From: Chrysoporthe austroafricana
Taxonomy: Eukaryota; Ascomycota; Sordariomycetes; Diaporthales; Cryphonectriaceae
NCBI GenBank assembly: GCA_001051155.2
Contig: JYIP02000005.1
Span: forward strand, 2,108,001 to 2,172,000
Length of the DNA: 64,000 nucleotides
Direction of reading: 5' to 3'
In this document: in pieces, positions 1 to 64,000 of the stretch
Position numbering within the stretch: position 1 is the stretch's first letter
Layout: each line of letters starts with the position of its first letter
Translations under genes and position numbers: made by a program
Notes under the pieces: model-generated
Told to the model about the DNA's origin: nothing
Databases searched by the model: none
What the model saw: only the letters and a program-made list of their open reading frames with translations

Positions 1-1
1 G

Positions 2-412
2 AGCGACACCATCAAGCGCCTGGAGACATACTGCCGGGGCCTGGACGATCTCCTGATCGAGACGGAGAAGACGCTGGGGAGGAAGAGCCTGGGGACGCTG
101 AACATCCTGCTGGACGAGCCGGCGCCGGTAGCCACGCGCACGTCTCGTGACCAGGCACGGATCAGGACGCAGAGCATCCAGGCCAGCGCCATCGCGTCGC
201 GGCGTGATGCGTTCCAGGTTCCGCCGATTACGCTGTCGGGCTCCCGCTTCCTGTCGCCCAAGTCCCCGGCGTGGAGGAGACACCGTCTCCTCAGGCCCTC
301 GTCTCCTCGGTCTCCGCGATCCCCGCGATCTCCTCGTCACATCAGGTCCACACAGATACACCTGACAGTCAAGCAGGCAGGGCCGCAAGCTCACCCGGGC
401 GGCCGTCAGTAA
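2..412 (+). CDS. 3' end of an unidentified protein-coding gene
   Basis: An open frame runs from base 2 to a TAA at 410-412 and gives the last 136 residues of a protein whose start lies outside the window. The first ~40 residues (SDTIKRLETYCRGLDDLL and on) look like an amphipathic, probably coiled-coil helix that ends in a Leu-rich stretch and DEP. The rest is basic and low in complexity, with SPRSPRSPR near the end. I do not recognise the family. The helix argues for real coding sequence; the basic tail is weaker, so the true 3' end could involve a splice I cannot see. Confidence 0.5.
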   Translation, partial: SDTIKRLETYCRGLDDLLIETEKTLGRKSLGTLNILLDEPAPVATRTSRDQARIRTQSIQASAIASRRDAFQVPPITLSGSRFLSPKSPAWRRHRLLRPSSPRSPRSPRSPRHIRSTQIHLTVKQAGPQAHPGGRQ

Positions 413-1461
413 CGGGGCGTCGGGGCGGAAAAGGCTGACGTGAGAAGACGGGCAACCCGGGGTGGAATGTGTAATCCAGAGGAGCTGCTAATACTGAGGC
501 TTTTGAGAGAGATATTAATATGAAATGGAGGACCTGTTGAAGAAGGGTAAGGCAGATCGCCTGTTTGATAATCTTCTGCGTGCTCGAAAGTCTGCTGGGT
601 AATCTGAAATACCTAAAAGGGAAGCCCCGGTTGCTATGACTAAGGCAGCGGCGCTACGGCAGGTCGGCGCGCGGGAAGGGACGGGCAGTGACGGGGGACC
701 GCAGGCACGCAGGCAGGAGCGAGAAGGATCGTCAGGCGACCGTCCTGACACAGCCACACCCCAACAGCTGCTTCCACAGCACCGTATCACCACCTGTAAC
801 CCAGAACCTACCACACACTGCCACGGTGCCCACAGCAGCGTGGGCCGTGACCCGTCTGCTGATGACGCCCGCGAGCTCCGGCTCCTCGTCCCCGGTGCAG
901 GAGGACCACCACCGCCGCTGTCTCGACCGGAAGAGGGGAAAAGAAGACGGGCTGACGCGTCCCACAAGCCACTCACCGTCCACTAGCCTACTGACCACAC
1001 GCTGCCGTTCACGTCTTGTGTGCTCTCAGGCTGTTGCTCTCTCTCACATGTTCCGCTGAATAAGGTTCTGGCTTAGCGCAGTATGCAGTAGCTTTTGGGG
1101 CAGTGACACGTTCGGATCCCGGCCCAGGGCCCGTGGACGTCACAGCCCAGGAAGCGAAACCAGCTGGGGCCTGGCCCCAGTACGCCCAGTCACTATAAGT
1201 CACGGCATCTGAGGAACAGGCAAAACCCCGCCACCCACCCGCCATACTGACGCCAGCACTGTGCCACTGCCAACTCCGGCCAACACGCTGCAATAAAACA
1301 TCCAGTATCCCTTCCTCCAAGCGTCCTCAGCCCTCCACATTCCATCTGTCCATTGATCACCTTCCTCCCACTCCCCCTCCTCGTCCTCGTCTTCCTCATC
1401 ACCACCACCATCACTACCACCACCACAACAGCAATATTGAAGTGGTACTCAGACCATCAAG
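413..1461. other. Intergenic region upstream of the RCR-family gene
   Basis: I see no convincing gene here; open frames on both strands are short and of biased composition. A CAC/CCA-rich run at about 1400-1427 lies just before the start codon of the next gene and is probably in its promoter or 5' UTR. Confidence 0.5.
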
Positions 1462-2112
1462 ATGTTCATTCCACGATCTACCTCCGGTAGTCTCGACCCG
1501 AGATAGTAAGTACCGCACACCACCTCCATCCATCCCCCACACCCAACCTGGCAGCTCAGGTGTCACCAGCCACCAGCTCCCTTGGCCCAGCCCGGCGTAT
1601 ACCCGTTGCTGACATCCCTCTGCAGCAGCTACTGCGGCAGCGGCCAGTACCTCGGCGACGACGGAAACTGCTACGGCTCCAGCTTCTACTACTGGGGCCG
1701 CTGGGTCCTCGCCGCCATCGTCATCGCCTTCTTCATCGCCCTCTTCATCGCCTGGAGCTGCATCAGCAACCGCCGCCGCCGCCGCCAGGGCATGCAGCCG
1801 CGCTACGGGACCGGCTGGGTGATGGGCGGCCCTTGGGGCGGCTACGGCGGCCAGCAGCAGCAGCAGCAGCCCGCCTACAACCACGGCGGCTGGTACGGCG
1901 GCAACAAGCCCAACAACGCCCCGCCGCCCCCGCAGTACACGCCCAACGCGATCCCGAACCAGTACACCGGCCAGACCTTCAACAGCAATGAGGGCTACTA
2001 CGGTCACCAGCAGGGCGACGTTCCCCTGCAGCAGCCATCCGGGAGCTACTACCCGCGCGGCGGGGAGAACGTGTACGAGCCGCCGAGTGGCCCTCCGCCC
2101 GCGAAGAACTAA
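1462..2112 (+). CDS. RCR-family (Congo red resistance/chitin regulation) membrane protein
   Basis: Two exons, 1462-1505 and 1626-2112, give 176 residues. The main frame has no usable ATG of its own. The start comes from an upstream exon beginning MFIPRSTSG, joined through GTAAGT at 1506 and CTCTGCAG ending at 1625 with a GCTGAC branch site 13 nt before it; the join reads DPRYSYCGSG. The order is a short Cys-containing outer segment, one membrane helix (roughly residues 39-60), a basic RRRRR stop-transfer, a YGTGW motif, and a Gln/Pro/Gly/Tyr-rich tail with PPPPQY-like motifs. Yeast Rcr1/Rcr2 share this plan: they act in the endomembrane system, affect chitin deposition and plasma-membrane protein traffic, and use tail PY motifs to recruit Rsp5. 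The function here is inferred from the family. Confidence 0.8.
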
Positions 2113-3388
2113 AGCGTGGGCGCCGCCCTGAAGCTCTTGCGACAGGCCGGAAAGCCGGTGCCGTCGGCTCACGAATGAGATGATAATCGCGGGACTCCTT
2201 GATGCTCGAAACGACCTTCCTTTGATACGCGGGTGGGGGAATTGAGACGGGTGGCATTCGGTCCGGCTTGGCGTTACGGTCATTTTTACAAAACGGGACG
2301 GACAAGGGGTTCTATACATGCTTTTCTCAGTGGGCCGGGCTCGAACACGTGTAATGAACAGGCTGGCACGAACAATACCCTCGGCGCCATGAACTCTATG
2401 AATGCCCGGCTGGATTCTTCCCTACTAGTGTCTTAGTACTACCTAGCATTCGGCGTGGAGGCCGAAGAAATGCAATTTCCATCCGTGCAGGTATCATCGT
2501 TATCGTGCTCCTCTCAATTGTGTCGCAATTGATTTAGCACTCACCCATCTCCCGCCAAGAACCGCCAGCGAGGCCGCGTCTCCGTCCGCAGGAGGCCTCA
2601 CCGGCTATGACTCGCACGAGCTCGGCCCACAGGCCCGCGCCCAGGCTTCGTGACAACGCGGGCCGGATGCCCATCGTCGCAGATATGGCGGGAGGTCCTG
2701 TCGATGGCTTAAACCTGGCCCTGCGGCGCTCTCAGGACGAGCGAGTTGCGCCCTCAGCCTCGTCGGCTCGCTTACACGAGGCTGGCGCGCCAGGGACCAG
2801 GCTGGGACATGAGTCGGCATGGACCCGCCAGCCCGCCCACCTGCTGGCCCCCTAAAAAAGCAATAAATAGTCAAGCCTCGTTCGGCAGCGACTTCACTTC
2901 ACAAGTTCGGATAGTGTGCGCGCTCAACTGGCCGGGTTGTGTTTGGATACCAATCTCAGTATATTTTCACTAACCACTCAATAATAGCACATTAACTTTG
3001 CAGCGATGGAGCGGTGAGAGGCATCTATCTGCCTCTCTCGGACTGTTACAGGCTGTTTTTACATTCTTCGTGGCCCCCTGACTCATCTCACCCAGTCCAA
3101 TGCGCCAGGGTCCTCAGCACCCAAGCATGCTTGGGACCGACCGTGAACAGAGCATGTCCAATGTTCTCCTGTCTCCTCGCCCTGACCGGGGTGTTTATCA
3201 AGATGGCCGCCAAATTCTATGTTCTAGAGAACTCCGTAAATGGCCATGTGAATATGATATGCTCGTTGGATCCTGTAGCTGACCTGTCTCCGAAAATTTT
3301 GGGTATCATTTTGACCTGCGTCCGGACGAACATGTCTTTCGCCCTGTAAGAAGAGAATATCCAAATGGATTACTGGCCTCCCGCCTGC
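2113..3388. other. Intergenic region between RCR gene and transporter 3' end
   Basis: It must contain the 3' ends of two convergent transcripts. No gene is seen. A perfect 14-bp palindrome (ccaagcatgcttgg) lies at 3121-3134. Confidence 0.5.
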
Positions 3389-5483
3389 TTAATCCTGCCG
3401 ATCTGCCTTGTCTCGCTCTTCCCCGGAACCGAATGTGGTGTTGTATGGTGGGTGTTGCGGAGGCGGTGGGACGACGATGTCGCCGTCCACCGTCACGAGG
3501 TCGCCCTGCTCCATGGGCACATCCACACTTTGCCGCGCGGCGAGCAGGCCCGTCTCTTCGCCGCCATCGTCCTCGGCGTCCGTCTCGCTCGAGCTCGGGC
3601 TCGACAGGTCCGGGTCAATATGGAGACTGTGAACAGTCTTCTGCGCTTCCTGCCGCATCTTGGTAATCTTGATATAATTGTACGCGCAGATCGCCCCGAT
3701 GGTGACGCACAGGCCGGAGATGTTGATTGGCGTCAGCTTGTCGTCGAAGACCAGGGTGGCGGTCGAGATCGTCACCACCTCCTTGAAGATACCAGCAATC
3801 GAGAGGGTGACGACGGAAGTTCGCTGCAGCAGAGCAAACTCGGAGGCTGTCATCAGGAAGGCGATGGTTCCTGGGAACAAGAGGAGTAGCGGGGCCACGA
3901 TACCCCATTCGTTCATGAGACCCTTCAGGGATTCGATGAGCGCGGGAAATCCTTCGACAGGAACGGCAATAATGAGGAGGGTGAGAAACATGACGGGCGC
4001 AAGGAAGAAGATGCTGGAGAATGGGTTAGAGGTAGCTGGGTTCCGCAGAAGAAGGATCTGTGTGAGACCCCAACGGAAGCCGGAGAAGAAGGCGGCTGAG
4101 ATGACCAGGATGAAACCGAGGATGTCGAACTCGATCTCACCGGCCACCATCATAATGACTCCGATGGTCATGGTGGCGATGATGGCTACCAGCCTCCACG
4201 TTGGTGCCTCCAGTCTGAAAAGGAAGGCGAAGATGAGAACAAATGCGAGCGAGGAGGATTTGCACATTGCTGGGAACGGTCAGCATCTCTGAGCAGAACG
4301 GCACGGGCCCGGAAGCACTTACTGTAAAAAGTCAATGTGATGAACTTGAGGGACGTATTGCCTAGGCCGATGTCAAGGCCCGTGGCTGCACCGCAAGGCC
4401 CTATCCTGGTGAGGTAGAACATCTTTGTCATGATCGGCCTCTCCGTATCGTTTTCGTCCCTCGACGAATGACCCAGGTCTGATCTCCGCTGCGGCGCATT
4501 CTGAGGCCTTAAGGATGGCACGAAGTAAAGGACGACGCAAGAGAGCATGAACTGTACAAGCATGTGTACAGAAGTCGTAAATAACGGGAAGGGAAAGTTC
4601 AGTCGGTTGCTGTCGAACATCCACTTGTTGTACTGTTCCGCTGTCAGCATTGATCCGTTTTCCACCATCGAGGTCTTGATGACCAGTCTCGACCTACCAG
4701 TGAAATACTAAGCGAGAAGAGGTACCAGAGGCCGATGAGGGTCCCGTTTACGGCGAGCTTCCTGACCACGGTCTGGTCCGCCTCCTTGCGTTCTTCGTCT
4801 GTGATCTTGTCCCGTGCTATCCGCTGGTCGAGCAGCGTATTCCGCCTCCTCTTCCTCTGTTTCCTCTTCCTGTCTTTAGCGGTCAGACCGGTCTCCTCGT
4901 CGTCGTGCAAGTCCTCGTCCGAGTCGTCCGCGTTCGGCCTCGGCTTCATGATCCCGTCTTTCCCCTTGATCGTGGACTCGCTCTCCTCTGATATCTTCGG
5001 CTCGTCCATGACGAACTGCCCGCTGACGGAGGGGCCCCTCACGTGCCCGTTCCTCCCGGGCTGCGGCGTGGAGGCGCTCGACGGCGACATTAGGCTGCTG
5101 CGGCGCCGGCGGTGGCCGGCGGGGTTGATGGGGTCCATCTCGATGTTGTCTGCAAAGGCGCTGGTGCTGGAGGCGGCGACGGCATCAGAGACCGTGGCCC
5201 TCCTCGCGCGAGCGGCTGCCCCGGTGGTACGGTCGGATGTCAGGTTGGACAGCGGGCCTGGGACCCCTGATCCGACGAGCACGTTGGTCGCGTGCGCCGG
5301 CGGAAAGGGTCTCGCGGGCGACCCTGGGGTGGAGGACTCGGCTGAGGAGGTCGTGTGCTGGCCGAGGTTGATCGAGAGTCGCGGGAAGGCGGCGACGGAC
5401 TCGGGGCGAGGCGTGTTCTTTGTCGAGAGGGGCGGCAGGGAGACAAGGTGAGGCGGGGAGGGGGGAGGAGACGAGGAAGGCAT
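3389..5483 (-). CDS. SLC35/YMD8-type nucleotide-sugar or triose-phosphate-family transporter
   Basis: Three exons on the minus strand (5483-4698, 4632-4323, 4269-3389) give 658 residues. Introns are 65 nt (GTAGGT..CAG, CTGAC branch) and 53 nt (GTAAGT..CAG). Residues 1-~245 are a long Ser/Pro/Arg-rich cytosolic extension with acidic patches. About ten membrane helices follow, beginning at GLWYLFSLSISL and continuing directly into YNKWMF, a hallmark of the SLC35C2/YMD8 branch. Other landmarks are LGNTSLKFITLTFYTMCKSS and SGFRWGLTQILL. The C-terminus is acidic, then Pro-rich. Members of this superfamily (TPT/DUF250) are antiporters in Golgi or ER membranes; the substrate of this branch is not settled. 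The splice joins restore conserved motifs, so the model is firm. Confidence 0.9.
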
Positions 5484-8400
5484 CGTCCACCCGATAGCGT
5501 ACTGGTGTAATGACTTTATTTAGTGAAGGAAATTGGGGGTCGTCACGACCGGCCGGTTCGTCAGACTGCACCGTGCGGGCTTGTGGGCCGCGGGCCCCCC
5601 TTGGACAGCTTGGCCGAGTGGGCTCTCCCTCCGCCTTGACCCCCTACACGCGCGCTGATGGATCCTCTTGTCGATAGGGTCACTGGATGACTGGCACAGG
5701 ACTCACAGCTGGCACCGCATGCAAGCTGCAGCACCCGCCCTGCCGGACCAGGGCACGCAGGGGTGTGGGTTCTGATTTTTTTTTTCTTTCTTGTTCTCCC
5801 TCTTTCCCCTCTTCGTCTGCGATGGCCCGATACCCACAGCGATGCGAGAGTTTGGGTCTGGATCGACAGATGGGCTCGAACGTCGGGCGGGAAGTGGAGG
5901 CGGGCTTGGACGTGCCTGGTGAGGAGATGTGTTTCTCCAGCGCCTGAGGGACGAGTCCAGAGGGGACCATCCCCACCGGCACCGCTTTTACCGCTTCGAT
6001 ACCGCCTCGTCTCGGCGTTTCAGTGAATCGCAGCTGCTGGGTAGGTACCGTCCACCGTAGATCGCAGAAGCAAAATCAAGGCCAAGGCCTTGCCATGCCT
6101 TGCCATGCCTGGTCATGCCTGGTCATGCCATGCCATGCCGTGCCATGCCAAGCTCTTACCAGCCTGATCACCTGGGCGGCTGGGGTTCTGCTGACGGTGA
6201 TTAGTGGACGGCAGGCCTGTGGGCAGCAGCCCCGAGAGGGCCCCCAGGGCCCCCCCTGGGCATATGGGCAGCAACCCTACGGTAACAACTCATCAGCCTA
6301 CCGCGCTTCTAGACGTCAATGGCTCTGTTCACAAGATGACGGTGGGGCCTCTCCTCCCACAGCGGGGTCTCTGAGTGGCCGGCCCGCCACTTGACAATGC
6401 GGCAGTGCCTGGAGAGGCCAGGGATCCTGCATCTTTTCTTAGCCCAGCCAGCCCGGACCCTTCCTGGCGTCAGCAGAGAGGACGTGAGGCCAGCCCTCCT
6501 GCGGCCCGCCTGCAAACTGGCGGCCGTGGCGCGGTGGTCGTGAGCTTCTCCTGCCCGGCAGTTGGCCGCCGATTGTTGCATACGGCATCCAGATGCCCTC
6601 TCCGAGCTCTCTCGAGCACAGTACTGTACTTGCCAGAGGCTGTCGGCCTATCTCCGTCGAGAACCCCACAGGGCCTTCTGGAGCTATCGAGACCCTGATC
6701 TCCGCCGCTTCCGACCTGCACCTGATCTGCATCGACCGCCCCAACGTGGTGCCCAGAATCATGCATTAGCCCTGGAGACCTAAACTCTGGCCACCCCCCA
6801 TCATCTACTCGCCTGCAAGCCACAAGCCAGCACCTACCTGTTCCTGAACTCTAAAGGCTCAGCGCCCGTATACGCAGCAGCTGGGACCTCCCGGCACAGC
6901 GTGCTGAGCTCCTCTCGGGTCAGCCGGCACGGCATCGCGACCAGCACCGACAAGCTTCAGGTAGCCCGTGGGCAAGGTTTGCTCTGCGTCGGTCTGAACT
7001 TCTTGTCCTGGGCTGTCTGGATCCGAGTCACGGCACAAGCTCGAATGATGCTCGGCATCACGCCGACTATTCTGGACAGTAGTCATACGACCGCTCTAGC
7101 CCAGCACCCAAGCACCCAAGCACACCCAGAGCCTGCCTGGAATCCTGCTCAGCTGAACAACTCACTTCCCAGCCGCGACGGCACCGCTAGAGCAGCCCGC
7201 CACCCACTGCCCGCCCAGACGGATCCAGAGGCTAGACCGCCCCATGTAACGGTGCGAGTCAACGATCGGCCTGAAATCTGGGGAAGCTGTTGACGTGATG
7301 TCAGCCGCTGTGCCGCTCTACAGCTACAGCGCACGGGGCCCTGAATCCGTTGGCTCCCCCGCAGGGCCGTTTTCCCCGGATGGATGCGAGGTGCAGCGTT
7401 GATCCTCATTCTAGTATCTGACGCCCCCAGGGCGCACAGGTGCTGTCTGTCTATAGGGTCGGTTTGACCGTCTGTCTGCCACGTCTTGTCCTGCGGATTC
7501 CACCTGGGTTTCCACCCGGGGGGCAAAACCAGTATGGGCCCTGACGTCGTGAGTACTGTGGCGCAACTTGGCCTGCTATGGTAGATAGGTGTCTTGGAAC
7601 GACGAGGAGGCCAGGCCAGCGTCGTGGAACGTCATGCTCATCTTCATAATTTGGGCCTCGCGTTTCGATCTTTGGGCAGTGCCCGGCAAGATTTCTCCGC
7701 ATCGCGAGCAGTCTGCTGGTCCGAGTCGGGAGTCGGTGAAACCGCCCAAGGGGTTCTCAGAACAGTACCAGGTGGGCGGGTCCGCGTGCGCGATCTCCCC
7801 TCACGATAACCTTAGATTAGGTACTGTAGGGGAAGGCTCCCCTCTATTCGTCGCCGTGCAATGACTCCGAGACCACCGGTTTCGTCCCAGCTTCCGTCAC
7901 CAGGCATGCCTTGGGGCCGAGCCTATCACAAAGGAGGCGCGACGTATATCGGGCCGCACGGCTCAGTCAACGTTTGGCTCGAGAGATGGTTGCTCATGTG
8001 ATACACGATCCATGATCCTCCTAGATTGAAGCTGGTCTTATGTTAGACCCATTAGTGCCGCCTTAGGGCATCCCCCAGGACTAACTAGTTCCATACGTGG
8101 AGGGTCAAGTGGACTTACACGGCGAGAGGCACGTCTGCTGCGTCACTTGTCTCTGTGATGTAACTGGCAGAGCTGGACATCTGCTTCGAACGTCCTGTGA
8201 CCGGGTTCTAGTAAGGATTTCCTATGACGAGATCCTAACCACCTGGGCAAATATCCCAGCATCAACTAGGTAGCCACTGGTAGCGCACTGGCAAGGGGAC
8301 GTCGGCCTCGAGATCCTCGGCGGGCTGCACGAAGACCACGTCTCGCCAGGCGTGCGTCGATCTTTTGGCTTGTCATTGTGATCGGCCTGCACATCGAAAG

Positions 8401-8961
8401 TGGTGCCGTGTTGAGAAGCAGAGATGTGCTCTGTACGCCGCGGCGTGAGACCGCCTCGCAGATGCTGCGAGTGGCCACAACCAGAACGCAATCTTAGCTG
8501 CTCCATCGTCCCATCACGGCCTATTGTACCGTCAGATGTGAAGTAGCTTTCTCATGGCTTTCATAAATCCATTCATGTCTCGTATGCATTATTTATCCAT
8601 TCTTCGGTCCCGAAAGGGAAGAAGACATCGTGCTCTCATATTCCCGGCGCCCGGCTTGATCACGCCACTTTTCTTCCAGTTCCAATTTCCCTGGGAGCTC
8701 GAGGAAGACATGTCGGATTGAATAGATGCGTAGCAACTATAGTCTAATCGACTCTCTCACGTCTTGTAATATGAAATTGAATGCTCAGCGGCTTGCGGAA
8801 TAAACTCACGCTAGTACTGTGAATTCATTCCAATCATTTGGGGTAGTAAGCGCTTGAACGTTTGAACGACCTGCATTGTCGGACCGGAAGCTCACAATTC
8901 ATCCCGTCAACGATACTACCGACTGATAAGTACACCACCAATGATATAAAACCGAATTAAC
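5484..8961. other. Gene-poor 3.5-kb region
   Basis: It separates two divergent genes, so it holds both promoters. Open frames occur on both strands but none shows a domain, a plausible splice pattern or steady codon bias. A degenerate CCATG-type tandem tract lies at 6089-6151. The part from about 8000 to 8960 is AT-richer and includes the GH15 gene promoter. Confidence 0.5.
6089..6151. repeat. Degenerate tandem repeat of TGCCATGCC/GGTCATGCC units
   Basis: Short units of the form (c/t)tgccatgcc and ctggtcatgcc follow one another with few changes over about 60 bp. It looks like a simple minisatellite in non-coding DNA. Confidence 0.7.
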
Positions 8962-11763
8962 ATGGCTGCCTCCTACTCAACCTCGGCCCCTGCGAGCTCT
9001 TTCAGAGGTCGCCTCGACGGCTACTTGCCCATCGAGGACTACGGCCTCATCGGGAACCTGAGGACAGCTGCCCTGGTCGGAATGGACGGCAGCTGTGACT
9101 TCATGTGCTGGTGAGGAACAGCAAAACTCACCCATACTGCTCACTTCCTCGTCTGATTCTCTCCCTAGGCCCGACTTCGACTCTCCCAGTATTTTCTGCC
9201 GCCTTCTGGACAAGAACAAGGGCGGTCACTTCAGCATCTCGCCGCCGTCGAGCATCACCTGCACCACCAAGCAGAGCTACCTGCCCTCCTCCAATATACT
9301 ACAGACACGCTACATCAACGAGGATGGCGTTGCGGACCTGGTGGACTTCTTCCCGCGGGTGAGCAGCTTCTTTTTCCTCCACCAGTGCCCGTCTCCATGC
9401 TCTTAGAATTACAGCGTATGGCACGAAAGTCTGCACATTGTGAGACTTTGGTGTGAGGCAGGGTACTAATAATTACTAGCCACGCACATCAACTGTGCCG
9501 GTTTCACATTCGAGAGGTCGCCACTCGGCCTTCCGTGAGGCGCAGATTGTCCAGGAAGAGCTGAAGAAGTGGCTCGTCCGACGGGTAGAGTGTATCAGGG
9601 GCAAGATCTCGCTAGATGTGGAGATCTTCCCTGCGCTGGGATATGCTAAGGAGAAACATGTCACAACGGTGCTGCAGGCGATACACGAGCCAGGGATGGC
9701 GTCCAAGGCCGTTACTTTCCATAGCGTCGAGAGGTGCGGCCTGAAGTTGCAGTTGGATGTCACAATCGACAAAGGTGAAGATGATGCGGAAAATTGTCCC
9801 GTGGTGACGTTTCAAAAGGTGATGAGGAACGGCATGGTGAGCGAGGGTGTCGTAACGCATGTCACGCTGCAGGAGGGCCAGGCCGTCTCCTTCACGCTCA
9901 GGGACGACCTTGAGAGCCACATCACGGCCAACATCACGACTGCTGATCTTGACAAGCAGCAGAACGACACGCAGACGTTCTGGTACAACTGGATCTCGAA
10001 GTGTAAGTACAGGGGAAGATGGATGGAGGTCGTCACGCGGAGCCTGATGATCCTCAAGCTGTTGACGTACGAGCCGACCGGCGCAATCGTCGCCGCGCCG
10101 ACGTTCTCCGTGCCGGAGGAAATTGGGGGCCCGAGGAATTGGGACTATCGGTATTCCTGGGTGAGAGACTCGAGTTTCACGATTTACATCTTGCTCCGCC
10201 TTGGGTTCGTCGAGGAGGCAGATGCGTACATGGGCTTCATCAACCAGCGCATTCTAAATTCCCGGACGCCTGATGGGGGCCTGCCGATCATGTTCACGAT
10301 CCGAGGCGAGACCGACATACCGGAGCTGGAGCTAGACCACCTAGAGGGTTACAGGGGCTCAAAGCCAGTGCGCATCGGAAATGGAGCGGCATTCCACCAG
10401 CAGTTCGATATCTACGGAGAGCTGATGGACGCGGTCTACCTGAACAACAAGTACGGAAAGCCTGTGACTTGGGACACCTGGGTGTCCGTGCGAAAGCTGC
10501 TTGGTAAAGTACTCGTTGCGTGATTCCGCCTTGGACGTTGCTGACCCTGGTGCAGATTATGTTCTGACTATCATGAATGGTAGGCCGGATACTACAGAGC
10601 TTGTTCCTTGGCTTGAGGCGAGACGCTGACTTCTAGCAGATCCTGATATGTCCATATGGGAGGTGCGGAACAAAAAACAGAACTTTGTCTACTCAAAAGT
10701 CATGCTCTGGGTGGCGTTCGACCGCGGCCTGCGTCTAGCAGAAAAGAGAACTCTCCCCTGTCCCAATAGGAACAAGTGGCTCGAAGCCAGAGAAAGTCTT
10801 TATGAGGAGATCATGGAGAAAGGTGAGAGACTTAGTTTATCCTCCCGTCCTCGAATCCTAGCATTTTGCCATGTTACCCTCTTCACCTCCTTGCGCCGTG
10901 CGACTATGTCTTCTGCGGGCGCTCTCTGTCTATCTTCATCTCTCCTGCCTAGCAAATACGCATCATCCCGGGTCACATACCACTACAACCTCTCCCGGAA
11001 AGGAAGAAAAAAGAATGGCAAAGACGATCAGCCACCCGAAGCAACAGCCAAATCTTCAACATGGTCAAGAAGGACGCCCTCTACCAATCTAGCCCTCTGA
11101 CAAGAGCATTTAGGATATAATACGGAGATGAAATGCTTCATCCAGAGCTACGAGAACCGCACAATGCTGGATTCTTCTATCCTGATAGCACCCCTAGTCT
11201 TCTTCATTACTCCAAACGACCCTCGCTTCCTCAACACAATGGACCGCATCCTGCTGCCTCCCGAGAGGGGCGGCTTGACGTCCACGGGTCTGGTGTACCG
11301 CTACGATACTGAGCTCTCTGATGACGGTAACAGCGTCCCTAAGCCTCCTCAACAGCGAAGACCACGGCTCAGCAGATCAGTGCTGACGTGTGAACACAGG
11401 TGTGGGAGGACGAGAGGGCGCTTTCTCTATGTGCACGTTCTGGCTGGTCGAGGCTCTCACAAGAGCTAGCGTCTACGACGCCAAGTACCTCCCGCGTGCT
11501 GTCAATCTGTTTGAGAACATGTTGACCTTCTCAAATCACTTGCACATGTTCTCAGAGGAGATCTCCCGCAGCGGCGAGCAGCTCGGGAACACGCCCCAGG
11601 CCTTCAGTCATCTCGCACTCATTAGTGCTGCTTTCAAGTGAGCTACCTTTTCTACATTTCCTATCATTTCTCGTCTTGACTCGAAGCAACCTGGCTTGTA
11701 ACCATGAGCCAAATTCTGATTGAATATCCTAGTCTGGACCGTGTATCCGTCCACCAGCCCTGA
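8962..11763 (+). CDS. GH15 trehalase/glucoamylase-like glycoside hydrolase
   Basis: Eight exons (8962-9110, 9169-9358, 9480-10503, 10556-10579, 10640-10822, 11114-11326, 11400-11637, 11733-11763) join in frame to 683 residues. The N-terminal third matches the N-terminal domain of bacterial-type GH15 trehalases ([20 protein letters not shown] and [15 protein letters not shown]). The (alpha/alpha)6 catalytic part has [13 protein letters not shown] (~333-345) and [20 protein letters not shown] (~643-662), which carry the usual acid and base regions of the family. No signal peptide is visible, so the enzyme is probably cytosolic and not a secreted amylase. The family cleaves terminal alpha-glucosidic bonds; trehalose, maltose or a related glucan could be the substrate. 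Exon 4 is only 24 nt and intron 5 is unusually long (291 nt). The last exon is 31 nt and ends LDRVSVHQP. Confidence 0.9.
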
Positions 11764-12334
11764 GAGACTGCAGACGGCTAGGGCCTCTAACATACAAATA
11801 TGCGTCGTGAGACAAGAAGGACATCATCAAATTCTGATAGATAAGAGATACAGGGGATTATGACTGCCTCTCGCTATCTGCCAAGAGGTGTGAACTCTTA
11901 TGTGCCTATAAACTTGAGATTAGAGCCTCTTTGGGAAGAAGTCACTGTCTAGATACATTTCGTCTGCTTACAATCAAAACGATGTCATGAATATGCCTAG
12001 GCCGAGTGAATATTCAGTCATTAGCCCTACAAACAAGCACGACTGGGATTGTCGCCATGTGGCTCGTGTCCTGGCAGAGACACGGCTTGAGACCACGCCC
12101 TACCCTTGCTTAGAAGCACGTTATTTAAAGCATATTAACTCTGATGCGCCAATATCATCTTCACGTAGTAGTAGCATTTTGACAAGACATGATACCCTGG
12201 TTGATGTCGAAATTCACAAGTCGATTTGCTCTCGGAGTACGCGATCAAACTACGCGTGAGGCTAGGAGCCATCTCAAAACGCCGCATCGCTAACCAGACC
12301 AGAGACAAGTTGAGATGGCCATCCAAACCTCGTT
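11764..12334. other. AT-richer intergenic stretch, possible relic DNA
   Basis: No intact gene is seen. Short open frames on both strands lack domains. It adjoins the possible decayed gene at 12335-12736 and may belong to the same eroded locus. Confidence 0.4.
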
Positions 12335-12736
12335 CTAGGTCCTGATGAATCCAAGCACACTGCTATTGAAATGTTGGTACAGCACCTGACAAACGCCAGT
12401 TCTATGTGTATGGCTGTCGATCGGATGTATGGCGCATCCTTACTTTCTCGAGGAAAACGTCTGCCATTCCAGGTTTAAATGTGGCTTTCTGCCCAAAATC
12501 GAAATAGCACCTCAGTGGCCCACCGGTGAAGCTGTGGCTCATGTGCGATAAATCTTCTTTGAGCCACTTGGAAAAGGCTGCGTTGACCGTAAGTATTAGC
12601 AAGACCAACGCCTTCAAATGACCATATTTCAGTCAAGCCTCAATCTGCACGCCGCCAAAATGCACGTCACAGATGTAAAACACCAGGATTGTAAACAGAG
12701 CATGCGCAGTACGGGCGACTTACCTCGTCGATTCAT
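12335..12736 (-). pseudogene. Possible remnant of a NACHT/NLR-type gene, or a very small gene
   Basis: Three pieces on the minus strand can be joined with good signals: 12736-12724 (ending GACGAG then GTAAGT), 12577-12444 (after a GCTAAT branch and CGCAG; ending GAGAAA then GTAAGG) and 12385-12335 (after TTTGTCAG). They read 65 residues without a stop. The central exon contains FSKWLKEDLS and LRCYFDFGQKATFKPG. The CYFDF stretch resembles the strand that follows the P-loop region in fungal NACHT proteins, but no P-loop or other NACHT motif is present. It lies immediately downstream of the histone-fold gene, on the same strand. It could be an eroded NLR fragment, an alternative 3' part of that transcript, or chance. 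Confidence 0.3.
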
Positions 12737-12805
12737 TCATCAAGCCGTAATGCGTGTCCTACCACCAGCATCTTCAAGCTCCTTGGACTGGGTAATTCAA
12801 ATCAC

Positions 12806-13543
12806 TCATAGGCCCGAAATTTCCATCTCGTCCGCCATAGTCCCAACAGAACTGAGTCCGCTCGACGGCGGTCTGGACTCGGCCTCGCGTTCGGGCGACT
12901 TCCTCGATGGCTGGCGGCGCTTTGCTATCCAAGCTTGGATACTGTTAATCTCGCCGCCTCCCTCGACAACCACTAGGCCCTGATCATGCGCCCTGGAAAG
13001 TAATGAGCCCGTGTATTTGGTGTCATCGGCGGTCTTGCTGTGCCTCTTCTTCAGCGCTGTCGTAGAGTAATTGTCAGCAGACACTCTCATATCGATGGAC
13101 TCTAATCCAATCCCAGCGGAGCATCACGTACCGGTCAAGTAATCCGTGACCCCATCCTCGACGCCATCCAGCGCAACCCTCTTGATCTGCTCAGTCTTCG
13201 GGCCAGTCGCCCATGCGACAAACTCGTCCACGCCCCTAGTGTCCTCCTGCTCCAGGAAATCCTGCTCCTCCCAGTCGCGCTCGGGCAGGAACGCGCCCAC
13301 GTCCTGTAGCGCCAGCCGCACATCCGCAATCGATGGCTCTACCATACCGGCATAATAGGGCACGTGCGCGTTGTTGCCAGCATGCCGCGCGGTCTCCTGA
13401 CACAGCACTTCGAGATAGCGAGCCGCGAGGTCGGTCAGGCTGTCGATCACGGCGGGCTTGGCGGAGTGGAAGCCTGTTGCGCGCAGGATCTGGATGATGG
13501 CCGGCCGCAGGAGCGCGTGAAAGACGGCTGGCGGGGGTGGCAT
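12806..13543 (-). CDS. Bromodomain-associated histone-fold protein (TAF8/TAF3-like)
   Basis: Two exons (13543-13132 and 13056-12806; 75-nt intron GTACGT..CAG) give 220 residues. Residues ~5-80 form a histone fold of the bromodomain-associated (BTP) type: LLRPAIIQILRATGFHSAKP, then a helix VIDSLTDLAARYLEVLCQET and a third helix around SIADVRLALQDVGAF. The rest is charged, with KKRHSK just after the splice and an acidic C-terminus. This fold occurs in TAF3, TAF8 and Spt7, each of which pairs with TAF10 in TFIID or SAGA. No PHD finger or bromodomain is present. The divergent neighbour is TAF7, another TFIID subunit, which supports a transcription-factor role. Which TAF it is cannot be settled by eye. 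Confidence 0.8.
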
Positions 13544-14185
13544 CTTCGTGAAAACCTCAAGGTTGGAGCTTCGCGTTTTGTGTGGTGAGTCCCTAGTGGC
13601 AGATTGTGATGGAGGCCTGAGCTTCGAAATTCCAAACCATGGTCAAGCCGGGTGCGCTTCCGCACCCACCAATCCTTCCAAGGGTTGCGCTGATGAGGTT
13701 GTGTAGCTGTGAGGTTAGTGAGGTAGGTTCCTGAGCTGAAAGCCGCTGTCAGAAGCTTGCGGCTGCAGCTGTTGCGGCTCAAGAGCAGGAGCAGGGACCA
13801 GGATTGCCCAACCAGGCCCCACTTTCCCCGGGCGGAGCTTCTTTACGTCGCCTGCCCAGAAATGGCCATGGAGCCGTTGTTCGCGACTTCAACTGGCACT
13901 TGCATCGAACTCCCGACTCACCCGCTTCGCATATCGGCTCATTCTCGGCCGCAGCTACCAAACAAATCGCTCTTCGTACGAATCTTCAGAGCTGACGCTC
14001 TATCAGCGATCTTTCCTACTCATGATCGATCCCTCGATTTCGAAAAGCGCATGAAAAGCCGTCGCACACACCTGTAGAGAGAGCACCGTGCTCGAATCGA
14101 CCGAGCTTCGGGCGGCGCATATTCGCATGACTTTCCACATTGCCTCACTCGACCTCTACAAAGTATCTGGCAGCGGACCGTCATC
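13544..14185. promoter_or_regulatory. Shared divergent promoter region of the histone-fold gene and TAF7
   Basis: These 642 bases separate the start codons of two divergent genes, so both core promoters and 5' UTRs must lie here. No shared operator or palindrome stood out. Confidence 0.55.
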
Positions 14186-15925
14186 ATGGAGGGGCCTAAG
14201 AAGACTCTCAAGCTGAAGATCAGCAGAACCCCATCTGCGTCTTCCAACAAGACCCCTTCTGCCTCCCACAACCCACCTCCCTCGCTCTTCGGTCAACCTG
14301 TCGCAACGCCGGACGCGATGTCTCCCCCCTCGTCATACTTTCCTACTTTTTCAGCAGCCAAGTCTCCCCCTGCTGGATCCTCAGCTGCCCCGCCTGCGCC
14401 AGACTCTGCGACCATGCCGCCGCCGGCAATACCTCCTACGCCCACCGACGGCAGACCCAAGATCAAGCTCAAAGTGAACCGAAGTCAGCCAGCGACACCC
14501 GTTACCGAAAACGCTCCATCCCGAACCCCTTTGCCATCTCGGACCCCTCTCCCCGGGAAAGCGCCGCCTACGGAGCCTCCAGTGGCGCCCGCGACGACGA
14601 CGAAGGCAGGACGGACCCTGAAGCCCACTGCGAAGAAGCGCGCTAAGAACGACGCCGGCAGTGGCTCTGAGGATGAGGCAGACCGAAACCAGCAGCCACC
14701 CACCAAGAAGCGTCCTATCCTCAAGACGAGGATCCCGGTCCAGGGGGCAAGCCAGGTTCGGAAGATTTCCCTGAAGGACAAACTCACGTCGAGCAATGTC
14801 GTCCGGCAGCCTGGGTCGGGCTTCGATTCCGAAATGGAGGATGCCGAGTCGGATCCTATCACAGAGGAAGAGATCGTGTTCCGCATGATGGAAGGGCCTG
14901 AGTGCGACTACATCAACGAGTGTTTGAATGCTAAGCATAAGAAGTTCCCGTCGGGCGGGAACATGGAGTTCAGACTCAAGTGGGTGGACGAGCGCAGGGC
15001 GGCTGTCACTGTGCAGACTCAAATGTTCGCGGCCGTCCTGGTCGACTTGCCAACTATCACCGAGGCTACGAAGACCTGGGACAAGAAGCTTGTGATCAAA
15101 TCGGCCGACATCTGTCAGATGCTCCTTGTATTCAAGAGAATCACCCGGGAAGAAGAGGCAAAGACTGCCGAGCTTCCCAACGTCCTCTTTGATGGGTACA
15201 GGTGGCCCCACGGACTGACACCCCCCATGCACGACGCAGTTCACCGCAGATTCCGCAAGCGCTTGCACAAGAGTGAGATTGACAACAAGGAGAAGGAAGT
15301 CGAAAGGCTTCTGAAGGCCGATAAGGCTGCCATAAGGACCCGCTTTGAATTCATCGGCGAGCGGCGGGGCACCATGCAGATCGACACTCCGGATGCCGAC
15401 ATGCTTGACGCAGACGGGGAGGAGGACGCTGAGGGCGAGATTGAGGAGATCGCCGGACATGACGGCTTCGAGCATGGTGACCTTGAGGCGGAACTGCAAC
15501 GCGAGCTGGACGCGAGTATGGAAGATGCATTTGTCATGGACACACCGGCTGAAGAGGGCGCTACACCTCTTGCCTCTGCCGAAACGCCGGCTGCGGCGAC
15601 TCAGTCCGGAGAGATCCAAGGCCAAGACGAGCTGTTTGGCGACGGCGAGAGCGGAGAGGACTACGATGATGACGACGAGGAGTCTGACGAGGACCTGGAT
15701 CCGGCGGAGAGGGAACGGCGTGAGCAGATCAGAGGCGTCCGGGACGAAGTTAAGGACATCGGCCGGCAAATTGCGGAGCTCAAGAGCCGAATGCAGCAGC
15801 CCGGTGCGCAGAACCCTCTCATCAGAGGGAAGCTGCAAACACGGCTCAAGGGTCTCAATGAGGACATGCGGCTCAAACTGGCCTCGATCGGAGAGGAGCC
15901 ACCGGAGGACGAGGATGACGATTAG
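14186..15925 (+). CDS. TAF7: TFIID subunit 7 (TAFII55-type)
   Basis: A single-exon frame of 579 residues. Residues 1-~225 are Pro/Ser/Lys-rich and disordered, with repeated basic patches (KTLKLKISR, PKIKLKVNR). The TAFII55 domain spans about 228-362: EEIVFRMMEGPECDYINECL, then FAAVLVDLPTITEATKTWDK and IKSADICQMLLVF, closing with DGYRWPHGLTPPMHDAVHRR. These are diagnostic of TAF7, which binds TAF1 and restrains its acetyltransferase activity in TFIID. The C-terminal third is very acidic (DDDDEESDEDLDPAERERRE) and then forms a likely coiled coil (GVRDEVKDIGRQIAELKSRM). The ATG is followed directly by the basic MEGPKKTLKLK start and no upstream in-frame ATG is evident. It is nuclear by family. 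Confidence 0.95.
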   Translation: MEGPKKTLKLKISRTPSASSNKTPSASHNPPPSLFGQPVATPDAMSPPSSYFPTFSAAKSPPAGSSAAPPAPDSATMPPPAIPPTPTDGRPKIKLKVNRSQPATPVTENAPSRTPLPSRTPLPGKAPPTEPPVAPATTTKAGRTLKPTAKKRAKNDAGSGSEDEADRNQQPPTKKRPILKTRIPVQGASQVRKISLKDKLTSSNVVRQPGSGFDSEMEDAESDPITEEEIVFRMMEGPECDYINECLNAKHKKFPSGGNMEFRLKWVDERRAAVTVQTQMFAAVLVDLPTITEATKTWDKKLVIKSADICQMLLVFKRITREEEAKTAELPNVLFDGYRWPHGLTPPMHDAVHRRFRKRLHKSEIDNKEKEVERLLKADKAAIRTRFEFIGERRGTMQIDTPDADMLDADGEEDAEGEIEEIAGHDGFEHGDLEAELQRELDASMEDAFVMDTPAEEGATPLASAETPAAATQSGEIQGQDELFGDGESGEDYDDDDEESDEDLDPAERERREQIRGVRDEVKDIGRQIAELKSRMQQPGAQNPLIRGKLQTRLKGLNEDMRLKLASIGEEPPEDEDDD

Positions 15926-16342
15926 TAGAGATCGGCAGAGGACAAATGTGCGCCTCTGCAAAGCTCGAGCACTCCTCGGAATATTACCCTCTCTCAAGCG
16001 AGGACATATTAGTGCACAATCAGTGGGCTCGGTTGCCACCGGGCCCGGAGGTGAATGATACTCAGTCTATTGACGTAGACGTCACGAGCAGACTGGCGAT
16101 CACCCAACACTTCAGTCAAAATGATGATTGCATTAGGAGAGTACCTTGCATCATTCAAGTCACAGAGATAGGGGCATCTTTGTGGTAGCTTGCATTCGGT
16201 AGCTCAATGATAGGGGATCTCGGTGAACCGTCATAGGTTACATATCAAGAATGGAAAATGTCCCTCTCACCCATCATCATACACGGACTGATATGCGATG
16301 CCTTCATATTCATGCTGTTGTAGCCCTAGCAACCGGCGTCCT
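15926..16342. other. Convergent 3' intergenic region
   Basis: It lies between the 3' ends of TAF7 (+) and mL54 (-). No gene is seen. A TGACGT-containing stretch occurs near 16071-16085 but has no evident link to a promoter. Confidence 0.5.
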
Positions 16343-17019
16343 CTACATGGACTTGAGGTAGTTAGCCTCCTTGATCTTGGCCTTTCTCTCCTTGCGCATT
16401 GCCTTTCTCAGCTCCTCCCGCTGAGCCGCGGCCTCCAGCGCACCCTCCACACCACCATCCGGCGACCCGGGCAGGTTGATGGACTGCTGCTGCAGCGGTA
16501 TCTTGGGAGCCAGCGCCTCGAGGTTGCCCGTGGCCAGGATCTGCGCCTCGAGAGCCCGCTGGCGCTTGGCGGCGAGTCGACGCTGTTTCTTGGATTTGGC
16601 TAGAAAGGCGCCGCCGTATTAGCAATTGATATGTCAAGGCGACAAAATTTTTATAAGGGGGTCGGGCGCGACGTACAGTACTCATCACCTGCGCCCTCGT
16701 CTGCCTCCGCGTCCGCCTTCTTCTGCACGTCTAGGCACGACCACAGCCACTCCGGGTACTCGTCGTCGCGCAGCGCTACGGGGTCCGTCTTTCCCTTGAA
16801 GTAGTTGAGCCCGTTTAGCACCGTCCCCGGCGGGCACGTGGATCGCGCCGCCGGCTCTTCTGATGTCGTGTCGGCCGCTGTGTCTGCAGGTGCGGCGGCG
16901 GCAGCAGCAGCCTGTCTGGGTGACATTGTGGTGGAGAGAGGTCGTCGCATGGGTGCCTTTGGTATTATTGACCGCCGGCCGAGGGCCGTGGCCCGTTGTA
17001 TGCATGTCCTGCAGATCAT
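16343..17019 (-). CDS. MRPL37: Mitochondrial large ribosomal subunit protein mL54
   Basis: Two exons (17019-16677 and 16599-16343, 77-nt intron GTACGT..CTAG) give 199 residues. I chose the ATG at 17019 because MICRTCIQRATALGRRS is a typical fungal mitochondrial presequence; the frame stays open further upstream, but that part looks like 5' UTR. After an Ala-rich linker comes the mL54 core CPPGTVLNGLNYFKGKTDPV and LRDDEYPEWLW. Exon 2 is highly basic (SKSKKQRRLAAKRQRALEAQ ... KAMRKERKAKIKEANYLKSM), as expected for an rRNA-binding tail. It functions in the mitoribosome. The next upstream gene on this strand encodes another mitochondrial protein. Confidence 0.93.
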
Positions 17020-17424
17020 TGTGGTGTGATTGTTGTGTGTTGGGTTGAAGTGAACTGGTCGTGTGCGGGTTCTCGAAGTTGAAGGTCGCTGCAGAGCTCC
17101 AAAATTTCTGGGCCGGCACCGAGCCGACACCATCCAGGACAGTCGGCAATTGGTACCTATTTACGAGTCACACCCCAAAATTGCTACAACTACGCTTCTC
17201 AGGTTTCTCAAGAAAGACAGAATAGACTGGTGGCCGGAAATAGCATGCTTTTTTGTTTTTATTTCTTGTATTCGTACAGACTGGAGGGTCTGGCCCTGCC
17301 GATTGCAGTCATGCAATCGGCCTATGTCTCCTTGAGCTTCAGCTGTCTGCCCAGATATTCGCGTTTCCAAACATGGCGCAATATCGTGGATTCCCTCTGC
17401 CTGCGATTCAAGACCTCGGCAGGA
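17020..17424. other. Promoter/3' region between mL54 and NDUFB10 genes
   Basis: Both neighbours are on the minus strand, so this holds the mL54 promoter and the NDUFB10 3' end. T-rich runs occur at about 17249-17268. No other gene is seen. Confidence 0.5.
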
Positions 17425-17859
17425 TCATTGCTTCTTCTCGATGTAGTTCTGTTGCTCGAAGAGGTAGCCCCTGACCTTGGCCTTCTCAAGCAATTGTAGA
17501 TATCTCTCTGTTCAGTCCGGTCAGCCATTGCTCCATGATCTCGGTAGTCTCGGGCTCAGGCCATCCGTATATCCTCCTCGGCTCCAATGGATATTCAGGG
17601 AGCCGAGCCACGCCATGTTTAGATATCACTGACCTCGCAGCGGACCGCACTTCTCCAGATGGTTGACGCCTTCCCGGTAGTAACACTTGCTCAGCTCCTC
17701 CCGGACTAACCGACCCATCATGACCTGCACCCACTGCTCCCGGATTATGGCGTCCTGGGCCTGCTTCAGCGCCTTGTTGTCATCGTAGTCGACGCCGTCG
17801 AAGGTCGGGGCCACGGTCGGCTTCTTGGCCAGGAAAGCCGCGGACTCGGGGGTCGGCAT
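17425..17859 (-). CDS. NDUFB10: Mitochondrial complex I subunit NDUFB10 (fungal 12-kDa, PDSW-type)
   Basis: Two exons (17859-17634, 17507-17425; 126-nt intron GTCAGT..ACAG) give 102 residues. The N-terminus MPTPESAAFLAKKPTVAPTF is followed by FDGVDYDDNKALKQAQDAII and then REQWVQVMMGRLVREELSKC. CYYREGVNHLEKCGPLRERY spans the splice, and the end is QQNYIEKKQ. This is the fungal form of NDUFB10, an accessory subunit of the membrane arm of NADH:ubiquinone oxidoreductase; its conserved Cys residues probably form intermembrane-space disulfides. The length fits the fungal family. The start at 17859 is preferred over an in-frame ATG 33 nt upstream because the family begins MPTPE. Confidence 0.9.
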
Positions 17860-18315
17860 TGTGTCTGGTTGCTGGCCGGGCGACGGATGCACGAGCGCCT
17901 CTAGGTTGTCTTTGAACAGAGGTATCGGAAGGTGAGGCGTCGCCGGCCGTGAATTGGGGTTTTCCTTGGTGATGGTGGCTCGCGCGAGTGGGTGTGCTTT
18001 GATATGGGAGGCTGCCTACTGGACCTGGAGCTTCTACCACTGAACGGTCCCTCATGCTTCTAGAGGCTAGATGGTCTGTGCTCTACAGGGGGATCTGCCT
18101 GCCGCGCACGCGTCATACTCCGCAGACCCGCTTTAATTTTTTCTTTTTGGTTGAGATAAATCTGCAGGCGCAGTTTTTCATCCTGCATTTTGCCCCTCCC
18201 ACATCTGCGCTCTTGGAAATTTTCATCGTTTTGCATTCTTTTTTCCATTCCCATTGTCGCCTGCACTCCCACCTGTATCCCGTCGCCCTCTGTCGCATAA
18301 TTTCATCCATTCGTC
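17860..18315. promoter_or_regulatory. Divergent promoter region of NDUFB10 and NSR1
   Basis: These 456 bases separate two divergent start codons. The NSR1 side is pyrimidine-rich (about 18120-18290), usual for highly expressed fungal genes. No discrete operator was identified. Confidence 0.5.
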
Positions 18316-20068
18316 ATGGGTAAAGTCAAGGAGTCCAAGGGCAGCAAGGCCAAGGCCGCCGCGCTGCCCAGCGTCAAGAACGCCTCTGTCACCAAGCCGG
18401 CGCAGACCCCCAAGTCCAAGGCGAAGGCCATGGCTCAGGCGGTCGCTAAGAAGGCCACGCCCAGCAAGAAGTCCAAGAAGGAAGAGTCCTCTGAGTCTGA
18501 GTCTGAGTCGGACTCGGATTCCTCCGCGTCCTCTGATTCCGAGTCTGGCTCCGAGTCTGAGTCTGAGTCTGAGGAGGAGGCCACCAAGGCCGCGCCCAAG
18601 ACCAACGGAAAGGTCAATGGAAAGGTCAACGGAAAGGTCAACGGAAAGGTCAACGGCACCGTGGCTGCTGAGACTTCTGACTCGTCTGATTCTTCGGATG
18701 ATGACGAGGAGGGGGACAGCGACAGTGACAGCGACAGCGATGAGGAGGAGGCCAAGCCTGCTACCGCTGCTGCTGCGAAGAAGGATGTCAAGGCTGCCAA
18801 GGCTGCCAAGGAGAGCGTAAGTTGTTACCCGCAATACTATGGATGACTTGCACTAATCACTCGCGTATACAGTCCGACGAGGAAGACAGCGACGACTCGG
18901 ACTCATCTGAGGAAGAGGACAGCGACAGCGACGACTCGTCTGAGGAAGAGGAGAAGGCCAAGCCTGCTGCTGCCAAGAAGGCGGCTAAGAAGGAGGTTAA
19001 GAAGGATAGCGTAAGTCCCCCATCCACTTAGAAGCACAACTGTTTTCCGTGCACAAAGCTAATTGCCACATCATTAGTCCGATGAGGAAGACAGCGACGA
19101 CTCCGACTCCGACTCCGGCTCCGACAGCGATTCTGACGACTCTGATGAGTCCGAGTCCGAGTCTGCTGAAGAGAAGACTGAGGCTCCCTCGAAGAAGCGC
19201 AAGGCCGACGACGCTAAGGAGACCTCCGCCAAGAAGACAAAGACCGATGATGCTCCTGCCGAGAGCGCGACACTCTTTGTCGGCAACCTGAGCTGGAAGG
19301 TCGATGACAACCTTCTCTACGAGGAGTTCCAGCACTGCAAGGGCATCACTGGCGCTCGCATCATCAGCAACCAGGAGGGTCGCCCTCGTGGCTTCGGTTA
19401 TGTTGACTTCGACGCCCCAGAGAACGCCCAGGCTGCTCTCGAGGAGAAGCAGGGTGCTTTCCTTGACGGTCGTGACATGAGAATCGACCTTTCCACTGGC
19501 AAGCCTAAGCAGGATCCTACTGCTCGTGCTAATGACCGTGCCAAGAAGTTCAACGACGAGATGAGCCCTGAGAGTGACACTATCTTCGTCGGCAATCTGT
19601 CGTTCCAAGTCGACGAGGAATCTGTCTCAGCCTTCTTCAACGAGGTCGCCGCTGTCAAGAGCCTCCGCCTGCCTACTGAGCAGTAAGTCCTGTTCTTAAC
19701 TCCGCAACCTCATTGTGCTGTTACTGACTATCCGTAGGGAGACCGGGCGCTTCAAGGGCTTCGGTTACGTTAGCTTCCACTCGGTGGAAGATGCCAAGTC
19801 TGTTGTCGAGCAGCTCCAGGGTGCCGACCTGATGGGCCGTGGTGTCCGCCTGGACTACGCCAGCGGACGTCCCGACAACGGTGGCGGCCGTGGTGGCTTT
19901 GGCGGTCGCGGTCGTGGTGGCCGCGGTGGCTTTGGTGACCGAGGTGGCCGCGGTGGTGGCCGCGGCGGCTTTGGCGGACGTGGTGGTGGCCGAGGTGGAT
20001 TTGGTGACCGCGGCGGCCGCGGTGGCGGCCGTGGAGGTGGTTTCCAGGGCAAGAAGATCACCTTCTAG
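18316..20068 (+). CDS. NSR1: Nucleolin-like nucleolar RNA-binding protein (NSR1/gar2)
   Basis: Four exons (18316-18816, 18873-19010, 19078-19682, 19738-20068) give 524 residues. A Lys/Ala-rich N-terminus (MGKVKESKGSKAKAAALP) leads into long Ser/Asp/Glu blocks that are probable CK2 targets. A fourfold run of NGKVNGKV-like repeats occurs near residue 95. Two RRMs follow: the first with ATLFVGNLSWKVDDN and RPRGFGYVDF, the second with DTIFVGNLSFQVDEE and RFKGFGYVSF. The tail is a GGRGG/RGGFG repeat (about 65 residues), a target for arginine methylation. This is the nucleolin/NSR1/gar2 plan, active in pre-rRNA processing and 40S biogenesis. Exons 2 and 3 begin with nearly the same acidic-repeat sequence, and introns 1 and 2 are phase 0, so exon 2 can be skipped without a frameshift. 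Confidence 0.94.
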
Positions 20069-20327
20069 GAGAATAGCGGCGGTTCTTCCGCGTCCTAGGG
20101 CGCGGAGGCGGCGACTATGGAGATGAAGGAAGTCGTCTCCAAGCCGGATCGACAAGGGGTCTGGCATCAAGAAAGACGTCGACACCAAGGCGGAGGATAT
20201 GGGTTTTGCTCTCCAGGACGAGGGGCGAAAGACAGACAAGAAGCGCAAGCGCAAGCAGAAGCAGAAGGCCGCCTTGTAAGGCGACCAGCCGCACATGATG
20301 GTTTCTGAGGGCTCTGAGGGCATTTCA

Positions 20328-20637
20328 GTGGGCTTTGTGGGTTGTCGGCGTCGGAACTTCACGATCCCTCGCGGATCTGTGGGCTTTGCGATGTGACTTT
20401 GCGAAAAGTCACGATACGATACCTGTGGGCTTGTTCCTGATCTGTGGGCTTGTGTGTCTCGCACACACTGAAGACACCGCGAGTGTCTGTCTGCTCTTTG
20501 GCTCTTGTGGGCATAACTCAGACGATGGGTTCCCTGTTTCCTGTGGGCTTCTGTGGGCTTTCTCTGCTTGTCGGGATGTCTGGCTGGTGCTCAACGACAT
20601 CTGCCGTCCTCCCGATAGCCATTTGTCACTTGTGGGC
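20328..20637 (+). repeat. Eight interspersed GTGGGC (TGTGGGCTT) motifs downstream of NSR1
   Basis: Cores start at 20328, 20379, 20425, 20444, 20507, 20543, 20553 and 20632, all on the plus strand. Six read TGTGGGCTT; the first has A in place of the first T and the fifth reads TGTGGGCAT. Spacing is irregular (10-79 nt), so this is not a simple tandem array. Confidence 0.75.
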
Positions 20638-22331
20638 TTTGACGGCGTTGAGGGTTCTAAAAGTTTTTGCGCATTTCACACATCGGGCGCGCAGTACGCA
20701 CGCACCACATCAGGGCGCCGAGGGGGGCAACTCTCTCTACTCTCGCAACACTGGCTGGCGATGCAAATCTTCGAGAGCACTCTGGTTGACTTGTTGAGCC
20801 GGTAAGTACACCCCAGTACCCGAGATGCCCTTCATGGTTTTCCACTCTCCCCAACCCGTACGTTTCTTTTTCATAGCTGTAGGATACGACCGAGTACGGA
20901 TAATTCATACGAGTCCGAAAGTATCACCGCATGATTTGGCGTCGAGCTTGACGCAGCCTGTGAGGGCCTCAGCGCCGACGAATCACGTCCACATGTGCAG
21001 GCAGATAGAGTAGTCAGTCAGTCCATCCAGCCCCTCCATGCGCCCATTTTGGAACACGGGTCATGCACACCCGGATCGCTTCACAAAGTGGGTACGCTGG
21101 AACGAGAAACGTCTGTTCACTCCTAGGCGAAACGTGGTGAGCGGGAAACATATAGGATCGGACGGCCAGGTTGTACCATTGTGATATAACATGAGCCGAT
21201 GTAGTCGCCATCGTAGACCGAGCGTGATGGGGCGCGCATAGCGTCATCGTGCCGTGTCGCCCCTCGCGAGCGCACCCCTGTGACGGCGTCGCTAGCCAGT
21301 CAGAAGACCACGTCGTGAGGCTGGCGGGCATGGCGGGCTGTCCAGGTGGACTCGCCATGCCTGGCCTAGTGGGAATCCCCGATCTGAGGTTGGGGGGCGC
21401 TGGGGGGGCATTGGGGGGTGTGCCGCTGGGGAGCGGGCGCAGATCAGCCTGATATTCAGGCCACTTGACAAGGAGATCCAGGCCATCGCATGCGCCTGCC
21501 CATGCCTGCCCTCGCTGCCCACGCCTCCCACGCCTCCCAAGACTTCTTGTCGCTGTCTCCCGCGCATGTTTTACCTGGTTGGGCTCCGTGCTTGCCGCTC
21601 TCGCAGTGGGGGTTATACTTAGTAGTATACTGGGTGACTGGGTAGCAGTCCTCGTCCGCCGCCCAACATTTCGCCGCCCCAACCAATACCAATACACAGA
21701 CACACACACAAAGGGGACTCGCAAAAGGACGTACGTACGTCGTCCCTCCTTGCACGTCACGCACCGCCTGCCCACCTGCCGCCAAGGCTCGTACCCTGCC
21801 ACCAGCTGCCTGGGACATACCGAATACCTGCCAGGCGTGATCGGAGCGGCAGCGTCGACCAGCTGCGCGCTGTGCGCTGCAAAGTGGCCTTCGTGTCCCT
21901 TCTCTTGTTCCCTCCTCGTCCCGTCCCCTTCCTGCTCACGGCCTCCTTTTTCTCCCCAAGTTCCGTGCCCACTCCTGCCTGTCACTTCTGACAGATAGAC
22001 GAATCTCACCGGCCCTCCCGCTCGTATCTCGTCATCTCGTCTCACCTGCATCTTGGGCTATCTGACAGCCGCCGCCGATATCGATAAAGAGGGCCTGGCG
22101 GTGGAGAGATCTGCCCAGCTACGGAGCACTGCGGGTCTTGGGGCTGCGCCTCGGGCGTCCGTCCTGTCGGTCACTCGCTGCATAGTCGAGGAGGGGGTTC
22201 CGGTCCCCATCCTCTGTGGAGCCTGGACTTACACGGCAGGCGACCGGGGTTTATCTCTCTCTCATCCTCTCTCCTTCGAGACGGCCGCAGACCGCAGTGT
22301 TACAACTGCTACCAGACATCACGGATCGCCG

Positions 22332-22364
22332 TCTCTCCTCCTCTCCTCCCCTCCCCTCCCCTCC
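22332..22364 (+). promoter_or_regulatory. Pyrimidine (CT) tract upstream of the C-tail membrane protein gene
   Basis: An almost pure C/T run lies about 95-127 bases before the ATG at 22459. Such tracts commonly precede transcription starts in filamentous fungi; the role here is inferred from position. Confidence 0.4.
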
Positions 22365-22458
22365 TATATCCTGATCGCATCCGCTTCAGGCCCTACGAGC
22401 GCTCGTGTTCGCCCGCCGCCCTCCCCCTCCTGTCTCCCCCGACGACTTCACCGCCGAC

Positions 22459-23939
22459 ATGGCCGCCCCTCAGCAGCAGAGCCAGCCTGGAGGCGGCGGC
22501 GCTCGCCTAAGCCGCGCTTCTGCATCCGATCCTACTTCGGTCGCAGACAGCATCTCGAGGGACCCTACAGAGGCAGCGTCGCAGATTCGGCGCTATGACG
22601 GTCAGTCGCCAGCGAGAAATAGCATCTGTCTGCGCCGCGTTATCGGCCCCGGAGGTGTGCTCGTCATCAGCCGCAGCTAACAGCAACTGCAGAATCATGG
22701 GTCGAGATCTCGTCCCAGCCGTCCTCCTCCTCCCTCTCTTCCATCGGCGACGACATCGTCACCACCGGCCTGCGGGTCGGCAACCAGTCCTACCCGCCCC
22801 GCCGAAGGCGACTGCAACACCACTACCACCAGTCCGTGCAACAGCAGATGCCCCAGTCCTACCTTGTGAACCCTGCCACGGCGCGGTCGGGCACGAGCAG
22901 CCAAGAGGAGTACGACGAGACCGAGAGCGAGGAAGATCGCATGATGACTTCGTCTACCGAAAATATGGACACAAGACCTGGACTCGGCCTGCGGCGGTCG
23001 CAGACCGCGATTGGTCCTGGCGCCGACCTGTCTGACTCGGAGGAGGACGACGATGGTACCGCCCTCGGCCGGCCGTCGCCGACGCAGAGCTTCCGGCCGC
23101 AGCCTAATGCGTTTTCGCACCCGCCTGCCCACCTGAACCAGCGCAGCTACTCCACCAACGCGGCCATACCGCCACACCACCTCCCTGGGAGACCATCACC
23201 GGCATCTCACAGGTCGCACAACCGTGCCCGCGCTGACTTCAGGAACCCGTCCTACCAAGCCGACCGGGATGAGGCGCTGCGCGCATCTCTCACGACCCTC
23301 CTCTCTTGCGCAGCCGCCGCTAAGAGCCTGCCGGGGCGGAGGAACCATATCGCTAGCGATCCCTCTTCAGGAGAGCCGATGATGGGCCCGGGCGTTGGCC
23401 CGAGCACGCAGCCGATGGAGCTGAGGCTGGTCCCGGAGTCGGATCTGGGAAATGAAAACTCACCGCTTGTTGGTCCCGCCGTACCAAAGTCATCCCCGCG
23501 ATCAGGCCAGCCCACGACCCGGACTTCGTCCAATTCGAGTGCGCAGAGCCAACCTGCGTCCGTCTCATCCAAGGAGGAGAAGTACAAAAGGACTGCGTCC
23601 GCGGGACAGCCCAGGTCGCAGAGGGCGGCCAAGAAGAAGAGGGCATCTGTGTCGGCCTTGGACGACAGCACTGTGACCTGGATCAGCCCTGCGACTCTTA
23701 CTTGGGTGCTTGGCACTGGCGTCGTACTGCTGGTTTCCGTCGTGGGCTTTGGCGCCGGATTCGTGGTCGGCCGCGAGGTCGGCCGGCAGGATATCCTCAG
23801 CTCGGCGAGCGGAACCGGAAGCATGAGCGCGGGAGTGAACTCGTCGTCATGTGGCGGCGAGGTCATACGCAGCACCGGCACGGGCACGTTGAAGAGGTGG
23901 CGATGGGGTACCGGCATGGCCCGAAGTGTGATCGCCTAG
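22459..23939 (+). CDS. Uncharacterised C-tail membrane protein with WVEI motif; candidate BNIP3/NIX-like receptor
   Basis: Two exons (22459-22600, 22693-23939; 92-nt intron GTCAGT..GCAG) give 462 residues. The splice builds ESWVEISSQPSSSS at residues 48-61, where W50-V-E-I53 fits the Atg8-interacting (LIR/AIM) consensus and is flanked by acid and Ser residues. A long disordered Ser/Pro/Arg region follows, with an acidic patch (DLSDSEEDDD), a conserved-looking helix DEALRASLTTLLSCAAAAKS and basic AAKKKR. One membrane helix spans about 385-407 and carries G399, G401, G403 and G407 followed by R408; a ~55-residue tail follows. There is no signal peptide. The plan (N-terminal LIR, disorder, C-terminal glycine-zipper helix) matches the animal mitophagy receptors BNIP3 and NIX as I remember them. 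I see no other family signature. The gene is well supported; the receptor role is a hypothesis. Confidence 0.85.
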
Positions 23940-24684
23940 GGGCCAGGATTCGTGACGGGATGAACAGGCACCTGGTCCGGCTGATTCCCCGCGCCAAGTC
24001 GAGGGGGGCCGGTACTCCAGGTCACAGGCGAGCACTTATATGAAGCATTGAATCGAAGCAACAACAGCAAGGTCATGTCGCTGTTAGGCGTGGCGCGTTG
24101 ACTTGATCTCGGACGGCTTTCCCTATGTCTCATTGTGTTTGGGCGTCGACGGTTTTGTTTTTTTACACGCGTGACGGAGTGGCTGTTCAGGGTTGAGATA
24201 CCACGACATTCACCTATCGACTTCGACTACGATTGGTGATGTCTCTTGAGTTGCAGGAGGCGGCGATACCGGTGGACCTGTGGAGCACACGCACACGACA
24301 AGTATGCAATATGGGCAAGGCGGGACAATAGCAGGCCGGGTAGGCCTCCCTTCGATTTTTAATACGACGAGTGTGCATTTCACTACTCGCTATCCAGTGA
24401 CGGCTGTCCTGAGGCCGAAGCAAAGTTGATTCTTCCATCCATCTGTCTGCTCTGAGACCCCTTCAATTACCGGAGATTTCTGAACTGCTGAATAATCCCT
24501 TTTTCATTGCATTTCAAGTTGATTATTTATCCTCTTATACCAATATCCGACCTCTATGTCCGTCAGTTTCCTCGCAATATAAATACATACAACCTTCACT
24601 TTCCCTTCCGCTCACGCTCATATCCACCTCACATCTCCAGGCGGAGGCTGTCGGTATGGGTACACGAGTACAGGTTTGTTGATA
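23940..24684. other. Convergent intergenic region
   Basis: It holds the 3' ends of the flanking convergent genes. No gene is seen; AT content rises from about 24350 to 24600. Confidence 0.5.
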
Positions 24685-25494
24685 TCAATGGAAAGAAGGG
24701 CAGAACATCTGGGCTCTGTATCCCTGGTCCCAAACCGCCCATGGCATCTTGGGGTCTTCCTTATTTGCTGCCCTGTCGAGTTTCCTCTTCGGTTTCCTCT
24801 GCTGGCTGTCTTCTACCCTCCTCTGATCTCTTGTCTGGGTCTCCACTTGGGCGTTGGCTGTGGCATAATCTGCCGTGCTGTTGGCCCAGGCAGTGCCAGT
24901 GTGGTCCCGGACCCCATCACCGGCCTGTGTCCTCTCACCAGTCCCAGCTCTTCCCTCTCCACCGCCACCAACCAAATCCCTCCTCTCCTTCAGAGCCGCG
25001 GCGATCTTCTCCGTCAGCTGCAGGTTCCTCGCTGCCCGGTCGGACGGCGTCTGCCCCCGACCGCCCCCAGCCCAGAACCAGCCCGGCGTCGAGGAATCCC
25101 CATCCTCGGACGCGGCGGTCCTCGCCCGGACGCTGGCGCGCCACCCCCGGCTCTCCTCGCCCTCCGCGATCGCGACCTCCACCTTCCACGCCTGCCCCTC
25201 GTCGTCGTCTTCCCCACCGCCGGCTGCGGCCCAGAACCGCCCGTGGAGCGGTCCCGACGGCGCGCGAGGCGCGGCCACGGTGCCGATCTGTTGGCAGCGG
25301 GTGATCCTCGTGGTCGGCGCCGCCGGCGCCCGGACGGGAGGCTGTGCGTCCTGTGGGCTCCGGGCTGCGCTCGTTGCGGCCGGGAGGCTGGTCTTTGCTG
25401 GGGCGCGGAGGGGAGAAGTTGCTGGTGGGCGGGCCGGAGGGGGAGCGTGGAAGGTGTATTTCGTCGAGGAGAAGTAGTGGATGTTGAAGGTCAT
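24685..25494 (-). CDS. Hypothetical protein, unknown function
   Basis: The minus-strand frame starting MTFNIHYFSSTKYTFHAPPP at 25494 gives 269 residues; the frame is open further upstream, but that part is Arg/Thr/Gln-rich and looks like UTR. The sequence is Ala/Pro-rich to about residue 85, then has a more structured segment (GRFWAAAGGGEDDDEGQAWK, VEVAIAEGEESRGWRASVRA, TPGWFWAGGG) and a helix LQLTEKIAAALKERRDL. The tail is polar, ending KEDPKMPWAVWDQGYRAQMF. I recognise no domain. The orderly central part argues for a real gene; the large overlapping plus-strand frame at 24676-25737 is Pro/Arg/Cys-rich and is probably its shadow. Confidence 0.5.
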   Translation of the reverse strand: MTFNIHYFSSTKYTFHAPPPARPPATSPLRAPAKTSLPAATSAARSPQDAQPPVRAPAAPTTRITRCQQIGTVAAPRAPSGPLHGRFWAAAGGGEDDDEGQAWKVEVAIAEGEESRGWRASVRARTAASEDGDSSTPGWFWAGGGRGQTPSDRAARNLQLTEKIAAALKERRDLVGGGGEGRAGTGERTQAGDGVRDHTGTAWANSTADYATANAQVETQTRDQRRVEDSQQRKPKRKLDRAANKEDPKMPWAVWDQGYRAQMFCPSFH

Positions 25495-26540
25495 CTCTGT
25501 TGTGGTTGTTACGGTCTTGGGGGTTCTTCTTTCGGTTTGGATAGGTGTGTATACTGGTTGTGGAGCGGAACGCTGCATCGTTCTGTTGACCCGGTTCGGC
25601 GTGCACGTATGGATAGGAGGACTCCGACGCAGACCTCGAACCATCTTTATTTATTTTCCTTTCTCATTTTGCTCAACTTTGTCAACACGTCCCCCCTATG
25701 CTTTGGTACCATGCGAGGAAAAGAAATGTGCGTGTGATCGACCTAACTATAATTCCTAGCTTACACTTGGGCGAGCCCTCAGCGCCCAAGTCCGTACTAA
25801 TTCGGGCCTCTTCCCACAAGGCTCACGAGCAAATATGGAGACTACACGTCTTAGCCCCGTGTTCATGAGCTCCCAGAATACGGGCGGTCCGAGCACGTCC
25901 ATCCATATCTTTGACCTTTCTAGCAGCGAGTTCTTCACGGCTGGCAACCGCCACCTCAGAAAGAGCCAGGTTCGACAGGAGACTTTGGGGCAGATTCACG
26001 TTCTCTGCCGCTTGTTGTTATCGTCAAGCTAGGTCGCCAGCCGGCAAGATGCCAGAGTTGGGCTGCCATTGTAGCCGCTGCCCATAGGCAGAACGTTCGA
26101 GATACCTACTTCACTCGCTGCGATCTTGGACGTCTCACGAGGCACACGACAGGAGAGATGATATAGTCTTTGGCCTAAGACATGGTTGAATCGCATGGGC
26201 GCAGCGACTCACGTGAGGGTACTCTATACACATGACGGACAGCCTGAAAATGAAATTGCGGCGTCTAGGTTCATTTAAGATATCATCATAATATACACTG
26301 CGCCCAGAGCGAACCATCTGCGGGTAAGTACGAATGAGCAGGAAGGAGGCGGCAAAAGAATGGGACAGCACCGCATGCCTGTCTATGCCCGTGTACGGAA
26401 CCACTTCGGATGGTTGGCTTGGAACGGAGTGGTATTTCCATGGACGTAGCGTATGTCTACTTTATGTACATTGCCAGTGCCTTGAGAACCCTATGTGAAG
26501 CAGCCATTGCATATTGGCTCTCTGTGTCTGTTCAGCAGTA
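25495..26540. other. Intergenic region with a perfect hairpin
   Basis: It should include the promoter of the hypothetical gene and the 3' region of the rhomboid gene. Short frames on both strands are unconvincing. The only clear structure is the hairpin at 25765-25791. Confidence 0.45.
25765..25791. repeat. Perfect 9-bp inverted repeat with 9-nt loop
   Basis: ACTTGGGCG and CGCCCAAGT are exact reverse complements separated by agccctcag. The role is unknown; a transcript end or a protein-binding site is possible. Confidence 0.6.
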
Positions 26541-28292
26541 TCATTTCTTCCCAGTCGTGCTGCCCAGCGCCTCTCGCGCCGGCTCCATCGCCCCCTCCGG
26601 CCGCTGCTCCGCCCCGTCAACAGCCTCCTGCCGACGCTGCGCTTCCTTGGCGAGCCTCCACCGCCCCTCGGCGAGCGAGGCGCAGCCCATGCCCGTCAGC
26701 ATGCCCGCCAGGTGCGACATCCAGTCGACGCCGCCGCCCTGGCCCCGCACCATGGGCACGAGCGCGAAGAAGGCCATGATCAGCCCGATGATGCCGAGCC
26801 CCTGCAGGCCTTCGTACGGGTCCGGCGGCAGGCCCAGGATCTTGAACCCGTCGAACCGGTACAGCCAGAAGTACGCGCAGATGGCGCCGAAGCCGGCCGA
26901 CGACGCGCCGAACATGTAGACGAGCTCCCCGCGCAGCGCGACGCGCGTCCACAGCGTCGCCAGGTACCCGCACATGCCGGACGCGGCGTACGTGGCGAGG
27001 AACGGCACGGGCCCGACCTCGGGGACGAGGAGCATCCCGCCGGCCCAGGCGAGGAACATGGCCTTCAGCAGGTGACGCGGGTCCTGGTGCGTCACCATCG
27101 CGGTGAGGATCTGGTGCGGCCGCGGCGCGACGAAGTCCAGGATGAAGTGCCTGTTGAGGTACTTCCACAGGCGGACGCGCCGCCAGGCGACGAACACCGC
27201 GGCGTTGACGAGCGCGATCGCGCCGACGGTGATGCCCGCCTCGGTGAGGCCGCCGCCGCCCACCTCCCGGCCCGGCCGCGGCGGCGCGACGAGGGACACG
27301 ACCGCGAAGAGCGCGGCCAGCACCGCGGCGACGAACGCCGTCATGGGCAGCAGCACGCGCCAGCGCGGGACGTCGGGCGGCGCGGGCAGGTCCGACGTGG
27401 CGGCCTCGTAGTGCTCGAGCTGCTTGGGGTGGAGGCCGCGGTGCAGTGCCGGGTCGTACGCCGCCAGGCCGCCCCAATTCTGCGCGGCGGCCGCCTCCTC
27501 CTGCCGCTGGCGCTCGGCCTCGGCGCGCTCCTCGGCCTCGCGGCGCGCGATGTTGCCGGCCCGGATCTTGTCGAGGATACTCTCGCCATAGACGGCGCGC
27601 GGGTTGTCATCCTTCTTCTGCTTCACGGCCCCGTCCTCTCCTGCGCCCGTGGCCGGGGGCTTCCCACCGCTGGTCTCCTCGGCCGCGGCGCTGTCCGCCT
27701 CCAGCTCCCGCAGCTCGTCCTCCGCCCTCAGGCCCGCGTTCAGCACCTCGTCCACGGGCACCTCCTTCCGCAGGTACTCCAGGGCCTTTTGGATCTCTCG
27801 CGGGGTGTAGGCGGCGGTGTTCACCCGGAGGGACGGGTCGTCCAGCGTCCCGGCGACCCGGCGCCCGTGCAGGATCCTGAGCAGCTTCGTCGCGCGGGCG
27901 GGCGTCATGTCCGCGAAGCCTGGGAAGATGCGGACCGTGGTCGGCATGTCGAGCTCGGCCTCCTTCTGGAAGGGCAGGCCTTCTGAATCCTTGTAGTCTG
28001 GAGGGAGATGGACGTAGTGGGTGAGAACCGTCTGTGTGAAGCCGAAGAGGGTGCGCCTCTGCGGCTCACGGCGGATTCCTGCTGGGCGCCATTGCTGTTG
28101 TAGCGCCTGCAGGGGCGAGGCAGTTGGATGCTCGGGGCCATGACACCTCGAGAGTGCCCATACTGAGATGCACCGCGCTGAGCCCACGAGCGGCGCGAAG
28201 CGCGTCGGTGACCTGATTCGAGCCTGCTGCCGCAGAGCTCGCTCGAGGCTCGGGCCCGACCGGAGGCAGCTGAACCCGAGGAAGGTGCTCAT
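26541..28292 (-). CDS. Rhomboid-family membrane protein, probably mitochondrial
   Basis: A single-exon frame of 583 residues. The N-terminus is Arg/Ser-rich and lacks acidic residues for the first ~17 positions, fitting a mitochondrial presequence. Residues ~80-310 are a soluble region with charged helices (REAEERAEAERQRQEEAAAA). About seven membrane segments follow from ~325. The rhomboid core is visible as RHLLKAMFLAWAGGMLL, then YMFGASSAGFGAICAYFWLY with the likely nucleophile Ser of GAS, and WMSHLAGMLTGMG with the likely catalytic His. Canonical rhomboids read GxSG; here the next residue is Ser (GASS), so activity is likely but not certain. The 1+6 layout recalls PARL/Pcp1-type intramembrane proteases. 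Its substrate is unknown. Confidence 0.88.
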   Translation of the reverse strand: MSTFLGFSCLRSGPSLERALRQQARIRSPTRFAPLVGSARCISVWALSRCHGPEHPTASPLQALQQQWRPAGIRREPQRRTLFGFTQTVLTHYVHLPPDYKDSEGLPFQKEAELDMPTTVRIFPGFADMTPARATKLLRILHGRRVAGTLDDPSLRVNTAAYTPREIQKALEYLRKEVPVDEVLNAGLRAEDELRELEADSAAAEETSGGKPPATGAGEDGAVKQKKDDNPRAVYGESILDKIRAGNIARREAEERAEAERQRQEEAAAAQNWGGLAAYDPALHRGLHPKQLEHYEAATSDLPAPPDVPRWRVLLPMTAFVAAVLAALFAVVSLVAPPRPGREVGGGGLTEAGITVGAIALVNAAVFVAWRRVRLWKYLNRHFILDFVAPRPHQILTAMVTHQDPRHLLKAMFLAWAGGMLLVPEVGPVPFLATYAASGMCGYLATLWTRVALRGELVYMFGASSAGFGAICAYFWLYRFDGFKILGLPPDPYEGLQGLGIIGLIMAFFALVPMVRGQGGGVDWMSHLAGMLTGMGCASLAEGRWRLAKEAQRRQEAVDGAEQRPEGAMEPAREALGSTTGKK

Positions 28293-28660
28293 ATCGCCAT
28301 CGAGTATGCCAGGTTACCGCATGGTCTGATTGGGTACACGATCATCAGATGAGGTGCTGAGGAGCTGGTTGTCGCATCTGCCTAAGTAATTACTGTGTGG
28401 TGAGATCTATGAAGCCTGAAGAAAATTTGCCTGCCGAGACCCCTGCAGAACCACAAGAACCCAGCGAGCGAGGGTTGCGAGCCGAACCGCCGGCCCCACC
28501 CCACGCACGTTGGACCCCAGCTCACTCTTACATGCCTTGTGTGGGTTGTGTTCATTCATTGCGATATCTATATCTATGTCATTTTCCCCTCCTCTCCTCA
28601 GATCGTTGAAAAAAACAAAAAAAAAACTTGCGATCCCTCGTCTAGGCTGTCTACCGATCC
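28293..28660. other. Spacer between rhomboid gene start and GMP synthase 3' end
   Basis: Both neighbours are on the minus strand; this holds the rhomboid promoter and GMP synthase 3' UTR. A run of A (28610-28626) is present. No gene is seen. Confidence 0.5.
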
Positions 28661-30907
28661 CTACTCGAATTCGATGGTTCCAGGCGGCTTGCTGGTGTAG
28701 TCGTAGCAGACGCGGCACACGCCGTGGACCGAGTTGACGATGCGCGTGGAGCACTCGGTCAGGAACTCGGAGCTGAACGGGTACGCGACGGCGGTCATAA
28801 AGTCGGTCGTCTCGACGGCGCGGAGCAGCACGATGTTCTCGTACACGCGCTTGTCGCCCATGACGCCCACGGCCCGGCTGGGATCCAGCGCTGCGAAGGC
28901 CTGCCCGATCTTGTTGTACAGGCCGGCCTCCCGGATCATGCTGATGAAGATGTGGTCTGCCTGGCGCACCATCTCGACACGCTCGGGCGTCGCCTCGCCC
29001 AGAATACGGATAGCGATACCCTGGGGCCGCTGTCAGCCAACCCCGTACAAGCACTGGAGAAGCTGCCCACTTACCGGTCCTGGGAAGGGGTGGCGCATCA
29101 CGAGGGTCTCGGCAATGCCAAGCTGCCGCCCCATTTCTCGCACCTCGTCCTTGAAAAGCTCGCGGAGGGGCTCCAATAGCTTCAGGCCGTGTCCCTCCGT
29201 CATCCTCTTGGGCAGACCACCCTGCAGACGTGATGGTAAGCTGACTGCCGAAAGCAGCTGCGGTGCGGCGTACTTACCACATTGTGGTGGGTCTTGATCG
29301 TCTGACTAGGGCCCTTGAAGGACAGAGATTCTATAACGTCTGGATATCTGTTGAGACGTCAGCACCTGGCGCAGACGTCACGGCACGGCCTGCCTTACAA
29401 TGTGCCTTGAAGGAACCATCCTATCTTGTCGGCCCTGTTCGGGTTCGAGGCGGCTTCCTTCTCGAGCTTCTCGGCCTAGAGAATGGTCAGGAACTAGAGA
29501 CTTGACGCAGGTCGTTGCGAGGGCACCAACCTCGGCCTCGAAAGCATCAATGAAGGCGCCTCCGATGAACTTCCTCTTCTTCTCCGGATCAGTGATGCCC
29601 CGGAGACCGGCGTAGAACTCCTTGGACGCGTCGACGACCCTGAGGTTGATTCCGAGGTGCTCCTATGTGCCCGCTGTCAGCTGCTGGCCCCGTGCGTAAG
29701 TCCACAGCCCTGTTTTATTCTGGTGCGCTCACGTTGAGGTCTTTCTCGACCTGCTCCCTCTCCTGGAACCTCAGGTAGCCGTGGTCGACCAGGACCGCCG
29801 TGAACCTGTCGCCGATAGCCTCGTGCATCAGCTTCGCAGCCACGGTCGAGTCGACACCACCGCTGACGGCGCCCAGGACCTGGCCCTTGGGCCCGACGAG
29901 CTTTCGTATCCGGCCGATCTCCTGCTCGACGAAGTTGCCCATGGTCCAGTTCTGGGAGGCGCCGCAGATGCCCACGGCGAAGTTCTTCAGCAGCTGCGTG
30001 CCGTTCGGCGTGTCTATCCCGCACGTCAGCAAAAAACCCCCCACAAGACGGACGGGGGCAGGCCTCTACTCACGCGTGACCTCGGGGTGGAACTGGATGC
30101 CGTAGATCGGCAGGGAGTCGTGGGCGATGGCGGCGTACTCCGAGTTCCTCGTCGTGGCGATGGTGTGGAACCCGTCGGGCAGCTTCGCCAGCTTGTCGCC
30201 ATGGGACATCCACACCTTCATGGCGGCGTCCTCCAGCCCCTGGAACAGGCGGTCGGCGTGGGCGTTGATGCTCTTGGGCGCCAGCTCGGCGGAGCCGTAC
30301 TCGCGGTGCACGCCGGCGACGACGTTGTCCTTGTCCAGGCGGTGCGCGAGCTCCTGCAGGCCGTAGCAGATGCCCAGGATGGGGACCTGCAGGTCGAAGT
30401 AGGCCGGGTCCACGTGCGGCGCGCCCTCGTCGTAGACCGAGTACGGCCCGCCGCCGAGGATGAGGCCGACGGGCTTGAACTTCAGCTCTGACAGCTTGGT
30501 CGTGCAGGGGAGCATCTCGGAGTAGACGTTGAGCTCGCGCAACCGGCGGATGATGCTGTGCGGTGGTTGCCCGGTTAGTCATAGCCACGAGGAGGCGAGG
30601 GCCCGCCAGGCACGGCGCCGACGGAGCCAGCCAGGCTTGGAGATGGGTTTGCAGAGGTCGAGCCTGTAGTACAGGCCGAGCATAGGCACGGCGATCTCAT
30701 CTCCAGCCCTGGTAGTCCACATGCGACGCGGGGAGAGTGAGCAGATATGACTAACAGGTGAGTGTACTGGCTCCTGTCACCCAAGTCAGTAAAAAAAAAT
30801 AAACCATGTCTTCCTCCTCGCGAAAAAGAGCATGCTCACCCGAAGTCCAAGACCAGAATGGTCGGGTAGACCTCATGAGGCTCGGCGCCATCCTCGAGCC
30901 TGGCCAT
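28661..30907 (-). CDS. GUA1: GMP synthase (glutamine-hydrolysing)
   Basis: Nine exons (30907-30840, 30773-30756, 30555-30074, 30013-29733, 29662-29531, 29475-29399, 29347-29278, 29221-29075, 29020-28661) join in frame to 544 residues. The enzyme converts XMP to GMP with ATP and glutamine. The class I glutamine amidotransferase domain shows [17 protein letters not shown], the nucleophile Cys in [16 protein letters not shown] and [12 protein letters not shown]. The ATP-pyrophosphatase domain has the P-loop [17 protein letters not shown] near residue 240 and ends in the GMP-synthase dimerisation region ([17 protein letters not shown]), closing [11 protein letters not shown]. Exon 2 is only 18 nt and encodes most of SQYTHL, an invariant part of the amidotransferase start, so it must be included. 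The intron count is high for a fungal housekeeping gene. Confidence 0.96.
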
Positions 30908-31340
30908 CTTGTTCGAATTGGCGAGCTGGAATAATGGGGGGGGGGTTGTATGGGCGCGAGAAGATCAGTTTGTACGCGGCGGACTCGAGCGCGCGCGATC
31001 GGCCGATGGCAAACCAAATAAATTTTATTAGAGAGCCCCTCCACACACCCCGCGGGGCAAGCGCAGGAACGCCAAATGCAGGGACCTGGGTGGGAGATAA
31101 GATAGGGTGTCGTGCAGGGGTCCAGGTTCTAGAGCTTCTGAAGACCTTCTGTAGCACCTGTCGCCGCACCCCCAATTCTGCACGATTACGATAATGATTA
31201 CAGAGCACCACCACCACCATTGACTCTGCACCTCCCAGGACGACGAGGTGTCATTTTACTACGATATACAGAACTAGACTCGCGCCTACGAGAACTCCAC
31301 CAGCGCAACGTCAGCAAGCCAGCAAGCTAGCAAGCTAGCA

Positions 31341-31372
<32 letters not shown>

Positions 31373-31435
31373 GCGCAGGAAGCGCCAACAAACCTGCCCC
31401 TCCCCCTCCCAAGCCACCCCCCAACCAACCAAGCC
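30908..31435. promoter_or_regulatory. Divergent promoter region of GMP synthase and the 31436 gene
   Basis: These 528 bases separate two divergent start codons. The right end carries the AGCAAGC/CAGC tandem tract just before the next ATG. Confidence 0.5.
31312..31373. repeat. Tandem AGCAAGC(T/C) and (CAGC)n microsatellite
   Basis: Three AGCAAGCT-like units pass into about seven CCAG/CAGC units. It ends about 60 bases before the start codon at 31436, so it is probably in the 5' UTR. Confidence 0.85.
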
Positions 31436-32140
31436 ATGTCCTCCGAGGCCGCGCCCATCTCGGCCCCGCGCTTCGCCGCCGCCCTCCGGGACCTCCCCCT
31501 CGCCAGCCTGCACCTCAAGGCCCTCGAGCTGCGCAACGCCCTCGCCCACCTCGCCTACAGCAACCTGCAGCTGCGGCCCTTCGCGGACGGCACCGAGACG
31601 GCCCTGGGCGGCGACGGCCGCCCGGACCCGGACTGCGCCGACGCCATCCGCGAGAACGAGGCCGTCATGGCCCGCATGCGCGAGCGCGTCCTGCTCGTCC
31701 GCGCCGAGGTCGAGCGCCGAGGCGTCAGCTGGCGCGAGTTCGAGGCCGGGGCAGCGGAGGAGGAGGAGGAGGAGCAGGAGGAGGGGGATGACGGCGAGCT
31801 GGGCGGGAGTAGTCCGCTTGTGAACGGCACGGGGACGAATGGGGAGGCGGCGGCGGCGGCGACAACGGCGCCTGCAGAGCGAAACCCTTGGACGGACGGG
31901 ACGTTCCAGATAGGCACGATCCGGGCTGTGGACGGCGAGATACAGATGGTCCCGGCAGAACCAGGACAGAGCGTCAGTGCGGCGGCAGCAGCAGCAGCGC
32001 CGCCCACGACACAGCCGGCGGGCACAGGGGAGAGGGGTGCGGGCGGAGGTCGGCTGACGGACGAGGAGCTGCGGCGCATGCTGGAGGAGCGGCTGGAAGA
32101 CATGGGCAGCGAGGAGGAGGACGAAGGGCTGCATCTGTGA
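31436..32140 (+). CDS. Uncharacterised fungal protein with conserved-looking helical N-terminus
   Basis: A 234-residue single-exon frame. Residues 1-~105 look helical and orderly: PRFAAALRDLPLASLHLKAL, ELRNALAHLAYSNLQLRPF, then CADAIRENEAVMARMRERVL and LLVRAEVERRGVSWREFE. The rest is a Glu run, Gly/Ala linkers, a short segment with NPWTDGTFQIGTIRAVDGEI and a C-terminal acidic helix GGRLTDEELRRMLEERLEDM. No signal peptide or membrane helix is seen. I do not recognise a named family. The helical repeats suggest a small subunit of a protein complex. It is divergent from GMP synthase. Confidence 0.8.
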   Translation: MSSEAAPISAPRFAAALRDLPLASLHLKALELRNALAHLAYSNLQLRPFADGTETALGGDGRPDPDCADAIRENEAVMARMRERVLLVRAEVERRGVSWREFEAGAAEEEEEEQEEGDDGELGGSSPLVNGTGTNGEAAAAATTAPAERNPWTDGTFQIGTIRAVDGEIQMVPAEPGQSVSAAAAAAAPPTTQPAGTGERGAGGGRLTDEELRRMLEERLEDMGSEEEDEGLHL

Positions 32141-32896
32141 CGCTTCCATCACCACCCCTGGAAAGCCGGACGAGGAAACTGGATCCTGGTAGGCCCGGCA
32201 GTAGAGACGGGGAAGCACGCATAGCACTGGTAACGAAAAGGATTCATTGGGATGGGAGGGATGGGATGGACGGAGGGATAACATGGCTGTGTCAATACCC
32301 AATCATGAGATCACGAAGCGACTTCAGGTCGCCCTGCCATGGACGGAAGGACAGTTCATTATGAGAGATTCTCCGATGGCATTCATCTGTCTACCTCTCA
32401 AGCCCAGCGCCCTCAACCTCACCCACCCCTCCCCCCATCCCAACCATTCTCTAGTCTTCAGTCCGGGGGAGCATACTCATGAGGCGCAACAGTAGCCTTA
32501 CCTACCCTCTGCTCGGTAACCATGCTTCGACGGGCGAAAAAAAAATTGAACTGTCCCTTCCTCTCCACTACCTGCTCCTCTTCAGTCCACCCCCTCAAGA
32601 TGAGCTCCGAAAACGCCTCGCAGTCTGACGTGCCTAGCCCAATGCAAGAACCAGCCATGCACTCGAATCGATGCGGTGTAAGGAGATGGGAACTCGGCCT
32701 CCCACCCCGACAAACGGAACAAATGCCAATATGCACAATGAAGAAGCAAAAAAAAGAAGAAAGAGAAAGAAAAAGAAGGAGGAAAACGAGATTAAAGACA
32801 GGATTTGTTACACGCATTACCCAGAACTCCTTCTCAATGCAGGATGTGTGGTGCTTCTCTCGCCCGGGGGTCCTGGGCGGCAGCTAATAGCGGTGC
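32141..32896. other. Convergent 3' intergenic region
   Basis: It lies between the 3' ends of two convergent genes. Poly-A/purine stretches at 32540-32550 and 32750-32790 are the only features noticed. Confidence 0.5.
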
Positions 32897-34378
32897 TCAG
32901 GCGAGCGCAAGACCGCTGTCGACCGACGCGCCGGCGGGCCGCTCCTTATCTGGCGACTCGGCGGAGGCGTTGGTGGTGGTGGTGGTGGTAGTAGTGGCGG
33001 CGGCGGTCGGCCGGTTGGTGACGTCGTCTAAGGGTGACGCCCCGGAGGGGCCGGGGCCGGGCGACGGCCGGGCGGGCTCGGACATGGTGGCGAGGATCGC
33101 GGGGTGCAGGTTCGCGCTGGCCTCCGACTTCCTGCTCGACAGGTCCGAGCTGGCGATGGTCTGCAGCTTCGGCCTCTGCACGGCGTGCCGCTCCGGCGAG
33201 TGGGGGTGCTCCTCGTCGGTCTCGTCGTCCGCCTCGGAGCCGGCTGCCGCGTCCGCGGCCCTCTGCTTGGCCACCCTCCGTTTCCGCCTCCGCTCGTAGA
33301 TGGTGTCTGAGGACTCCGACTCGGTGGTGTTGCTACGGCTCCTGGTCGACCGCTGCGAGCGCTGCGAGCGCTGGCTCGGGAGGCTGCTCAGGGTCGAGGC
33401 GGTCCTCGACCGCCGCGCGTTGGGGCGCGCGGTGCGGATGGAGCCCTCCGCCTCGTTGGGCATCTCGCCCTTGCGGATCTTATCCTTGACGATCTTCTCG
33501 CCGACGAGGCGGCCGAGGCCGAGCTCCTCCTTGCTCGCGAGGGACGCGGCGGCGGTCCGCCGGCTGGCGACGCTCGTCATGGAGCCGCTCCGGCTGACCG
33601 GCACCTTGCCCTCCATGACCTTGGCGGGCGGCGGGGGCTGCAGCATCCAGCGGAACTCGTGCTTGCTCGCGGGCCGGCTGCTGACGACGGGCGGGTGGTA
33701 GTCGTTGACGGGCGGGTTCCGGGGCGCGGTGTAGAAGCTCGACCGCTCCTCGTCGGTGATCTCCCGCTCGCGCTGCGGCCTGCCCGTCTCGAACAGCCGA
33801 CCAGCCGTGTCGCGGCCCTTCGTGATGACCTCGCGCAGCCGCTGGCCGGCCTTGTTGGCCATCTGGTGGCCCCATAGCTCCTCGTCCTCGCGCTCGTACC
33901 GCTTGCGGTTCCAGTCCAGGTCCTGCGAGTCGGTGACGGACATGGACAGGGTGGTCCGCAGCTCGAAGTCCTCGGCGACCATGGTAGGGCTGCTGGCGCT
34001 GTGGAAGTGGGTGCTGCTGCCGATGCTCGTCTGGCGGTCCCTCGGCGAGGAGGCGCCGGCGGTCCCGTCGGTGGCCTCGGTGCCGGAGCTCTTCAGCTTC
34101 CGCTGGCTCGTGTTCTGGCTGGCGCCCCGCTTGGGCAGCCTGGGCCCCATGTTGATGTCCTCCATCCAGTACTGGTTCGTGTTCTCGGGGTTGGGGTGGC
34201 GGTACAGGCCGGGCTGCTCCATCTCCAGGCGCGCCTTGATGGTGCGCTCGCGCTCGGCCTCCTTGCGGGTCTCGCGGCGGTGGCCGATCTTGCGGCAGGG
34301 CGTGCAGGCGATGTAGTAGAACCATACGGACCGCAGAGCGGCAACGAGGCCGCCATTGTGATCATCGTGGTCGGACAT
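32897..34378 (-). CDS. Uncharacterised fungal protein with N-terminal CxxC segment
   Basis: I place the start at the ATG at 34378 (MSDHDDHNGGLVAALRSVWF), giving 493 residues; the frame continues upstream without an ATG in a His/Thr-repeat stretch. The N-terminus has a short hydrophobic segment with two Cys (WFYYIACTPCRKIGHRRETR), then a charged helix (KEAERERTIKARLEMEQPGL) and YRHPNPENTNQYWMEDINMG. The middle is polar with short ordered patches (EDEELWGHQMANKAGQRLRE, HEFRWMLQPPPPAKVMEG). The C-terminal half is basic and Ser-rich, and ends in a run of eight Thr. The hydrophobic Cys-containing start could be a palmitoylated membrane anchor; this is inference. I believe it belongs to an uncharacterised ascomycete family. 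Confidence 0.8.
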   Translation of the reverse strand: MSDHDDHNGGLVAALRSVWFYYIACTPCRKIGHRRETRKEAERERTIKARLEMEQPGLYRHPNPENTNQYWMEDINMGPRLPKRGASQNTSQRKLKSSGTEATDGTAGASSPRDRQTSIGSSTHFHSASSPTMVAEDFELRTTLSMSVTDSQDLDWNRKRYEREDEELWGHQMANKAGQRLREVITKGRDTAGRLFETGRPQREREITDEERSSFYTAPRNPPVNDYHPPVVSSRPASKHEFRWMLQPPPPAKVMEGKVPVSRSGSMTSVASRRTAAASLASKEELGLGRLVGEKIVKDKIRKGEMPNEAEGSIRTARPNARRSRTASTLSSLPSQRSQRSQRSTRSRSNTTESESSDTIYERRRKRRVAKQRAADAAAGSEADDETDEEHPHSPERHAVQRPKLQTIASSDLSSRKSEASANLHPAILATMSEPARPSPGPGPSGASPLDDVTNRPTAAATTTTTTTTNASAESPDKERPAGASVDSGLALA

Positions 34379-37324
34379 GGCTGGGGGAGAGACGGCGGCG
34401 CGCGTGCGTGTGTGCGTGTGCGTGTGGAGGGGCAGTCGTCGGTGAAGGGAGGTCGCGTGCCCGGTCGGTGCAACAACCCCCAAAGGTGGCTCCGGTGCTG
34501 CCCCTAAGAGTGATGCCCACCAGCCCCCCGCTGGGGTGGTCTCGCGCCGGATGAGATTGCCCACTCAGTAGCGATATGACGAGGGCTTCTGGGCGGCAAG
34601 CATTGGGTGTGCTGCGGGTTGCGTGGTGGAGGAACGGGCGATGGGGATGGGGATGCGCTGTATCGAGGGCATGCCGCGGATCGCCGGAGACGGTATAGGC
34701 TTAGAGGCGGATGAGCAGCGGCGCGGACGGAAGCATCGGAGGGGGGCGCTCCAGACAACTCGCACGAGACTGTTCGGGACCGGGGCCAGACGTAGGATAA
34801 GTCCTGTGATTGCGGTGTGAGGGGAGGGCAGGAAAAAAAAAAAATAACAATAAGAAAAAGCAGCAGCGGCCCTGGGGGAGCTGCCAGCGCCTAACGAGAT
34901 GGTGATGGGCGTCGGATCTGCGGCAGACGTCGCTAGCGGAGAGAGGCTGAGTCGGGGTTCCTCGACGCGGGAGCGGGACGTCGTGATGGCAACGCAGCTG
35001 TCGTGCTGGGTACCTGATGAGTACGGGCGTATGTACGTAGAGTAAGCGCGAGTCGTACAGCACTGAAGCACGGGAGCACTGGGGACTCGATGCGATGGGA
35101 AAGAGAGAAGCCGCAGCCCCGTCGGAGGCGCGCACAGCAGGGTCGGAGGTACGCCCGTCGGCGCTGCCCTGGTGAATTAGACTGCGTTCTTGGCGCGGCG
35201 TAATCTGGCGCTCAGGGGCAAGTCGAGGAGGAGGATGTGAAACGAGATCGCCAAGGGTGGGAGAGAACAGACGAGAGAGGGGAGCCGGAGGCGCGGGGGG
35301 GGGGGCACGAGGAGTAAAAATAGGATCCAGATCGCGAGAGAGACAGGCTCCTTCAGGCCAGCCAGCCAGACAAACAGGACAGGACAGGACAGCGTCCAGC
35401 GTCGACCCCGTGCGGCGCGGTGCCACCGACCGTTGTACAGATCGAGAGAGCAGGTGGGCGAGCAACGTGAGCGTGGAGAGAGGCCTCTGCCGGTACATAC
35501 GTAGAACCTGCAGGTCTGCACGTCGTGTCTGCAGATCATCAGAGCGCTGGCATGGCATGGCACCTGGGCACCTGGCGAGGAGGGGGACCCCGATTGATGG
35601 GAGACGATGCGAGGGGACCCAGAGGGGAGGGACGGGACCCCCATGAGGTGCGGGCGCGGGCGCGGATTGGCATTGGAATTGGCATTGGGGGGGGGGCCCA
35701 TTGGCATTGGGGCGCCCCCCCGTTCTGCTTTGATTTGACTGCCCTCGCCTGCCCCACGAGCCACACGAGAGGATGCGACCTCTCTGCCTGTGTACATAGT
35801 AGCGACCCTTAGCGACGGCCGTCCCTGCAGGCCTGCACACACCTGCAACACCTGCAGCCCGTCAAACGCCCATGCAGTGCTACCTCAGGCCGCACTATCG
35901 CGAAGGGGTGCGTCGCCGTGTTCCTACCGTAGCGCGCTGCTGGGCTGGCTGCCGGGCTGCTGGGGATGACCCTGACGCGCGACCATGGGCACCCTGTGGC
36001 TGTGGCTGTGGCCCAAGTGCAGATGAGGACAGGGCCCCGCCACGATGGCCTCCTGCTAGAGCCAAAACAGAGGGGGCAGCCGAGGCTTGCGAAATGCGCG
36101 CCAGGATCGAAGGGGAAATGTCGCCCGCACACGGCCGAGAGAGAAACAGAGACAGAGAGCGAGAGAGAGTACGCTGGGTCCGCTGGCCAGCGCCCATGGC
36201 AATCAATCAATCTGCTGCAACCGTCATGCTGCCGTGCTGGACTCGCTAAGTATTCGGACCGTTGCTACGGATACCCTCGCTAACCCGTCTGCCCCCATGC
36301 AGTGCAGCCGCCTGCAGGTCAGGTGCTGTGCTCCCCGCCCTGCTCGCCACAGAACACCGCCCTCAGCCAGCCAGCCATTCACTCACTCACTCACTCAGTC
36401 AAGATGGAGAACAAGACAGTCGAGGTCCAGGCCCTCGGAGATTCAGCCTGCTTGCTAGGCTGTTCTGTTCTGCTCTGGAGGCCTATTGCAGCCCGGCCGG
36501 TCTCCACCCGCCAGGCCTGGACAGCGCCGGCAGGGCTCGGGCGTCCTCCTCGCCGTCCACTTCCTTGCTATGGACTGGCGCCAGCCAGATAAGAAGAGGA
36601 CCGTGGCAGCCCGATACAGGTGATATGCAGAGGGGCAATCCTATCTTGAGACGTTTCCTCTGGTCCTGCCGCTCGTGCATTGGCTGTCCGCCGAAATGAG
36701 ATTTGCAGATAGGAGGGCATTAGTGCCGCATCAGACCCGACCGCATCCACTCGCCGCGCCGCGGGTGATCAACACCCGGCAATGATATTCCCAGGCGAAA
36801 AACGCCGGCGTCGAACTTTGTTGTGGTGGGACGTCACGTTGCAGATTCGCCATAGGATCTTCAGTACTGACTCTCTCAATTCTTTTCCGTAACCCCCACA
36901 ATGCTGTCGCCACTGATACCTAAGGCGTCGTCGACTGAATCCTGTGTCTACATACATGATGCGTGCCGCGCTGCGCAGCGTATCCAGAGGGGGCGGGGGC
37001 TACACCGGTCCCCAAGACAAGTACCAACGAAGATGAAAGAGGCCGGTGAGAGAATGGAAAAGACGAAACGTCCCGACCCCGCTTTTGCACCGTCTTTTAG
37101 AAGCTCGATCCAACCAGGACATATCGTGAAAACACACCGTAGAGATAGATGCTGGTATCTCCTCCGCCACGCCGAACGCCACTTGGCCGCGTGGGCTCAA
37201 TAAAGCACGCAGATACCAATCCCAGGAAACGACAAGAGACAAGACCCATATGTGTACAAGACGCTACAACCACCCAGCCGTACGGGCGGCGGAGACGCGG
37301 TGTCGGCGGTGCCCAGGTCTCCTC
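34379..37324. other. 2.9-kb gene-free region rich in simple repeats
   Basis: It holds the promoter of the CxxC-protein gene on the left and the RAD21 3' end on the right. Simple tracts include poly-A near 34830, poly-G at 35295-35305, AGGAC repeats near 35379-35392, the ATTGGC tract at 35666-35717 and (ACTC)n near 36376-36396. Open frames are short, overlap on several strands and show no domains. Confidence 0.5.
35666..35717. repeat. ATTGGCATTGG repeats interrupted by a G10-type run
   Basis: Copies of attggcattgg surround a long G run; a C run follows at 35718-35724. The repeated ATTGG is also a CCAAT box on the minus strand. Confidence 0.7.
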
Positions 37325-39290
37325 CTACGCCGAGACGGCAACAGCCGCAGGGCTGCTGGATATCGCAGCCTGCGGTTCGTTCCGCGGCTGGTCTTCTTCC
37401 TCTTGCTGGTCGATCTCGCCGCCAGCCTCGCGCTCGGCCCAGGCACCCCAGAGGCCGCGCTTGCCCCTGACGCGGATGGGGCCGCCCAGCGAGCCCTCAG
37501 GCTGTTCGACCTTGATGGCGTCCTTGGTGGCAAGCACCAGGCACTCAAAGAACATCTTAGTCGCGTCAGCCTTACTCGTCTTCTTCTCGGGCAGGAGGTC
37601 CTGGAAGACCACAGATGTCTTCTTGCGCTTGTCAGCATTGTTGGCAGCCTCCTCGCCAAACAGGTCGCGCAGGATGTGCACAGCGTGCTTGGTACCGATA
37701 GACACCGGGCCGCTGTCTGCAGGGTGCACGAGAGGTGCCGTCGTGTCGTCGAAGCTCGGTAGTGCCGTGTGGTCGTCATCGTCGTGGGCGACCACCCCGT
37801 CGTCTCCTGCAATCTCGAGAATCGTGCCGTCTGGCGCCACGGACTGGTTACCGAGGTCGGTGCCGCCTACTGCGAAGGGGTCCTCATCGTTGTCAATCTC
37901 CAGGCGTGGCGACTTGGAGGCGATGTGTTCGCCGTCCGAGCCCATGTCTGCGATTCCGCTATCCCGCTTCCGCTTGAGATCATTCGGCGCCCGGACGGCA
38001 TCCAGAGACAACAGTCCCTTCAGCTCCGGGGCCCACATAGCGCCGTGTCCGTCCATCGTGATGCTGGTCAGGAAGCCGCCGTTCTTCTGCATTTCCATCA
38101 AGGCCAACAGGTAAGGGTCTCGCGGGAGAAACACCTGAGGCTTCAGGATGTTGTCGTGCTTCCGCTGCTGCTCCTTGAACACGGCGCCACTGAGCATGGT
38201 CTGCTCGTCAGGAGCAATGATCTTCCGCTTCTTGGACCGCTGGGGCGCCTTGCGGTTCACCATCGTCTCGTCGTTCTCGTTAGGCTCATACACATCAGTG
38301 GTCCGGGTATACTCAAGCTCAATCTCCTTAGCAAACGCCTCATCGATATCAGACAGCGGAGACTCGGAGATGCGAGCTCTTGCCATGTCCCTTCCAACTG
38401 CGCCGCCAGCCACACCGGACTGGTCTCCGAGATTCAGCTGGAAATCATCATCTCCCATCATGATGTCTCCGTCGTCGTCATGAATGCGGATCCCACCGTC
38501 ACCAAACCCAAGCGCCGTAGACTCATCATGACCCCTCTCCTTGGTGGGCTGGGGGAGGTCAAACTCGCTGAAGATGTCTTCCTCGACCGCTCTGGCAGCC
38601 GGAGCGTCACGACCCATTTCGACAGTCAGCCTGGTGGGTTGGTCGTCCAGATCCATGCCAAAGTCCAGCTGGAGGTCCAGGTCGTCCACGTTGGCCAGGG
38701 CCAGGCCATCGTCCTTGTCCAGTCCGTCCATCAAGAACTGGCTGTTGTTGAAGTCTTCCTGCAGGTTGATGTCCCGATGGCTGACGCGCCCCTTGCGGCC
38801 CACAGGCTGCGTGCTTAAGTCTGCGTCCTGGGTCAAGAGCAGGTCGACATCTGGCGCAGGAAGCAGATCAAGGTTATCGTAGGGGGTGATCCGATCGGGC
38901 AAGAGCAGAGACTCCCGGTTGGGGACCTGCAGGTTCGCGGGAATATCATTGTTGCCCGAGGACCGGAAAGCCTGACACATGTTAGCAAAGCCCTGCCGCA
39001 GGCGCTGTCGGGCGCGGTGTGCTTACCATCTTAATCTTAAGCAACGCCTCGTTGCAGTCGTCCAGCAAGTATCGGGCCTTACGACTATATATCCTGACGA
39101 CACCGAGCAGCAGCTGGCCCGTCATCCGCAGGGCCATCGGGGCCTGGGTGGGCATGATGATCTGCTCGACGCTCTCGGAGAGGTTCGACTGGAGGATGTG
39201 CTGCTTGGACAGCTTGCGCTCCAGGTTGGCCGAGAGCCAGACGCGGGCCAGCGGCCCGGTCTTCTGAAAGAGCTCCTCCGAGTAGAACAT
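37325..39290 (-). CDS. RAD21: Mitotic cohesin alpha-kleisin
   Basis: Two exons (39290-39027, 38971-37325; 55-nt intron GTAAGC..GTCAG) give 636 residues. The N-terminal kleisin domain that binds SMC3 is clear: MFYSEELFQKTGPLARVWLS, the helix region LERKLSKQHILQSNLSESVE and RIYSRKARYLLDDCNEALLK. The middle is acidic and disordered. The C-terminal winged helix that binds SMC1 lies near 545-595 (AVHILRDLFGEEAANNADKR, VVFQDLLPEKKTSKADATKM). LTVEMGR at about 203-209 fits the separase consensus (S/D/T-x-E-x-G-R), with cleavage expected after R209. A short nuclear-type basic motif RSKKRK is present. The protein holds sister chromatids together. The splice sits right after KIKM, as in other fungi. Confidence 0.95.
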
Positions 39291-40647
39291 GGTCGCGACG
39301 GCGTCGCAGCGAGTCTAGAGCGAGTAAAAGATGAATGCAGCAATGCGAGGTGCGCCTCTGAGAAGGCGGCTGTGCTGTGGGCGATGGACTGCGGACGCGC
39401 CGACGCGGGGAGGATGGCGGCTCGAGGGCCGTAAACACGAGGCCGTCGCGTTAGGGCCCGTAGATCGTCGCGTGGATTGGACCACAGCGGCAGCTAGCAG
39501 AAAAGCGCGCAGGGCGTAAACGAAGTCGTGTGCAAGTCGCCGGGCAGCACAGAGCAAAGTCGCAACCGGCGTCTTCGAATGCTAGAGCGATGGGCGGCGC
39601 CTTTGGACCGGGTCGCGGGGCTCGAAGGATAGGTACTTGCGACGGGAAGAGAAGGAAGGAGGGGAGGGTCGAGGGCTTGGCCTGTGGTGTTGCGAGGTTA
39701 TGAGACCCGCACAAGCAGGGCCCAGGGCATGGGACACACAAGGCCCACCTGAGCTCGACTGAATTCCGGTGGCGGGCAGTGGCTGGGGTTAGGGTCGCAG
39801 CTAGGTACGTACCCACGCTAGTCCCTCGTGTGTACCCCTTTTGTACTCTTCGTATCGGCGAGAGCAACCTCGCAGCCTCCGGCTTCTCGACCTAGGCAAG
39901 TCGACAGAACAGACCTGTCGATACTGATATCCTCTTACTTCTGACAATTCACATGATCATATAATCCATACGAAGGCGTAGCTGAACAAACAATTACCAT
40001 CACATCCCTGGCCGCCAGCGCCTGGGCGAAGGAAGCACTCAGGGTCCTCCGCAGCCTAGCCAGCACCCTCGATACCACCCGGGTACGGACTCGAGCATGG
40101 ATGGAGTACTCTCCACGTTCGAGAGTCGACGTATTCAGACGTCGTCACCCAAAAGGGAGACTGGCTGCAGGCCGGAGTGAGGCAGTGCAAGCAAAATATT
40201 GTTTTCGGTGCCAAGAATATGAGACATGCCACACGCGGCTTCTGCAAGCAAAGTCCACAATACCACTGCGGTGAAGAAAGACCACTGAGGAGTTGCTGAG
40301 GTAGCCACGCGCTACCATGTACGGTACCGTCTAGTCGGGATATAACGTGTACCAAGATTCCCGTGCCTGGCACGCCTGGCTGCAGGGGGTGGCTGCGCTT
40401 GGACGTGACATTTGCACCTCGACCCGAGCCGGTCGAACACCACTAAGTCGTCTAGACCTCTACTCCACGGCCTTGGTTCATTACACGTCAGCGCCCGCAC
40501 TCAACGTTCAACGGTAGAGATCTCGCTCGGCTCGCTCCCTCCCCGTCCAAAATAAAGACAGAAACAGGAGGCCTACAGTCCACAGCCTCGCGATCTCACG
40601 GACATCGCTATAGCCAGACGCCTATCCGACAACGTTGTCAGACAACG
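39291..40647. promoter_or_regulatory. Divergent promoter region of RAD21 and PMR1
   Basis: No gene is seen between these divergent genes. A single GGTTAGGG at 39787-39794 is not telomeric. The last ~100 bases before 40648 are CT-rich, as in fungal 5' UTRs. Confidence 0.5.
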
Positions 40648-43600
40648 ATGCTGGCCCCGTGTGCGCCTCCCCGGATCTAAGCGCGGCTGACAGCACCTCG
40701 AACATATCTGCCCTCGGCCTGGCTTGCGACGACTCGATAGCTACCCTGGGCAGTTTGACGACCCGACATCGAGCTTGGCTGCTTCGCTTCTGGCGCAAGC
40801 CTCTGCGAAAGCTAGGCTCTCCCGCCCAGAGCCTCTTCAACAGCACCCTTCCGAGAGAATGGAGAGGTTCACTAGCGATTCTTCGAGCCTGCCCATCTTC
40901 AACGAGCCGGCAAGACCCATTGAGCTGCCCCCTTGGGCTGGAGATGACCGGGCGCAGTCGAGACCCCCTTCGCGCACCACCTCGGCGCAGTCAAGAGTAA
41001 GAGGGCGGACCCCGTTGTGGAGAGCTGTACGGAAAGGCCAACATGCGCTAACCCGCTTCTAATACAGAGCGTCGCCGACGAGTTCTCCTTCCTGACCACC
41101 GCTGAAGTTGCCGCCCGCGCAAAGACCTCCCTCACGCATGGCCTCACACCTCCTGAAGCCCTATCGCGCTTGCGCGACTACGGGCCCAACGAGATACCTC
41201 ACGAAGACCCAGAGCCACTGTGGCTGAGGTTCCTGGGACAGTTCAAGGAACCTTTGATACTGCTGCTGCTTGCTTCCGCTGCGGCCTCTATACTTTTGGG
41301 GAACCTGGACGACGCTATCAGCATCACTGTCGCCGTGACTATTGTCGTCACCGTAGGGTTTGTGCAGGAATACCGTTCCGAAAAGTCAATCGAGGCTCTC
41401 AACAACCTTGTCCCGAACCATGCGCACTTGATCAGGAGCATGCCCGCAAGAGGGGCCGCAGCTCCAAGAACGCCGAGCTGGCAACCCACAGCAGAAAATG
41501 CACGGGAGGGCGCTGAGTCGTCTGGCGCCGTCACACCGGAAGAGGAGACACTGGAAGCCTCGTCCTCCAAGGTCATGGCTGCTACATTGGTGCCGGGCGA
41601 TCTCGTCTTGTTCACGACAGGCGACCGCATCCCTGCAGACATACGCGTCACGAAGGCATCAGACTTGACCATAGACTTGTCGAACCTCACTGGGGAGACT
41701 CACCCCGTGCGAGTTACGGCTGCGCCGCTTTCGCGCAAGTCAGCGGCCAAGGCGCGCAGCGACGGCGCAAGCCTGCAGCTACCGGCACCCACGTTCGCGG
41801 ATCCGGCTGAAGGTGCTGCCGCGAGTCGGGACCACGATTCCGACGAAGCAAGGAACATCGCATACATGGGCACTCTGGTCAAGTCCGGTCATGGCCAGGG
41901 CATCGTCTTTGCGACAGGTGGAAATACACAGTTTGGGGCCATTGCCACAAGTGTCACGGACACTGAGAGCCCCCGCTCGCCTTTGCAGCTCTCCATGGAT
42001 CAGCTCGGCTCCCAGCTGAGCAAGTTCTCCTTCGTCGTGATTGGAGTCATCTCCGTGGCAGGCTGGTTCCAAGGCAAGGGCTTCCTAGAAATCTTCACGG
42101 AATCGATATCTCTCGCTGTCGCCGCCATCCCAGAAGGTCTCCCCATCATTGTCACCGTGACCCTGGCATTAGGTGTTCATCGGATGGCCAGGCACAATGC
42201 CATCGTTCGAAAGATGCCGAAGGTTGAAACTTTGGGTTCCGTCAATGTAGTCTGTTCAGACAAGACGGGAACACTGACAATGAATCACATGACAACATCA
42301 AAAATGTGGTATTTCGGCGCTGACGAGGCGTTTGACGTCGACTCAGACGACGAGGCAACCGAGGCCGCACCCGATCCGGCAACATTACGCATCCTACGCA
42401 TTGGTAACATCGCCAATGATGCTCGTTTGGCTAGGCGCTATACACAGAACGGAGCTGCTGCGAAGGCGGTGCTCTCATCCACTCTGGCGCGTGACGAAAC
42501 CTCTACTTACACACGCTGGGTTGGTCAGCCGACGGACGTTGCCATGCTTGATCTGTTGGACAGGTTTCGTGAACACGATGTTCGCGAGTCTATAGGGCCT
42601 CGGACATCTGAGATCCCATTCAGCTCCGAGAGAAAGTGGATGGGAGTGGCCATCGGGTCCGACAAGAACGAGAAAGAGTTCGCTTACATGAAAGGCGCTT
42701 TAGATCGTGTGCTCGACGCCTGCGACAGCTACATCACGAAGCATGGCCGAGAGTTTGTGCTTGATGCGTCGCGGAGAGAAGAGATCAACCAGGCAGCGGA
42801 GAGCATGGCGGCCAAGGGCCTACGGGTCATTGCATTTGCGAGCGGCCCAGTAAACAGGTCTGCAAGGACCAAGTCCGGCGGACCAACTCAACGAAGTGGT
42901 ACCCCTGGTAATGACGAGACCGAAACCCACCACCCTCAGGACTCTGAAGCCGTGTACCGGGGTCTCACATTTGCTGGTCTCGTTGGCATGAGTGATCCTC
43001 CGAGACCCTCCGTTGGGCGTTCGATCAGGAGACTGATGCGCGGCGGGGTCAAGGTGATCATGATCACAGGTGATGCGGAGACCACGGCCATGGCAATAGG
43101 CAAACAGCTTGGCATGAATATTGCTACTCCTCGCGAGCACGGTCAAGGTCAGGTCGCTGTAAAGCCGGTCCTGACTGGCAGAGACGTCGAAAACCTCTCC
43201 GAGGAAGACCTTGCCCAAGCGATGCAGCACACAACTATCTTCGCTCGCACCAACCCCGACCACAAGATGAAAATTATTAGCGCATTACAATCGCGTGGAG
43301 ACATTGTAGCAATGACGGGAGATGGAGTCAACGACGCCCCGGCATTAAAGAAGGCGGACATCGGGATCGCCATGGGCAGGAGTGGAACCGACGTGGCCAA
43401 GGAGGCTGCGGACATGATCCTGACTGATGACGACTTCTCAACTATCTTACATGCGATTGAGGAGGGCAAGGGCATCTTCAACAATATCCAGAACTTCCTC
43501 AGGTTCCAGCTGAGCACAAGCGCGGCTGGTCTGTCTCTCGTACTAATCTGCACGGTCATGGGGTTCAAGTCTCCCCTCAACCCGATGCAGATTCTCTGGA

Positions 43601-44197
43601 TTAGTGAGTGCCAAGGAAGCTTAACTTTCGCGACCATTTTATGCTGACCCGTACTCAGATATCATCATGGATGGCCCACCCGCACAATCTCTAGGCGTAG
43701 AAAGTGTGGATCCCGACGTAATGAAGCGCCCGCCACGCCGCCGCGGCGCCCCTGTGCTCACCCGCGCTGTCATCCAGCGCGTTATGCAATCCGCCTTCAT
43801 CATCATGCTCGGCACCCTGCTCGTCTATACCCACGAGATGCTCGAGGACGGCCAGGTCTCACGCCGCGACACCACCATGACCTTCACGTGCTTCGTCCTG
43901 TTCGACATGTTCAACGCGCTGAGCTGCCGATCCGAATCCAAGTCCATCCTCCGCGGCGAGGTCGGGCTCTTCACCAACACCTTGTTCAACTGGGCCGTGT
44001 CGCTCAGCCTCATGGGCCAGCTGCTGGTCATCTACTTCCCCTGGCTGCAGGAGGTGTTCCAGACTGAGGCGCTCGGATTCTATGATCTGTTGGGGCTGAT
44101 CATGCTGTGCAGCTCCGTGTTCTGGGCGGACGAGGCGAGGAAGTGGTGGTATTATGGCAAAAAGAAGCTGGGCGGCGGGTATAGCCAGGCTGTATAG
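40648..44197 (+). CDS. PMR1: Golgi Ca2+/Mn2+-transporting P-type ATPase
   Basis: Exons 41068-43603 and 43659-44197 are firm, and 40741-40996 is well supported. The first exon (40648-40658, MLAP) uses a weak GTGTGC donor but fits in phase and supplies the only nearby ATG; the alternative start is an in-frame ATG at 40859. The spliced product is 1113 residues. Landmarks: cation-ATPase N-domain [20 protein letters not shown], actuator LTGE, M4 site AAIPEGLPI (~444), phosphorylation site CSDKTGTLT (~484-492), hinge [12 protein letters not shown] (~840), and a C-terminal helical bundle. The type is SPCA, which loads the Golgi with Ca2+ and Mn2+ for glycosylation and sorting. Two loops in the actuator region (about residues 213-260 and 310-345) are longer than I expect for yeast PMR1. 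Confidence 0.92.
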
Positions 44198-46261
44198 GGG
44201 AGACGAATCCAAAATCTTGTCGGTTCGGGTGTACATTGGTTTAGCAAGGCGCTTGTATAAGCATCTGTAGAAACACGGGAATAGACAGCATGATCGGCAG
44301 CTGGGTTTGCGCTGTGGATCAATGATCATCCGCCTTATACAAACGGTTCTCTATAGCAATGTCCTTTGTGCAAGACGTGAGTACACGCCTCATTGGTCTC
44401 GACCGTGGAAAGACCACGGCGAGCTCGATTTCATGGAAGGTGGAAGTAGAGGCCTCGAGTCCCTGAAGACGTTGCGCTCGACCGCGCAACGCACCCCTCG
44501 TCCCAACATTAAACAGGCCCCGCCATTATCCCGTTAGGCTGCCTAAGCTGGCCTTGACGCTACTGTAAGGCTGAGGCTTCCCAGCCAAGCTCCTCTGGAA
44601 TATCTTCAAGTCAGCATAGGGACAAGCTATGGCCCTGCGGAAATATCGCATTCATTGGCCACTTTGTAGATACTGATACTTGAGCTTTTTCGGTGTCTCA
44701 GGGGGGTTCGTAGCTGATTTGTCGCAATGTGCAGTTTTGGAACGCTGGGACGAGGCTGCAGCCTCGCGGCTGGGCGGATGAGTCCCTTGCGGCGGTCGCG
44801 TAGCCTTGTGAGAGTCACAGCCCTGCCGCATTCCTAGCCCCTCAGACCGTCAGGCCTTCGAGACCACAGAAACCACCAGTCAACTGTGTCCATCGCTAGC
44901 GGACGAATAACCACCTACGTCAGGCTAGGGGTATGATGATCGAGAGCCGCAAACAGGGCTTGTTTCTCAAGGACCAGCCAGTGTTCAACAATCTCATAGT
45001 TGTCATAGGCTCTATCGGATATGCGGTAGCCTGCAGATGTCTGATTAGCCTCGAGAGCTCTTGTTGTTGCATTTGGAGATCGGTATTGACCCGCTCGTCT
45101 TTTTCGAGGAGAGTGATCTCGCTGAGTAGTCGGCACTTGATGTCAATCCCCATGCTCCTTCTGTGTGGCCCCTCTTCAATGTCTGCGCTTTTTGCGTGGC
45201 TCACGGCGCGAGTATATCGCCTTCTTACGGACTATGTGACCTCCTTCGACGCTCGGTACTAAAGCTTTTTGGTGTGTGCGTAAGGATACGCTCTACATCA
45301 CTTGGCCGCCAATCGGGCGATGTGATTAAATATCGTTCGTCGCCCGACCCGACGTGGGCGTCTACGCTTGAGCAAATTTCCTAAACAGTTAAGCTAGGTT
45401 AAGAATCAAATGAATTCTCTTTAATTGGGAGTCTGCCATGCCAGAGGCATAGCTCACGCCTAATAGAGACGAGGCATCTTCTATTGACCAAGACCCAATG
45501 GGCGAGTGTGGTCTCGTGAAGGCCGTATAGGATACGCGTGATTACCGGAAGCCAAGCTTGATGAGGACTTTAGACCACCTGCATTTAGAATGTGAATTGA
45601 TAGGATAGCTACTAGGGTCGAGGTTCAAGATGACAACGAGGTTCTATATAACGACTGGGCAAGTTTGTCGCAAGTGCATATGTATGTAGCCTGGCCAAGG
45701 TACTGAGCATTCTACCCAAGAAACAAGTCTCCTTGACATAGTTTTTATAGCACTTGCAAAGACAACACGTTCGGGCTGTTCTAAGCAAAAGCTCATGCTC
45801 GAGAGCCTGCTTTACGAGATTTCTCGAGCAGTAAGAGGCATCGTGACTGGAATGTAGGAGGTTGCAGAGCTGCCGGCCCGCTGGCCATAACGCTGGCCAA
45901 TGCTGCTGTTGACATAATTATATCACTCGAGGGTTTATCATGGGAAATGGAGGTTTTATAACTGCAAGGAGAACGGCCTGCGGGATCATTGGACCGAGAC
46001 GTTGCGTGGGAGGTGGAGGTCGAAGCTGGAGCTACTTTAAGATGACCTAGGAGGTACCTAGGTACCTACTGTAGAGCACCTCGGTACGTACTCCCGTACC
46101 TGGCGCTTACTCTATCGCGCTGCTTGGAGACAGGTAGCGCAACCGCCCTGAATTATCAAAAAGAAGACCATCTAGCATCATAGCTGATGGCAGTCGCAGC
46201 TGGACACTGAATATCCTCCCACACAAGCAGGCATGCGACGCCATACCACAAGGCCGCCTCG
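44198..46261. other. AT-richer intergenic region with one possible relic
   Basis: Compared with its surroundings this 2-kb stretch is poorer in GC, mainly from 45270 to 45960. Apart from the frameshifted frame at 44915-45204 no gene is seen. Near 46050-46100, TACCT(A/C)GG-type repeats precede the COG4 gene. Confidence 0.45.
44915..45204 (-). pseudogene. Possible frameshifted small gene with a coiled-coil segment
   Basis: The minus-strand frame from the ATG at 45204 reads MSHAKSADIEEGPHRRSMGI and then a heptad-like helix (RLLSEITLLEKDERV, MQQQELSRLIRHLQ). After about 45022 the sensible sequence continues in another frame as YRISDRAYDNYEIVEHWLVL and EKQALFAALDHH, with a stop at 44915-44917. 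The two frames overlap with a one-base shift. No GT..AG intron joins them in phase. I do not recognise the family. The region is AT-richer, consistent with decay. It could also be chance, or a gene with an exon I missed. Confidence 0.3.
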
Positions 46262-48863
46262 ATGTCTGCCTTCGCAAATGGCGTGTCCACGACCTCAAAG
46301 ACGAGCCGAGCTCGATCGGCCAGTGTTCTTACCATCAACACCAAGAACGGCCTCCCATCACCGTCGCTTCGCACTGCCAACATGACACCCAACCCACACG
46401 CTGCGCTGAATAGCAGCGGCTTCAGAAGAAACAACGACGGCTCCTCCTCCCAAGACCTAAGCTCCATCCTCGAAGCGTCCACCCCGGCCCAGGTCCGCGC
46501 CGCCCTCACCTCCCTCCACGCCCGCGAGACCGACCTCGTGCGCCGGCTCCAAGCCAGCCTCGCCGCACAGGCAGACCTCAATCGGGACCTTGGGCGGCTG
46601 GATAACCTGCGGGCGGGGCTGGGCTCCCAGGTGATCGCAACCCGGTCCATAAGCAACAGTATGCTCGCGAACGCGGCGCACACGGCAGGGAGGCTCTCTG
46701 GCAGGGTGCGCGAGCTCGATCTCGAGAAGCAGAGGGTCGAGGAGACGCTCAGGGTTGTGGAGCAGGTCGCGGAGCTGAAGGCTTGTGTCGGCGGGGTCGT
46801 GTGGAGTATGGGCGCGCCGCAGGACTGGGAGGCTGCTGCCGGATATATTGCACGCGCGAGCAGGGTGCCTGAGGAAATCATACGAGGAGGGTTTGCGGCA
46901 GCCATGGTGCCCACGGTTGAGATTCCGGACGCACCATGGGTCACGCTGGAGAACGCCAGAGAGAGCCTTTGTGGGCTGTTCCTGAGGGAGTTCGAAAAGG
47001 CTGCCAAAGAGGGCGACGGGACCAAGGTCACGAGGTTCTTCAAACTGTTTCCCTTGATAGGGAGAGGGGACGTTGGTCTCGATGTATACGGCCGATATGT
47101 CTGCCAGGGCGTTGCGGGCACCGCGAGGCAGACGCTCAAGGATGGTACTGTGGTCGCTGGCAGGAAAGATGGGTTCTTCTACGCCAATGCCTTGACAAAG
47201 CTGTTCGAGCATATTGCTCAAATCATCGAGAGCCATGGTGGCCTAGTTGAGCGTCACTACGGATCCGGAAAGATGGTCAAGGTTATTGAGAGGCTACAGA
47301 TGGAGGCTGACGTTCAGGGTGGCATCATCCTCGATTCATGGAGCGACGATAGGGGAGTGGACCGGAAGCTGACAGACGTCAAGAGCTATCCCTTCTCATT
47401 TCTCGTCCAGAGCTTCTTGTCGCAACAGAAGGGCATGACTGGCATACCGAGGATGGGTTCTCCAGCAGCTGGGTTCGGAACCAATGATCCAAGAAACAGC
47501 GAGGACGAAGGCGTCAATATGAAGGAGGTCGATGCGCTTCTCAATGAGATCGCTGTCATGCTCGGAAGGTGGTCCGCCTACTCTCGTTTTATTGCAGGGA
47601 AATGCAAGGTGAGCCTCACCTCTTCGTCTATATCCAGGAGGCCTGATACTGATATGAACGGCCTAGGATAACGAGTCTCCCAAAGACACACCTCTCATCA
47701 CTCCGGACGTTCTCATCAAGTCCAACCTGAATCGAAAGGTCTCAGGGAGACTGACCAACCCATACAATGTCATGAGCACATTCTTCTTCCGGAGATCAGT
47801 AGAGAAAGCATTTCAGCTGGACGAAATGCCCAGTGGACTCTCACTGAACCCACAGAAGCCCTTGAACAGCGAGCCACCCTTTATAATATCCGCGGTCGAT
47901 GATGTTATGTACATCGTCAATACCGTGATACAGAAGACACTCTCTACGTCACAGAGAGATGCTGTCGCATCTGTCTTACCAACCGTTGGTAGAGTCTTAG
48001 GCTCTGATTTTGTTGGCATGGTCCAGAGAAAGATGCGCGACGAATCATATCCAAAACCAGTCGTACAAGGAGGGTTCCCCCCCGAAGACAAGATCATAGC
48101 CTTCATTGTCCTGATCAATAGTCTGGAGACGTCAAACGAGTACCTGGAAAGGATAATAAATACCTTCCTCGGAACTTCGCTGGAACGAACCAACGGCGCC
48201 GGTTCTCAACCAGCACTCCAAGACACATTTCCCTTCGAACACGACGTCGCCTTTGTCAGCAACGCCCTCACCACACTCCTCTCAACCTTCACCTCCAAGA
48301 CGACGGAGCTCCTCAGCGAAGGCCTGCAGGTCCTTGCGAACCAAGTCGTCAGGCTCCGCCTGCGCCCTGTCCTCGCAGACACCTTCCGCGACGTGGACTA
48401 TACCCTCACCGAAGACGAAATGGCCGACTTCGCGGCTGCAGAAGACATCGACGAGGACGAGCTGCTGGACGCGGTAGGCCGGCGCTTCGAGCACGGGTGG
48501 GACGCGCTCATGAAGCCGATCGCACGGCTCATGACGCCCAAGACCTACGCCATCCTGCTGGAGACAACCGCGCGGTATCTCGCGCGTGTATTGCTCGACC
48601 GCGCGTGGAAGTACCTCGGGCGGGCCAATGCCTTCGGCGTGATCCGCATGGAGAGGGACTTCAGTGCGATCATCAATGTGGTATCCAAGGGCGGAAACTA
48701 TAGTGTCCGGGAGCTGTTCGCTAAGGTCGTGCAGGTGCTCATGGTGGCGAACATGGAGGACGATGAGTGGGAGGAGATCGTGGCGGGTGGGGATGACGAG
48801 GGGATGCAGTGGGTGTTGAGTGAGGAGGAGAGGAGGAAGGCCAGGAACTTGGTGAAGGCCTGA
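46262..48863 (+). CDS. COG4: Conserved oligomeric Golgi complex subunit 4
   Basis: Two exons (46262-47608, 47667-48863; 58-nt intron GTGAGC..CTAG) give 847 residues. After a variable Ser-rich start come the coiled-coil helices typical of the family (HARETDLVRRLQASLAAQAD, LNRDLGRLDNLRAGLGSQVI). The central COG4 region has FEKAAKEGDGTKVTRFFKLF and PLIGRGDVGLDVYGRYVCQG, and FFFRRSVEKAFQLDEMPS follows the splice. The C-terminal part has DVDYTLTEDEMADFAAAEDI and ends in helices. COG4 is in lobe A of the COG tether, which guides retrograde vesicles within the Golgi and contacts SNAREs. There are no membrane segments, as expected. Confidence 0.94.
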
Positions 48864-49334
48864 TGTCTCGTTCTCCCAGATCGGGACAGAACAAACCTGT
48901 CGAAGAGCTCACCTGGCGTTGCATAGTGTCTAGCGGACTCCGAATGTTGATCCTCTGGAGCCACTGGCTGATGTATAGAGAGCGTATCCGCTCCTCAGGC
49001 CTCATGATCAAATTGCATTTAGCGGTACGATGGCACATGATGCTCTTTTGCTCTGATGCGCCTAAGTGCCGTAAAAACTCACAGGCTTGTCACGGTCCCG
49101 TATTTTCATGTGGAGGGATGGCGCGATATCTGCGACGGTCATAGTCGCCGGTTTTCGGCTTTGCACCCCCCTCCCTGGCCACAGCTGCTGGACCCCAATC
49201 CGCACTCCTTACAACATCATGCCACTCACCTCAGGGTAGCAGCAGCACACGGGCTGCTCAACCTGGCGTTATATAGGGAGCGATTGGATGTACAGTGATT
49301 TATATTTTATACATATATCATCCCACTATCTGTG
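48864..49334. promoter_or_regulatory. Spacer between COG4 and the small Cys-rich gene
   Basis: Both neighbours are on the plus strand, so this holds the COG4 3' UTR and the next promoter. A TATA-like AT stretch (tttatattttatacatatatc) lies at about 49301-49320, close to the next ATG. No other gene is seen. Confidence 0.45.
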
Positions 49335-49851
49335 ATGGCAACTTCAGATTCAGGCGATGGCCATCTGCTTCGCTGCTGGAGACACCAGGACTGCAAGGGC
49401 TGTCTGAATGAAGAACGATGTAGTTGGTGTCCCTTTGTGGGTTCAGTTGACCATGATGAGCCATTTCAAGTCCGTATGCTGACTTATTAAGACTTGGTCA
49501 TGTGTACCGAATAACTACACCATCCCAGCACTCGCACCTGCGTATAACGAAGACATCTGTCCGCATTGGGCGGAGAGATGGGAGATCCGAACTCGACCAT
49601 TGGGATGTCAGGTCTCAACCATTACCAGTCTGACATCAATCATCTCAATCGCATCGACAATTGTTCTCGCGATATTCACCTTCCTTCTGATCCTTGCTGT
49701 TAGAAGGTTGTGCAGATACTACAAGCGGCAAGAACCAGGGCGGCGGAGAGTATGGAGATGGGACTGGAGATCATGGCCGATACGCCTTAGATCCAGGCCG
49801 ACCGACCAGAGCTCGACACCTGAGGAGGAGCAATCTCTCCTTGCAACGTGA
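49335..49851 (+). CDS. Small single-pass membrane protein with PSI-like Cys cluster
   Basis: Two exons (49335-49473, 49529-49851; 55-nt intron GTATGC..CCAG) give 153 residues. The first exon reads LLRCWRHQDCKGCLNEERCS then WCPFV, a C-x5-C-x2-C-x5-C-x2-C pattern like plexin/semaphorin/integrin (PSI) domains. After the splice comes PLAPAYNEDICPHWAERWEI and RTRPLGCQVSTIT. One membrane helix (about SIISIASTIVLAIFTFLLIL, residues 84-104) is followed by a basic, Trp-rich tail and an acidic end (TPEEEQSLLAT). There is no signal peptide, so the Cys-rich part is probably translocated by the membrane helix. I believe similar proteins occur widely in ascomycetes, but I know no assigned function. The join is supported by phase and by the unbroken Cys/Trp pattern. 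Confidence 0.8.
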
Positions 49852-49951
49852 AATTCATGACTTCGATGATGGCTCAGCGTCGGCCGTTAAAAAGCAAAAA
49901 AAAAGGAAAAAAGAAAATGGTGACCGCATTTCTTAGCCACAGGGATGTCCT

Positions 49952-50254
49952 TCATCCTGAGCTCACGGGCGGGATGATAGCAACCTCGTCACCCTCTTTG
50001 ATAACCGGCTCGTCGGCGCCACCCTCACTGTGAGCCTCAGGGACGTCGACGTAGTTTAGGTTGATGGTGACCAAGCAGGACTCGAGCACTTTTGACTTGA
50101 TGCCTGGGTAGCGCTCCTCGAGCGTCGAGAAGAGTTGCCTCAAGGGCAAGGGCGCGGGCAGCGGCTCAAACTCTCTCCCGGTGAAGGTGTTCGCGCTGGC
50201 GAAATAGAGGAGATTGAAGTGCCCGCTTGGGGGCTTGGATACAGTCGAGGACAT
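49952..50254 (-). CDS. MOCS2A: Molybdopterin synthase sulfur-carrier subunit
   Basis: A 100-residue single-exon frame with a ubiquitin-like beta-grasp (MoaD) fold. It starts MSSTVSKPPSGHFNLLYFAS; NTFTGREFEPLPAPLPLRQL and LNYVDVPEA follow, and it ends DEVAIIPPVSSG. MoaD-type proteins are thiocarboxylated at the C-terminal Gly by an E1-like enzyme and give sulfur to precursor Z in molybdenum-cofactor synthesis; nitrate reductase depends on this. The penultimate residue is Ser, where bacterial MoaD has Gly. From memory several fungal homologues also end VSSG, so this is probably normal. The protein is cytosolic. It is divergent from the dynactin p50 gene. Confidence 0.92.
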   Translation of the reverse strand: MSSTVSKPPSGHFNLLYFASANTFTGREFEPLPAPLPLRQLFSTLEERYPGIKSKVLESCLVTINLNYVDVPEAHSEGGADEPVIKEGDEVAIIPPVSSG

Positions 50255-50764
50255 GTCAGATTCTGCCTAAAGATCGCGCCTTGGTGTTAGTACCAGGCGC
50301 ACCGCAAAGAAGGGGCACAGATGTGAGGTTGTGTGTTGCTTGTCAGAGATCTTGGTGATAAATGAGACATCATAGTGAGAAGTCAGGTAATACATGCTAT
50401 TGAACATCATACAACATGAAACAGGAGGAGGAAAGGCAGGACTTACGTTTGTGTTACCGCGGCGCTGTGGTTTGCGCAAAGATACAGAAAGCAAGCTCTC
50501 AAAATTTCCCGAGGGAAGTTTTTGTAGGTCTATCGAAGTGGGGCCCACAGTACTGGTTCCACCGTCGCCGCGCGTGTTCGACACTGGGTTCCTGGCAGGC
50601 GCGCCAGCTGTGAGGGGTCCAGTTCCCCCAACACAGCGCATCTCGACCTGAAGACCGTGGCAACCTCCAGTCAAAACAGAACCAACGCGGCGAACACTGC
50701 AGAAGGGAGGCTCTCTATAGGAAACAGGCGTCTGGGCCGCTGAGAATCCTCCTTGCTCATCACC
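50255..50764. promoter_or_regulatory. Divergent promoter region of MOCS2A and dynactin p50
   Basis: These 510 bases separate two divergent start codons. No strong motif or other gene was noticed. Confidence 0.5.
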
Positions 50765-52199
50765 ATGGCTCTGAACAGGAAATATGCTGCGTTGCCAGAC
50801 TTGGTGAGCTACGGAGGCGCGCCGTGTCCATTGGAGTCGAGCCTGACCGGGAATGCTAGGACTCTGCGCCAGACATTTACGAGACTCCAGAGCTCACAGA
50901 TGACACATCGACCGTGCCTGTACGTGTCAGTTGGTTTGAGCTGATAAAGGGGCTTTGCAATTGACCAGAATTCGGTAGACAACCCTCCAGTCACCATCTG
51001 ACCACGAATTCGAAGATGACGAGACAGACGCCCCCGGCATCTCGCGTTCAAAGCTGCGGATAGACCAAGCACGGTCGCGCTTCATGCCCTCCCAGATCGA
51101 CGCGAAGGACGTTGATTTCTCGGACCGCGTCAACGGAAAGCGCAAGTCATACAAGGCTTCTAGCCGAAGGCAGAGGATCCTACAGGACGGCACCGAGGAG
51201 CTAGGAGACCTGAGCGACGAAGACGAGGGCGAGAACCTCGCTCGCAAGATCGCCCGGCTGAAGAGAGAGATCGAGGAGGCTAAAGAGGAGTATGGCAAGC
51301 AGAAGGCTGCGGAAAAGAAGCCGGATGCCCCGGGCGCGGAGCAGGAGCAGGAGAATGAGCTGGCTTCATTGAGCGAGGTGCTGGATGAGATCTCCAAACA
51401 CCCGGAGGACTTGGCACAGGGCCATGGGTTTCGTCCTGTGAGGTTTGCAACCCCAGTGGACAAGGGAGCAGCAGGAGACAGCGCTCAGGGTGAAGCTGGA
51501 GAGGGCACGTCGGCTACCTACACCGTCACGTATGCGCCAACTTACGAGCAGACACACGCGCTAGCCAAGGCTGCAGACTTTGACCAACGACTGGCGCTTC
51601 TAGAGAAGGCTATCGGCATCGGATCATCTGCCCTGCCGGAGCTGGACTCAAGCGGCTTACCACGCGCGATCGTGCCGACGCTGGAGAAAATACGGAAGCA
51701 GGTATCGACCCTGTCGGACGCATCGTCATCATCGCTCGACACCATCAGCCGGAAGGTGCGGCAGCTGACACAGGAGGCCGAGCAACTGGAGAAGTCGCGA
51801 AGGCAGGCGAAGCAGGCTAAGGAGGCACTGGCCTCCACGGGAGCAGGAGTATCCTCGCCTGCCGACCCGGATTCGGAAGACTCTGAGCAGATTATGAAGA
51901 TCAACGCTCTCTACAGCACCTTGCCCACGATTGAGAATCTCACACCGCTCCTTCCACCCTTGCTGGACAGGCTTCGGTCACTGCGGGCTATCCATGCGGA
52001 TGCGGCCACAGCCAGCGAGACACTAGACAGGATTGAGAAGCGGCAGACGGAGATGGCATCCGACATTAAGCAGTGGAGGGAAGGTCTGGAGAAAGTTGAG
52101 GCAGCTATGAAGGAGGGTGACTCATCGATGAGCAACAATATGAAGGTCATGGAGGGCTGGATTAAAGATCTTGAGGAGAAGGTGGCGAAGTTGTCGTGA
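50765..52199 (+). CDS. JNM1: Dynactin subunit 2 (p50/dynamitin)
   Basis: Three exons (50765-50803, 50860-50919, 50979-52199) give 439 residues. The first two short exons encode MALNRKYAALPDL and DSAPDIYETPELTDDTSTVP, the conserved p50 N-terminus. Exon 3 can begin at 50979 or, four residues shorter, at 50991; both are in phase. A basic region follows (DFSDRVNGKRKSYKASSRRQ). Most of the protein is coiled coil: LARKIARLKREIEEAKEEYG, LSEVLDEISKHP, FDQRLALLEKAIGIGSSALP, ISRKVRQLTQEAEQLEKSRR and a C-terminal AMKEGDSSMSNNMKVMEGW. Dynamitin is in the shoulder of dynactin, which links dynein to cargo and moves nuclei in hyphae. Single-base reading of the small exons is reliable because each preserves the family motif. 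Confidence 0.92.
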
Positions 52200-52981
52200 T
52201 TGTGTCTTGAAAATTCATGTCATTGTTGTATGATACCCGAGAGCCTCCTATACAGGAAGCAAGCCAAAGAGCATCGTCTAGAAAGATTCGCAGGTTCTTG
52301 TTCGCAATTCAGCAAACAGAGTTTGTCGTTTTCCTTCTTCTTCCCTAGTCAAGAACATGATGTACTTTTTTTCCCTTTTTAATTATTTTTTAATAAAAAA
52401 ATACCACCCGACCTTGTGGCTCGTCCCATTTAGCAGTGCACCCTGAGGGTTGATGTGAAGGGTGCTGGGGTTCGTTCCCCACTTAGGCTCAGCACTTAGA
52501 CACCATTCCACTAATCAACCGGCATCGACGCGTCGCGTACCTTCCAAATCTCCCGCGGAGTCTCAAACTCCGTCGCTTTACAGATGTGAACTTCTGAACA
52601 AAAAAAGCTGACACACGATCTCGCCACCAGCAATACGCTTCTGTCTTTGTGTCGGAAATGAATCTCACTCTTGCATCGGCGCCCACTGTCTCATTCTGGT
52701 AAGAACTTCATTGTCCGATCTCGAACAACAACTTCAATTTGCCCTGTCTCAGCCCACGTATTAAGAGTAGCGACAGATTTCCCACAGCGAGTCGATACCA
52801 GTTGGAGCCCATTGACTCTTATATAACGTACAAAGCCTTTTATTCTCAAGCCCCAGTTATTTAACCCTGTTATCGGACTCTCAAGTCTGATCTGACGACC
52901 CTTTCGACTTCAGTGAGCCACACCGCTTACTCATCATTGTGCGACCTGCACCTTGAAAGCCAACTATGAGAGAAGCATACC
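52200..52981. other. Intergenic region with a structured inverted repeat
   Basis: It lies between two plus-strand genes. An AT-only stretch is at 52367-52403, and a 73-nt fold-back sequence follows at 52448-52520. No protein gene is convincing. Confidence 0.5.
52448..52520. repeat. 73-nt nested inverted repeat, tRNA-like in outline
   Basis: Outer arms GGTTGAT (52448-52454) and ATCAACC (52514-52520) pair perfectly over 7 bp. Inside, GTGCTG (52462-52467) pairs with CAGCAC (52490-52495), and GGGG (52467-52470) pairs with CCCC around TTCGTT. GGTTCGTTCC resembles a pol III B box with one change. The arm spacing does not fit a canonical tRNA on either strand. It may be a decayed tRNA, part of a SINE, or simply a hairpin. 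Confidence 0.45.
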
Positions 52982-54760
52982 ATGCCTCCGCTCACGAGAC
53001 GCCATATCCCGCCGCTTCACAAGACGATCAATGGGAAGCCCCGAACTAATAAATCCGAGACTCCACCAGAACCTGCAGATGTCTCGGCTCTCCCCATAGA
53101 GAACAGTGATGATGAGGCTCAAGAGCAACCTGATCAACCTTCTGAGGAGAGGCAAATGGACTCGTCAGATGACGACGATCTCTTCACCAGCGCCGATCTG
53201 CAAAGGACTGACTTTCGAAGAAAAGCAGCCTCCCTGCCCCAGGCTGCTACTGGCACAGGGTCTATGCAGCGGCGCGCGGCGCGTCGAATTGGGGCTCTTG
53301 ATTCGAAGAAGAGGGCAAAGAACTCGATCGCGGATGACGAGGCAAACGACAATGGCATGGTCTCCTCTAATAAGAAGGCAAAAACCAATGGAATGAAGTC
53401 TTCTCCCGGCCTAGGAGATCAAATGGGTGACGGGTGGATGGTAGACAAAAGAAAGAAATCCGCGATAGTGGGTTATGGCAGCAAGAAAGCCGGAAGGTCC
53501 CGGAGTTCGACACCCGTAAAGACGTTTCAGGCACGCAAGATCTCAGAAACGCCGGAGAAGAAGAATGTATTCAAGATGCCTGCGGCCGAGTTATATGGCT
53601 CACCATTACCTCCGCCCGATCCCAAGCTGTCGCAGCCGCTCAAGTCTGATGATGACGATTCGTCACCACTCTCTTCACCGGTTTCCGATCCGCCAACACC
53701 GCTCGAGAACCGCACCAAGAAACAGGAGCTATCGCGGCGCCGGTCGAGGAACGGAAAGAAACTGCGGGAAATCACCCCCGAGGATGTGTCACAGAGACCA
53801 GAGTTCAAGATGCCAACTGGCTATGATGACTACGCCCCAAACGCGGAGCTGGGTGATCTCGACATGCCACTCGATGAGATGCCAGCGGAGGAAAACGAAG
53901 ATCTGGAGCCAGGCAAGGCGCTGTGCCCAATCTGTGAAGAGGTAGTCGACGAAGAAATGCTCAATGAGTTCTCAAGCGGTCAGAGGATGGGCATTACCCG
54001 ACAAGCAAAGTTCTGCAGGCTGCACAGGAAGAAGTCTGCACAGAAAGTCTGGGAGGAAAAGGGCTACCCCACGATTGACTGGGCAGGCCTCAAAAAACGG
54101 ATCGAGGGCCAACATAACCACATCGAGGCCTTGATAAAGGGACAGGCTTCCAATTCGTATTTCGGATCACTGCTTCTTGAGAAGATCAAGACCGGGAAAA
54201 ACAGAACGCTGCTCAAGACGGAAGATTATCTTTCGCCGGGGTACTACGGTCTACGAGGCATGAGCCTGATGACAGAAACCATAGTAGAGATGTTCTCATC
54301 TCTGCTCAGGGAAAGGGCGCCGCAGGACAGGCTCATCTCTTCGAGAGGCTACACTGGCTTCGTGCAGTCAGTGCTGGTCCCGGAGCTTGCAGTGAGGCTT
54401 ATCCAAGAGGACATGTCCCTGTCCCCGCACGAGGCCCAGGCTGTGATGCAAGAAAGCCGTGCTGTGGGCGAGGCTCTTTGTGACGAGAGAAAGGAGTCAC
54501 AGATACGCCCTCCGGTGCAAGACAATGACGACAGAGACGATGCTGGAGAGGTGCAAGAAGCGAAGGGTGGGAAGAGCGACGACGAGGTCTTGGTGGAACT
54601 CAAGATCCAGGAGATTGCTGATAGTGATGGCGAATCTGACCTCTCCAGTATTGCCTCATTAGACGACAAGGAAGGAATCGAGGATGAAGGGCATATCACG
54701 ACACGGGTGCAGGAGATTGACGACAGTGGCTCAGATCTGACATCGTTAAGTGAGTTGTGA
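52982..54760 (+). CDS. RTC4: RTC4-domain (restriction of telomere capping 4-like) protein
   Basis: A single-exon frame of 592 residues. The N-terminal half is polar and basic, with nuclear-type signals (SKKRAKNS, DKRKKSA, RRRSRNGKK). The conserved part spans ~320-500: ALCPICEEVVDEEMLNEF with a CxxC, then RQAKFCRLHRKKSAQKVWEE, GYPTIDWAGLKKRIEGQHNH, and ALLKTEDYLSP-like and GYYGLRGMSLMTETIVEMFS segments, closing in VLVPELAVRLIQEDMSLSP. This is the RTC4-like domain. In yeast, RTC4 was found in a telomere-capping screen and its molecular role is unclear. The acidic C-terminus has hydrophobic-acidic runs (DDEVLVELKIQE) that could bind SUMO; this is inference. The CxxC plus CxxH could form a zinc site. 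Confidence 0.88.
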   Translation: MPPLTRRHIPPLHKTINGKPRTNKSETPPEPADVSALPIENSDDEAQEQPDQPSEERQMDSSDDDDLFTSADLQRTDFRRKAASLPQAATGTGSMQRRAARRIGALDSKKRAKNSIADDEANDNGMVSSNKKAKTNGMKSSPGLGDQMGDGWMVDKRKKSAIVGYGSKKAGRSRSSTPVKTFQARKISETPEKKNVFKMPAAELYGSPLPPPDPKLSQPLKSDDDDSSPLSSPVSDPPTPLENRTKKQELSRRRSRNGKKLREITPEDVSQRPEFKMPTGYDDYAPNAELGDLDMPLDEMPAEENEDLEPGKALCPICEEVVDEEMLNEFSSGQRMGITRQAKFCRLHRKKSAQKVWEEKGYPTIDWAGLKKRIEGQHNHIEALIKGQASNSYFGSLLLEKIKTGKNRTLLKTEDYLSPGYYGLRGMSLMTETIVEMFSSLLRERAPQDRLISSRGYTGFVQSVLVPELAVRLIQEDMSLSPHEAQAVMQESRAVGEALCDERKESQIRPPVQDNDDRDDAGEVQEAKGGKSDDEVLVELKIQEIADSDGESDLSSIASLDDKEGIEDEGHITTRVQEIDDSGSDLTSLSEL

Positions 54761-57700
54761 TCGGTCACCCCGTTCAGTCTACTCACAACTGCCGTGTGTG
54801 CACTCACTCACCTTGCCTGCCGAACGAAAGCAAGACAACAAAGCGCTTAGGGCGAGCTCACTTGTATAAATACACATGGCTCTGTAGAACACATTTCACA
54901 GCGTTGACGGTGAACGAGCAGGCAAGCGCTTTGGTATTACAATCTTGTTGCCCCATGGTGTGTTGCATAGTCGATCAAATCCATTTGCTTGGTGTACGAG
55001 TGACTCAAGAAGCCAATTTGAATGCGAAGTCCTCACACGTTGGGCGACATTCCGACCGCCAACCTGCGGCCCTGGTTTGCGTGAACGTTAAGAATCGTGC
55101 TGCGTCTGCCGCGCCGCAGCTGTCCTCCACTGAGGAGGACCTGGACCTATCCCACCACCGCCAGCCTCCGTCTAATCCTAGGAGATACGAGTGGCCATAG
55201 GTTCTTGGCTGTGCACCCGTACGCCACACGCCACCGCAAAACGATCGAGTGGATGGGCCGAAATCGCCATAGAAAATAGTTCTTTTTGCCGACTAGGACG
55301 CGACCAGCTGGATGCACAAGAGACAGGACATCACGGGACTTGCAAGCCAAGGCCTGTGACACGGGAAAGTGAACACCTCGAATTATAGCGCTGACGAGGG
55401 CAAGTGATTATGCCGGTATGTCCAAATATGGGCAGAGTGTGTCCGAAAATATGTCTCATCTACGTCCGCCCCCAAGACATATCTGCCTATGGCGTACCTC
55501 AGTGGCGGCAAGTCAGCCAGCCAGCCAGCCAGACCGTCAGCTCACGGAGGTGCCGTGCAGCCGGGTCACCGCCGCGTACGGGTAAAGGGGAATGCAGCAA
55601 GAAAGGAGGGAGGATGCTCAAGTGCGTGCGTATGATCCGGTTCATGACACCGGACCAAATATTTCGGTCTTGATAATGTGTGCCCGCGCGCGTCAACAAG
55701 GGGTGTGATGTGTATGGCGCCCGCTCTGGTTGGTGGTCCGTCTGCACAGCATCGGCGGAAATCGCAGACGCTGCGGCAGCGTGGTGCGTAGCTCCATAAA
55801 TACTTCGACGAACGGCCGCAGTGGTTCCGTGTAGGCTCTGTGCGATCAACGTGACTGATATTCAGATGGTCAAATTCGGGAGCACAGGATATTATTGCCT
55901 CTTGGTGCCTATGTATTCCGTAGGACGTACCTCTGTACGAAGCAGTTAGAATCGTTTGGGGGCCTCAGGTTGCAGCCGGTCTGATTTATTGCCGAAATGG
56001 GCAAAAAGTCCATGGATCACACAGTACCAAGGTTTGCAGGAGGGTGCTTTGGACGGGTTTCTCCCCGGATAGAGCACGAATGCCTGGGTACGTATCTTCC
56101 CTTATGTTGGCGATGGCGCTCGCATCAGAGGACATAAGTCCTCAGACTCTGACATGCATGCACAGTCATCTGTCGTGTATGTACTCTCCCGACAGGGCCT
56201 CATTCGCTGCTGAGGGGCCACGACGCCGTCAGACTATATAGTAGGCCCGAATCCACAGTTGTTGCCTGCGTGATGTTGGATGCTCCACGTTTCCCCGCGG
56301 AACAGAAAAGAAGACTTGGAGACTCGAGGGAGATGGTACTATTCTATCACGCAACGGCCGCCTGAGTCATTAACTGCTTATGGTACCGACCTTCTGGATA
56401 AGATCATCGACAAGTCTATCAAGCTACTGCACTCAGGGGCGACCTTCGCAGGACGTTGTACCTTATCGAGCCGGACCTGCAGCACCCAGATCCAGCTATT
56501 TTCAACATCGTGCCCGAGGTCCACTATCGTGCTACCAGAGGGCTGGTCAGCGTCGCAAACGTCGCGGCTCCGTGGCTAGGTATATGTCGGAGCCTTCCAC
56601 CTGCTCCCACCGCCACGAGCAAGTGATGCTGGCCTGATGCCCCTTGGATGGTGTTGAGCAGGCTATCATGAGCACTGATCACGGAGCGGCTGGCCTCTGA
56701 CTTGTTGCCGCCAGGAGATATCTCGGCTTGCATGGCCTCACGATCTGCGCCTATTGCGCCTTGAGACGCAGCGCGCTGAATCGAAGCAATGCGTTGCTAT
56801 TGGAATCTCGTGATTTCATGCTGACCGAGAGGGGGGCGCACGGTGACGGGGAAAGTGTGAAGAAATGGGGACGAGACGAGCACAGGGGTAGGGAAAGCAT
56901 ATCTCCCGCTACCACAGTACAAGCTCGATGCTCGCTTGGCACGCCTGGCACGCTGGATACCTGCTCGAGCCTCGATGTGGGTACTCGTAGTATGGATCCT
57001 GTACTATGGTATGCCGGCTCAAGCGACAAGCGAGCCCACGGGCGCTAGAACAAGACGACCCCAGCCCCGCAAGCTCACTCGAACCGCTGATGTTCAAACA
57101 GCCGAGCCGAGGGGCCAAGGGCAGGGGATGTTTTGAGGATGCCACTGGTGTCTGGGCCATCTGTTGTGTTTGACGAGAGTGAGGCACCCTCGAGTCTCAG
57201 CTCACGACACGGGGCTGCCAGTTCTGGACCGGCTTACGTGCTGCGGGAGTGCCTAGGTGCTCTTGGACGTCTGGTGATCGCCGCAAGGATTTTCGATGGG
57301 GTCGTCGGTAAAAAGAGATAGAGAGAGAACAAGAAAAATCAAAAAAGAGGCAACACTGCCAATCAATGTTGCATCGCGTCGCGTTGCATTGGCGGCCGCT
57401 CATATTTTTTCCCCTTTCCTTGTCCTTGAGGGGGGCGACGATGCAGTTAGGATGCATCTTCACCTCCAGGCCTTTTCATACAATACGGCCCTCTCTGTTC
57501 CCCGCCAGTTCTCTCTGCAGGAGACTCGACATAGTATACCCATATAGAACCCCCGGAGGGTGATGCTGCTTGATCCCCGTGGGTGATACTGTGTAGATCA
57601 GTCTGAAGCCCGCCTGAGCGCATGTGTGTGCTGCACTGTTTCGAAACTTGTCGCCTGACGAAGCGGCGGAGGAGTGCAGTACTCCTGTGAGCGTCTTTGG

Positions 57701-58655
57701 CCTGGACAGGCACTAAGATAGAGTTGAGATTGCATTGCGATTGTCTGCGAGGCCTTCTTACCGTGGACTTGCGTGGTATATGTAGGTGACTTCGCAAGTT
57801 TGGGGGGTTCGTGAAGATGGACGCGGGAGGTGTGGGGTGGTGGACAGCCTAGTCAGGTACCGACAGCGTTTGAAGAGGCTAGAACCTTGTACCACTACAT
57901 CAAGCCCCTCAATCAGCAGAGGCGAGATGGCGGTGAGGTGGGAATGGAGGCAGGTATCGCGACCAGATGCCCCCCCTGGAGGTACCTCGCCCGCCGTCTG
58001 CCACACAAGTCGCGCCGACCTGAACCTGGGATGCAGCTGGTGTCTCATTCTCGTAGATCTGCCCGCACCCGCACCCAGAACTCTCACCCACTGCCACCTC
58101 AACCGATGACCACCCTCCATCCACCAATCCACACCCACGCAGGGCCTGATCCCGTCCATACTCAGGCATCTCACTGTTCGAGCTGTGCCAGCGCTGGAGT
58201 GTGCGTTGCTGTGTTGCTACTCTGCTCTTACTGGCGCTGCAAAGCGACTGGTGACCACGCTTCGCACTCACTCCACCTCGCATCTCTTTCTACACTTCCA
58301 TGTCGTCCTCTGAGTTAAGCTCTCAACACACACTTCGCATCCTATGCCCTCCCAAACCTATCCTCACTGGGGAGCCACACGCCGTTTTGCCCCTATGCTA
58401 TAGCTCGCCGCGCCCTAATTGAATTTGACATCATCTATCTGGACGACTTATCCGCACTGCAGCCGCTTACTTACACCACAGGCCCTCGCGATTGCAGTGC
58501 GCAAGGATATTCCGTGCTTCAAGCAGTATATGCGCATGCTGCTGTCGTGATCCGCCCCTCGCTGCCCGCGCCAGCGACCTCGATGGGATCTCGATAATTT
58601 GCGCAATTGAGGATATGGCTCTGTTGCGTCTGGGGACCAACAGGGCAAGGTGACA
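54761..58655. promoter_or_regulatory. 3.9-kb region upstream of adenylate cyclase
   Basis: No gene is convincing. It probably holds a long promoter and leader for adenylate cyclase. Small tracts include a (CAGC)n run at 55516-55532. Many short ATG-initiated frames occur but none has a domain or clear splice pattern. Confidence 0.45.
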
Positions 58656-61600
58656 ATGACGAGAGATGAGCAGACCTCACGGTTCAGCTCAGTGACGAGC
58701 GCGAGTACCGAAAGCAACGCCTCCGACATCACCGTCAAGCCGCTCCCAGCCTTGCCTAGGGAAAAAGACAAGCTAAAGGACAAAGACCACGCTGGTGATG
58801 ACGGTTCTAGCCGCCGACGCTCCTCGTCCAGAGGCTCGCGCAGAGCTGCTGCCCCCAGCCGGATCAAGACCGATGACCATGGACGTTCCGTCAAGTGAGT
58901 TATTCCTTTCTCGTCACCTTTTTACTGCTCTATTGTCGCGCCGCCGCAGCTCCTCGCCCGGCTCGACCGAGGCATTTGCTGCTAGGTTGCCAGCATAACT
59001 TGTTGTATGCATACATGCTGCAAGGCACCTGTCGGCTCTCACCTTTGACTTCTCCTGCTAGCAGGGCGCACAGAACTGACGGGTCACTGCCGCTGCGCTT
59101 CTCACAGGGTCTTGAAAGGAACCAAAGAACCGGAGTCTCAGCCTCAGCCTCAGCAGACCTCCCCGACGTCGAAGCATTCCGTTCCGAAAAGCGCAGGCGG
59201 CCCCTCGCGCGCCGCTTTGTCGCCTGGCTTTTCTTCAAACTCGTCCTCGACCTCCACCGCTGCCCCTACCTATCCTGCTCCTCGCGAGCATCGGCTGAGC
59301 GACTTCGCCAACTACCGTCGTGATCTGGCTGTTCTGGAGCCTGCTGGCAGTCGCGCTCCGCAGATCGTGCACAACCCACCCTCGACTGCTGCCTCTTTCA
59401 TGCAACAGGTTGCGCCCTGGATGGTCGGCGGTGGAGCAGGCGGGGCCACAGCAGCAGCAACAACAACGACTGAAGGCAGTAATGGCAGCAACAACAATTA
59501 TCACAATAACCTGCCCACGCCCACTTCAGCGAACGGCGGCGCAATGGCTACGACTTTCTACAACGATTCTTCCGACAACCTCTCTTCCGCCTCGCCCTCA
59601 CAGATGTCGCCGGGGTTCCGATCCGCCTCGGTCAGTGCGCTGATGCGCCCCACACCAAATCCTCCCGGCAGTGACTCGCCTGACGCTGCATATTTCAACG
59701 ATGAAAGGAGGCCCTCCGTAGCCAGCACGACCACTGCGAGCAGCCAGGCCTCGAAATCCAGCAGCCAGAGGGCAGGAAACCTCAGGAAGCTTCAGGGTTT
59801 CTTCGGTGAGGAGTTCACTGGTCGAGACTCATCGGAAACCTCCCTACCACCTTCCTTTGCTGGGAAGGAGTCCCGATCTCATTCGTACAGCCACACTCCT
59901 CGTCCCCATCGCGACCGTAACTACTCCAACGCCACAGATCATACCCGAGATGCTTCACCGTCTTCTTCCAGGCCCAGAACACCAGTCCCAGCGCCAGAAG
60001 TCGTGCCCTTTCTCTATCAAGAAGCCCAGGTGCGTATACAAGCCTTCCTGTACAATGCACACGCACCGACCCGCATCTCCCTGCAAACCTTATTTCCCCC
60101 AATCTCTCTGTTATACCCGCGCATGCACCTTGCGGGCCCGGTGCATTGCAGGAAATCTGCTCCGTCTCATCTAGACCTGTTCCTACTCATTTTTTATCGT
60201 TTCCGCTGCTTATCATCGTCATTAACACTCACAAAACCCGCTGACGATCTTGTCTTCAGGATATCGCGATATACGGTGAAGCTCCAGTCCGAGGTGTGCT
60301 CGCCGGGCCGGACAGAGAGCGTTACGCGAACGAAAACGGGTCGCAGAATCCTCCGAAGACCTCATCTTCCAACCGCTCTGGTCAATCGATTACCCATGGA
60401 CAGGGCCATTCACACCGACACAATAAGAGCAATGACGATTCTCGAGCCCTGCGTCCATCGATAAGTCGAGAAGATTCTCAAGCCAGCATGCTGCACTCGT
60501 CCAAAGCCGGCCAGAATAACGTGTACGGCTCTCGGTCTCGCGCACAAAGTCCCACGCCCAGTGGGCACAGCAGTCTCGGGATGAAGAATGGGGCGCTCGA
60601 CGGCCCTGCCTCCCCCAGTTACAACCATCATCACAAAAAGGGGATTTTCAATCGTTTCCGAGGGAGAAAAGAGAAGGAAGAGATTGGACCACCGCTCAAT
60701 AAAAAGCTCTCGACCTCAACACAATCCCTAGCGTCGACGTGGGTGTCCAGGCCATCGCGCCAGGAGTTCGCGAAAGATGACGCGCCACTGGCTTACGGGC
60801 ATACTTTGGGTCCCGCTGGTCGAGATCCAACAATCGAGCCGCCCCGGCGACCGGACACCGCGCGACAAGCCACCTTTAACAACAAGTTTCCGTTCTCCAA
60901 GAAGGGCCGCTCCAACAAGGGGTTTGACGATCCGGACGAGCTAATTGGACCAACCGAGCGATCGAACGACAAGGGAACACTGTTCAAACTCGACACCGAC
61001 CTGGAGGACATGTCAGGCATCGTGACCAGACATGCGCCCCTCACACCGATGGCTCCGGGCACCGTGAGCGTTAACGAAGTTGAGAAAGCCCCGGTGCCAC
61101 CGAGGAACAACGGCGTCAATGGGGTTTGGAATGCGCCAGACAGCTGGGCAGTTCGAAAGACGGACCAGGAGGCTACCACTCAAGCCCTAGAATTGGAAGA
61201 GATCGGCAGTCCACCGCGACCGGACGAGAAGCTCACACCGTACTGCATTCGCGTATTCCGATCCGACGGCACTTTTGCGACATTGCAAATGGCTCTTGAT
61301 TCGTCTGTTCAAGATCTTATTAGCCAGATCATCAAGAAGTCCTATGTCACGGAGAGCCTGGATAATTATCACATCGTCTTGAAGAAGCACGACCTGGTCC
61401 GCGTATTGAATCATGCCGAACGTCCTCTCTATATACAGAAGCGGCTGCTTCAGCAGGTCGGGTATGAGGAGCGGGATAAAATCGAAGATCTTGGTCGCGA
61501 GGACAACAGCTATATCTGTCGATTCCTTTTCCTCTCAGCCAAGGAAAGCGATTTCCATGCAAGCACTCATGACCTCGGCTTCGGCCGGATGCAAAAGTTC

Positions 61601-64000
61601 AACCATATCGACTTGTCAGGCCGTAACCTTGTCACAATTCCCATATCCCTCTACTCGAAGGCTAACGAGATCATCTCATTGAACCTGTCTCGAAACTTGT
61701 CCCTAGATCTGCCTCGCGACTTCATCCACTCGTGCGTCAACCTACGCGACATCAAGTACAACAACAACGAGGCGCGCAAGCTACCTCTCAGTTTCAGCCG
61801 TGCCAATAAGCTCACCTACCTTGACGTGTCGAACAACCGCTTGGAGCAGCTGGAGCATGCTGAACTAGGCAGCCTCAGCGGTTTGCTGAAGCTCAATCTG
61901 GCCAACAACAGGCTCAAGCATCTCCCTCCTTATTTCGGGGCATATCGATCATTACGCACCTTGAACATATCGTCAAACTTCCTCGAAAACTTCCCGAGTT
62001 TCCTATGCGAACTGGAGAGCTTGGTGGATCTCGACATGAGCTTTAACCTCATCATGAATTTTCCGGACAACATTGGCGACCTTAGATCGTTGGAGCGGTT
62101 AGTCATCACTAACAACAGACTCTCGGGGGCTCTGCCAGACTCGTTCAAGAACCTGCAGAGTTTGCGTGAGCTTGATGTCAAGTATAATGCGATTTCGGCC
62201 ATGGACGTAATATCCGAGCTCCCTAAACTGGAGATCATGACAGCAGACCACAACGCCATCTCACAGTTTATTGGTAGTTTCGAGAGGTTACGATCTCTCA
62301 AGCTCAACGCGAATCCCATCACGAAATTCGGAATTACTGCTCCTGTACCGACCTTGAAGCACCTCAACCTATCTCACGCGCAACTGGCAAGCATTGATGA
62401 CACCTTTCACAATATTTTGAACCTTGAGCGACTGGTCCTGGACAAGAACTATTTCGTTTCTTTACCGGCGCAGATTGGCAGCTTACGACGTCTGGAGCAT
62501 TTCAGCATTGCAAATAACTCGCTCGGGGAGTTGCCTGCTGAGATTGGTTGCCTCACGGAACTCAGAATACTTGACGTACGAAGCAACAATCTCAGAAAAT
62601 TGCCTATGGACATCTGGTGGGCAAACAAGCTGGAAACATTGAACGCGTCTACCAATATCCTAGACTCGTTCCCCAAGCCGGCTTCTCGTGCGCCTCAGCC
62701 GCCTCCGGATCTTACAGCGTCACCATCGTCTTCAGGGCTCAAACCGAGCTCGACTGGTGGCCTGAGCCCGTCTCCCAGTTCTGACGATCTATTACCGGAC
62801 GGTTCTAGAAGGCCGAGCCATGCCTCGAGTACACTTCTGAGCGTTGGACCATCTCCAGTCCCCGCAGGACCTGACCGCAAGAGCTCGGTCGTGTCAGTCT
62901 ACGGCAAGGGAGGACGCAAAACATCAGTCATGTCAAGAACCACGAGCCAGACCAACAGCTCTGTACCACCCCCGATGCCTGGTGCAAGAAAAGATTCTGG
63001 CCTGTCATCTCGATTGACCAATACGTTCGCCGGGTCACTGAGGAACCTGTACCTTGCTGACAATCAACTCGACGATGAGGTTTTCGATCATATCACTCTG
63101 CTCGGAGAGCTGCGCGTCCTCAACTTGTCGTACAATGAGCTGAGCGACATGCCGCAAAGATCAATCAAGAGCTGGCCGCAGCTAGTGGAACTGTACCTGT
63201 CTGGTAACGAGCTGACCAGCCTACCTGCGGATGATCTCGAGGAGTTCAACTCCCTTCAAGTGATCCACATCAACAGCAACAAATTCACAAATCTCCCTGC
63301 TGATATCTCCAAGGCTAAGAAGTTAGCTGTGCTGGACTGCGGAAGCAACTACCTTAAATACAACATCTCGAATGTGCCATACGATTGGAACTGGAACCTC
63401 AACCCTGATCTGAGATTCCTCAATCTCTCCGGCAACAGGCGTCTCGAAATCAAACAAACGAATAATGGTCCTGCCAACGCCAACCGTGAACAATACACCG
63501 ACTTCAACCGTCTGTTGAATCTCCGTGTTCTTGGGTTGATGGATGTCACACTGATCGACCCCAAAATTCCGGACCAGAGTGAAGATCGTCGAATCCGGAC
63601 ATCAGGCTCCTTGGCCGGATTCCTACCATACGGCATGGCGGACACACTAGGCAGGAATGAGCATCTCTCTACCATCGATTTGGTGGTTCCTCGCTTCAAT
63701 GCCTCCGACACGGAGACTTTGTTGGGTTTGTTCGATGGCCAAGCACTCTCAAGTGGTGGCTCTAAGATTGCCAAGTACCTGCACGAGAACTTCGGTTACA
63801 TCTTCGGTATGGAGTTGAAAGCATTGAAAACGAGGCTGAACGAGACACCTGTCGACGCCATGCGCCGCGCTTTCCTGGCTCTCAACAAAGATCTCGTCAC
63901 GATCGCAACTCAACATTCTGAGGAACGACCTATCGTGTCGCATCGAGGATCTGCAGCATCAGTCGTACTCAGCAAAGAAGACCTCAACTCTGGCGCTGTA
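58656..64000 (+). CDS. CYR1: Adenylate cyclase, N-terminal 1634 residues (cut by window end)
   Basis: Exons 58656-58894, 59108-60029 and 60260-64000+ join in frame; introns are 213 and 230 nt. The start MTRDEQTSRFSSVTSASTES is typical of ascomycete cyclases. A Ser-rich regulatory region (1-~700) is followed by a Ras-association domain (~708-815; LTPYCIRVFRSDGTFATLQM, IIKKSYVTESLDNYHIVLKK). A long array of leucine-rich repeats follows (~830-1480; NHIDLSGRNLVTIP-type units such as KLTYLDVSNNRLEQLEHAEL), broken by a ~100-residue Ser-rich insert (about residues 1200-1300). After ~1490 the PP2C-like domain begins; the catalytic cyclase domain lies beyond the window. The protein makes cAMP, is driven by Ras and G-alpha, and controls growth, development and virulence in fungi. 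The last exon shows no stop, so no complete frame is visible in this window. Confidence 0.95.

Follow-up and report, generated by a model that had tools for sequence, protein, structure and literature searches.

Does the fungus Chrysoporthe austroafricana possess a relative of the mitophagy receptors BNIP3 and NIX, as the original prediction proposed for a gene encoding an N-terminal SWVEI motif and a glycine-rich C-terminal membrane helix, and if the resemblance is not one of kinship, what might such a protein do? The gene lies within a stretch of 64,000 nucleotides (contig JYIP02000005.1, positions 2,108,001 to 2,172,000; hereafter the window) and comprises two exons on the forward strand (Table 1), whose sequence-inferred splice yields a product of 462 amino acids. 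Splicing was said to complete the residue preceding the candidate LIR, and indeed the codon of E48 is split by the intron with SWVEI following directly; the junction region (RRND-ESWVEI) is identical in P0001, the orthologue from Cryphonectria parasitica. The gene is single copy, its sole match in the 48.15-Mb, 22-contig assembly being itself.

The spliced translation bears out most of the anatomy that had been described. SWVEI occupies residues 49-53 and is followed by SSQPSSSS, the C-terminal membrane helix carries exactly G399-F-G401-A-G403-F-V-V-G407-R408, and the N-terminus is not hydrophobic (maximum 9-residue Kyte-Doolittle value of 0.26 over the first 40 amino acids), consistent with the claimed lack of a signal peptide. 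The tail, by contrast, had been called short and instead extends 55 residues past G407. A single strongly hydrophobic segment was found (residues 377-410, Kyte-Doolittle peak 2.15), and among 64 family rows one such segment was present in 57, the other seven giving overlapping windows on the same stretch. AlphaFold2 modelling of exon 2 (residues 48-462, where residue number equals exon-2 position plus 47; 64 sequences) returned a low-confidence model, with a mean pLDDT of 47.9 and two helices only, at 233-257 and 380-406. Thus, the rest of the protein, the LIR region included, is probably disordered.

Table 1 Features of the candidate receptor gene, its neighbours in the window and the ATG43 gene of the same genome
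Feature	Position	Strand	Details or basis
Exon 1	22459..22600	+	ATG at 22459; residues 1-47 and first base of codon 48
Intron	22601..22692	+	92 nt, GTCAGT...CTGCAG
Exon 2 and stop codon	22693..23939	+	Open frame
SWVEI, residues 49-53, candidate LIR/AIM	22695..22709	+	Motif and conservation
SQPSSSSLSSIGDDIVTTGL, residues 55-74, near-invariant Ser-rich block adjoining the LIR	22713..22772	+	Conservation
TSSQEEYDETESEEDRMMTSSTE, residues 115-137, acidic Ser-rich conserved block	22893..22961	+	CK2-type sites by eye
FRPQPNAFSHPP, residues 181-192, linear conserved block	23091..23126	+	Conservation
Residues 233-257 including ALRASLTTLLSCAAAAKSL, conserved predicted helix	23247..23321	+	Conservation and structure model
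Single transmembrane helix, residues 380-406	23688..23768	+	Hydropathy and structure model
GFGAGFVVGR, residues 399-408, small-xxx-G-xxx-G-[RK] packing motif	23745..23774	+	
C-terminal tail, 55 residues, 408-462, proposed lumenal	23772..23936	+	
N430-S-S, tail N-glycosylation sequon	23838..23846	+	Sequon census
C434, conserved tail cysteine	23850..23852	+	Conservation
Rhomboid domain	26544-28313	-	Neighbouring frame with Pfam match
TAFII55	14078-15922	+	Neighbouring frame with Pfam match
Glycosyl hydrolase family 15	9480-10520	+	Neighbouring frame with Pfam match
ATG43 (PF08589) gene, L002	G000:C17:3926646-3926927		Profile match in the same genome

Three protein searches returned 1452 (E<=0.001), 228 (E<=10) and 1234 (E<=0.001) matches, with listings confined to the best 120 of each search; 351 sequences among the matches listed, together with the window protein, form the family set of 352. 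The lists are score-ranked and include close relatives, and many of the listed proteins carry no organism. The nearest match among those listed is from Cryphonectria parasitica (83%). Seven named sources among the matches listed fall by taxonomy in six classes of the Pezizomycotina, namely Sordariomycetes (Cryphonectria parasitica), Leotiomycetes (Hyaloscypha), Eurotiomycetes (Penicillium), Dothideomycetes (Dendryphion), Candelariomycetes (Candelaria, Pycnora) and Xylonomycetes (Xylona). Members are mostly named hypothetical, uncharacterized or unnamed protein; the labels REJ domain (two uniref entries) and CobN (two JGI entries) were taken as automatic mislabels, and other Pfam matches among members look compositional, the best being RR_TM4-6 (E=0.0005, 3 of 55 members). 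We recognised no description of the family in literature searches, in which model-species locus names were left untranslated, so that it may be in print under one of these; a search by the locus names of six family members retrieved no paper.

The proposed kinship with BNIP3 and NIX did not survive comparison. No Pfam family other than BNIP3 (PF06553) was listed for the spliced window protein, a circumstance that might favor a true, if very diverged, member of that family; however, the BNIP3 score of 9.5 bits (E=0.99) falls below the curated cut-off of 26 bits, and just one of 55 family members matches the model (E=2.9). The same model found nothing at E<=10 in the six-frame translated genome, in a search run without a positive control. 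The family HMM scored NIX at 0.3 and BNIP3 at -2.3 bits, and profile-profile comparison by HHalign, in which the BNIP3 side consisted of only two human sequences, recognised by Pfam as BNIP3, gave a probability of 0.56% (E=0.1) over 17 columns. No significant alignment of NIX or BNIP3 with the family was obtained anywhere, including the minimal essential region that binds WIPI2/3. When solved chains were searched with the helix profile, the BNIP3 helices 2j5d and 2ka1 were absent from the matches at E<=10, though both are in the library; photosystem PsaK, which appeared at E=0.02 in the PDB search with the helix alone, was taken as a hydrophobic chance match, and the whole-family profile matched nothing in the PDB. 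A 2017 survey reports no BNIP3 domain in fungi.

What remains on the side of descent is that the motifs occur in the same order, that the best HHalign segment pairs LVSVVGFGAGFVVGREV with NIX LSHVLALGLGIYIGKRL with the helix motifs in register, and that the ungapped helix score beats 2000 shuffles (p=0.01 for BNIP3, 0.04 for NIX), a signal that is suggestive only, the score having been chosen after the match was seen. We consider membership in the BNIP3/NIX family very improbable, and the resemblance is best read as convergence. The points of likeness are an N-terminal SWVE[LI] LIR with serine at -1 and a single C-terminal helix with small-xxx-G-xxx-G-[RK]. The fungal protein differs in having no detectable sequence homology and in its 55-residue tail, probably of ER type, with a sequon and a cysteine, where the tail of BNIP3 and NIX has about 10 residues. 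By eye, NIX carries PSSSSIHNGDMEKIL after its LIR where the fungal protein has PSSSSLSSIGDEIV, a similarity of low-complexity serine that was not counted.

LIR-like motifs can be spurious. We anchored family members on the acidic block SSQ[ED]EY..., without using the LIR itself, and set aside 15 sequences with shorter upstream parts; among the 352 sequences, all 186 listed members with at least 60 residues upstream of this anchor have [ST]W-x-x-[ILV] in the same block. The residue at -1 is serine in 185 and threonine in one; the same number, 185, read SWxx[ILV]xSxPS, and P0029 has TWVEI in the same block. These 186 members are not 186 independent cases, because the score-ranked lists of 120 include close relatives. 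In a second census, anchored on the Ser block (a pattern missing from 161 sequences of the family set), W-x-x-[ILV] stands at a fixed offset in 189 of 191 sequences among the matches listed; the two misses are P0012, in which the pattern matched elsewhere and which does have ESWVEIA, and P0230, an N-terminally incomplete fragment. The extended LIR pattern fits 185 of the 189, whereas composition shuffles give 0.21 LIR-type matches per protein, so the conserved placing of the motif exceeds chance.

Conservation within the block is close to complete. Across 64 rows less than 75% identical, S49, W50, S55, P57, S58, S61, S63, S64 and G73 are fixed and E52 is kept in 62; position 53 is I, V or L (36, 25 and 3 rows) and position 51 is V or I (44 and 20). 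Since these rows were picked by LIR and helix patterns, W50, the choices at 51-53, S55 and most helix residues are constrained by construction. Alignment A2, however, comprising 55 hand-picked rows with no motif filter, also has W50, E52 and S55 invariant. Of the residues that the original prediction singled out for conservation, W50, G403 and G407 are kept, whereas position 53 accepts I, V or L and position 399 is G or S.

Because the motif is kept in the same block in every one of the 186 anchored members, it is likely to be a functional Atg8-binding motif. Its layout is that of the published LIRs of BNIP3 (SWVEL), NIX (SWVEL) and optineurin (DS-FVEI), for which activating phosphorylation at -1 is reported (PMC7615515). 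The same source describes some LIRs that double as FIP200-binding FIRs, with the consensus [DEST][DEST][FWYILV]xx[ILV]. A second stretch, DEIVTT, resembles the CCPG1 FIR2 given there (SDIVTL) but fails the FIR consensus at +3 and was rejected. Models for Atg8 and Atg11 match the same genome.

It is conceivable that autophagy is not the main role of the protein, because several further linear blocks, namely SSQEEY, PNAFSHPP and the ALRASL helix, equal the LIR in conservation, and the Ser block that follows the motif varies less than position +3. This could be explained by a secretory-pathway protein of type II, resident in the ER, Golgi, vacuole or plasma membrane and acting in signalling or trafficking; its blocks would dock kinases, phosphatases or adaptors and its LIR would serve its own turnover or be fortuitous. 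Set against such a protein are W50 and the Ser or Thr at -1 in all of the anchored members listed, and the fact that variation at positions 51 and 53 stays within the residues tolerated in LIRs (for position 53, in 189 of 191 without row selection). We regard it as a rather unlikely explanation.

If the protein is a receptor, the question becomes that of its membrane, on which the helix and the tail bear. [GAS]xGxGxxxGR is present in 118 of the 120 first-search proteins (best 120 of 1452) and xFxAG[YFW]xxG[RKY] in 109 of 111 proteins new to the third search (among the best 120 of 1234); G403 and G407 are kept in the family and positions 399 and 401 are G or S. This small-residue motif is a generic packing motif. 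Peak hydropathy of the helix is 1.98-2.42 in the family, as against 1.87-1.91 for NIX and BNIP3. The median net charge across the 64 rows is +6 in the 40 residues preceding the helix versus 0 in the first 10 following it, which mildly favors a cytosolic N-terminus; the argument is weak because the whole tail has a median net charge of +4.

Past G407 the tail runs to 41-68 residues (median 52, 64 rows). A recognisable tail, defined by the helix pattern, a length of 30-80 residues and the presence of W, was obtained from 333 of the 352 sequences, with 19 dropped. Of 153 non-redundant tails, 144 have exactly one cysteine, seven none and two have two. Among the matches listed, N-x-S/T occurs in 118 of 119 first-search (Sordariomycete) tails, P0076 being the exception, and in all 38 of those that are non-redundant. 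A sequon is also present in 60 of 69 further non-redundant tails of the same helix type, and in 11 of 39 non-redundant third-search tails (among the best 120 of 1234). GF-type tails carry it in 89 of 98 cases, where 500 shuffles, which ignore shared descent, average 19.5 and reach at most 33. SF-type tails carry it in 5 of 46 cases by one count and in 8 of 49 by another (shuffles for the 49: mean 2.9, maximum 8). Named third-search sources, their classes read from genus names apart from the taxonomy look-ups, have a sequon in 9 of 11 Leotiomycetes (not Halenospora or Hymenoscyphus), 4 of 4 Sordariomycetes and 1 of 12 others (Emmonsiellopsis). As far as these sequences tell, the sequon is a clade-restricted trait marking Sordariomycetes and Leotiomycetes, which taxonomy groups in one clade.

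The way in which the sequon varies is how a used glycosylation site would be expected to look. Many different residues (A, G, E, T, D, S and others) fill its middle position, and either S or T may close it. Counting from 43 Asn of first-search tails, S/T stands at +2 in 38, at +1 in 13 and at +3 in 30; from 87 Asn of other GF-type tails, the corresponding numbers are 64, 16 and 39. In the cytosolic parts S/T makes up 11-25% at these offsets, with +2, at 25%, like the others. The sequon lies mostly 20-29 residues past the helix, near the cysteine, in Sordariomycetes and about 13 past G407 in the named Leotiomycetes, and has thus moved and yet been kept; the Leotiomycete distance is near the least that glycosylation needs. 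Points against glycosylation are that the sequon is limited to one clade, that descent is shared and that S/T is frequent at +3. Since glycosylation would need the ER lumen, the conserved sequon argues for an ER-lumenal tail and, in turn, for a receptor of the ER or nuclear envelope rather than of mitochondria.

The original prediction of a single-pass organelle autophagy receptor thus stands in part: the single pass, the conserved W-type LIR and the conserved small-residue helix motif are upheld and a receptor is still the best reading, but its placing on mitochondria is argued against by the sequon conserved in Sordariomycetes and Leotiomycetes and by the helix, whose hydrophobicity somewhat exceeds that of the BNIP3 and NIX helices. 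A convergent receptor of the outer mitochondrial membrane, comparable with BNIP3/NIX, Atg32 or Atg43, would expose its LIR to the cytosol and hold its tail in the intermembrane space, where a conserved sequon has no explanation. It would draw on the BNIP3-like LIR layout and small-xxx-G-xxx-G helix, on tails that beyond Sordariomycetes and Leotiomycetes mostly have no sequon, and on reports that Atg32 orthologues are absent from filamentous fungi, which leave a receptor missing. Against it, the protein has no demonstrable family kinship with BNIP3, Atg43 or FUN14, though function does not require kinship. Among receptor readings the ER or nuclear envelope is clearly the preferred site, and we judge a mitochondrial one unlikely, slightly more so than the secretory-pathway protein considered above.

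Atg43 of S. pombe offers a parallel for a mitochondrial receptor, in that it is reported to carry its AIM near the N-terminus and a single helix near the C-terminus, with the C-terminal end protected across the membrane. Orthology was ruled out, because PF08589 finds ATG43 as a separate gene on another contig of the same genome (E=2.5e-38); in the Pfam scan PF08589 was not listed for the window protein or family members. Atg43-like C-termini are reported in fungi (Fukuda 2020). The AIM region of Atg43, unlike that of the window family, is reported to be unconserved beyond Schizosaccharomyces. By eye, the N-terminal exon of ATG43 in the present genome has no obvious AIM, which agrees with the reports confining this AIM to fission yeasts. 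FUN14 (PF04930) was not listed for the window protein, and the genome gave no exon-wise match to it at E<=0.001.

For the protein as a whole we give about an even chance to an unnamed selective autophagy receptor of the ER or nuclear envelope, of the CCPG1/Atg39 kind. CCPG1 is described as a mammalian ER-phagy receptor that spans the membrane, carries both LIR and FIR motifs and places its C-terminal domain in the ER lumen (PMC7681076). The likeness, drawn from description only, consists in a transmembrane protein with a LIR-type motif and a C-terminal part proposed to lie in the ER lumen; in CCPG1 the lumenal part binds cargo, whereas the tail here has only 55 residues. The likening to Atg39, the nucleophagy and perinuclear ER-phagy receptor of S. 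cerevisiae, is also by description only. The lumenal part of Atg39 is longer than the present tail.

LIRs as a class bind Atg8 and become active when phosphorylated at -1, and the Atg11/FIP200 claw can serve as a partner for FIR-type motifs. By extension, when organelle clearance is needed, S49 and the neighbouring Ser and acidic blocks would be phosphorylated, whereupon DES-WVEI could bind Atg8 and perhaps also the Atg11 claw, as a dual LIR/FIR by analogy with optineurin DS-FVEI. Helix packing and the tail cysteine may cluster the receptor, and the phagophore would close round a receptor-bearing piece of membrane, with ER or nuclear envelope as cargo.

The family may already have been glimpsed. 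Kueck and Stein (2021; PMC8226480) searched Sordaria macrospora for Atg32/BCL2L13-like combinations of a C-terminal helix, an AIM/LIR and an acidic cluster; they report 27 genes, six of them confined to euascomycetes, and nominate SMAC_04227, a STRIPAK-dependent phosphoprotein, as a candidate mitophagy receptor of euascomycetes. Because the family has several of the features sought there, SMAC_04227 may be the window family protein. A literature search by that name retrieved no paper besides PMC8226480.

According to reviews, filamentous fungi lack orthologues of the yeast receptors for mitophagy and pexophagy, and one review states that the AIM regions of Epr1 and Atg43 are kept only within fission yeasts, which suggests a fast turnover of such motifs. 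A single-copy gene whose AIM is all but invariant across filamentous ascomycetes would fill the place of a missing membrane receptor. It is tempting to speculate that the family represents a Pezizomycotina-wide, unnamed receptor of the ER or nuclear envelope, in which the LIR has been fixed since before the classes split. The invariant Ser block would then be a phospho-switch governing contact with Atg11 or Atg18, and the tail, lumenal and cysteine-bearing, would be glycosylated within one large clade; this fuller proposal we hold tentatively, as somewhat short of an even chance. If true, it would mean that an AIM can stay constant over deep time and would stand, as a conserved case, against the view that the AIMs of fungal receptors are quickly gained and lost, and the sequon result would shift attention from mitochondria to the ER.

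Some further observations concern the protein and its locus. The ALRASLTTLLSCAAAARGLPK segment, a predicted helix (Table 1), is among the most conserved parts of the family. The F-x-PQPNAFSHPP block (residues 181-192) is nearly invariant in the family, and RFSHLPPIP occurs in ATG43 of the same genome; the similarity is possibly chance or possibly a shared docking motif. Of ten neighbouring long frames scanned, three match Pfam, and the rhomboid, TAFII55 and glycosyl hydrolase family 15 neighbours have no obvious functional link to the gene. Finally, in relatives' gene predictions, LT-like residues directly precede ESWVEI in 63 of 168 cases by a loose pattern, which would fit a widely conserved intron, CTNAC branch site included, immediately ahead of the LIR codons.
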